Both the position numbers and the translations under genes were made by a program. Positions 1 through 34,394 of a DNA stretch of 34,394 nt are shown piece after piece; positions within the stretch are counted from its first letter, which is position 1; each line of letters begins with the position of its first letter. Where the stretch lies: positions 1 through 34,394 of the forward strand of contig JAGVYZ010000046.1 of NCBI GenBank assembly GCA_018303025.1, read 5' to 3'. This DNA comes from Candidatus Woesearchaeota archaeon. Lineage in GTDB: Archaea > Nanobdellota > Nanobdellia > SCGC-AAA011-G17 > GW2011-AR20. A model generated the notes under the pieces. That model did not search any database and was not told the DNA's origin. It saw only the letters and a program-made list of their open reading frames with translations.

Positions 1-396
1 ATAGCCCATTCTTTTTGGGAAGCATATGTTGAAGGAAGAGCAGGCTGGGCTAGAAATGCTCAAGGATTTCATATAAAAATTACAGAAAGACTTTCATTAA
101 CAGGTTACCATTTTTTCTTATTTGTAATTGAACTTCCTATGTTATTTGCTTTGCCTTTAGTAGTCAATGGCTGGGACCTAAAAGTTTTCGGCTTGTTAGT
201 TTCTGCATTTTTCTTTGGAACAGTTTTAGAAGATTTTTTCTGGTTTGTAGTAAATCCTTTAGTTAAATTAAATGAATGGAATCCAGATTTTGTAACTTGG
301 TATCCTTGGATTAAATTAGGAAAAATAAAAATTCCTGTATTTTATATTTTAGGTTTAGGAATATCTTATTTGTCATGGTATTTTATCTGGAAATAG
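1..396 (+). CDS. Integral membrane protein, 5'-truncated by window edge
   Basis: Frame 1 is open from base 1 (IAHSFWEAYVEGRAGWARNAQGFHIKITERLSLTGYHFFLF...) into the track ORF at 139; several hydrophobic segments. Confidence 0.7.
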   Translation: MAHSFWEAYVEGRAGWARNAQGFHIKITERLSLTGYHFFLFVIELPMLFALPLVVNGWDLKVFGLLVSAFFFGTVLEDFFWFVVNPLVKLNEWNPDFVTWYPWIKLGKIKIPVFYILGLGISYLSWYFIWK

Positions 397-430
397 TCAT
401 CTTTAAATAAATTACATTCTTTTAAATTAT

Positions 431-848
431 ATGAAAATAGTTTTAATCTCCTGTGTCAGCAAAAAATTAAATAAAAAATCAAAAGCAAAAGATATTTACA
501 TTAGCCCTTTATTTAAGCATAATTTGAATCGCTTATTCTTTAAATCCGGATAAAATTTTCATTTTGTCTGCTAAATATGGCTTATTAAATTTAAATCAGG
601 AGATTGAACCATATAATCAAACCTTAAACAAAATGTCCTCTCTAGAAATTAAGGATTGGTCTATAAACGTGTTAAAAGAATTAAGTAACTTAACAGACAT
701 AAACAATGATGAATTTATCTTTTTAGCAGGGAATAATTATAGGAAATATATTCTTCCTTCAATAAAAAATTATAAAATACCTCTTCAAGGATTAGGCATA
801 GGCAGGCAGTTAAAATTTCTTAAGGAGAAAAATGAGCAATACATGTAA
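431..848 (+). pseudogene. DUF6884-family protein, interrupted by a frameshift near 530
   Basis: ATG at 431 gives MKIVLISCVSKKLNKKSKAKDIYISPLFKHNLNR; a different frame continues AYSLNPDKIFILSAKYGLLNLNQEIEPYNQTL...GLGIGRQLKFLK. The track start at 564 (TTG) is internal. Confidence 0.75.
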
Positions 849-1467
849 TCATCTCCATAATCTATTCAATTCTCTCCCTAAACACAAATTTCCATTTAAT
901 ATAAACGAGATTCCATTAAATGGAATATACATCTTATTTGAAAAAAATGAATTAGCTCATAATACCAACAGGATAGTCAGAATAGGAACTCATACAGGAA
1001 ATAACCAATTAATATCCAGATTAAACCAGCATTTTGTTAATGAAAACAAAGACAGAAGCATTTTCAGGAAGAATATTGGAAGAGCATTATTAAATAAAAA
1101 TAATGATTCTTTCTTAAAATCCTGGGAACTAGATTTAACAACAAAGGCATCCAGAATTCTAAACAACCCCATAGATTTTAATAAACAAAAACAAGTAGAA
1201 AAAGAAGTAACAAAATACATTCAGGAAAATTTCTCATTTGCTGTTTTTGAAGTCAAGAACAAGGAAGAAAGATTAAAATTAGAATCAAAAATTATTTCTA
1301 CAATTTCACAATGCAATGAATGCAAGCCTTCTTTAAACTGGTTAGGTTTATTCTCTCCAAAAGAAAAAATAAGAAATAGTGGTTTATGGCTAGTTAATGA
1401 ATTAAATAAAGAACCTCTTTCTGAAAAAGAATTATTTAATATATCCACCTTTTTGCAGGTTCCATAA
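832..1467 (+). CDS. GIY-YIG-like nuclease domain protein, paired with DUF6884 gene
   Basis: GIYILFEKNE...RIVRIGTHTG...LISRLNQHF motif near N-terminus; start overlaps upstream gene end. Confidence 0.6.
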   Translation: MSNTCNHLHNLFNSLPKHKFPFNINEIPLNGIYILFEKNELAHNTNRIVRIGTHTGNNQLISRLNQHFVNENKDRSIFRKNIGRALLNKNNDSFLKSWELDLTTKASRILNNPIDFNKQKQVEKEVTKYIQENFSFAVFEVKNKEERLKLESKIISTISQCNECKPSLNWLGLFSPKEKIRNSGLWLVNELNKEPLSEKELFNISTFLQVP

Positions 1468-3209
1468 TTTCTTATACTCTCCTTCTAAATTAATCAAATC
1501 TTCATGTTTTCCAATTTGCACTATTTTTCCTTCTTTCATAACAATGATTCTGTCAGCTCTCATTATAGTGGAAAGTCTATGTGCTATAATAATCGAAGTT
1601 CTTCCTTTCATTAATTCCTGCAAATCTTTCTGAATTTCAAATTCAGTTTCAGAATCCAATGAAGAAGTAGCTTCATCTAAAACTAAAACTTTCTTATCAG
1701 CTAAAATAGCTCGAGCAATAGAAACTCTTTGTTTTTCTCCTCCACTTAATTTAATTCCCCTCTCCCCAACAATAGTATTTTCTTTTTTAGGAAATTTCTC
1801 AATAATTTTGTCTAATTGTGAAAATTTAATAGCTTTTATTACATCATTATGAATAGAATCAGGTCTTGAAAATGTAATATTATTGTAAACAGTATCATCA
1901 AATAAAATACATTCCTGTGGTACAATAGCCATTTCTCCTCTTAATGATTCCTGCCTGAAATCTTTAATATTTTTTCCATCAATTAAAATTTCTCCTGAAT
2001 TAACATCATAAAATCTATAAAGAAGTTTAACTAAAGTAGATTTTCCAGAACCAGAATGCCCAACTAAGGCAATTTTTTCATTTTTATTAATTTTTAAGTT
2101 AAAATTTTTAAAAATGCTTCTTTTTCCATAATCAAAAGAAATATTTCTAAATTCAATCTCTCCTTTTTTTATTTCTAACTCAGCTGCATTTTCTTTATCT
2201 TTAACCTCTCTCTCAATTTTTCCATAAGCAAACAAATCATTGAAAATTGTCTCATTCCCCACATAAATCCAAATAATGGACCTAACAATCCAGAGAATAT
2301 TGTATAAATAAAAACAATGGTCCCTATTCCCATCTCATTATTCATTAATTTAACAATTGAAAAATAGACTAAGCAAAAAGTTCCAATCCCTATTATTATT
2401 GCCTGTCCAGAGTCAAACCATCTGAAGTAATCCCAATGATTAATAAAAGCATCTCGAGTATTTTTTGTTAATTTAGAAAATTTATTTTTTATATAATCTT
2501 CTTTACCAAAATATTTAATTGAATCAATATTAGTAAAAATATCAGAAATATTTGCTTTTTCAATATCCTCAGCCTCATTAGCTTTCAAGCTTGCACCTTG
2601 TTGCAACATCTGGTTATACAAACTATAAGAGATAAAAGTTATAACTGTTAAACCTATAATTAATGCAGATAATTTGTCTAATAATATCAAAGAACTGCTT
2701 ATTATTATCAATTGAAAGATTAAAGGAGCTAAATTGAATGTTATTGCATCAGTCATCTTTTCCATAGCTCTCCCGCCTCTTGTTAATCTAGAAATCAAGC
2801 TACCTGTTTTATGAGTTGTATGAAAACTGTGCGATAATCCAATGATATGGCTAAAGAATTTTCTTTTTAATTCAACAATGATATTTGCTTCTATTCTATT
2901 AATAAAATGAAGGTAAAACCATCTGTTTATAGTTCTAATTATGATAATGCCTATATAAACTAATGCAGCTATAAGCAATATTTTAGTAAATATATTATAA
3001 TCTAAACCGCCTTCTGAAAACTTAGTTCCATTATCAATAATAATCTTTAAAATATACTTTTCAGTAACTTGCAAAGCTTCAAATAAAAAAACCAAGCTTA
3101 AGATAACAAAAAATAAAATCTTGTACTTGCTTAGAAACTCCCAGTAAATTCCTAAATTGTATTTGAAATCTATCTTCAAATCTATCTTCTCTTCTTTGGG
3201 CTTTTTCAT
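1432..3209 (-). pseudogene. ABC exporter (fused TMD + NBD), split by a frameshift near 2238
   Basis: 344-aa TMD ORF and 276-aa NBD ORF (GHSGSGKST Walker A, LSGGEKQR signature, VLVLDEATSSLD Walker B) overlap out of frame; adding one base gives ...GMRQFSMDLFAYGKIEREVKDKENA... Confidence 0.8.
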
Positions 3210-3238
3210 ATTTGTAAATAAAAATGGACGCTGTGGGA

Positions 3239-3312
3239 CTTTCCGAAGCTTTATTTTCTTTCTTCAAGGTGTTCTTTTCCCCGAAGGCTTTTCTTACAAG
3301 AAAAAAGCTTCT
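3239..3312 (-). other. Putative T-loop (59/60) intron of tRNA-Ala
   Basis: GTGGG/CCCAC T-stem flanks TTC...GAA helix, AGT 3' bulge, GAAGCTTT/AAAGCTTC inner helix; excision restores TTCAAAT. Confidence 0.65.
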
Positions 3313-3334
3313 TTTGAACCCACGATCCCTCCCT

Positions 3335-3352
3335 ATTTAGACTATGATTGTT
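3335..3352 (-). other. Canonical 37/38 intron of tRNA-Ala
   Basis: BHB: TTAG/CTAA 4-bp central helix, 3-nt bulges CAA and ATA. Confidence 0.7.
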
Positions 3353-3430
3353 TGCTAAGGGAAGATTCTAACCGAGCTAAACTAAGCGCCCCTATAAATA
3401 AAAGAAAAATTATGCCTTAAAAATCTATCT

Positions 3431-6400
3431 TTATTCTGTTTTCTTACTACAAATAATCCATATGACAATTCCCACAATCAAAATAATAAATATTCCTGCA
3501 AGAATAAATAAGTAATTATAATTTTTTGGTGGAGTTTTCGCAGGTATATCTATTGTAATTAATAGATTAGTATCATCCACATCAAAATCAATACAGTCCG
3601 GACCTAAACCATAACCATCTTCATCTCTATCAACACATTCTCCTTCTTGAAAGCAAGACTTTGTTTCTCTAGGCTGTCCGCTTTCGCTCATGCAATTATT
3701 CAAATCAACACAAACAAGTTTTTGAAAATGATTTTTGCATGGTCCAAACTGGCAGTTTCCCCAATTAGGAACACACTCACTTTCTTTAACTGCATTGCCT
3801 GAAATTAAAGAATAAAAAACATTATTCAAAAAAGTTTTTTCTGCACTAATGCGTTTGATACTCATTCCTGTTGCAATTGATCCTCCTCCGCTTCCGCTAC
3901 TTCCGTCAGAGCTTCCTTGAGAAGGCTCATTGATAGGAACTGTTACTGGAGTTTCTATAGGAATCTTTTCAATTTCTTCATTTTCTATTTGATCTTCATT
4001 AGGATTAAATTTCAATGCAATTGCCTCAATCTTCATTCCAATCCCAGATGTCCATGCGTAAATCATAGTTAATGTCTCTACATTTCCATCAGAAAACCAT
4101 CTTGTGCTATCATAAGCATCAAGATAAAAATTATCAAAATCAACCCATTCAACATTGCATTTATCTTCTGAAAAATTAAAGTCCGTGCAATAAACAAATT
4201 TAATTTCACGTTCATCAACTGACTCAAGATTAAGACCCCATTCAGAAAAATAATTTATAGGAACATCAAGAGACACTTCTTTCACTTTTATGTCAGACGT
4301 ATCCTCAAATTTATTTACAAAGACAGCATAATACTCTCCGGAGTCATTTGTTTTATTGTAAAATTCAGATATCAAATTCATTTCTTGTTTAAATGAAGAA
4401 TCAAAGAGCATTTGTGCACGAACCCGGTTTTCTCCATATCTTACATCCATATCAAACCGTTCTCCATTAGATAAATTCGGATATTCTGCATAAATTCCAT
4501 CATCTCTTGCTTCAGTATAACCGCGCCAGTCAGGAAAATAAATATCCCTAAAAACTCTGTTGTTTTCTTTATCAAAGATATTAATTTTTCCTTCAATAAA
4601 ATCATAAATACGAACTTCTTTCTCAACAACATTGTTTTCTTTATCTACATCATCTGCAATTAATTCAATCTTTAAATTATGTAATCCTATTTCTTCAGGA
4701 ATCCAATTATAATCATGCCCTAAGTTCATTCCTGATTCAAGATTATCAAAAGTATAAGTTTCCAGTGTCTTTCCATTATCACTTATGTTTAAAATCACAT
4801 TTTGGATATTTTTATTTCCATAATTCATTACAGATATCTGAATATGATTAGCTTGGTTTTTTATAGGATATTTTACCATATAATACTCCAAAGCAACATC
4901 TGCACCATCAACTTTTACATTTGTATAAATCTCATCAATATTATTTTCAATGTTTTGGTCTTCATTTTCTCTTAACCTTTCATTAACACTAACATTTGCA
5001 ACAATCTTTGTGTAACCTTTATTTTCAGGAGTCCATGGAACAATTACATCTTTTGAATTAAGAATTTCTCCTTTAGGAGCATAAACTTTTATTTTTACTT
5101 TTCCAACTGCACCAGCAAATGCTGCGGGCGAATTGCTTTCTAAAACCTCTATTCCAACACCATTAATCAAAACTATTCCTTGTGACTGGCTTACATATAA
5201 ACTATCGCTTTCGCTATTTTTTGTTACAGCAATATTTGAATAAACCCTATGATCTCCGCCAATATAAGAATCTGTTAATTCAATTTCATATTCTTCATTA
5301 TTCACGGTTATTGTTTCTTTTGGATTGTTGTCATCTAATTCCAGCTCCTGCAACTCTTCACAAAGGTCTAAACGGATAAAATTATCTCCAGAATTAGCAT
5401 TGCCTGTAAATGCTTTTATCTTGTAAGGTATACCCAAAAGATTGAATTTTTTTGTGCCATCAGCATTAAGAAGTACAGAATAACTTCCAAAGTCTGATCT
5501 TAATTCAACGCGATTATATGTATTAACACTGGTTATTTCTGTAGGAATTACCGCAACTTTGATTTTTCTTTCTCCATTAAAATCTTTCAAAATAAATTCA
5601 TCTCCTTCCTTCAGATTCAAACTGCAAGCATCAGGCCGATAATCTAAATTTCCGAGATTTTCAGAATAAATTAATCTTTCTTCACTTTTATCTTCATTAA
5701 TGTCATATACTGAAAGATTTACTTGCTGCGCAATCCTGTTTCCATAATTATTAACTCTCAATTTTATCTCTCCTGCTTCTCCAACAAAGTATTCTTGGTT
5801 ATATCCTGAGAAAGCAACATTAACATCAGGCCCAGCTGCTATTGCATCCCAATACATTTTAAGAATATTATTTTCCAAATTTATATCCTTGCTTGAATTA
5901 ACAACAAAAGCAAGTGTAAACATGCCTGATTTTTGAGGAGTAAACTCAAACTCTAAATTATTGTAATTGAGAGGGCAATTTACACAACCAAGTCCTCCAA
6001 GATTTCGTGATTGTTTTGTTTCTATAAGTTCAAAATTGCAACCCTTTGGATTTTCAAAATTACAGAAGTCAGAAGAATAATACATTGAAACATTCACATT
6101 TTCAGCTTCTTCATTTCCAACATTTTCAATCATCACTTGTATCCGAGTACTCATGTCTTTGATAAAAGCTAAATTATAATTATTTTCATAAATTCTTAAA
6201 TCCGGTCCAGACTCTTTAATTCTAATTATATTAAAGTATTCATTGTTGGATTTAATTTGATCTTCTGATTGAAGTTTCATTCTTATAATATATTGTCCTG
6301 GCTCTTTGTTTAATATGGCTTTGAAGTTTTCATTATAATAACCATCGAAATAATTTTTGCTAACATCTATTTCATCAACATAGCCCTGTCTGACTAACTC

Positions 6401-9400
6401 ATATTGACAATTTTTTCTTTTACTCCAATCATTTAAACTGCAATCATCTGAATTATCAGAAGGTTTTGCAACTTCCATTGACCAGCTTAAATGGGATAAT
6501 TTTTCTTTACCTTTGTTAACTATTTGAACTGAAAATTGAGCTTCTTTCCCAGAATAAATTTCATAAGGAATAAAACCATAAATTTGTGCATCTTTTGTAG
6601 GTTGAACATACTTGCCTTGCCATAACAGATTATCATTTTCATTTGCATCATTATCAATTATTGCTTTTGCTCTAATTCCGTTTCCTCCCACTTTTCCAAT
6701 AAACTTAAATTCAACAATCTTTGATTCAAATGGAGCCAAGTTAATTCTTTGTATTTCTTCATTATGTATGTCTTGTCCATAATTTTTATACTGGAGATTT
6801 AAATCAACTGCTTCTCGAGTTTTTCCTTTGTTTTTTATAGCAATTAAGGCTATATTCTCTTTGTCTATTTCTATATCCGGAATTGTAATTGATTGAACAG
6901 CAACATCATTCAGAGGAATATATCTCATGGCATCTTCTTTTTTAACTAAAATTCTTGCATCAAAATCATCCAATTCAACCGATGAAACAGGAGCACTAAA
7001 TGTTCCATCAGATTCTAATGGAAAATATTCGCTTTCAAGTTGCATACTTACTTTTTTTTCTGAAAATTGTTCAGGCCTCACAAGCACTAATGCATTTTCA
7101 AATTCTCTTGCAAAAATTCCTGCTGTTTCAGGCAAACTGCCCTCAACTAAAGAAACATCATCAAACCATGCAGTGCCTTTCCCATTATAAATCATTAAAG
7201 CAATATAAGAGCCATCAACATTATTTCCTGTTCTAAAACTTCCTGAAATTGTTGTCCAATCATGTGTTCCTGGACCAGGACCATTATAGTAAACATTGCC
7301 CTGCGATTCAGGTATATTAAAATAAATAGTAGCTCCTGGATTCACTTCTGCTCCAAGATTAGTAATCCATTCTATTGGTCTTGACTCTAAATTTTCTGTT
7401 TTAATCCTTGCGCTGAATGAATAAACACTATTTGGCTTTAATTCCAAGGATTGGTAAATCCCGCCAGTTTCCATGTTCTCGCCAGTAGAATAAACTTTCA
7501 CTGCTTTACTGCCAGATAAAATTTCAGAATTATAAGCAAAATTCTGAGACCACCACTCAAGTTTTTTCCAGTTTTTAATTTCATTATTCTCTGTTTCTTC
7601 AAAACCAGAATTTTTTATTAAATTATTTTGATTTAAATTTTGTGCATCTTCACTTGGAATAAAATAAAAATCTCCTAAAGGTTTTCCGACATTGAATTTA
7701 ATTGCATCAAACCAATAGTTTTCAGGCCGGCCATAATCTCTTGCATCCTGATATGAAAAATAGGTGCAGTTGTTAGAAATCAAATAATATCTGGCTAAAG
7801 CATAAATTCTTTTTTCTTCTGTATTTCCTGTTTTAATATTGGCTAATGTCGATATATCATAAGTTAATCTTTCTTTGCCAAGAGCCTGAGAATCCGCTTT
7901 AAGAAAAATTACTTTGTTATTTTGACATGCTTTCTCAAAATTATCAGCCACTTTTTTCAAAAAAACAGGATTGTCATACATAGAATTTCCATAAGTAATA
8001 TACCCTTCAAATAATGTTCCCATAGGAGAGTCATCTGAAAATTTATTGAAAATATATCCTGCATTAAGGGTTATCAGTTTATCTGGAAAATTTTGCTGAA
8101 GTCGTTCATATAAAGAAATTTTGTTTTTAATATATTCCTCTTGGGAATTTCCTGGATATTCCAAAATATAACTCCCGCCGCCTCCACCGCTAAAAACATC
8201 CATTACTCTTAAATCAGAATCATCCAAAAAAAAGCTGTCTACATTATAATTTTGAGAAATATGGTTAACATAATAATTAGCATAATCCCTAAAAAAGCTG
8301 TCTTGATGATTAAACATCCATGTATCTGCCATATATTGAGTAGCTAATCTGCTTTGCCATTTGAATCTTGCAGTTGCTTGTGGATTGACTAGATTTGAAA
8401 ATTCAGCATCATCAACAAATCCATCTTTATTTTTATCATTCATTTCATCCCAGCCCCAAAATGTTATCCTCGTGTCATCTTCGCGATAGTATTCTCCGCT
8501 AATTGCAGGGTCAGTAATTACTATAAATCCAAATACAATATCTCCTCCATAATTATGAGTTTGTAATAAAGGGCCTTCAGTTAAACTTAGCGGACATTTA
8601 ATTTTAATCCAGTACAAGTAATCATTATTAACTTTATTTTTCTTCCAGTCTGTAGGAGGATAAAAAGCCATTTTTCCCTTTTTAATAAAATTTTCAGTTG
8701 TATCTTCTTTAACATCTAATTTTTTCCATTCATTGCCATTCCAGTATTCTAAATTAATTTCAAAATTACTGCCAGCACTCTTGAGAACATTCCAGTTTAT
8801 TTCTTGAAATTTTCCTAAATTTCCTATGTATATCTCATCTCCTGAAGAAGAACACAAAGGAATATATTCGTCACCCTGCACAGAAACGCCTTTGCCATAA
8901 TATGACTTTATGCTGATATCGTAAAAATTCTGATTCTGCTTAACATAAATCCTAAAAAATTTATCTATTAGTGCTCTCCTATATCCTTCTTCGGGAATTT
9001 CTGTGTAAGAACCCAGATATCTTCTATCAATAGTTATATCCTTTGAAAGATGCAAAAATGCCCTTTCTGAATCCTCATTTTTTTCTTCAGCATAATTTAA
9101 GAGAAAAGGGGTATCTACATATTCGTTAAATTGCGAGAGAGTCAAGTCCAGATAATAAGAAATAATAAACTCCTTGTCTAATCCCTGCCCTTTTTGTATG
9201 CTAGTTTTACCAATTACAAAATCAAATAAAGGGTTAATAGAATAAATGTCAGAAAGAGTAATCTCTCTAAAAAGCATAGCAAAAGTCTTTATATGCGAAA
9301 ACTTATTTTTTATCGGGTTTATCTTTGTAAGGTCAGAATGCTTTTCTAAACCTGCAGTACATGCTCCGTCTTGGCAAATTTCTCCTTTATCAGAGCAATT

Positions 9401-10309
9401 ATATGCTTTAACCAAAGCAATTCCATTCTCGCAATAATTCTCGTTTATATAATTAAAATTTTCAGAAGGATTAAAGCACGAATCTTCTTTTTCTATTCCA
9501 TAAACTGTTTTTCCTTTAATATAATAATTCAATCCACTATCACTATCAGTACAAATTGTTGGAGTTGTTGGACATTTATCCGCACTTGAAACTAATTTTC
9601 CCCCTAATTCCAAGCATAAATCATCTTCATTCTCAATGCAATTTGTATCAATGCCAGTTCCTGTTGCATAATCAGAACACCAATGATATCCATTGTTTAA
9701 ACACGAATTACATGTTTCAAAGTCTGATGGTTTTGTTTCAGGATTTACATAACTCGCACTGCATTCAGCACTCATTCCTCCATTAATTCCATAACAATAC
9801 CACTGCCATAAATCATAGAATTGAACAGAGCCATTTATTCCTGTAGAACATAAATCAATTGTTGGTGCTGTTGAAAATGTTTTTTCATTAGAAGAGCCGC
9901 AAACACCATTGACTGTAGTTGGAGCTACTTTTGGTGCAACATATCCAGGACATTGTTCTTTAACTTCAATTAATTTTCCACCAGAAGAACTACATCCTTC
10001 TCCAAATGTAATTCCTATTCCAAATTTATCATTATTTTTTAAATCACATTGTCCAACAGAACTTCCTTCGATATTTACATCTATAGAACAATATGCTTTT
10101 CCAGAATCAATACATTTTACACATTCATTATTTGCATTTAAATCTAAAGAACTTCCTTTTGTTTTCTTTCCAAATAAATCTTTAAAAAAATCAACAATTC
10201 CAGAAACAATGCTATTTCCTGTAATTAAATTGTCATAATAATAATTTGAAGCAAAAACATTCGAAGCCAATAAAACAAAAATTAAAAGAATTATTATACC
10301 TCTTTTCAT
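3431..10309 (-). CDS. Giant secreted/anchored surface protein (2292 aa): signal peptide, glycoside-hydrolase-like region, carbohydrate-binding-like module, CARDB-like repeats, C-terminal TM
   Basis: N-term MKRGIIILLIFVLLASNVFAS; NLIKNSGFEETENNEIKNW... CBM-like; repeated Ig/CARDB-like segments; C-term TM LFILAGIFIILIVGIVIWIICSKKTE. Confidence 0.8.
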   Translation of the reverse strand: MKRGIIILLIFVLLASNVFASNYYYDNLITGNSIVSGIVDFFKDLFGKKTKGSSLDLNANNECVKCIDSGKAYCSIDVNIEGSSVGQCDLKNNDKFGIGITFGEGCSSSGGKLIEVKEQCPGYVAPKVAPTTVNGVCGSSNEKTFSTAPTIDLCSTGINGSVQFYDLWQWYCYGINGGMSAECSASYVNPETKPSDFETCNSCLNNGYHWCSDYATGTGIDTNCIENEDDLCLELGGKLVSSADKCPTTPTICTDSDSGLNYYIKGKTVYGIEKEDSCFNPSENFNYINENYCENGIALVKAYNCSDKGEICQDGACTAGLEKHSDLTKINPIKNKFSHIKTFAMLFREITLSDIYSINPLFDFVIGKTSIQKGQGLDKEFIISYYLDLTLSQFNEYVDTPFLLNYAEEKNEDSERAFLHLSKDITIDRRYLGSYTEIPEEGYRRALIDKFFRIYVKQNQNFYDISIKSYYGKGVSVQGDEYIPLCSSSGDEIYIGNLGKFQEINWNVLKSAGSNFEINLEYWNGNEWKKLDVKEDTTENFIKKGKMAFYPPTDWKKNKVNNDYLYWIKIKCPLSLTEGPLLQTHNYGGDIVFGFIVITDPAISGEYYREDDTRITFWGWDEMNDKNKDGFVDDAEFSNLVNPQATARFKWQSRLATQYMADTWMFNHQDSFFRDYANYYVNHISQNYNVDSFFLDDSDLRVMDVFSGGGGGSYILEYPGNSQEEYIKNKISLYERLQQNFPDKLITLNAGYIFNKFSDDSPMGTLFEGYITYGNSMYDNPVFLKKVADNFEKACQNNKVIFLKADSQALGKERLTYDISTLANIKTGNTEEKRIYALARYYLISNNCTYFSYQDARDYGRPENYWFDAIKFNVGKPLGDFYFIPSEDAQNLNQNNLIKNSGFEETENNEIKNWKKLEWWSQNFAYNSEILSGSKAVKVYSTGENMETGGIYQSLELKPNSVYSFSARIKTENLESRPIEWITNLGAEVNPGATIYFNIPESQGNVYYNGPGPGTHDWTTISGSFRTGNNVDGSYIALMIYNGKGTAWFDDVSLVEGSLPETAGIFAREFENALVLVRPEQFSEKKVSMQLESEYFPLESDGTFSAPVSSVELDDFDARILVKKEDAMRYIPLNDVAVQSITIPDIEIDKENIALIAIKNKGKTREAVDLNLQYKNYGQDIHNEEIQRINLAPFESKIVEFKFIGKVGGNGIRAKAIIDNDANENDNLLWQGKYVQPTKDAQIYGFIPYEIYSGKEAQFSVQIVNKGKEKLSHLSWSMEVAKPSDNSDDCSLNDWSKRKNCQYELVRQGYVDEIDVSKNYFDGYYNENFKAILNKEPGQYIIRMKLQSEDQIKSNNEYFNIIRIKESGPDLRIYENNYNLAFIKDMSTRIQVMIENVGNEEAENVNVSMYYSSDFCNFENPKGCNFELIETKQSRNLGGLGCVNCPLNYNNLEFEFTPQKSGMFTLAFVVNSSKDINLENNILKMYWDAIAAGPDVNVAFSGYNQEYFVGEAGEIKLRVNNYGNRIAQQVNLSVYDINEDKSEERLIYSENLGNLDYRPDACSLNLKEGDEFILKDFNGERKIKVAVIPTEITSVNTYNRVELRSDFGSYSVLLNADGTKKFNLLGIPYKIKAFTGNANSGDNFIRLDLCEELQELELDDNNPKETITVNNEEYEIELTDSYIGGDHRVYSNIAVTKNSESDSLYVSQSQGIVLINGVGIEVLESNSPAAFAGAVGKVKIKVYAPKGEILNSKDVIVPWTPENKGYTKIVANVSVNERLRENEDQNIENNIDEIYTNVKVDGADVALEYYMVKYPIKNQANHIQISVMNYGNKNIQNVILNISDNGKTLETYTFDNLESGMNLGHDYNWIPEEIGLHNLKIELIADDVDKENNVVEKEVRIYDFIEGKINIFDKENNRVFRDIYFPDWRGYTEARDDGIYAEYPNLSNGERFDMDVRYGENRVRAQMLFDSSFKQEMNLISEFYNKTNDSGEYYAVFVNKFEDTSDIKVKEVSLDVPINYFSEWGLNLESVDEREIKFVYCTDFNFSEDKCNVEWVDFDNFYLDAYDSTRWFSDGNVETLTMIYAWTSGIGMKIEAIALKFNPNEDQIENEEIEKIPIETPVTVPINEPSQGSSDGSSGSGGGSIATGMSIKRISAEKTFLNNVFYSLISGNAVKESECVPNWGNCQFGPCKNHFQKLVCVDLNNCMSESGQPRETKSCFQEGECVDRDEDGYGLGPDCIDFDVDDTNLLITIDIPAKTPPKNYNYLFILAGIFIILIVGIVIWIICSKKTE

Positions 10310-10339
10310 AAAAATAGAATAAATTAAGAATATTTAAGT

Positions 10340-10663
10340 TTATTTAATTAGCTTAAACTTAATAACTTTTACTCTTGTGTCTGGTTTTACATTTATCTTG
10401 TAATATTTAGAATATGTTTCATACATTTCTTTTTCAGAACTAAAAGGTTCATGTCCTTCTTTGTCTTCTTTTGTAAAATTTCCAAATGTTGTTTCCTTTG
10501 TCCAAATTATTTTGGCTTTTGCAAATTCTCTTTCATCATTAAAACAAAGAGATAAAATATCATTAACACTTAAATCCTTATCATCATTAATTCTCCAGGT
10601 AGTATCTTTTTTACCTTCTAATACTAATCCTGGTAAAGGTTCTGAAAATTTTAATCTTTTCAT
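10340..10663 (-). CDS. ASCH-like domain protein
   Basis: MKRLKFSEPLPGLVLEGKKDTTWRINDDKDL...; the track extension upstream to 10747 reads through an intergenic repeat. Confidence 0.7.
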   Translation of the reverse strand: MKRLKFSEPLPGLVLEGKKDTTWRINDDKDLSVNDILSLCFNDEREFAKAKIIWTKETTFGNFTKEDKEGHEPFSSEKEMYETYSKYYKINVKPDTRVKVIKFKLIK

Positions 10664-10676
10664 ATTCTTTTTTCTT

Positions 10677-10741
10677 CCTGAAGGTTCCTTTTTGTTTTCC
10701 CCGAAGGCTTTTCTGAAAAGGCTTCTTCTAAAGAAGCTTCC
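10677..10741 (-). repeat. Hairpin repeat copy between glyS and ASCH gene
   Basis: Minus strand GAAGCTTCTTTAGAAGAAGCCTTTTCAGAAAAGCCTTCGGGGAAAACAAAAAGGAACCTTCAGG; shares AGAAAAGCCTTCGGGGAAAA with the tRNA-Ala intron. Confidence 0.7.
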
Positions 10742-12236
10742 CAGCATCTAAGAAATTTATTTTTCCAGAAAGTAGTTTCCATATAGTCATGTTTAAATCT
10801 TTAAGAGGAACTCTAATTTGTTTAGTTGAATCTCTATCTCTTAAAGTGCAGTCTTTATCTTTTAAGGAATCAAAATCAACAGTTACACATATCGGTGTTC
10901 CCATCTCATCTTGCCTGGCATAACGTCTCCCAATACTTCCAGAAGTATCAAAATAGCAATTAAACTCTTTTTTCAATTCATCATGTATTTTTTTAGCATC
11001 TTCATTTAATTTATTGACCAAAGGCAAAACAGCAACTTTTATAGGAGCTAGTTTTGGATGCAATTTCAAAACAACATTCTCTCTTTCTTTATCATAAGTA
11101 TAAGCATCAAACATAATTAGTAAAAATGCCCTATCAACACCCATTGAAGGTTCAGCAACAACATGAGGAACTAATTTTGTTTTACTTTCCTCATCAAATA
11201 TACTTAAGTCTTGTTTTGAATGATTAATATGCTGTGTTAAATCATAAGCTTGCCTGTCAGCAATTCCCTGAATTTCTTTAAATCCAAATGGGAAATTATA
11301 TTCTAAATCCCAGCAATCACTTGAATAATGAGCCAACTCTTCTTTCTTATGTTGTCTTATCCTAAAATTATCAGGATTTGCACCTATGCTAATTAAAAAC
11401 ATATGTTCATGAGCCAGCCAAAAAGCATGCCATTCATTTTTTATTATTTTTTTACTCAAAGCTTCTTTCATGCTCATTTTCTCTGCTTTTTGATTTTTAC
11501 TCTGCATTTCACTTGAGTAAATATTTATTTTATGATTTAAAACTTCATCAATAAATGGGCATTTATTATCGCCTGGTTTTACAAAATATTCAATCTCCAT
11601 TTGTTCAAATTCACGAAGTCTAAAAAGAAAATTTCTAGGAGCAATTTCATTCCTGAATGCTTTTCCAACTTGAGCAATTCCAAAAGGCAGTTTTAATCTA
11701 GCACTATTCATAACTTCCTTAAAATCAGCAAAAATTAATTGAGCTGTTTCTCCTCTTAAATAAGCAGTTAATCCAGTTCCAACACCAACATTAACAGGAA
11801 ACATTAAATTAAAATTAGAAGCTTCATTAAACTCCCCACTACAATTAGGACATTTTAATTTTTTTTCTTTAACTAAATTATTTATTTCATTTGATTTCAT
11901 TCCATCAGCAGAAATCTTTAATTTGTCTTCAATAAAATGGTCTCCTCTTACTCTATTCTTGCATTTTTTGCATTCTAAAATAACATCAGAAAATCCTGAT
12001 AAATGTCCAGAAGCTTCCCATATTTTTTGATGAGAAATAATAGCGCCATCTATGCCTGTAATCTCATCTCTTTCCTGGACATGATTTTTCCACCATTCTT
12101 TCTTGATATTATTTTTTAACTCAACACCTAATGGACCATAATCATAAATTCCAGCTATCCCGCCATATAATTCAGAACTTGGAAAAACAAAACCCTTTCT
12201 TCTGCAAAAAGCAACCATCTCATCAATAGATATCAT
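10728..12236 (-). CDS. glyS: Glycyl-tRNA synthetase
   Basis: Class II GlyRS: FPSSELYGGIAGIYDYGPLGVELKNNIKKEWW, FNLMFPVNVG, FRLREFEQMEIEYF. Confidence 0.95.
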   Translation of the reverse strand: MISIDEMVAFCRRKGFVFPSSELYGGIAGIYDYGPLGVELKNNIKKEWWKNHVQERDEITGIDGAIISHQKIWEASGHLSGFSDVILECKKCKNRVRGDHFIEDKLKISADGMKSNEINNLVKEKKLKCPNCSGEFNEASNFNLMFPVNVGVGTGLTAYLRGETAQLIFADFKEVMNSARLKLPFGIAQVGKAFRNEIAPRNFLFRLREFEQMEIEYFVKPGDNKCPFIDEVLNHKINIYSSEMQSKNQKAEKMSMKEALSKKIIKNEWHAFWLAHEHMFLISIGANPDNFRIRQHKKEELAHYSSDCWDLEYNFPFGFKEIQGIADRQAYDLTQHINHSKQDLSIFDEESKTKLVPHVVAEPSMGVDRAFLLIMFDAYTYDKERENVVLKLHPKLAPIKVAVLPLVNKLNEDAKKIHDELKKEFNCYFDTSGSIGRRYARQDEMGTPICVTVDFDSLKDKDCTLRDRDSTKQIRVPLKDLNMTIWKLLSGKINFLDAGKLL

Positions 12237-12811
12237 TATTTTGGAATATCACTAAGATTTATAATCCTTTTGCCTTCTATTCGTGGACAAGCAGTATTAA
12301 TCCAGCAGTCAATTTCAGAAAAATTCTCTAATTCAGTTTCTCTTAAAGTATTAAACAAAAATATTCTTCCCTTTAATTTCAAGGCTTCTTTTAATTTTTC
12401 CTGCCCTGATTTTGTAGAAACTAATATTCCCTTATGTTCAGAATTCAAATAAACTAATTGTTTTCCTCTTATTCTTTTTTCATTATCTAAAATTTCTATT
12501 TTTTTTATAGAATAAACAAATGGATTAGCAATGTAAACTTCTTTTCCAGTTATTCTCGCTATCTCTTCAGGATGAAAATTCTCAGAGCCAATGAATAAGT
12601 AAGAATCAACTTTTTCTTTCAAAGCATTTTTAGCATTGCATCCAGTTACTTGCCCTAAAACAACAGAGTTAGGAACTCTTTTCTTAACTTCATTAAGTAA
12701 ATGTAAAAAATGAACAGTTCCAAGAATGCCAACCTTTCCTTTAACATTAAAATTTTTTAGCAATCTCTCTACATCAAAATCAATCTTAACAGGTAACATT
12801 AATACTTTCAT
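12236..12811 (-). CDS. dph2: Diphthamide biosynthesis Dph2-like protein, short form
   Basis: VLGQVTGCNA, FIGSENFHPEEIARITGKEVYIANPF, WINTACPRI; starts at the domain-2 equivalent. Confidence 0.75.
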   Translation of the reverse strand: MKVLMLPVKIDFDVERLLKNFNVKGKVGILGTVHFLHLLNEVKKRVPNSVVLGQVTGCNAKNALKEKVDSYLFIGSENFHPEEIARITGKEVYIANPFVYSIKKIEILDNEKRIRGKQLVYLNSEHKGILVSTKSGQEKLKEALKLKGRIFLFNTLRETELENFSEIDCWINTACPRIEGKRIINLSDIPK

Positions 12812-12861
12812 AAAAATTAGTTAAAGATAAAGCTTTTAAGTTTTCTCTTCTTTATATTACC

Positions 12862-13629
12862 ATGGCTTATCAATTTAAAGGCAATCCAGTTTCTCCAGTA
12901 AATGTTCCTCTTATTGGACCTCTTATTTATGATGAATTAGGGAGAGAAGTTCTGGCAAGACATAATGAAATTTTTGGATGGTCGCACTTCGCACTTTATA
13001 GAGACCATCATTCAGAAGAATCATTAGGTTCCATACCATCAAGAATGCAACCAAGATTATCTTATATAAGTCCAATTGAGTTAAGCTTCAATGCTATTCT
13101 TAATCAATTAGGTCGAGAAAATTCAGAATTTGCAGGAATAAACGTTTTAACTTTTGATGACTTAATTCAGTATTGGGAGGCAATTCCAAATAAGTCTTTT
13201 ACTTCAACAAGAACAAGTTCAGTGATTGTTTACCCTGTTTATCCTATTAACGATATTGAAAGATTAGCCGATAATTATAAACAAGATGCGGAAAAATTAA
13301 GAAGAAAAATATTAGATATTACTGGAAAAACACATCTTGATGTTCCTATTTTAGTTGATGGATTGGTCCCATTACCTGACCACTCAAATGGTGATTACTC
13401 TATCACTTTTGATGATTCAAGTAAATCATTAGAATTTTTAAGAACAAGGGAAGTTCCAGAATTTTTAACTGATGGAGTTTTAATCAATGGACATCCTATT
13501 CATATTTCACCGCCGGGTTTAATTATGGATGATATATATCGTGACGGATTACATATTTATACAGGCACTTATTGCATTCCACCACGCGAATTTAGAAATG
13601 AAGTTCATATAGTAAAAAAACCAAAATAA
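12862..13629 (+). CDS. Hypothetical protein
   Basis: 255-aa ORF between dph2 and zpr1; no family recognised. Confidence 0.6.
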   Translation: MAYQFKGNPVSPVNVPLIGPLIYDELGREVLARHNEIFGWSHFALYRDHHSEESLGSIPSRMQPRLSYISPIELSFNAILNQLGRENSEFAGINVLTFDDLIQYWEAIPNKSFTSTRTSSVIVYPVYPINDIERLADNYKQDAEKLRRKILDITGKTHLDVPILVDGLVPLPDHSNGDYSITFDDSSKSLEFLRTREVPEFLTDGVLINGHPIHISPPGLIMDDIYRDGLHIYTGTYCIPPREFRNEVHIVKKPK

Positions 13630-14160
13630 TTATTTTTTCTTACCTTTTAGAGGTTCAACCTTAGCTTTATCAGAAATAATTGCAGAATTTCCAGAAGGGT
13701 CTTCTATAACTAAAGTAATTGGCATTTCCCCGCATTCAACTTTCCACATTTTTTTAAGTAAATTTTTAGCAGACTTTCTCTCTGATTCTTCTTCAGAATT
13801 ATCTCTTTGCTGTTCAACAATTTCTTTAAATTTCTTAAAAACACCTTCCACATTAGAAATATAGCCTATTGAAGCAGGTCCAGGAGTAGCCGTCATTCTT
13901 AATTCAGGAATCTTTACAGTAGCTTCAGATGATTTTACAACTCTAGTATTCAAATCTTTCTCATTCTTAACTTCAAAAGTATATCTAGCAGGAGCTCTTA
14001 TTTCTTCACTTTCTATATCAGCATTATGAAACTTGCAGTCAGTACAACTCATAGTCATTAAATAGCATCTTCCAAAATGAGGAATATCCATTACTTCTTC
14101 GCCTAATACTAATGTTTTCTTCCCGCATGCAGGGCATATTTCGCCTGTAATTTGTTCCAT
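13630..14160 (-). CDS. ZPR1 zinc-finger domain protein
   Basis: CPACGKKTLVLGEEVMDIPHFGRCYLMTMSCTDCKFHNADI. Confidence 0.85.
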   Translation of the reverse strand: MEQITGEICPACGKKTLVLGEEVMDIPHFGRCYLMTMSCTDCKFHNADIESEEIRAPARYTFEVKNEKDLNTRVVKSSEATVKIPELRMTATPGPASIGYISNVEGVFKKFKEIVEQQRDNSEEESERKSAKNLLKKMWKVECGEMPITLVIEDPSGNSAIISDKAKVEPLKGKKK

Positions 14161-14243
14161 AAAAAAGAAAACAGCATAAAAATTTATAAAGCTTTTCTAT
14201 TAAGTTTTTTCTTCAAAGAAAAACCTTAGGTAAAAAGAATAAT

Positions 14244-14780
14244 TTATTTACCTATTTTTTCAATTGCAGGCCTTAAAATTTCTCTGTAAACAGCTTCACA
14301 AACATCAACATGATTTACAGCAGTCGATAAATAATCAATATCTATTCTTCTTTCTCGCTCTTTTAATTCTACAATCAAAATAGGTACATCTCCTAAAAAA
14401 GGACTATATTTTCTAGCTTCAAAACCAAAACATGTAGGAATTTTTTTACTTTTTGGTTCAGCTATTATTCCATATAAAAAATCAAAAATAGTATTAGCTA
14501 CTTGTTCTCCATCCTGACTGTCTTGCAAATCATAATGTGTATGACCTAAATCCCTTACATGTCTTTCAGCTACTTCTAAAGCATGGTCTATCCAGTCTGA
14601 AGATCTACCTCTTCTTAATTCTTGAAATAATCTTTCAGTTGCATCTTCTTCAAAAACAGGTCTTCTTCTTGGCATTAAATCATCTACAATTAATCCTAAT
14701 TCTCTTTCTTGTGCTCTTGTTAAATCAAAAGTTACTCCATCTCTTGAAATTGATTTAGGTAAACTATATCGACTTCTCAT
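14244..14780 (-). CDS. Hypothetical protein
   Basis: 178-aa ORF; no recognised family. Confidence 0.5.
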   Translation of the reverse strand: MRSRYSLPKSISRDGVTFDLTRAQERELGLIVDDLMPRRRPVFEEDATERLFQELRRGRSSDWIDHALEVAERHVRDLGHTHYDLQDSQDGEQVANTIFDFLYGIIAEPKSKKIPTCFGFEARKYSPFLGDVPILIVELKERERRIDIDYLSTAVNHVDVCEAVYREILRPAIEKIGK

Positions 14781-14795
14781 TTAAACAAATAGTAG

Positions 14796-15308
14796 TTAAC
14801 GACATAAATAAGTAATAAAATCTTGCATAAAAATATGCCCTTTCCAAAATTCTTCTAACTTCTCTTGCATTGAATCAAGATCTCTAAAATGCTGTGATTT
14901 TGTCACAGCATTTTTAGTAACTTTCCAGCAAGTTTCAATAGGATTAAGCTCTGGTGAATATGGTGGAAGATATTCAACTACAAACCTTTTACTATATTTT
15001 TCTATAAGGCTCTTAATAACATCTGTTTTGTGGAATCCTGCATTATCCAAGATAAACAAATATTTTTTGTTGGGCTTTAGCCAAACAAAAAGATCTTTTA
15101 AGAAAAAAGAAAATGTCAAGCTGTTCTGAGCAACATAAAAATCATAATAAAAATTATGTGAACTTGTGAGAGCACCAAAGACAACGAGTTTTTTGTTGCT
15201 CCAAAAGAAAGCTCCTTTTGGTTTCTCTCCTCTAGGAAACCAAATTCTCTTATAATTTTCTTTTAACTGGAAACTTACCTCGTCAATGGCAACTATTTCA
15301 TAACCCAC
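14796..15308 (-). CDS. IS630 transposase catalytic (DDE) part, orfB
   Basis: IDEVSFQL...LDNAGFHK...YLPPYSPELNPIETCW. Confidence 0.9.
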   Translation of the reverse strand: MGYEIVAIDEVSFQLKENYKRIWFPRGEKPKGAFFWSNKKLVVFGALTSSHNFYYDFYVAQNSLTFSFFLKDLFVWLKPNKKYLFILDNAGFHKTDVIKSLIEKYSKRFVVEYLPPYSPELNPIETCWKVTKNAVTKSQHFRDLDSMQEKLEEFWKGHIFMQDFITYLCR

Positions 15309-15751
15309 ATATTTCGATTTGAGTTTTTTTTAAACTCATCTCGAAATTTATCAACTTTTTCTTGGTCATGCTTCAAATGCTGAGGTCTTGGCATAATAAG
15401 TGAAAAGCCAATTTTATGCATAATTCGCTCCACATGACGGAGCGAATATAATTTTCCAATCTCTTGGTGAATAATTTCGCCTATTTCTTTAGTATTTACT
15501 GAGCAATATCCATCATTTGCTTTTTTAATTTTTGTAAGAATCTTATTTTTAAGTCTAATAAGATTCTGTTGCGTCAATTTTGTTGGTCTGCCACTTCTTG
15601 GCAATGTTTCTAAAGTTCTTCCAGATAGATTGTATTTAATCCATCTATGTACAGTGGGCTGGCTACAGCCTATTAATTCAGAAATTTCTTCTTGTTTTTT
15701 TCCTTTATTATATAAATTAATGATTAATTCTCTTTCTTTAATATTTAACAT
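15293..15751 (-). CDS. IS630 transposase HTH part, orfA
   Basis: HTH SELIGCSQPTVHRWIKYN...; overlaps orfB at an A AAA AAC slippery heptamer. Confidence 0.88.
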   Translation of the reverse strand: MLNIKERELIINLYNKGKKQEEISELIGCSQPTVHRWIKYNLSGRTLETLPRSGRPTKLTQQNLIRLKNKILTKIKKANDGYCSVNTKEIGEIIHQEIGKLYSLRHVERIMHKIGFSLIMPRPQHLKHDQEKVDKFRDEFKKNSNRNMWVMK

Positions 15752-15858
15752 AATATCACCTCATCTTGAGGTGATATTTATTAGTATTTATATACTTTAC
15801 TTATGTCGTAAACTATAGAATAAAAAACCTTAAAAACTTAACTAAAAAAAGAAAAAAC

Positions 15859-16257
15859 TTATTGTTCAACAGGAGCAGAATCCTCTCCTCTATGAACATA
15901 AGCGAAGTTTGGAGTTACAACAATCCAGTCTTCTCCAAATCCAGCGATATCGCCTTCAACAGCATCGCATGTTTTCTTTAATTTAGAAACGCTTCTTTTT
16001 AATTCAACAACATCTTTGTCTTTCAAAGGTCTTATATTGACTAAAGCAATTGTTTTGCCTTCTCTCAAAGCATCTAAGATAACTTTTGTATCTGAAAAAT
16101 CATTCATAGTAAAAGGTCTGATTATTATCTTTTCTTTTGGGCTTCTTACCTTATTTGTGTCTATCTCAACGTAATCTTCTCCGTTAAGTGCATCATTCAT
16201 TCCATCATCTCTCATAGAATTCAGGAATTTGTCTTTAAGTTTAGTAAACATTTCCAT
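15859..16257 (-). CDS. sepF: SepF-like cell division protein
   Basis: IIIRPFTMNDFSDTKVILDALREGKTIALVNIRPLKDKDVVELKRSVSKLKKTCDAVEGDIAGFGEDWIVVTP. Confidence 0.85.
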   Translation of the reverse strand: MEMFTKLKDKFLNSMRDDGMNDALNGEDYVEIDTNKVRSPKEKIIIRPFTMNDFSDTKVILDALREGKTIALVNIRPLKDKDVVELKRSVSKLKKTCDAVEGDIAGFGEDWIVVTPNFAYVHRGEDSAPVEQ

Positions 16258-16319
16258 TTTATCCTAGTAGTTAGATTTTAATATATAAAGATTTCTATTA
16301 ATGCATGCATATATAAAAA

Positions 16320-16568
16320 TTATACCATTCTGCCCAAAATGCTCATAATACTCATGATTTCCATCCTGGTTTCAGTAGGAACATTAGGGTCATTTGTTAT
16401 ATCTTCTAAATTTTCAAGAATTTTGTTTGCCTTTAAACAGTCTTCTTTTTTTTCTTCAATGCAGCTTATTGTCTGGCAAATTTTATTTCTAATATTTTTT
16501 GGAACATCAGAATCTGTTCGTATATTATCTAAAGTTTGTAATATTTCAATAAAACACTCTTCATTCAT
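16320..16568 (-). CDS. UPF0147 family protein
   Basis: TLDNIRTDSDVPKNIRNKI...DPNVPTETRMEIMSIMS. Confidence 0.8.
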   Translation of the reverse strand: MNEECFIEILQTLDNIRTDSDVPKNIRNKICQTISCIEEKKEDCLKANKILENLEDITNDPNVPTETRMEIMSIMSILGRMV

Positions 16569-16890
16569 CTTTCAACCCCTTCATTACTTCTTCTTGCAAA
16601 TTTTTTGCTTTTTCTTTTAATTTATTCTCATTCTTTTCAACATTATTAATTCTTAAACTAACAACTTCTTTTTTAGAATTCAAATCTTTTTCAACATCAA
16701 TTTTATTTGTTTTCACCATTATTGGCCCGACAATTCTATAAACTTCTTTTGGATTTTTTTCTAATTCTTCTAAAGCATTATCAATTTCCATTAATCTTCC
16801 TTGGAAATTTTGTCTTTGCATCATAGCCTGTTGTAAATTCTGCTCTAATAATTGCAATTCTCGTATTTTTTCTTCCATTGCTTTTTCCAT
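16561..16890 (-). CDS. pfdB: Prefoldin subunit beta
   Basis: LQLLEQNLQQAMMQRQNFQGRLMEIDNALEELEK...VYRIVGPIMVKT. Confidence 0.85.
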   Translation of the reverse strand: MEKAMEEKIRELQLLEQNLQQAMMQRQNFQGRLMEIDNALEELEKNPKEVYRIVGPIMVKTNKIDVEKDLNSKKEVVSLRINNVEKNENKLKEKAKNLQEEVMKGLKDE

Positions 16891-16904
16891 TTTTTATTTA
16901 ACAG

Positions 16905-16983
16905 GTTTATGAATGATACCCTCTTGTGGCAGGTTCATGAAGGGTGCCATCTTTTGTGGCAGGTTCATGAAGGGTGCAACCCT
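16905..16983 (-). repeat. Short direct repeats with hairpin between rpo12 and pfdB
   Basis: GTGGCAGGTTCATGAAGGGTGC twice plus a degenerate third; AAGGGT TGC ACCCTT hairpin, related to 22850-22903. Confidence 0.65.
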
Positions 16984-17120
16984 TATATGGCTTCTACTTT
17001 AGTTGAAACAACTTTTGGTTTGTAAAGAACTTTTGAGCCACAATAAGGACATCTCACTTTCTTTTTTATATATTCTTGTTTTACAATTTTTTCACATGAA
17101 AAACATTTATGTGCAACCAT
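16983..17120 (-). CDS. rpo12: RNA polymerase subunit Rpo12/RpoP (not in ORF track)
   Basis: MVAHKCFSCEKIVKQEYIKKKVRCPYCGSKVLYKPKVVSTKVEAI; two CxxC motifs. Confidence 0.85.
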   Translation of the reverse strand: MVAHKCFSCEKIVKQEYIKKKVRCPYCGSKVLYKPKVVSTKVEAI

Positions 17121-17121
17121 T

Positions 17122-17334
17122 TTATACCTCGTAAGCTTTTCCAGTAAATTTTGATTTACAGCTTTTGCATTGCCAAATTCCCATTGAATCTCTCTTTACT
17201 TTTGTTTTAGTGCAATAAGGACATTTGTGCCAAGCTTTTAATTTCTTTTCAACTTCTCCAACTTTTTTTCTTAATGTCCTGCCATATCTGGCTTTAAATC
17301 TTCCAGCAGAACTTCTTAATTTTGTCTTTGTCAT
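17122..17334 (-). CDS. rpl37ae: Ribosomal protein L37Ae (eL43)
   Basis: SSAGRFKARYGRTLRKKVGEVE...CPYCTKTKVKRDSMGIWQCKSC. Confidence 0.92.
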   Translation of the reverse strand: MTKTKLRSSAGRFKARYGRTLRKKVGEVEKKLKAWHKCPYCTKTKVKRDSMGIWQCKSCKSKFTGKAYEV

Positions 17335-17554
17335 TTGAATTCCTTGTATTAATTATCTTACAGTCGTTTTAAAAAGCTTTTCCTTTGAGCTTTTCTTTCT
17401 GTAGAAAGAAAATCTTCATCAAAAGAAAGACAAAATGAGAAACCTTCAGGAAAGAAAACACGAAAAAGAAAGAAGCAGAATGAAAACCTTCAGAAAAAAG
17501 AAAGACAAAATGTGAAAATGAAATATGGAGTACATGAGGGTACCAGGATTTGAA

Positions 17555-17578
17555 TTCCCAAACATATTTTCCATGTTT
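17555..17578 (-). other. T-arm 53/54 intron of tRNA-Pro
   Basis: BHB: CCCA/TGGG central helix, bulges GGA and AAT, inner AACAT/ATGTT; excision gives CCAGG TTCAAAT CCTGG. Confidence 0.75.
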
Positions 17579-17630
17579 CCTGGGTCTCAAGGTCCCAAAC
17601 CTCGAAGCCTAAACCAAGCTAGCCGACACC

Positions 17631-17648
17631 TTTACGTCTTTTTTAGAT
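17631..17648 (-). other. Acceptor-region intron of tRNA-Pro
   Basis: BHB: TACG/CGTA central helix, bulges GGA and AAG, outer ACAC/GTGT, inner TCT/AGA. Confidence 0.6.
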
Positions 17649-17850
17649 CCCGTAGTGTGTACTCCAAAATAAAATTCATAATTGCCTTTAATAAACCTTA
17701 CTAAATTAAAAAATTTAAAATAAAATTAGAAAAAAGAAATTTATTTTCAATGAAAGCTAACTGTTTTCTTTTATCGAAGTATTAAGCTTTGCTTAATGCT
17801 AGAAGAGCTTGACTCTTCTTTGATTTTCTTTTCAAAAAGAAAAGCTTCAT

Positions 17851-18627
17851 TTACTTCTTCTTAGCAGCTTCTTTGCCTGCAGGTTTTGCAGCAGGTGCAG
17901 CCTTAGCACCAGCAGCTGGTTTAGCTTCTTTACCAGCAGGAACAGCTTCTTTCTTGACTTCTGTACCAGGTGCAGCAGCAGCTTCTGCTTTCTTAACTCC
18001 ACCAGGTGCAGCTTCTGCTTTCTTAGCTTCTTCAGCAGCTTTCTTAGCTTCTTCTTCAGCAGCTTTCCTTTCTTTCTCTTTCTGTAAGACTGTCTGAATT
18101 GATTTTAACTCATTATCTAATCTTTCTTTTTTCTCATTAGGAACTTCAGTTACTTTAGCATCAATTTCATGTTTGTATTTTCCATTATCAATTTCTCCGC
18201 AAACTTCTTTTCCTGTTTTCCCTTCAACTAAAACACCTAAAGAACTGCATGAGCCAACAACACTTTTAACAACACTTGTAAAACTATTATGCAAAATAGA
18301 ATCTTGTTTCATTAAACTAATTTTAACTACTTGCTCTATTCCTATATTAGCAACTTTATTCATATTAGGTTCTCCAGAACCTTTGTCTATACCAGCTTCT
18401 TTTTTAATTAATTCAGAAACAGGTGGTGTACCTGCAGTAATAGTATAATTTTTTCCATCAACTTCAACAGTAACAGGAATCTTCATTCCTTTAAAATGAG
18501 TTGTTTTCTCATTTATTTTAGCAATAACTTCTCCAATATTAATTCCTTTAGGGCCTAATGCTTGAGCTAATTGTGGAGTAACACCTGCCTTCCCGCCATC
18601 AATCATTAATTGTATTTTTTCTGCCAT
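17851..18627 (-). CDS. rpl11: Ribosomal protein L11 with long Ala/Lys/Glu-rich C-terminal extension
   Basis: KIQLMIDGGKAGVTPQLAQALGPKGINIGEVIAKIN...; about 95-aa low-complexity tail. Confidence 0.95.
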   Translation of the reverse strand: MAEKIQLMIDGGKAGVTPQLAQALGPKGINIGEVIAKINEKTTHFKGMKIPVTVEVDGKNYTITAGTPPVSELIKKEAGIDKGSGEPNMNKVANIGIEQVVKISLMKQDSILHNSFTSVVKSVVGSCSSLGVLVEGKTGKEVCGEIDNGKYKHEIDAKVTEVPNEKKERLDNELKSIQTVLQKEKERKAAEEEAKKAAEEAKKAEAAPGGVKKAEAAAAPGTEVKKEAVPAGKEAKPAAGAKAAPAAKPAGKEAAKKK

Positions 18628-18659
18628 TTTTTATTTTCCATGAAGTTTTTTTAAAATCT

Positions 18660-19130
18660 TCAATCAGCATCTATATTTTCTTCCTCGCCTTCTCTTCTTA
18701 TTACTTTAATTGAATCTATTTTTACAGTAATTGGGATTGGAACAGCGCTTTCTAAAATTTCAACAACAGCTTCTTCTTTTCCTAATTCTACTCTTGTAAC
18801 TCTTGCTTTTTCTCTTTTGAAAGGGCCAGATATAATTTCAACTATATCGCCTTTTTGAATATTAACTTGCTGAGCAACTGTCTGGTCAATCATTCCCTCG
18901 ATTTCTTCTATTTTTAAGGGTTTAGGTAATATACCATTTACATAAGGAACACCCTGATAAGCTTCTCTTATTTCATTCATATCCTCTGCTTCAACAATAA
19001 CATAACCCCTCATGTCATGAGGATGCATTAAACTGTAAATTTTTTTATGTTTCTTTTTAGCATTAGAGCTAATGAAATCCATAACTTGTTCTTCCCTGTT
19101 TACAGTTGCTTTTATTACATATAATGCCAT
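18660..19130 (-). CDS. spt5: Transcription elongation factor Spt5/NusG
   Basis: NGN + KOW: HPHDMRGYVIVEAEDMNEIREAYQGVPYVNG, KGDIVEIISGPFKREKARVTRV. Confidence 0.93.
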   Translation of the reverse strand: MALYVIKATVNREEQVMDFISSNAKKKHKKIYSLMHPHDMRGYVIVEAEDMNEIREAYQGVPYVNGILPKPLKIEEIEGMIDQTVAQQVNIQKGDIVEIISGPFKREKARVTRVELGKEEAVVEILESAVPIPITVKIDSIKVIRREGEEENIDAD

Positions 19131-19188
19131 TTTTTTGTATCTTGTTTTTTTCTTTTATCGAAGATTTTCTTTTGCAAAAGAAAAGCTT

Positions 19189-19368
19189 CTATCTTACCAC
19201 TGCAAACAACATGTTTATAATGAATCCTATTAATCCTATTAATAATGCACCAATAGCAGAAACTTTAGCTACTGTCAGGAATTCTTCTTTTCCTGGCTTT
19301 TTTGTTACAAGCAAAACTCTCTTGTACTCAACTAAAGTCATTTTCAAGCTACTGATTACATTAACCAT
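19189..19368 (-). CDS. secE: Protein translocase SecE (not in ORF track)
   Basis: MVNVISSLKMTLVEYKRVLLVTKKPGKEEFLTVAKVSAIGALLIGLIGFIINMLFAVVR; directly upstream of spt5. Confidence 0.85.
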   Translation of the reverse strand: MVNVISSLKMTLVEYKRVLLVTKKPGKEEFLTVAKVSAIGALLIGLIGFIINMLFAVVR

Positions 19369-19433
19369 GATTTTAAAGAAAAAAATGCCTTTATAAATAT
19401 TATGACTAGACGATTTAATATAATCTTCCTTTT

Positions 19434-19733
19434 CTAATTAAGAAGAGAATCTACAGATGGTCTAAAAGACCGTAATAATCTTAAACACTCTCTTCTTCTT
19501 TCTAAATTATCAGCAGCAGTTTTTAATTCAACACCATACTCTATCCACCCATATCCTCTTCCTACTTCTATATCGCCAAAAAGAGTATTAAATATTGCAA
19601 CCTGTTCTCTATCTTGAGTAAATCCATTTTCATTTAAATCAGCATAGCTCAATAATGGATTATTAGGATTTAACTTTCCTAATCTTTTATACTGTTCAAT
19701 TGCATAATCGATTATTCCAAAAATTTCATTCAT
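19434..19733 (-). CDS. Hypothetical protein
   Basis: 99-aa ORF, orphan. Confidence 0.45.
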   Translation of the reverse strand: MNEIFGIIDYAIEQYKRLGKLNPNNPLLSYADLNENGFTQDREQVAIFNTLFGDIEVGRGYGWIEYGVELKTAADNLERRRECLRLLRSFRPSVDSLLN

Positions 19734-19817
19734 ATATTAAGAATAATAAAAAGAAATTTAAAAGTATTTAATGTCCTGCAATACTATCTCGTTGCCATCC
19801 ACTCATTATTCTTTTAT

Positions 19818-20330
19818 TTATTCTATATCTTCAATAGGAACATTAATTTTTGTTAAATCATCAGTTGCTTTTCTAGCTTCTTCTTTAACATCAGAATCTT
19901 TTGGAGGCCCACAATAAAGATTAAATCCTTCTTCACTGATTAAAGTTGTTATGCACTGAGCAATTCTTCCTTTTCCTCTAAAAGGTTGATTATTAAATTC
20001 ATAACTTCCAATCCAAATGCCATTTATGTTATTAAATCTATAACTTGAGATTGTAGGAGATTCTCCAAGACATATCTTAACAAAACTTAACTTTTTATCA
20101 TCCATTGCTCCCTCGCTAATATGAGAAATTCCACCTGCATCTGTTAGTTCTCCATCAAAAATTTCTCCAGTTTTTGGAATCCATCTAAAATATCCGCCAA
20201 ACGCTATACGAGGACCAAGAATTTCTAAATAATAACCAGCAATACTATAAAAATGAACAGGTTGTCTTTCAAGAGGAATTTGATTATCTCTATCTATTGT
20301 TCCATCAGCCCTAACATAAGGTTTATCCAT
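19818..20330 (-). CDS. Hypothetical protein
   Basis: 170-aa ORF, orphan. Confidence 0.5.
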   Translation of the reverse strand: MDKPYVRADGTIDRDNQIPLERQPVHFYSIAGYYLEILGPRIAFGGYFRWIPKTGEIFDGELTDAGGISHISEGAMDDKKLSFVKICLGESPTISSYRFNNINGIWIGSYEFNNQPFRGKGRIAQCITTLISEEGFNLYCGPPKDSDVKEEARKATDDLTKINVPIEDIE

Positions 20331-20464
20331 TTTTTTAAAAATGTTTTTTTATTTTTCTTTCAAGACATTCAGCTTCTTTTTTCGAAGTCCTAATTGTTTT
20401 CTTTTATCGAAGACTTATTGTTTTTCTTTATTGAAGATTTCTTTTCCAAAAAAGAAAGCTTCCT

Positions 20465-21595
20465 TTACACAAATTCAATGCCTAAATCATTCTCCATCTT
20501 GCTTTTCTTGCCTTCAAGAGAACCCTTTCTTCCGCCCAAAATTTGAGGAGAATTAACACCAGTAACAATAACCATTGTTCTTATTGTTCCTTCTAAATCT
20601 TCTGAAATTTGTGCACCCCAGATTATCCTGGCATCCTCGTCTAATTTATCAGAAATTGTTTCAACAACTTTTCTTGCTTCTTCTAATGTCATATCCAATC
20701 CACCAGATACATTTATCAAAGCACCATTAGCGCCAGCAATATTAACATCTAATAATGGATTATTAATTGCTTTTTCAACAGAATCAATAGCTCTATTAGC
20801 CCCATCAGATTCACCAACTCCAATCATAGCAACACCGCCATTCGACATTACTGCTTTTATATCTGCAAAATCTAAATTAACTAAACCTGTTTTAGTTACT
20901 AATTCAGCAATGCCTTTTACAGCATTTGTTAAAATTTCATCAGCAACTTTAAATGCAGTATGCAATGGCAAATCAGGAGCTAACTCTAATAGTTTATCAT
21001 TAGGAATAACAATTAATGTATCTACCATGCTCTCTAATCTTTCTAAGCCATCAACTGCATTTTGATATCTTTTGTTTCCTTCCATTGAGAAAGGCATTGT
21101 TACAATAGCCACAGTTAATGCATTATTCTTCTTAGCAATATCAGCAACAACAGGTGCTGCACCTGTACCAGTTCCTCCACCTAAACCACAAGTAATGAAA
21201 ACTAAATCACAGCCAGCCATTGCTTTTTTAATATCACCTTCACTTTCTCTGGCAGCTTCCTCTCCTACTTTAGGATTAGAACCAGCACCCAAACCCTTTG
21301 TTAATTCTTTTCCAATTAAAATTTTTATAGAAGCATTTGTATATAATAAGTCCTGAGCATCAGTATTAATAGCAATTGTTTCAGAACCAGCAATACCAAT
21401 TTCAGTCATCCTGTTAATAGTATTATTTCCTCCACCACCTACGCCAATAACCTTGATTTTAGCTTTCTGGGCAGCAATAATCAGTTCTAACTCATCGTCT
21501 AATTCAGAAGTCTTTTTTACCTCTCTTTTCAATGAAAAATCCTGTTGGTTCATTCTTGCTTTGTTAATAATAGATTCCATAAAATATAAGCTCAA
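20465..21595 (-). CDS. ftsZ: Cell division protein FtsZ
   Basis: [31 protein letters not shown] tubulin signature, [14 protein letters not shown]. Confidence 0.96.
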
Positions 21596-21727
21596 TAAAG
21601 AATATATAAGGATATTTATACTTCATTTATTATTTATCAATATATTATTTTAATTACTCTTTGTTTATTTTTTCTTTCTAAAGGCTTTTCTAACTTATTA
21701 GAAAAATTATAATAAATTATTTGAGAA

Positions 21728-22072
21728 CTAATCTTTTTGTTTTTTTAATTCTGCCAACTCTGTTTTTGCTTTTGCTAACCTCCGAAGTTGGTCAGACTTA
21801 GCTTTACTACTAGCATAAGGATCATTATGAACATTTTGCGAATTTCTTTCCAAGACAGGTATCTCCCTTTCTAGTTCTAAAATTCTTGCTGCACGTTGTC
21901 CAATTAATGCTTTTCTTTGATTTTCTAAGGCAGCTATTCTTCCTCTTAAGGCAGTTACCCTGGAATCATTAAATTTTTTATTAGGAAGATTAGAAATTTC
22001 TTGTTCAATTCTTAATATATCAGCATTAATACTTCTTACCTTTTTTTCTGTCGTTTCTTTAAAAATACCCAT
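21728..22072 (-). CDS. Small coiled-coil protein
   Basis: Heptad-rich basic ORF; (TA)n tract just upstream, similar in layout to 26228-26629. Confidence 0.5.
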   Translation of the reverse strand: MGIFKETTEKKVRSINADILRIEQEISNLPNKKFNDSRVTALRGRIAALENQRKALIGQRAARILELEREIPVLERNSQNVHNDPYASSKAKSDQLRRLAKAKTELAELKKQKD

Positions 22073-22128
22073 AAAAAATGTTATACCCCAACTTATATAT
22101 ATATATATTTCTAATATAGAGAATACAA

Positions 22129-22773
22129 TTAATCTTTTTCTTCCAAGAACATAACTTTTTCTATTTCTTTTATCTTTTGTTTAATCTCACCTTCAAGAGG
22201 TTTCTCAAATTCCTTTCTAATTTTGCTTTTTACCTCTAAAACACCATTTTCTAGTTTTTCAATATTGTATTTTTCTAATCTTAAATCCAATAAACTATCA
22301 ACTCTTTCTCTTAAATCAGAAATCTTTCTTTTTATTTGTAAATCATATTTTATTGTTTTTCCAGCTAAAGGATGATTAAAATCAATCATTACCCTTCCTC
22401 CTGATACACTTCTTACAGTGCATAATATTCCATCTAAATTTAATTGCAATCCTGGAAATGGTCTTATATTAGCTCCAATAAATGCATTCATTGGCATTAA
22501 TTTAATTAAATTAGAATCTTTTTTTCCAAATGCATCATCTGGCGTTAACTCAACTTTATAATTCCCCAGTTCTTTTCCAACAATAAAATCATCCAAACCT
22601 TTTATTACATCCTTAAAACCTAAGCAAACAACAATGCCACCATATTTTACACCTTCTTTGTATATTTTTTCATCCTTAGCTTTTTTCTCATTTGTGGTAT
22701 CAACTAATTTATTAAAATCTTTTTCAAAAGCATCATACTCTATTTCTACAAAGTCATTTTTTTGAAATGCCAT
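22129..22773 (-). CDS. FKBP-type (SlyD-like) peptidyl-prolyl isomerase
   Basis: MAFQKNDFVEIEYDAFEKD...GLDDFIVGKELGNYKVELTPDDAFGKKD...FNHPLAGKTIKYDLQI; MAFQK start preferred. Confidence 0.85.
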   Translation of the reverse strand: MAFQKNDFVEIEYDAFEKDFNKLVDTTNEKKAKDEKIYKEGVKYGGIVVCLGFKDVIKGLDDFIVGKELGNYKVELTPDDAFGKKDSNLIKLMPMNAFIGANIRPFPGLQLNLDGILCTVRSVSGGRVMIDFNHPLAGKTIKYDLQIKRKISDLRERVDSLLDLRLEKYNIEKLENGVLEVKSKIRKEFEKPLEGEIKQKIKEIEKVMFLEEKD

Positions 22774-22849
22774 ATTTAACTTTTTAATTTTCACTATTTA
22801 AAATTATTTGTTTTCCCCAAATCTTCTTTTTTGCTGAAGGTTTTTTATT

Positions 22850-22903
22850 GCAGGTTCTTTTTAAGAAAGTGCGTAGGGTCGTAAGGGGTGCAACCCTTAC
22901 TTT
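22850..22903 (-). repeat. Related copy of the AAGGGTTGCACCC hairpin / GAACCTGC repeat
   Basis: Minus strand GTAAGGGTTGCACCCCTTAC...GAACCTGC, compare 16905-16983. Confidence 0.5.
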
Positions 22904-22956
22904 TGTAGCTACTTCAAAATAGAAAAATATATAAAAGGTCATAATTTGAATAGTAT

Positions 22957-23550
22957 ATGACAAACTGGAGAGACTCAGTCGATAAAACACTAAAAGACCA
23001 TTTAGAGCTTCAAATTAAAGAAGCAGCTAAATATAGTGAAGCTTATGGAAAAGCAAAGAATCAAGGTCAGGCTCAATTATGGATAGCAGTTTCTAACTTA
23101 TCAAGGGAAATTTTCAATTTAGAATTAAAAATCAAATTCTTAGAAGGTGCATTAAAAGACATGACTTCAGAATTAAGAAGATTAAGAGAAGAAAGAGAAC
23201 AGGAAAAAGAACAGCAAAAATCAATAGAGCCAATTACATCTGAATTAAATTTTAACTCAGAAATACCTGAAATCAGTGTTGAAAAACAAGTAAAAGTAAG
23301 AAGAATTTCTAAGAAATCAGTTAAAGGAAGAGCTAAGAAAATAAAGAAAGTAGCTAAAACAAAAGCAAAGAAATCAAAGAAACAAAATAAATTAGCAAAG
23401 AAAACATCAAATTTACCAGCTCAAATGACAAATTCAGAAATAATGGAATCACAGCCAGATGTTCAAATTGAGCAAAGAGAAACAATAACAGAAAGAAGAA
23501 GAATTATTTCTAAATCACCACAAAGACGTGGACGACCTAGAAAAAGATAA
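22957..23550 (+). CDS. Coiled-coil protein with Lys-rich C-terminus ending in an AT-hook-like motif
   Basis: N-terminal coiled coil, KKSKKQNKLAKK tract, C-term SPQRRGRPRKR. Confidence 0.65.
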   Translation: MTNWRDSVDKTLKDHLELQIKEAAKYSEAYGKAKNQGQAQLWIAVSNLSREIFNLELKIKFLEGALKDMTSELRRLREEREQEKEQQKSIEPITSELNFNSEIPEISVEKQVKVRRISKKSVKGRAKKIKKVAKTKAKKSKKQNKLAKKTSNLPAQMTNSEIMESQPDVQIEQRETITERRRIISKSPQRRGRPRKR

Positions 23551-23589
23551 AGCATAATCTTTATAAATCTAATTTTAAGATAATTTTTT

Positions 23590-23979
23590 ATGGATAATAT
23601 GAAAGTTACAACTGCCACTGCATTAAGAGTGGGCAATTATGCAATAATAGAAGGATTGCCTTGTGTTATAAAATCAATTCAAACTTCAAAAACAGGAAAA
23701 CACGGACATGCTAAATGCAGAATAGAAGCTGTTTCAATCATTAATGATCAAAAGAAAATCATAGTTGTTCCAGGACATGAAAAAATAGAAGTCCCAATAA
23801 TTGAAAAAAAGAACGGGCAATTACTATCAATAACAAATAATATAGCAAATGTAATGGATTTAGAGACATTTGAAACATTTGATATTCCTATCTCAGATGA
23901 ATTAAAGGAAACATTAAAAGAAGGAGATGCTGTCCAGTATTGGACAGTAATGGACCAAAAAGTCCTAAAAGGTAAATAA
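23590..23979 (+). CDS. Translation factor aIF5A
   Basis: SKTGKHGHAKCRIEAV hypusination loop; 129 aa. Confidence 0.95.
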   Translation: MDNMKVTTATALRVGNYAIIEGLPCVIKSIQTSKTGKHGHAKCRIEAVSIINDQKKIIVVPGHEKIEVPIIEKKNGQLLSITNNIANVMDLETFETFDIPISDELKETLKEGDAVQYWTVMDQKVLKGK

Positions 23980-23981
23980 AC

Positions 23982-24143
23982 ATGGTAAAATTCCCAGAAG
24001 CACAAGTAAGATTATTCAAGAATGTTTTTATCTGCAGAAGATGCAAGACAAAACAAAGAACACAGCCATTAAGAGTAATACAAAAAACAATTTCATGTAG
24101 AAAATGTGGCTGTAATGACTTACGTCCAGTCAGGAAAAAATGA
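23982..24143 (+). CDS. rpl40e: Ribosomal protein L40e (not in ORF track)
   Basis: MVKFPEAQVRLFKNVFICRRCKTKQRTQPLRVIQKTISCRKCGCNDLRPVRKK. Confidence 0.88.
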   Translation: MVKFPEAQVRLFKNVFICRRCKTKQRTQPLRVIQKTISCRKCGCNDLRPVRKK

Positions 24144-25474
24144 GCTGGGATTTAATTTTTGCTTTAATTTTTTATTGTTTAATCATTCTATTCTATTTGA
24201 GAAATAAAAAAAAGTTTGAAGTCCAGGGTGGTTTTTTCTTTATTTACAGAACCAAGCTAGGCTTGAAATTAATGGATAAAATAGCCAAGAAAGATTCAAA
24301 TAAATTAATAAAAAAAATAGGTTTAATTTTATTATTAATAAGTATTGTATTATTTATTTTAGCATTAGGTGTTTATTTGAAAAACTTTAATTTTATATTA
24401 TCTTTACCTGTTTTATTAGAGCTAGGCTTATTATTATTCATAATAGGCTTTGTTTTATTTGTTTCATTAAAAAAATTACAAAACATAAGCATAACAACAG
24501 CTTTCTTAGGAATGGCTTTTATTTTCATTTTTTTAATAGTAGCTACAATAAAATTAATTCTTAATCCTGCATCTACACCAGCATTAGCTCCTGTTATTCC
24601 AGGTGTCCAGGTATCGCCTGAATTACCTGTTCTAGGCTTCTGGCATTGGATTATAGCTATTTTAATTATAGCTGTTGTACATGAATTCTCTCATGGTATT
24701 TATGCAAGATTTCATAAGATTAAAATAAAAAGCTCTGGTTTTGCTTTTCTCGGCCCAATATTAGCAGCTTTTGTTGAGCCAGATGAAAAAGCAATGGAGA
24801 AAAAATCAAAAAAATCCCAGTTAGGAATTTTCTCAGCAGGTCCTTTCTCAAATATTGTTTTATTTGTAATTATTTTACTAATCTCATTATTAGTGATAAA
24901 TCCAATAACTTCGTCTCAATTACAATATGAAGGTGTAAAAATAGTTTCAATAGAAAAAAATTCACCTTTTGAATTAGCTGGTTTACAGCCAGGAATGCAA
25001 ATAACAAATATAAATAATGCTGAAATAAAAAACTTAAATGATTTAGTTCTAGAGATTAACAAATTAAAACCTAATACCAAAATAAATATTTCTACGCAAA
25101 ATGAAACATTTTTAGTAAATGTAGCAGAATCAACTGCAACTCCAAATGGAATTTATTTAGGTGTTTCTGTTTCTCCTGTAAAAATCGGATTTAAAGAAGG
25201 TTCAAAAATCCTAGGAACAATATTCTTATGGTTATCCCAGTTATTCCAATGGTTATATGTAATTAGTTTTGGTGTAGGATTATTCAATTTATTACCAATA
25301 GGTCCAGTAGATGGTGGAAGAATGTTCCTGACATTATGCAATAGATTTACAACACCTGAAAAAGCAAAGAAAATCTGGACATATATGACTTCCTTCTGCT
25401 TATTATTAATCTTCATTAATTTACTTCCTTATCTGATTAAAATGTTTTCATTTTTCATTCATATTTTCATATAA
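24140..25474 (+). CDS. Site-2 protease family (M50) zinc metalloprotease with PDZ domain
   Basis: HEFSHGIYARFHKIKIKSSGFAFLGP, PDZ VKIVSIEKNSPFELAGLQPGMQI, NLLPIGPVDGGRM. Confidence 0.92.
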   Translation: MSWDLIFALIFYCLIILFYLRNKKKFEVQGGFFFIYRTKLGLKLMDKIAKKDSNKLIKKIGLILLLISIVLFILALGVYLKNFNFILSLPVLLELGLLLFIIGFVLFVSLKKLQNISITTAFLGMAFIFIFLIVATIKLILNPASTPALAPVIPGVQVSPELPVLGFWHWIIAILIIAVVHEFSHGIYARFHKIKIKSSGFAFLGPILAAFVEPDEKAMEKKSKKSQLGIFSAGPFSNIVLFVIILLISLLVINPITSSQLQYEGVKIVSIEKNSPFELAGLQPGMQITNINNAEIKNLNDLVLEINKLKPNTKINISTQNETFLVNVAESTATPNGIYLGVSVSPVKIGFKEGSKILGTIFLWLSQLFQWLYVISFGVGLFNLLPIGPVDGGRMFLTLCNRFTTPEKAKKIWTYMTSFCLLLIFINLLPYLIKMFSFFIHIFI

Positions 25475-25487
25475 TTAAAATAAAAAA

Positions 25488-26231
25488 ATGAAAGTAGATA
25501 TTCATGTGCATTTTGAACTTTTAGAAGACATAGAAGAAAAAATAGAGAGATGCAAAAAAGATAATTTTCATGCATTAATTGCTAACGGCATTAATTTAGA
25601 AGCAAACAAACTTGCTTTAAATTTATCAAAAAAATATCCTTTAATTAAAGCTTCTTTTGGCTTATATCCAGATGAATTAGAAAATTTAAATGAATCTCAA
25701 ATAAATGAAACTTTTTCTTTTATTGAAAAAAACATAAAAAATATAGTTGCATTAGGTGAAATTGGCTTGGATTTCTCAAATCCTTCTTGGAATAAAGAAA
25801 AGCAAATAAAAGTCTTTGAAAGATTCATTTCATTAGGTAAAAAACATAATTTAGCATTAATAATTCATTCAAGAAAGGCAGAAAAAGAAGTTATAGATAT
25901 TTTAGAGAAAAATAAAGCAAGTAAAGTAGTTTTACATTGTTTTTCAGGAAACTTCAAACTAATTGAAAAAGCTTATTCTCTAAATTATAACTTTTCAATA
26001 CCCTGCACTATTGTTAAATCAGAGCATTTCCAGAAATTAGTAAAAGAAATCAAAATTGAAAATCTATTAACAGAAACAGACTCTCCTTTCTTATCTCCAT
26101 TTAAAGATAAGAAAAACGAACCATTTTTCATTAATGAAACATTAAAGAAAATCTCAGAAATAAAGCAGATTTCATTAAAAGAAGCAGAAAACAAATTATT
26201 TGAAAATTATAAAAGATTGTTTGAAAATTAG
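25488..26231 (+). CDS. tatD: TatD family hydrolase
   Basis: DIHVHFE, ALGEIGLDF, LIIHSRKAEKEVIDIL, VLHCFSGNF, LTETDSPFLSP. Confidence 0.92.
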   Translation: MKVDIHVHFELLEDIEEKIERCKKDNFHALIANGINLEANKLALNLSKKYPLIKASFGLYPDELENLNESQINETFSFIEKNIKNIVALGEIGLDFSNPSWNKEKQIKVFERFISLGKKHNLALIIHSRKAEKEVIDILEKNKASKVVLHCFSGNFKLIEKAYSLNYNFSIPCTIVKSEHFQKLVKEIKIENLLTETDSPFLSPFKDKKNEPFFINETLKKISEIKQISLKEAENKLFENYKRLFEN

Positions 26232-26629
26232 TCTTCTAATTTTTTTAATTGTTTTTCTTTTTTTTCTATATCTTTTTTTAATCTACTTAATCTATTTGAA
26301 CGAGCTCTAAGTACATTCGGGTTAGATCTACCAAAACCAGTACCAGGAGAATGGCTAGTACTAATCATTCTCTGATAATCTCCCCTCATTGATTCTATTT
26401 CTAGTCTAAGCTGTCTGCTTTGTTGTACTCTTTTTATCAAAATTTTTTCTAGCTTTTCTAATTCCCCTAATTGTAGTATATTTCTTCCTCTTTCTGCTCT
26501 TATTGATAGTAAATTTTTATTTTGAGAATCAGTTCCAAATCTTCTTTCTTGTTCTGCAAGTGCAGTTATTTTAGTTTTAAGTACAATGATTTTTATTTTA
26601 ATATCTGCAAGTCTTTCTTCTAAAGTCAT
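26228..26629 (-). CDS. Small coiled-coil protein
   Basis: 133-aa basic heptad-rich ORF lying between tatD and a duplicated tatD 3' end. Confidence 0.5.
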   Translation of the reverse strand: MTLEERLADIKIKIIVLKTKITALAEQERRFGTDSQNKNLLSIRAERGRNILQLGELEKLEKILIKRVQQSRQLRLEIESMRGDYQRMISTSHSPGTGFGRSNPNVLRARSNRLSRLKKDIEKKEKQLKKLED

Positions 26630-26690
26630 AAAACTTAGATAAAATAAGATATATATATATATTTCGAAACTATTGTACTTATTATTCCCG

Positions 26691-26837
26691 CCTTTCTTAC
26701 CTTATATCAAAGACAAAAAGAATGAGTCTTTCTTCATAAATGAAACATTAAATAAAATATCAGAAATAAAACAAATTTCATTAAAAGAAGCAGAATCTAA
26801 AATTTTAGAAAATTATAAAAAATTGTTTGAAAATTAA
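26691..26837 (+). pseudogene. Duplicated tatD 3' end fragment
   Basis: FLPYIKDKKNESFFINETLNKISEIKQISLKEAESKILENYKKLFEN* versus tatD C-term FLSPFKDKKNEPFFINETLKKISEIKQISLKEAENKLFENYKRLFEN*. Confidence 0.9.
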
Positions 26838-27284
26838 TTATACTTTTGCTCTTTTAATCGCTTCTTTTACGTCCTCTTCTTTAATATTTTTTTCTTTTGC
26901 AAATTCTTGTGTTTTCTTTAATAATTTGTCAATTTTCTTTTCTGTTTTGACTTCTGGTTTAGCAACAACCTTAGTCTCAGCTTTCTTAACTACTTTTACA
27001 GGCTCTTTATAGTCAAAAGAATGAACCATTACAAATTCAACATCTTTCTTGTGTTTGTCTTTTTTAACATCTTTTACAGCTTTAACTTTAATCTTAGCAG
27101 GAGGATTCTTTCTTCCATGCTTGTGAATTAAATTGCTTAATTCAGTAGCAATTTTTACATTGTCTGATTTCATATGTTTAGAAATAAAATAACCAACTTC
27201 TCTGACAGCTCTTTTAGTTTTAGCATAACTAGGAACATGTCTGAATGATTTTCTTAATGGTATAACATAAATTCTTTCTTCCAT
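26838..27284 (-). CDS. rpl31e: Ribosomal protein L31e with Lys-rich C-terminal extension
   Basis: RIYVIPLRKSFRHVPSYAKTKRAVREVGYFISKHMKSDNVKIATELSNLIHKHGRKNPPAKIKV. Confidence 0.92.
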   Translation of the reverse strand: MEERIYVIPLRKSFRHVPSYAKTKRAVREVGYFISKHMKSDNVKIATELSNLIHKHGRKNPPAKIKVKAVKDVKKDKHKKDVEFVMVHSFDYKEPVKVVKKAETKVVAKPEVKTEKKIDKLLKKTQEFAKEKNIKEEDVKEAIKRAKV

Positions 27285-27285
27285 T

Positions 27286-27456
27286 TTATGCCTTTATCCT
27301 TGTTCTTTTCCAGTTTCTTTTAACAGCAGTATGCCTGCCTGGATGAACTCTTCTTCCTTTACCATAAATCTTAGGAACAGTCCAGAATGGTGCCCATCTT
27401 CTCTGTCTTGATTTTTTAGCTAATCTTAATTTCTTAGCTAACCATTTAATTCCCAT
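27286..27456 (-). CDS. rpl39e: Ribosomal protein L39e (not in ORF track)
   Basis: MGIKWLAKKLRLAKKSRQRRWAPFWTVPKIYGKGRRVHPGRHTAVKRNWKRTRIKA. Confidence 0.92.
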   Translation of the reverse strand: MGIKWLAKKLRLAKKSRQRRWAPFWTVPKIYGKGRRVHPGRHTAVKRNWKRTRIKA

Positions 27457-27994
27457 TTTCTTTTACCTGAACAACTTCTTTTCCCTGAAGGCTTTTTTCA
27501 AAAGGCTTCTCATGATGTTCTTTAACTGCAATATGTTCTTTTACCTGTTCTTCTTTTACATGAGCAACCTTTTCATGTTCTTTTCCTTTCTTAGCTAATT
27601 TGTCTAAGAAACTCTTTCCCTTAGGAGTTATTGCTCTTCCTTTATGTTTTTTAACTTCAACTTGTTTAATCAAGCCTGCTTTTTCTAAATCTTGTAATAT
27701 AACTCTAATAACTTTACCAGAAGCAACATATGTTATTTCAGGTTGATATCCTCTGTTCTTTTTATTAGAATACTTCATCTTTAATTTATTAGTTCCAATA
27801 GGACCTTTCATGTAAACAGCTCTTAATACAGAACCAGCTCTCATAAACCACCAGTCTTGATCATATGGTGCTCTTTGCTTTCCAGCTCCTGTTTTGACAA
27901 AATTAGCCCATTCAGGCTTTTTCATTAGCTTCTTTAATTCAGGACCAGCCTTATTGATAAGCTCTGTTCCATTAATATCATATATTGTTGCCAT
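27446..27994 (-). CDS. rps19e: Ribosomal protein S19e with C-terminal extension
   Basis: NKAGPELKKLMKKPEWANFVKTGAGKQRAPYDQDWWFMRAGSVLRAVYMKGPIGTNKL. Confidence 0.94.
   Translation of the reverse strand: MATIYDINGTELINKAGPELKKLMKKPEWANFVKTGAGKQRAPYDQDWWFMRAGSVLRAVYMKGPIGTNKLKMKYSNKKNRGYQPEITYVASGKVIRVILQDLEKAGLIKQVEVKKHKGRAITPKGKSFLDKLAKKGKEHEKVAHVKEEQVKEHIAVKEHHEKPFEKSLQGKEVVQVKENGN
27474..27511 (-). repeat. Hairpin repeat copy inside rps19e coding tail
   Basis: GAAGCCTTTTGAAAAAAGCCTTCAGGGAAAAG, same hairpin design as 10677-10741 and 3262-3311; encodes EKPFEKSLQGK. Confidence 0.65.
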
Positions 27995-28272
27995 ATCTTA
28001 AAACCCTGAAAAGAGATTTAAAAAGGTTTCTACGGGCTGAAATTTGAGGGGCTGAAATTTGAGCTAGTGATAAGTAAAATAATAATTTATACAAACGTTA
28101 TATAATATTTGCCTTATTAACATATTTATGGGAAAACGTTAATATAAATCAATAAAATTAATTAACTCCACCAGTTCTAAACTCCAATTAAGAATAACCA
28201 TTCCTAAGAGCATTGGTTTATGGACTTGATGTTCACCATAATGAAATTATAAAATCATCTAAGGGACATAAA

Positions 28273-28707
28273 TTAAAACAGAGAAAAAGTAAATTGATTC
28301 ATATATCCAATATAAATTAAAATTCCATTTTTTAAAACATCTCTCCCTATCAAAGAACTAATCTCTTGCCCCTCTAATGGTGCTGAAATAAAAGGACCTT
28401 CATAGATTAACCCGTGACTTGGAATTAACATTCGCATAAAATAATGATAACATTCATGGTCTTTACTAGAAGGAGTATTTATTTTTGTAACACCAGTTGG
28501 TTTTAAACCTAATGCTTCAGGTATTTCCTTTTTTATTACACATGCAGAAGCACCTGTATCAATTAAGGATTTAACAGTTATAGGTTCCGGAATAGCCTTT
28601 TTTTCTTCAATATATTTCTTTTCTAAATCTGATGAAATTAAAAACTGAACTTCTAAAATTGGACCTTCTTTTTCTAAATCCGAAGAATTAATGGTTACGG
28701 AAGGCAT
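28273..28707 (-). CDS. Retropepsin-like single-domain aspartic protease
   Basis: VKSLIDTGASACVI active-site motif; SSLIGRDVLKNGIL. Confidence 0.8.
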   Translation of the reverse strand: MPSVTINSSDLEKEGPILEVQFLISSDLEKKYIEEKKAIPEPITVKSLIDTGASACVIKKEIPEALGLKPTGVTKINTPSSKDHECYHYFMRMLIPSHGLIYEGPFISAPLEGQEISSLIGRDVLKNGILIYIGYMNQFTFSLF

Positions 28708-28955
28708 GGTATATCAACTCTAATTAAATTAGAAGTAAAATTTTGTGGTTGGTCTACCTCGAGGATTTGTTTTACTAAAAAAGGAGTGTTTCCAAATTTA
28801 TCAATTCCAACCTTAACTGCATCTGAATAAGTATCAAAAACATTTATTATTTCTTCTCCCTTTATAAGAACAAATTTACCTCGACTATCCTTAAGCAATC
28901 TTTGTTTGTTCTTTTCATATGTTTCCAATTCTTTTAAAAAAATATTCTTTGTCAT
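28695..28955 (-). CDS. DUF5678-like small protein, overlapping the protease gene
   Basis: GKFVLIKGEEIINVFDTYSDAVKVGIDKFGNTPFLVKQI. Confidence 0.65.
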   Translation of the reverse strand: MTKNIFLKELETYEKNKQRLLKDSRGKFVLIKGEEIINVFDTYSDAVKVGIDKFGNTPFLVKQILEVDQPQNFTSNLIRVDIPCLP

Positions 28956-28999
28956 ATATAATATAATACTTATGAATTTAAAACTCTTTTGTTAGACTA

Positions 29000-29074
29000 C
29001 TTTCTCTCCACTCTACACCCATCTTTCTCGTCTTTTACAATAAAACCAAGTTTTTCAATTTCTTCTCTTATTTG
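29000..29074 (-). pseudogene. Degenerate cysS 3' end fragment (copy 3)
   Basis: IREEIEKLGFIVKDEKDGCRVERK* versus cysS C-term IREEIEKLGFIVKDEKDGFKVERK*. Confidence 0.85.
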
Positions 29075-29321
29075 TTTTTATCCCAACCTTTACTTAAAAT
29101 TGAAGGTGTTATAAACTTGGTGTAAATATTTCTTTCTGAAATCTGTTTTTTGTTCATTTCTATGCCAAATTAGAGAAAGTTAAAGGATTTAAAACTTGTT
29201 AAACTGATGAATAATTCTATATTCTTAAAAATATATATTAAAAGGTAAGGGTAACAGACAAACACCTTTAGAAAGTTTATAAATAAAAGAAGCTTAGAAT
29301 AAGAATGAACAAAAGCGAATA

Positions 29322-29378
29322 TTTACTATACTATGGTATAGTAAAGTTATAGGCTAAACTATGCGATGGTATAGTAAA
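29322..29378. promoter_or_regulatory. Two palindromic operator-like sites upstream of the ATPase gene
   Basis: TTTACTATAC TATG GTATAGTAAA (29322-29345, perfect 10-bp arms) and TAAACTATGC GATG GTATAGTAAA (29355-29378), 33 bp apart. Confidence 0.65.
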
Positions 29379-29408
29379 GTTTAAAAGGGGTAAAATCAGC
29401 TATCATTT

Positions 29409-30575
29409 ATGGAAATAGAAGCAGAATTATTCAAACAAAATCCCTGGTGGGAAGAAAAGTTTAAAGATGACAGTTTTACTAGGGATATATATTTAAAACA
29501 AATTTTAAGTAATATAAATTCAAAGGAAATAATTATTTTAACTGGTCTTAGAAGAATAGGAAAAACTACTATTATTAAACAAACAATCAAGCATTTATTA
29601 GAAAACAAGACTAAACCTGAAGAAATATTTTTTGTAAGTCTAGATTCCTTTAATTTGCTTGAATTTAGCATACATCGGTTAATTGAAGAATATAAAAAAA
29701 TACACAAAAAATCTTCATCAGACTTCTTCTATTTGTTTTTAGATGAAGTTTCTTCAAGGGAAGATTTTGAACAAGAATTAAAAAGCATTTATGATAATGA
29801 AAACATAAAGGTGATATGCTCTTCTTCAATTGCAACATTAATGAGAGATAAAAAAGCAAGTTTGACTGGAAGAACAAAAACTATAGAAGTAATGCCTTTA
29901 AATTTTCAGGAATTTTTAATATTTAGAGAAGCAAAAATAACTAAATCAGATAGTGCTAAATTAGAGAGTTATTTTAAAGATTATTTAAAAATTGGTGGAA
30001 TTCCTTATTATGTGCTTAAGGAAGACAAGACTTATATAAATGAATTAATAGAGGGTATTATCTATAAAGATATAATTGCTTACCATAAAATAACTGCAGA
30101 AAAAACAATCAAAGAGCTTTTTATTTTATTATGTCAAAGAGTAGGAAAACCAATGAGCTATAATAAAATATCCGAAATATTAAAAATATCTGTAGACAGT
30201 GCAAAAAGATATGTAAACTATTTTGAGAAAGCTTATTTGTTTTATGTTGTCGATAGATATTCTAAATCTATTAACGAAAAAGTAACTTCTCCTAAAAAGA
30301 TTTATATTGGAGATGTTGGCATTAAAAATGCCATAACTGGCTTTAAAGATTTAGGTGCAAGCTATGAAAATCTTGTTTTTTTAAGTATAAAAGATAAAAA
30401 TCCAACCTATTATCTTGAAAATTCTACAGAAATAGACTTTATTACAAAAGATAGCTTAATTGAAGCAAAATATAATCAGGAATTAGAAAAAAATCAAAAG
30501 AAATTGTTTGATACTTTAAAGATTAAAAATAAAATAATTGCAAAAGGCTATTTATTTTTTATTCAGGAAATTTAA
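29409..30575 (+). CDS. Archaeal AAA ATPase (DUF4143-type, wHTH region)
   Basis: LTGLRRIGKTTIIKQ Walker A, FFYLFLDEVSSRE, LKIGGIPYYVL, DFITKDSLIEAKY. Confidence 0.88.
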   Translation: MEIEAELFKQNPWWEEKFKDDSFTRDIYLKQILSNINSKEIIILTGLRRIGKTTIIKQTIKHLLENKTKPEEIFFVSLDSFNLLEFSIHRLIEEYKKIHKKSSSDFFYLFLDEVSSREDFEQELKSIYDNENIKVICSSSIATLMRDKKASLTGRTKTIEVMPLNFQEFLIFREAKITKSDSAKLESYFKDYLKIGGIPYYVLKEDKTYINELIEGIIYKDIIAYHKITAEKTIKELFILLCQRVGKPMSYNKISEILKISVDSAKRYVNYFEKAYLFYVVDRYSKSINEKVTSPKKIYIGDVGIKNAITGFKDLGASYENLVFLSIKDKNPTYYLENSTEIDFITKDSLIEAKYNQELEKNQKKLFDTLKIKNKIIAKGYLFFIQEI

Positions 30576-30673
30576 ATAATTCAATCTATCCTGTAGATAT
30601 AAACAAATTAAACTTAAGAAATAAAAGAAGTTGATGCGAGCATTTAACTAAAAATCTTTCTGGTTGTATATTT

Positions 30674-30881
30674 TTTATTTCTTCTCAACTCTAAAACCAT
30701 CTTTCTCGTCTTTTACAATAAAACCAAGCTTTTCAATTTCTTCTCTTATTTTATCAGAATCTTTCCAATTCTTCTCTTTCCTAAACTTCTCTCTTTTTTC
30801 AGCTAATTCAATTATTTTAGAAGGTATTTTTTCTTTTTCAAATAAATTTAAAGAAAATATTAAATCCATTTTTTTAATAAT
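30674..30881 (-). pseudogene. Duplicated cysS 3' end (copy 2)
   Basis: MDLIFSLNLFEKEKIPSKIIELAEKREKFRKEKNWKDSDKIREEIEKLGFIVKDEKDGFRVEKK*, nearly identical to cysS C-terminus. Confidence 0.92.
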
Positions 30882-30986
30882 AAAAATAGTTAGAAATCTT
30901 TATAAAAAACATATTATTAAATATGAAGAGGGCACAATGTTTTAGAAATAGAAAGATTTATATTATCGTTCCCTCTTAACTTTAAA

Positions 30987-31145
30987 ATGGCAAAACCAAT
31001 AAAATCTACACCAGAATTAGTTGGAAAAGAAGCAGATATTTTTTTAGAAAAGATGATTAAAGTAGAGAATTCAAGAATTACTTCTAAACAGAAATCTTTT
31101 GCAAAAGAGATAGATAAAAATATGAAACTTTTAATTGTTTGTTAA
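30987..31145 (+). CDS. Small 52-aa ORF, antitoxin-like (tentative)
   Basis: MAKPIKSTPELVGKEADIFLEKMIKVENSRITSKQKSFAKEIDKNMKLLIVC; converges with and overlaps the GNAT gene by 15 bp. Confidence 0.5.
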   Translation: MAKPIKSTPELVGKEADIFLEKMIKVENSRITSKQKSFAKEIDKNMKLLIVC

Positions 31146-31718
31146 TTCTTCTTGAATATATGGCCATATATCTAAATATAAGGGAGTTTCTTTGCTTTTT
31201 TTCTTTCCTTTATCTTCCTTATACATCTCAAATCCAAATTTTTTATAAAAATGAATTGCATCTTTTGATTTGTCTTTATTTCTTTTAGCATCTAAATAAA
31301 TAAATCTACAACCAACTTCTTGACTAATTATCTTTGCTTTGCTTATTGAAAATTGTATCATTAATGATCCAATTCCCCTCTTTTGAAATCTATCATCAAC
31401 ACATAATCTTCCTATTTTTAATGCAGGTAATGACCTGTAAGTTATACCTTTATCTTTAAAGATTTGGCATAAATCCGGATTAATATTCTTAAGTTTAACA
31501 CAATCAGGTGTTAAAGTAATATAACCCAATAATTCGTTTGTTTTTCTTAAAAACCATAAATAAGTAACTGATATTTTTCTTTTTTGTTGATTGAGAGCAT
31601 CTTCTACAAGGAAATTTACTAATTCAGGTTCATAAGATTTTATTTCTTTTGTAATATTTTCATGTGCTTCATTTAATTTTTCTATTCTTATTTCTTCAGG
31701 ATTTATTTTTTCCATCAT
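31131..31718 (-). CDS. GNAT family N-acetyltransferase, possible toxin-type
   Basis: IGRLCVDDRFQKRGIGSLMIQFSISKA...YLDAKRNKDKSKDAIHFYKKFGFEMYK. Confidence 0.8.
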   Translation of the reverse strand: MMEKINPEEIRIEKLNEAHENITKEIKSYEPELVNFLVEDALNQQKRKISVTYLWFLRKTNELLGYITLTPDCVKLKNINPDLCQIFKDKGITYRSLPALKIGRLCVDDRFQKRGIGSLMIQFSISKAKIISQEVGCRFIYLDAKRNKDKSKDAIHFYKKFGFEMYKEDKGKKKSKETPLYLDIWPYIQEELTNN

Positions 31719-31724
31719 TTATTC

Positions 31725-31773
31725 CTTCACTTTCTCTCAACCTTAAATCCTTCACTTTCTCTCAACCTTAAAA
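31725..31773 (-). repeat. Tandem repeat at the cysS stop codon
   Basis: GGTTTTAAGGTTGAGAGAAAGTGAA GGATTTAAGGTTGAGAGAAAGTGAA. Confidence 0.75.
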
Positions 31774-33107
31774 CCATCTTTCTCATCTTTAACAATAAAA
31801 CCAAGTTTTTCAATTTCTTCTCTTATTTTATCAGAATCTTTCCAGTTCTTCTCTTTTCTAAATTTCTCTCTTTTTTCAGCTAATTCAATTATTTTAGAAG
31901 GTACTTTCTCTTTTTCAAATAAATTTAAAGAAAATATTAAATCCATTTTTTTAATAGTTTTAACTTTTCCAATAGCATTTTCATCTCTAACAAGTTTCCA
32001 TAAAACAGCTAAAGCATTTGGCATATCTAAGTCATTTGAAATATCTTTCTCAAATTCATGTAAATAAGAATCATTTACCTTTCCATCATCTTTCAAAGAA
32101 GAAACAATATTTTTAAGTCTTTTATAAGAATTTTCAGCATTCTCTAATGCTTCTAATGAAAAATCTAAAGGTTTTCTATAATGAGTAGTTAATAACAAAT
32201 ATCTATAAGATAAAGGACTAAATCCTTTTTCAATAAGTTCTGAAATAGTAAATAATCCACCTTTGCTTTTACTTACTTTCTCACCTTTAAATGTTAAAAA
32301 CTCACCATGCAGCCAATAATTAACAAATTTCTTTCCAGTAGCTGCTTCTGATTGAGCTATCTCATTAGTATGATGTACAGGTATATGATCTAAACCACCT
32401 GTATGAATATCAAATGTCTCTCCTAAATATTTCATAGACATAGCACTACACTCCACGTGCCAGCCAGGGAATCCAATACCATAAGGACTTTTCCATTCCT
32501 GTTGTCTTACCCCAGGTTTTTCAGAAAACTTCCATAAAGCAAAATCAGTTATATTTTTCTTTTCACCAATATCAACTCTTTTTCCAGCAATCAATCCTTT
32601 TTTATCTAATCTAGCTAATTCACCATAATTCTTTAATTTAGAAGTATCAAAATAAATTCCATCAGAAGTTCTATAAATAAAACCTTTCTTCTCTAATCTT
32701 TCTATTACTTCAATTTGTTCTTTTATATGTTCAGTAGCCTTGCACCAAATATTTGGTTCAAGTATGTTTAATTTCTTAAAATCATCTCTAAATAACTTCC
32801 AATAGTAATTAGTTATCTCTTTAGCTGTTTTTCCTTCTTTAGCAGCAGCTTTCTCAATCTTATCTTCACCTGTATCAGAATCAGAAGTTAAATGACCAAC
32901 ATCAGTAATATTCATTACATGTTTTACATTATATCCAAAATAAAGTAAAACCTTTTTCAAAATATCTTCAAAAACATATGTCCTTAAATTTCCAATATGC
33001 TGATACCAGTAGCAAGTCGGACCGCATGTATAGAGTCCAACTTGCTTTTCATTTATAGCTTTAAACTCTTCTTTTCTCCTGGTTAGAGTATTGTAAAAGT
33101 AAATCAT
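31752..33107 (-). CDS. cysS: Cysteinyl-tRNA synthetase
   Basis: GLYTCGPTCYWYQHIGNLRTYVFEDIL, GFPGWHVECSAMSMKYLGETFDIHTGGLDHIPVHHTNE, KVSKSKGG. Confidence 0.97.
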   Translation of the reverse strand: MIYFYNTLTRRKEEFKAINEKQVGLYTCGPTCYWYQHIGNLRTYVFEDILKKVLLYFGYNVKHVMNITDVGHLTSDSDTGEDKIEKAAAKEGKTAKEITNYYWKLFRDDFKKLNILEPNIWCKATEHIKEQIEVIERLEKKGFIYRTSDGIYFDTSKLKNYGELARLDKKGLIAGKRVDIGEKKNITDFALWKFSEKPGVRQQEWKSPYGIGFPGWHVECSAMSMKYLGETFDIHTGGLDHIPVHHTNEIAQSEAATGKKFVNYWLHGEFLTFKGEKVSKSKGGLFTISELIEKGFSPLSYRYLLLTTHYRKPLDFSLEALENAENSYKRLKNIVSSLKDDGKVNDSYLHEFEKDISNDLDMPNALAVLWKLVRDENAIGKVKTIKKMDLIFSLNLFEKEKVPSKIIELAEKREKFRKEKNWKDSDKIREEIEKLGFIVKDEKDGFKVERK

Positions 33108-33144
33108 AAGAATAAGAAAAAAAAGGAAAATATAAAGCTTCCCT

Positions 33145-33663
33145 TTAAGTTTTTATATTTACAAAAAACTCCGCACTTTCATAATCCTGGCCATCTGCTT
33201 TCACATTAACTAAATAAGCATAGCTGTCAACTACTATGTTTTTGTCTGCTCTAACATTTACTGTTAACTCTTTTCCAGCACCACCAGCTATTTTAAATTC
33301 AGTTATAGGCACTATCATTTTTAATTTAGTTCCAGCATCATTACTTGCAGCAGGTTTGACATCAATTGTAAATGTTCTTTCTACATTTTTATCATTACCA
33401 ATTATAATTTGAAAAGGAGTAGCATCACCTTTTTTTACATCTATACTGGAACTTACAGATAACTTTGAATCAAAATTATTTAAATCTCTTAATGCATCAC
33501 TTCCAGTTCTAAATGCTTCATTTCCCATATTAAACAATTTATCTTTAATATTTCCTAAAAATAACAATCCAACACTTAACAAAGCTACTCCTATAACAAT
33601 TATAATAATTGTATTTATAGAAAGTTCCATAGCACCTCTTTTATTCATAACCATTTTATACAA
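33145..33663 (-). CDS. Class III signal peptide (archaeal pilin-like) protein
   Basis: NKRGAMELSINTIIIIVIGVALLSVGLLFLG then extracytoplasmic domain. Confidence 0.75.
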   Translation of the reverse strand: MYKMVMNKRGAMELSINTIIIIVIGVALLSVGLLFLGNIKDKLFNMGNEAFRTGSDALRDLNNFDSKLSVSSSIDVKKGDATPFQIIIGNDKNVERTFTIDVKPAASNDAGTKLKMIVPITEFKIAGGAGKELTVNVRADKNIVVDSYAYLVNVKADGQDYESAEFFVNIKT

Positions 33664-34099
33664 TCCTCCATTTATCTTTATCTACTTGATTTAATATAAC
33701 ATTAACATAAGCTAATTCATCTATCTCTGTATTTCTAAATACCAAGCATAAATTTTCACTTTTATAGATATCGTTCTTTTCAGTTGTAGGTTCTTTTATC
33801 CTGTAAACTCCATTAACATTTTCAATAGTTTCAACAACACTAGAATCACAATTTAATTTAACATCTAAATTAACCAGTTTATCAGTTTCAATATTTAACT
33901 CAAGAACACTATTAGCATCTTTTTCAATGTTTAAAATCTTAAAATCTTTAGCATGTAAAATAAAAGCACGGCTTCCTAAATCTTTAGTAGTATAACCAGT
34001 AATAAAACCTTCATTATTAAACACAAGTAAAACAGCAAATAATAATCCAAATACAAATAACCAAACACCTAATCTAAAGTTACCTCTTAAATTACTCAT
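33656..34099 (-). CDS. Membrane-anchored hypothetical protein
   Basis: N-term TM LGVWLFVFGLLFAVLLVF; overlaps the pilin-like gene. Confidence 0.6.
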   Translation of the reverse strand: MSNLRGNFRLGVWLFVFGLLFAVLLVFNNEGFITGYTTKDLGSRAFILHAKDFKILNIEKDANSVLELNIETDKLVNLDVKLNCDSSVVETIENVNGVYRIKEPTTEKNDIYKSENLCLVFRNTEIDELAYVNVILNQVDKDKWRIV

Positions 34100-34205
34100 A
34101 TCAAAGCAAGGTTTATTTTCTTAATAAAAGTTTCTAAGTTAAAAAAAGGTTGGGAAGAGGGGGATTTGAACCCCCGACAGCATGATCTTCAGTCATGTAC
34201 TCTCC

Positions 34206-34226
34206 TTAGCCAACTTTTCTAAGTTT
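34206..34226 (-). other. D-loop intron of tRNA-Phe
   Basis: BHB: AGCC/GGCT central helix, bulges TGA and AAG, outer CTC/GAG, inner AACT/AGTT. Confidence 0.82.
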
Positions 34227-34241
34227 CAGGCTGAGTTACCT

Positions 34242-34254
34242 CTATGGCTTTAGT
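34242..34254 (-). other. Acceptor-stem 4/5 intron of tRNA-Phe (13 nt)
   Basis: BHB-like: ATGG/CCAT central helix, bulges GAA and AGA, minimal inner loop; excision restores GGGAAGG/TCTTCCC. Confidence 0.75.
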
Positions 34255-34394
34255 TCCCATGATACTCAGCTTAAATATTTTAGAAAGGGCATTTCTTATA
34301 AACATTTCTGTTTAGAACATTTGTTGTATCCCGAAACTATTTCATAAGGACAGTATAATTGTCCATATGAAACTAACTAGACCTAAACTAATCG

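Follow-up and report, generated by a model that had tools for sequence, protein, structure and literature searches.

The list of BHB intron positions in archaeal tRNA genes (PMC4090602) includes the T-loop position 59/60; Archaea are known to have introns at this position, multiple introns in one tRNA and a spread of similar introns between tRNA genes (PMC4090602, PMC4033280, PMC8450103). Transposition of tRNA introns among genes has been inferred, and its mechanism is unsettled (PMC4090602). Non-canonical introns have been linked to heteromeric or epsilon2 splicing endonucleases (PMC4033280) and to extra endonuclease loops (PMC12397907). For Nst1, PMC3655853 gives only two intron-containing tRNAs; for N. 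equitans, a beta subunit and split tRNAs are described (PMC3655853, PMC4033280). In the open-licence literature we found no report of 59/60, multiple or spreading tRNA introns in DPANN/Woesearchaeota, no report of tRNA introns sharing a core with a non-tRNA repeat, and nothing relevant on mirror repeats or triplexes together with tRNA introns. Introns at 59/60 are therefore not new in themselves; the novelty would lie in their repeat-derived spread, and in its occurrence in Nanoarchaeota.

The window (the whole stretch of 34,394 nucleotides analysed here) is contig C3 of a Candidatus Woesearchaeota assembly of 1.06 Mb with 28.8% GC and 87.5% completeness, and all 55 contigs of the genome were included in the searches. 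The gene under study is a tRNA-Ala gene on the minus strand, 3391..3226 plus the discriminator A at 3225, with G3:U70 present and three exons (3391-3353, 3334-3313, 3238-3225). Its parts are as follows.

3353..3391, minus strand: exon 1 (positions 1-37), with the GGGCGCT acceptor strand, D-arm, TTCCC anticodon stem and TTAGCA; anticodon AGC at 3356-3354; from the cloverleaf scan and ARAGORN.
3335..3352, minus strand: intron of 18 nt at the canonical position 37/38, with central helix TTAG/CTAA, bulges CAA and ATA and inner helix AC/GT of 2 bp; from the sequence and ARAGORN, i(40,18).
3313..3334, minus strand: exon 2 (positions 38-59), with A38, GGGAG, GGATC, the T-stem strand GTGGG and TTCAAA.
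3239..3312, minus strand: intron of 74 nt at T-loop position 59/60, with BHB TTCA (3318-3315)/GGAA (3244-3241) and bulges AAA and AGT.
3311-3304 and 3252-3245, minus strand: inner helix of the 74-nt T-loop intron, GAAGCTTT / AAAGCTTC.
3268..3311, minus strand: core of a dispersed hairpin repeat within the T-loop intron, made up of a pyrimidine arm, then a purine arm and its mirror (nhmmer E=2.9e-10).
3225..3238, minus strand: exon 3 (positions 60-73), with T60, CCCAC, AGCGTCC and A73.

We are confident that the insertion at 59/60 is a genuine BHB intron of tRNA-Ala; it is probably spliced out, and it would have originated by insertion and spread of a repeat. After both excisions the tRNA reads GGGCGCT TA GTTT AGCTCGGTTA GAAT C TTCCC TTAGCAA GGGAG GGATC GTGGG TTCAAAT CCCAC AGCGTCC A. 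The original prediction, made from the letters of this DNA, held that the exon halves pair (GGGCGCT/AGCGTCC with G3:U70, and the T-stem GTGGG/CCCAC) and that removal of a 74-nt insert (3312-3239) restores TTCAAAT, and both points are correct. It also ascribed a canonical BHB to the 18-nt intron at 37/38; the TTAG/CTAA helix and the two 3-nt bulges are there, but the inner helix has just 2 bp. With the T-loop insert removed, ARAGORN independently gives the same place and length for this intron, and the anticodon agc, which the original prediction leaves unmentioned. The T-loop motif had been called relaxed, with a centre of 3 bp; it is instead a standard 3-4-3 motif, in which the 3-nt bulges AAA and AGT flank a 4-bp centre, TTCA/GGAA, with one A-G mismatch. 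The insertion point lies between 59 and 60 (TTCAAA, insert, T60), and the cut positions in the bulges agree with it. The weak points of tRNA-Ala are this mismatch and the 2-bp inner helix of the anticodon-loop BHB; according to PMC4033280, alpha4 enzymes cut canonical BHB motifs only. Both deviations are reported to be poorly tolerated by such enzymes. T-rich tracts are present within the T-loop intron and could act as archaeal transcription terminators.

ARAGORN detects no tRNA in the Ala precursor and a complete tRNA-Ala(agc) once both introns are excised. When a 74-nt deletion was slid along the gene, ARAGORN recovered the tRNA at offsets 62-70 only, i.e., across the T-loop. In an intron-tolerant cloverleaf scan the gene scores 20.3, true tRNAs scoring at least 19.1 and the best noise 14.5. 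Chance is excluded for tRNA-Ala, since its score lies above the noise and only T-loop deletions restore the tRNA. The claim of two BHB introns in this gene is also borne out by 13 more genes with a 59/60 insert and by covariation elsewhere.

The same scan of the genome gave 23 tRNA genes at scores of at least 19.1; in another scan, with a BHB-type 3' end required, an insertion exactly at 59/60 was found in at least 14 tRNA genes (Ala, Lys, Trp, two Glu, three Gly, two Leu and four of unsettled isotype). With about 35 tRNA genes seen in all, the share is about 40% (the total being our own tally from the scan, ARAGORN, Rfam and hand inspection, not a curated set). The inserts are 43 to 92 nt long. 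All 14 precursors escape ARAGORN, which recognises 13 of these genes once the 59/60 intron is taken out. In 12 of the 14 the last intron helix is fully paired with T54-R57 (TTCA with TGAA or TGGA, TTCG with CGAA); the other two, Ala and C40:11822, have one A-G mismatch in the centre. The 59/60 introns of this genome therefore follow the standard 3-4-3 BHB, and a relaxed BHB is not a trait of the family, 12 of its 14 members having the complete 4-bp centre and 3-nt bulges. By BLAST, the T-loop intron of tRNA-Ala is 93-100% identical over 51-59 nt to those of the C28 Glu and C4 Leu genes and of the genes on C50 and C52 (MAFFT, when used to align the T-loop introns, misplaces four of the 3' ends). 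Similar intron sequences across isotypes, a mark of transposing introns of the Thermoproteales kind, are thus present here.

Several other tRNA genes carry insertions of their own. As the original prediction stated, tRNA-Pro and tRNA-Phe of the window have two each, whose removal yields clean tRNA-Pro(TGG) and tRNA-Phe(GAA). In tRNA-Pro(TGG), 17664-17535 on the minus strand, they lie near 3/4 (acceptor stem) and near 53/54, and ARAGORN detects the gene after both are removed and not before. In tRNA-Phe(GAA), 34258-34151 on the minus strand, they lie at about 5/6 and about 17/18. Here both ARAGORN and Rfam give, in place of the full gene, a truncated one of 69 nt whose acceptor stem pairs poorly. 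The tRNA-Glu(CTC)-like gene C28:15802-16021 has a repeat-like D-arm intron besides its 59/60 intron. Two members of the T-loop-intron family look damaged: C35:66156, Leu(CAA)-like, has no 3' half, and C50:98741 has a rearranged T-arm.

A strict pattern, GGTTCRAAN{32,62}YGAAAGTCC, was used to search related genomes. Of the 104 genomes of the order, 23 contain it, with 51 hits in total against 2 for a reversed control pattern; in the phylum it is present in 104 of 382 genomes. Twenty order loci were examined, 19 from other genomes and one from this, and each proved to be an entire tRNA gene whose 59/60 intron has a complete centre. Since the pattern leaves both R57 and Y free, the agreement between them tests the pairing. 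Exon R57 and intron Y form A:T in 39 cases, G:C in 10, and G:T and A:C in one case each (Fisher p = 9e-9; p = 1e-5 when the test is limited to distinct sequences of other genomes); these values are optimistic, related hits being non-independent, and both pair types occur in several families. Intron sequences differ strongly between genomes and are often alike inside one genome. A comparison of empty and filled sites was possible with relatives no closer than the same family: one such relative (G007) has a tRNA-Ala(GGC), L245, whose 59/60 site holds 15 nt of unrelated sequence, and other genomes have an intron-free Ala(GGC). At the level of sequence, these orthologues support the exon boundaries proposed for tRNA-Ala and show a repeated use of the 59/60 site.

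When the T-loop introns are compared with the whole genome by BLAST, dozens of matches fall outside tRNA genes, among them copies 91-96% identical over 52-58 nt (C2:5559-5616, C6:3905-3956, C47:4376-4427). An iterated profile finds 86 copies of the repeat at E <= 1e-3, and zero in each of three control genomes (reversed, Markov-simulated and locally shuffled). Of these, 18 lie within tRNA introns (12 at 59/60 and 6 at other positions), 6 follow a tRNA gene directly, and the remaining 62 are elsewhere; if the margin allowed for tRNA trailers is changed, the copies outside the listed tRNA genes number 67. Of these 67, 18 start -1 to +5 nt from a same-strand stop codon (for example, C47:4426, C30:8267, C10:19520 and C8:5170), 0.8 being expected from random intergenic points; one copy occupies the mirror position on the opposite strand. 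It is as if the hairpin repeat marked mRNA 3' ends. The copies of the window outside the tRNA-Ala gene include the following.

17388..17429, plus strand: repeat copy between genes, lying downstream of tRNA-Pro, which is on the opposite strand.
17822..17848, minus strand: repeat copy starting right after the stop of the rpL11-like ORF 17851-18627, in sense orientation.
19148..19189, minus strand: non-tRNA repeat copy upstream of the NusG-like ORF 18660-19130 (E=1.1e-10).
20420..20462, minus strand: repeat copy starting right after the stop of the ftsZ-like ORF 20465-21595, in sense orientation.

The intergenic copies of the window were also considered as mRNA introns, and this was rejected: the upstream FtsZ, L11 and GlyRS genes end normally before the repeat.

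The repeat opens with one strand of a 4-bp stem; a pyrimidine arm, a short loop and a purine arm complementary to the first follow, then the stem closes, and a linker of 3 nt leads to a third arm, again of purines. The stem varies with compensation (GAAG/CTTC, GTAG/CTAC, GCGG/CCGC). Among 70 informative copies, 61 have a third arm that mirrors the second (purine) arm exactly, as a rule at a distance of 8 nt, and only 11 have an exact direct copy; mirror beats direct 53:2. The copies are related and do not amount to 70 independent events, but the mirror relation holds for arms that differ in sequence. Such symmetry is of no help to ordinary base pairing; a purine-purine-pyrimidine triplex would need it. 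In two genomes of another family of the order (G074 and G073), T-loop introns likewise have counterparts that lie outside tRNA genes (L255, L258, L260, L265, L266). A second repeat type (AAGGRTTGCAYCCTT...CAACCTGC / CCCTTCACGAACCTG) was noticed in anticodon-loop introns (C54:2269-2484, C36:20006-20214), and a similar form of it in T-loop introns of two other genomes (G059 and G060).

The splicing endonuclease is encoded by one gene (C52:2767-3297; 176 aa; PF02778 and PF01974; one copy). It aligns without gaps with M. jannaschii EndA (1a79) over residues 28-176; its best PDB match is the catalytic subunit of N. equitans (3iey_A), and the sequences closest to it in named genomes, at 60-71% identity, belong with few exceptions to MAGs of Woesearchaeota and Nanoarchaeota. 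A broad-specificity enzyme, heteromeric or epsilon, had been predicted; the finding does not support it, being a single PF01974 protein, gapless against the M. jannaschii alpha4 enzyme, the PF01974 search of this 87.5%-complete genome revealing no beta subunit or three-unit fusion. Exactly one PF01974 match was found in 19 of the 21 genomes searched, in open frames of 177-239 aa. The protein has the traits of an alpha4-type subunit, i.e., a single subunit of about 180 aa with N and catalytic domains and no Crenarchaea-specific loop, and from this subunit type we infer assembly as a homotetramer (alpha4). There is also one rtcB gene (E = 1e-169). The case would thus fit a plain alpha enzyme acting on near-strict BHB motifs at a non-canonical position. 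According to the original prediction, a homomeric enzyme together with intact Ala genes for all GCN codons would speak against T-loop excision. The enzyme does look homomeric, but such a set of Ala genes was not found: the sole other tRNA-Ala found, C34:6072-6142, has the anticodon CGC and reads GCG, so the tRNA-Ala(AGC) gene seems to be needed.

This bears on the view that the gene is a pseudogene, killed by insertion of a repeat into its T-loop, with AGC as a reflection of decay. An A34 anticodon is unusual in Archaea; apart from the ARAGORN AAG call at C27, no other was accepted among the tRNAs read, and the other splice registers of the anticodon loop, checked by eye, give none of GGC, TGC and CGC. 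The nearest relatives of the spliced gene are intron-free tRNA-Ala(GGC) genes (L219, L220, L233, L234); the closest orthologues in other genomes carrying GGC, the sequences suggest that AGC here replaces it. The AGC anticodon could indicate a decaying gene or an assembly error, and the two damaged-looking members of the T-loop-intron family also speak for decay. Against it, both halves of tRNA-Ala pair perfectly across both insertions, the insertion is common to 13 other tRNA genes, many of them apparently sole for their anticodon, and the intron end covaries with an exon base. Furthermore, GCT makes up 47% of the Ala codons of the genome (GCC, 4%), and no second gene reading GCT was found among the tRNA genes of this 87.5%-complete genome. 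We consider a pseudogene very unlikely.

That the mature tRNA keeps the insertion, its T-arm being extended by it, has hardly any likelihood in our opinion: nothing was found in its favour, the insert varies from 43 to 92 nt among the genes here and has 15 nt in a relative, and nearly every family member ends with the same BHB 3' side. It may also be argued that the T-loop introns are ordinary and old, their likeness to intergenic repeats being a convergence of A/T-rich hairpins. The repeat is indeed A/T-rich and of low complexity, and the T-loop intron on C43 is unlike it; the stretches of 91-96% identity with non-tRNA copies and the empty randomised genomes make convergence improbable.

For a spliced BHB intron of repeat origin the following course can be proposed. 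In the precursor, exon bases T54-T55-C56-R57 would form a helix with YGAA near the intron's end, and one 3-nt bulge per strand, AAN and AGT, would remain between the T-stem and the intron inner helix. The archaeal splicing endonuclease would cut after A59 and before T60, RtcB would ligate the ends, and the 37/38 intron would be removed likewise; we presume that this splicing takes place in vivo. The core repeat of the intron probably came from elsewhere in the genome; it would have inserted into a T-loop site able to form a BHB and then spread between tRNA genes. On this view the repeat would be mobile, and the transfer would have run from repeat to intron, not the reverse. The shared position and the shared repeat suggest how tRNA introns arise and spread. 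It is tempting to go further and regard the hairpin with its mirror third arm as a mobile unit of Woesearchaeota that inserts at stop codons in sense orientation and into tRNA loops, where it becomes a BHB intron and a source of new tRNA introns, possibly through reverse splicing at the RNA level; we hold this broader proposal to be speculative and rather doubtful.

In this genome a candidate donor, the dispersed repeat, is visible together with its tRNA introns, and the phylum-wide use of the 59/60 site with differing intron sequences makes gain and loss traceable. The rule connecting many non-canonical introns with heteromeric or loop-bearing endonucleases (PMC4033280) is weakened, since these genomes apparently encode one plain alpha-type subunit and have a mostly strict 3-4-3 motif. 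In practice, genomes of this kind may be given too few tRNAs and too low a completeness, as ARAGORN misses all 14 precursors.

Bacterial REP/MITE-type repeats are short dispersed hairpins with many intergenic copies. The repeat described here is similar in both respects, and a Y1 transposase gene is present in the genome (C20:8804-9151); as a mobiliser of the repeat it was rejected, the ends of its element being unlike the repeat, and, unlike in REP/MITE systems, there is no sign that this Y1 element carries or mobilises it. With N. equitans and Nst1 our genome shares the broad lineage and, with the former, the best match of the endonuclease; the available parts of PMC3655853 and PMC4033280 mention no repeat-derived T-loop intron family for either. 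The non-canonical archaeal introns of PMC4090602 are similar in the 59/60 position, in the BHB at the junction and in the presence of a 37/38 intron in the same gene; the difference is that here one T-loop position is interrupted in some 40% of the known tRNA genes of the genome, and that the hosts are Woesearchaeota/Nanoarchaeota with an apparently alpha-only endonuclease. The transposing introns of Thermoproteales offer a parallel for near-identical introns across isotypes in one genome; in the available parts of PMC4090602 and PMC4033280 those are described among tRNA genes only, whereas the core found here also occurs in dozens of non-tRNA copies.

What the first reader, a model, noticed from the sequence alone, without database searches (positions are those of the whole stretch)
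17535..17665. tRNA-Pro(TGG) with a 24-nt T-arm intron and an 18-nt acceptor-region intron; acceptor end unresolved
T-arm intron: CCCA/TGGG helix, bulges GGA and AAT; excision gives CCAGG TTCAAAT CCTGG. The 5' region holds a second regular BHB (TACG/CGTA). Splicing it leaves acceptor CGGGGTG against TACCCTC, with a C1:C72 mismatch. The leader (17658-17665) and trailer form an 8-bp helix GGAGTACA/TGTACTCC just outside, and a hypothetical join GAG+GGTG would pair perfectly with TACCCTC. Possible explanations: a further nested intron, an unusual processing stem, or a tRNA-like relic.
Basis: partly seen in the sequence, partly recalled or inferred. Interest (0 to 1): 0.78.

Follow-up and report, generated by a model that had tools for sequence, protein, structure and literature searches.

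The report
Proline tRNA gene with two introns
This is an intact proline tRNA gene of a woesearchaeal archaeon, cut by two small spliceable introns (one inside the acceptor stem); the unresolved acceptor end was a one-base counting slip, and relatives carry the same intron, which probably forces splicing to happen before the tRNA's 5' end is trimmed.

Summary
On the minus strand (17651-17535) lies tRNA-Pro(UGG) with two strict bulge-helix-bulge (BHB) introns: 18 nt at position 3/4 (17648-17631) and 24 nt at 53/54 (17578-17555). No nested intron, GAG+GGTG join or relic is needed. The locus is in a woesearchaeal (DPANN) genome, just upstream of rpl37Ae. Orthologues in relatives have the same 3/4 intron, sometimes with the same 53/54 intron; others are uninterrupted. 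The 3/4 BHB covaries across 21 distinct loci, including pairs between the 5' leader and the intron or exon. The genome has a short single-gene (alpha-type) splicing endonuclease and RtcB. The leader/trailer helix is real (9 bp) but not conserved: chance or a local stabiliser. Introns at 3/4 and 53/54 are known in other archaea, so this is a new member of a known kind. The most useful inference: the leader is part of the splicing substrate, so splicing must precede RNase P trimming, the reverse of the order reported for Methanopyrus. No RNA evidence exists.

The parts
17649..17651 (-). Exon 1: GGG, tRNA positions 1-3
   Evidence: Splice of BHB 1; pairs with C72-U71-C70
17631..17648 (-). Intron 1, 18 nt (ATCTAAAAAAGACGTAAA), at position 3/4 of the acceptor stem
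   Evidence: Strict hBHBh': outer ACAC/GTGT, central TACG/CGTA, inner TCT/AGA, 3-nt bulges GG|A and AA|G; orthologous introns at the same site in relatives
17579..17630 (-). Exon 2: tRNA positions 4-53 (rest of 5' acceptor strand, D arm, anticodon arm, 5' T stem)
   Evidence: 79-92% identical to uninterrupted orthologues over the D and anticodon arms
17595..17597 (-). Anticodon TGG (Pro)
17555..17578 (-). Intron 2, 24 nt (AAACATGGAAAATATGTTTGGGAA), at position 53/54 in the T arm
   Evidence: BHB: central CCCA/TGGG, inner AACAT/ATGTT, outer GA/TC, bulges GG|A and AA|T; same position in G002, G014, G080 and L019 and in the genome's own tRNA-Gln genes
17535..17554 (-). Exon 3: T loop, 3' T stem, 3' acceptor strand TACCCTC and discriminator A73 (CCA not encoded)
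17652..17666 (-). 5' leader; its last 7 nt (17658-17652) form one strand of BHB 1
   Evidence: Covariation of leader columns with intron and exon columns over 21 loci
17526..17534 (-). 3' trailer TGTACTCCA, complementary (9 bp) to leader 17666-17658
   Evidence: not conserved in relatives
17122..17334 (-). rpl37Ae, conserved downstream neighbour that anchors orthology
   Evidence: Pfam PF01780 E 4e-23; same neighbour in relatives

Best explanation
A functional tRNA-Pro(UGG) gene of a woesearchaeal (DPANN) archaeon. Its precursor forms two strict BHB motifs, each cut in its 3-nt bulges by the alpha-type splicing endonuclease and sealed by RtcB. Intron 2 opens the T arm at 53/54. Intron 1 opens the acceptor stem at 3/4, and its BHB is built from the 5' leader: leader -3 to -1 plus G1 form one strand of the central helix, and leader -7 to -4 pair with exon positions 5-8. 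The acceptor stem therefore cannot form until intron 1 is removed, and intron 1 cannot be recognised once the leader is gone. Splicing should come first, RNase P second. Shown: anatomy, acceptor restoration, orthology, covariation, presence of the enzyme genes. Inferred: transcription, cleavage, order of steps, quaternary form of the enzyme.
For: Both BHBs are strict and splicing restores 7/7 acceptor and 5/5 T-stem pairs (shuffle chance 1.7e-4 for intron 1). The same 3/4 intron is beside the same neighbour rpl37Ae in G011, G014 and many Woesearchaeota. A covariance model made from it led to 3/4 introns in 8 genomes of 6 families of the order and matched 14 genomes outside the order but in the same class, 10 of which my script resolved as 3/4 introns. 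Over 21 distinct loci the BHB has 40 cells with compensatory changes (shuffled mean 9.5, 0/500 as high) and a covariation score of 0.50 against 0.04-0.15 when slid. Uninterrupted orthologues have similar exons. It is the only Pro(UGG) gene found in the genome stretches read; Pro(CGG) is the other Pro gene found. Endonuclease: 176 aa with PF02778+PF01974, aligns to the M. jannaschii enzyme 1A79 (E 5e-33), and one such gene per relative. RtcB E 1e-169.
Against: No RNA data. Central-helix pairing was a criterion of my search script, so 100% pairing there is partly by construction; the types of pairs, and the inner and outer helices, are not. The minimum-energy fold of the precursor does not show BHB 1. 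No convincing RNase P RNA was found in this 87.5% complete genome, although G011, which has the same 3/4 intron, has one (E 3e-39).
Confidence: 0.93

Rival explanations
1. A tRNA relic or pseudogene kept by chance.
For: Several wobble pairs (G2-U71, G7-U66, G10-U25, U13-G22, G28-U42); missed by standard tRNA finders.
Against: All stems intact after splicing, exons conserved against relatives, only UGG gene found for CCA codons, shared introns under covariation.
Confidence: 0.03
2. A further nested intron joining GAG+GGTG, giving acceptor GAGGGTG.
For: That join would replace the G2-U71 wobble by A2-U71 (sequence).
Against: By inspection no BHB supports that cut; relatives use exon 1 = GGG; the simple splice already gives 7/7 pairs.
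Confidence: 0.02
3. The leader/trailer helix is a dedicated processing stem or part of a different end-maturation route.
For: 9 bp, starts right after A73; shuffles give 8 bp or more in about 1%; modelled coaxially on BHB 1 it lowers the energy of the BHB fold from -16.0 to -28.6 kcal/mol.
Against: Longest such helix in 57 other tRNA-Pro genes is 3-7 bp, with no common position; 1 in 58 genes at about 1% chance is not remarkable.
Confidence: 0.12

Closest known systems
Non-canonical BHB introns of Thermoproteales tRNAs, including 3/4 introns (Sugahara et al. 2008, as reviewed in PMC4090602)
   Same: Short BHB introns at 3/4 and 53/54, several per gene, cut by the tRNA splicing endonuclease.
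   Different: Here in DPANN Woesearchaeota and recurrent in tRNA-Pro; strict BHBs with a single short alpha-type endonuclease rather than the crenarchaeal (alpha-beta)2 enzyme.
tRNA-Pro(UGG) of Pyrobaculum islandicum with three introns (PMC4090602)
   Same: Same isoacceptor with several introns.
   Different: Its introns are at 25/26, 37/38 and 56/57, not 3/4 and 53/54.
Split and intron-bearing tRNAs of Nanoarchaeum equitans (PMC3491384, PMC4090602)
   Same: DPANN archaeon with disrupted tRNA genes and BHB processing.
   Different: Cis-spliced single gene here; N. equitans trans-splices halves and lacks RNase P.

Membership tests
Archaeal BHB tRNA intron (3/4 position) | 4-bp central helix with two 3-nt bulges, cut after bulge nt 2 | tested here: met
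   TACG/CGTA with GG|A and AA|G
Archaeal BHB tRNA intron (3/4 position) | Excision restores a complete acceptor stem | tested here: met
   GGGGGTG/TACCCTC 7/7
Archaeal BHB tRNA intron (3/4 position) | Compensatory changes in BHB helices among orthologues | tested here: met
   40 cells against 9.5 expected, 0/500 shuffles
Archaeal BHB tRNA intron (53/54 position) | Strict BHB and restored T stem/loop CCAGG TTCAAAT CCTGG | tested here: met
   same site in relatives
Archaeal BHB tRNA intron (both) | Splicing seen in RNA | not testable with these tools
   No transcript data held
tRNA-Pro(UGG) | Cloverleaf, anticodon UGG, G37, A73 | tested here: met
   ARAGORN on the spliced sequence
Alpha4-type splicing endonuclease | Single gene of about 180 aa with N and C domains and no second subunit gene | tested here: met
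   176 aa, PF02778+PF01974, only match in genome
Alpha4-type splicing endonuclease | Homotetramer | not testable with these tools
   Quaternary structure inferred from gene size and number only

The most novel reading that the evidence does not exclude
In Woesearchaeota the 3/4 intron of tRNA-Pro makes the 5' leader part of the splicing substrate, so maturation runs splicing first and RNase P second, and in this genome a 9-bp leader/trailer clamp holds the ends together while the acceptor stem cannot form.
Probability: 0.15. Interest if true: 0.6.

Novelty: new member of a known kind. Interest (0 to 1): 0.38.

Why it matters
It shows that acceptor-stem introns, reviewed as an extreme case of Thermoproteales, recur in tRNA-Pro across an uncultured DPANN lineage that appears to have only a single-gene endonuclease. 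It makes the order of splicing and RNase P directly testable, because the leader covaries with the intron; the reported order in Methanopyrus kandleri is the opposite (PMC3695527). It also shows how standard finders miss essential tRNAs in such genomes, which can be misread as gene loss.

Tried and rejected
ARAGORN and Rfam on raw sequence: gene not seen. Minimum-energy folding: not informative for BHBs. GAG+GGTG nested intron: no supporting BHB by inspection. Leader/trailer stem as a conserved element: rejected, absent in 57 other genes. Weak RNase P hit at G000:C52:13032-13158: chance level. First energy script crashed. A literature search for tRNA introns in Woesearchaeota found no report of this, but Sugahara 2008 itself was read only through a review.

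Full report
What is there. The minus strand from 17651 to 17535 encodes tRNA-Pro(UGG) in three exons: GGG (positions 1-3), 52 nt (positions 4-53), and 20 nt (54-73), with CCA not encoded. Intron 1 is 18 nt at 17648-17631, intron 2 is 24 nt at 17578-17555. The mature sequence is GGGGGTG TC GGCT AGCTTGGTTTA GGCT T CGAGG TTTGGGA CCTTG AGAC CCAGG TTCAAAT CCTGG TACCCTC A. All stems pair: acceptor 7/7, D 4/4, anticodon 5/5, T 5/5.

The BHB around intron 1 is ACAC-TACG-GG|A-TCT...AGA-CGTA-AA|G-GTGT. The cut after GG leaves exon 1 ending ...TACGGG, the cut after AA leaves exon 2 starting GGTG. The join is GGG+GGTG, five Gs, not CGGGGTG. The C1:C72 mismatch, and with it the need for a nested intron or a GAG+GGTG join, vanish.

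More than chance. In 200,000 shuffles of the 90 nt upstream of exon 2, a 3/4 BHB with restored acceptor pairs appears in 2.2%, and with inner and outer helices of 3 bp or more in 0.017%. A scan of the fetched genome stretches that spliced every plausible BHB, alone or in pairs, and gave the products to ARAGORN recovered this gene with 7/7 acceptor pairs from exactly these two introns.

Which organism. Protein L37Ae (PF01780), encoded just downstream, finds Woesearchaeota and 'Nanoarchaeota' MAGs as nearest named relatives, the best at about 70% identity. The genome is 1.06 Mb, 87.5% complete, with many interrupted tRNA genes.

Relatives. tRNA-Pro(UGG) sits beside rpl37Ae in many relatives. Some are uninterrupted (G008, G012, G016, G017), some have only 53/54 (G002, L019), some only 3/4 (G011, G030, G076), some both 3/4 and 53/54 (this genome, G014, G080), and others 3/4 plus a T-loop intron near 59/60 (L035, L037, L072, L080). 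A covariance model of the 3/4 region searched 103 genomes of the order; of the 30 loci fetched, 8 genomes from 6 families have the 3/4 intron, one of them in tRNA-Pro(GGG). In 371 genomes of the phylum, 15 pass a strict cut, all of the same class; of the 14 that are not this genome, 10 were resolved as 3/4 introns by the script and 4 were not examined further. These numbers are lower bounds because of filters.

Covariation. In 21 distinct loci the three helices hold 85% paired cells, 40 cells with both sides changed (9.5 expected) and a covariation score of 0.50 against at most 0.15 when slid (10-locus version). Central-helix pairing was a search criterion, so weight should be put on the variety of pair types (CG, UA, AU, GU, GC at the first pair) and on the inner and outer helices. 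The varying leader nucleotides lie outside the mature tRNA, so the leader appears to be selected for BHB formation.

Machinery. One endonuclease gene, 176 aa, with both Pfam domains, closest solved relatives the N. equitans catalytic subunit (3IEY) and the M. jannaschii enzyme (1A79). It lies next to an RNase-Z-like gene (by resemblance). RtcB is present. 18 of 21 genomes including this one have exactly one endonuclease match, open frame 177-239 aa, which fits an alpha4 enzyme. Enzymes without the extra loop are reported to need a canonical BHB (PMC12397907), which fits the strict BHBs here. RNase P RNA is found above cut-off in 15 of 21 genomes but not in this one.

How it works. Established enzymology gives cutting in the bulges and RtcB ligation. 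Because leader -7 to -1 form the BHB with intron and exon, and because exon positions 5-8 are sequestered in it, splicing of intron 1 should precede acceptor-stem formation and RNase P cleavage. M. kandleri was reported to trim ends before splicing (PMC3695527), so this gene offers a clear contrast. This order is inferred, not shown.

Leader/trailer helix. It is 9 bp (TGGAGTACA/TGTACTCCA). Shuffles give 8 bp or more in about 1%; among 57 other tRNA-Pro genes the longest is 7 bp. It could stack on BHB 1 and stabilise it, but it is not conserved and I treat it as chance or a local feature.

Novelty. Introns at 3/4 and 53/54 are listed for other archaea in PMC4090602. The new parts are the lineage, the recurrence in tRNA-Pro, and the covariation evidence that the leader belongs to the splice substrate.

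Noticed in passing
L152 (G000:C52, minus strand) and L122 12036-12131 (G000:C28): The genome's tRNA-Gln(UUG) and tRNA-Gln(CUG) carry 53/54 introns very like the Pro one (AGCATAAAGAAAATATGCTGGGAA, AGCATAAGTAAATATGCTGGGAA against AAACATGGAAAATATGTTTGGGAA), suggesting spread of an intron between tRNA genes.
   Followed up: partly
window 14796-15751, minus strand: Two adjacent ORFs with HTH_33 and DDE_3 domains look like an IS630-type transposase in two frames.
   Followed up: partly
G000 whole genome: No convincing archaeal RNase P RNA although most relatives have one; may be incompleteness or divergence.
   Followed up: partly
G000 whole genome: Many tRNA genes are interrupted; ARAGORN sees only 9 uninterrupted ones and 5 more with an anticodon-loop intron, the rest need BHB splicing.
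   Followed up: partly
L008 (G013): The orthologous tRNA-Pro has an intron in the D arm instead.
   Followed up: no

Follow-up and report, generated by a model that had tools for sequence, protein, structure and literature searches.

The window analysed, that is, the whole stretch of 34,394 nt, carries on its minus strand a tRNA-Phe(GAA) gene (34258 to 34151) composed of three exons and two introns, with a TATA box upstream and a T-run downstream (Table 1). The predicted spliced product, GGGAAGG TA ACTC AGCCTGGGA GAGT A CATGA CTGAAGA TCATG CTGTC GGGGG TTCAAAT CCCCC TCTTCCC A, folds into a complete cloverleaf with a GAA anticodon and discriminator A. A split or permuted tRNA gene was rejected as an explanation, since the three exons are found in order and all inside 108 bp.

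Table 1. Features of the tRNA-Phe(GAA) locus, listed in the direction of transcription.
Feature	Position	Strand	Remarks
TATA box TTTATAAG	34295-34302	minus	44 nt before G1; GAAATG just upstream
Leader segment GCTGAGT	34264-34270	minus	Complementary to D-arm ACTCAGC (34236-34230), with which it forms the outer helix of BHB 1
Exon 1, GGGA	34255-34258	minus	Nucleotides 1-4 of tRNA-Phe; same 5' ends in uninterrupted homologues
Intron 1, ACTAAAGCCATAG	34242-34254	minus	13 nt, position 4/5; homologous introns at L018, L041, L043, L077 and L143
Intron-1 BHB	34260-34257/34247-34244	minus	Central helix ATGG/CCAT; bulges GA^A, AG^A
Exon 2, AGGTAACTCAGCCTG	34227-34241	minus	Contains ACTCAGCC, used by both BHBs
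Intron 2, AAACTTAGAAAAGTTGGCTAA	34206-34226	minus	21 nt, position 18/19 (G18|G19)
Intron-2 BHB	34232-34229/34211-34208	minus	Central helix AGCC/GGCT; bulges TG^A, AA^G
Intron-2 inner hairpin		minus	AACTT-AGAA-AAGTT
Exon 3, GGAGAGTACATGACTGAAGATCATGCTGTCGGGGGTTCAAATCCCCCTCTTCCCA	34151-34205	minus	Remainder of tRNA-Phe; anticodon loop CTGAAGA intact; discriminator A; CCA not encoded
T7 run	34141-34147	minus	Probable terminator, by sequence

The two introns were recovered by a script written to list 3-4-3 BHB motifs and to score the cloverleaves that result, blind to the introns proposed in the first-pass annotation. This search returned exactly introns 1 and 2, both with a central helix of four Watson-Crick pairs out of four, bulges of 3 nt, and the cut after the second bulge base of a 3-4-3 core. 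When the 5' part of the gene was shuffled with preservation of dinucleotides, 1 of 2000 shuffles equalled the real score; the internal signal alone thus corresponds to p ~0.001, and the comparative evidence described below is far stronger. The BHB rule proposed by the first-pass annotation holds for both introns, with the qualification that the 3' bulge of intron 2 measures 3 nt only if a shifted CTC/GAG outer helix is formed, and 5 nt in the register of the mature D-stem. Likewise, the placement of the introns in the acceptor stem (4/5) and in the D-loop stands, the latter being 18/19 in standard numbering. The expectation that standard scans would miss the gene was not borne out: ARAGORN and Rfam (only 40.3 bits) both call a tRNA-Phe here but misplace its 5' end at 34219, inside intron 2. 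Their agreement on this span would favour an uninterrupted tRNA beginning at 34219, a reading that we find scarcely credible, given that GAAAAGT, as the 5' strand of the acceptor stem, would be a poor partner for TCTTCCC and that the true 5' exon lies further upstream in the relatives.

Comparison with related genomes supports the interrupted gene. Many relatives possess an uninterrupted tRNA-Phe that matches the predicted spliced product, and the earlier claims that two BHB introns of 13 and 21 nt interrupt a minus-strand tRNA-Phe, that their removal gives a standard cloverleaf, and that the anticodon loop is continuous are upheld by the sequence, the shuffles, the homologues and the covariation. 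Acceptor-stem introns were found at 4/5 in G005 (31 nt) and at 3/4 in G011 (14 nt), G003 (15 nt) and G093 (17 nt); that of G087 has a weaker motif, with a central helix of 3 bp and an A-G mismatch. The D-loop intron occurs at the same junction in 12 of the 103 genomes of the order, as judged by pattern, as well as in G051, and its pattern was matched in 18 of the 378 genomes of the class. One relative, G003, carries both introns together, while others have a single one, either in the acceptor stem (G005, G011) or in the D-loop (G063, G055, G051). Introns of this kind are widespread in this clade, a point absent from the first-pass annotation, as are the part played by the leader and the conflict between the two BHBs described below. 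Four loci that fitted the acceptor-intron pattern in the order-wide search (L148-L151) were set aside, as their upstream GGGA belongs to the T-arm of the preceding tRNA, and two further tRNA-Phe genes (L159 in G053 and L088 in G050) apparently contain three introns each.

Across 13 D-loop introns, the helices are maintained by compensatory change. The central helix changes twice from AGCC/GGCT to AACC/GGTT, and the inner helix varies almost everywhere yet remains paired, with a score of 58.5 out of 65 against a permuted mean of 33.9 and a maximum of 50 in 20,000 permutations. For the D-loop BHB, 96.8% of the cells are paired, and 25 cells show a double change, compared with 8.0 after shuffling (none of 500 shuffles reached this value). 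In the acceptor-intron genes it is the leader that tracks changes in the D-arm. The intron boundaries and BHB cores, together with the helix covariation and the leader/D-arm complementarity, are shown by the sequence and its comparison with relatives.

No other match to tRNA-Phe was obtained in the genome. With an assembly of 87.5% completeness in 55 contigs, the locus might be a decayed or disrupted pseudogene and a functional tRNA-Phe might lie in the unassembled part. We regard this as very improbable: the mature cloverleaf is perfect, promoter and T-run are present, compensatory changes occur among the relatives, one of which (G003) keeps both introns, and two preserved BHBs are not expected from decay. 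The gene, apparently present in a single copy, is very probably functional and yields a tRNA-Phe(GAA) from which two BHB introns are spliced by proteins; the predicted order of processing is intron 1, intron 2, RNase P.

An intron at position 3/4 or 4/5 implies that the BHB must recruit bases upstream of G1. In all six acceptor-intron genes, the leader shows complementarity to the 5' D-arm strand of the same gene (score of at least 5.5), compared with 1 of 43 others; in G011, for example, CAACC in the D-arm is matched by GGTTG in the leader. For the gene of the window, folding of the nascent transcript predicts the leader/D-arm pairing with a probability of 0.97 to 1.0 for six of the seven pairs. 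The distance between TATA box and G1 is 42 to 46 nt in four of the five acceptor-intron genes where it could be measured (the value for G093 is unreliable because of a repeated leader), compared with a cluster at 30 to 37 nt, typically 33 to 35 nt, formed by 27 of 40 genes lacking an acceptor intron; the contrast rests on this cluster, as for 13 of these 40 control genes the boxes selected automatically were implausible. A promoter located approximately 10 bp further upstream is consistent with a leader approximately 10 nt longer, and the long complementary leader and the shifted promoter are further signs of selection on splicing.

The two BHBs claim the same strand of the D-arm: the outer helix of BHB 1 includes ACTCAGC (34236-34230), and BHB 2 uses CTC and AGCC (34235-34229), so that full coexistence is impossible. 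According to ViennaRNA energies at 37 °C, calculated for growing transcripts, the nascent RNA reaches its lowest energy when folded into BHB 1 (z -2.57), which forms once exon 2 is made, with a probability for its central helix of ~0.9, and of 0.70 to 0.73 in the full precursor. The central helix of BHB 2 has a probability of at most 0.17 with intron 1 present and of 0.92 to 0.98 after deletion of intron 1, and, taken by itself, the segment of intron 2 has a fold no more stable than those of its shuffles (z -0.44). Since BHB 1 would exclude BHB 2 until intron 1 is gone, we infer from the folding model that intron 1 is removed before intron 2, and that RNase P acts after the removal of intron 1. 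That one intron may have to leave before a second BHB can form has already been recognised in the tRNAscan-SE 2.0 paper (PMC8450103).

Transcription would start approximately 15 nt upstream of G1, and in the nascent transcript the leader would fold together with exon 1, intron 1 and the D-arm strand into BHB 1, with leader bases forming part of its central helix. An alpha-type splicing endonuclease would then cleave both bulges, and a ligase would join GGGA to AGG. The loss of intron 1 would release the D-arm, allowing BHB 2 to form and intron 2 to be excised, upon which the cloverleaf would form and RNase P would trim the leader. Alternatively, both introns may be spliced independently or in reverse order, the mature D-stem forming first and intron 2 leaving before intron 1. 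BHB 1 still folds with a probability of ~0.93 if intron 2 is removed first, so that either order could yield the product, and the single-intron relatives named above indicate that each intron can be spliced alone; however, BHB 1 is transcribed first, and the low probability of the BHB-2 central helix while BHB 1 stands makes this alternative unlikely, although it carries some weight. Removal of intron 1 followed by intron 2 remains the preferred order.

A single PF01974 gene was identified in the genome, encoding an alpha-type splicing endonuclease of 176 aa, and no second subunit was found there in a PF01974 search extended to E values up to 10. One such gene per genome is also the rule in nearly all of 145 relatives. 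Over residues 28-176, the protein aligns without gaps to the Methanocaldococcus jannaschii enzyme (1A79); it is of the same size, has no extra N-terminal length, and has its best PDB match in the catalytic subunit of Nanoarchaeum equitans (3iey_A, E 9.8e-38). Relative to 1A79, over residues 28-176 and at the sequence level only, no insertion corresponding to the lysine-bearing CSL/ASL loop near the active site was found, the loop residues being taken from PMC12397907. Based on its size and the gapless alignment, the enzyme is probably an alpha-4 type homotetramer. All seven non-canonical junctions checked in this genome have a 3-4-3 core, in a sample that is biased by the search method, as the intron finder accepts 3-4-3 cores only and the frequency of relaxed motifs lies outside its reach; the tRNA-Val junction has this core without an adjacent outer helix. 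These observations fit an endonuclease of narrow specificity serving strict BHB motifs at new positions. Almost every relative, G003, G005 and G011 among them, encodes RNase P p30; no p30 gene was found in the present assembly, which is 87.5% complete, and for RNase P RNA no match above the cut-off was obtained in this genome, the weak candidate L164 (G000:C52:13032-13158) scoring 16.5 bits. In one family of the class (f25; G107, G119, G128, G135 and G142), two PF01974 genes lie side by side in three of the five genomes, and no RNase P p30 was found in the genomes listed, a combination that resembles N. equitans.

The cysteinyl-tRNA synthetase encoded next to the tRNA-Phe gene has its nearest relatives (~65-71% identity) mostly in Pacearchaeota, Woesearchaeota and other DPANN, including GW2011_AR20. 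On the evidence of this one protein, we regard the host as Pacearchaeota-like (DPANN) and not as a member of the Thermoproteales; the parallel drawn with the latter in the first-pass annotation is correct insofar as such introns are established there. The introns resemble the non-canonical ones of Thermoproteales in their BHB type, in the presence of several per tRNA, in their location in the D-loop and acceptor stem (20/21 and 3/4 in Thermoproteales), and in length. They differ in their positions (4/5 and 18/19), in their Pacearchaeota-like DPANN host, and in being accompanied by one endonuclease gene, in place of an (alpha-beta)2 pair, and by tested junctions that keep the 3-4-3 core. Introns at 3/4 and 20/21 and several introns per tRNA were already established (PMC4090602, where position 3/4 is attributed to Sugahara et al. 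2008). The remark that 13 nt would be very small does not hold, as archaeal tRNA introns range from 11 to 129 nt, with isodecoder medians mostly of 12 to 25 nt (PMC4090602). Positions 3/4 and 20/21, multiplicity and a length of 13 nt thus all have precedent; the setting, a DPANN archaeon with one simple enzyme, is new, and in the open literature, of which part was covered, we found no paper on scattered tRNA introns in Pacearchaeota.

As in the ARMAN (Micrarchaeota), likewise archaea of ultrasmall size whose tRNAs are interrupted at many positions (PMC12397907, PMC4033280), introns are scattered in the present genome, but its single-unit alpha-type endonuclease lacks the ARMAN-specific loop and differs from the epsilon-2 enzyme. 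The likeness to N. equitans lies in the endonuclease match; in contrast to its (alpha-beta)2 system, neither trans-split genes nor a second subunit were found here, and the relatives have RNase P p30. The alpha-4 enzyme of M. jannaschii, comparable in size and alignment, belongs to a type described as cutting canonical BHBs only (PMC4033280), while its relative here would serve many non-canonical positions. We tentatively propose, as a possibility, that in this DPANN class introns occupy almost any tRNA position under a loop-less, single-subunit alpha-4-type enzyme, by means of strict BHBs and, where needed, a purpose-built 5' leader. Reviews associate a scattered distribution of tRNA introns with endonucleases of the (alpha-beta)2 or epsilon-2 type that carry special loops; if the proposal is true, the positional spread of introns would be decoupled from the gain of a CSL/ASL loop or a second subunit, and tRNA-Phe maturation would be an obligate sequence of intron 1, intron 2 and RNase P. 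The idea of endonuclease-intron co-evolution can be put to a direct test in this large group, whose members are mostly uncultivated and combine numerous scattered introns with what is apparently one simple enzyme. In practice, tRNA scans of DPANN genomes produce wrong ends or overlook genes, with consequences for tRNA counts and completeness estimates.

Several other tRNA genes of the genome, which was surveyed by searches and in selected stretches, are interrupted. A tRNA-Lys(CTT) gene (L012 1501-1613, G000:C27) is interrupted at 30/31 by an intron of 13 nt, ACATAAGGATGAA, that shares the minimal C-tetraloop-G inner hairpin of intron 1 of tRNA-Phe, and by another insertion close to the canonical site. 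In a tRNA-Arg gene, read as TCG (L010 1501-1596, G000:C8), a 22-nt BHB intron apparently splits the anticodon (35/36). Interruptions were also found in tRNA-Gln(CTG) at 53/54 (L013, G000:C28), in the T-loop of tRNA-Lys(TTT) (L140, G000:C31) and in the D-loop of tRNA-Val(TAC) (L015, G000:C33), and apparently several introns each are present in a probable tRNA-Glu (L051, G000:C32:4917) and a probable tRNA with a long variable arm (L054, G000:C53:38900). Elsewhere on the minus strand of the window, two overlapping frames (14796-15751) resemble, by eye, an IS630-type transposase with a frameshift, and a 2292-aa protein (3431-10309) has, by eye, the appearance of a secreted, membrane-anchored surface protein.
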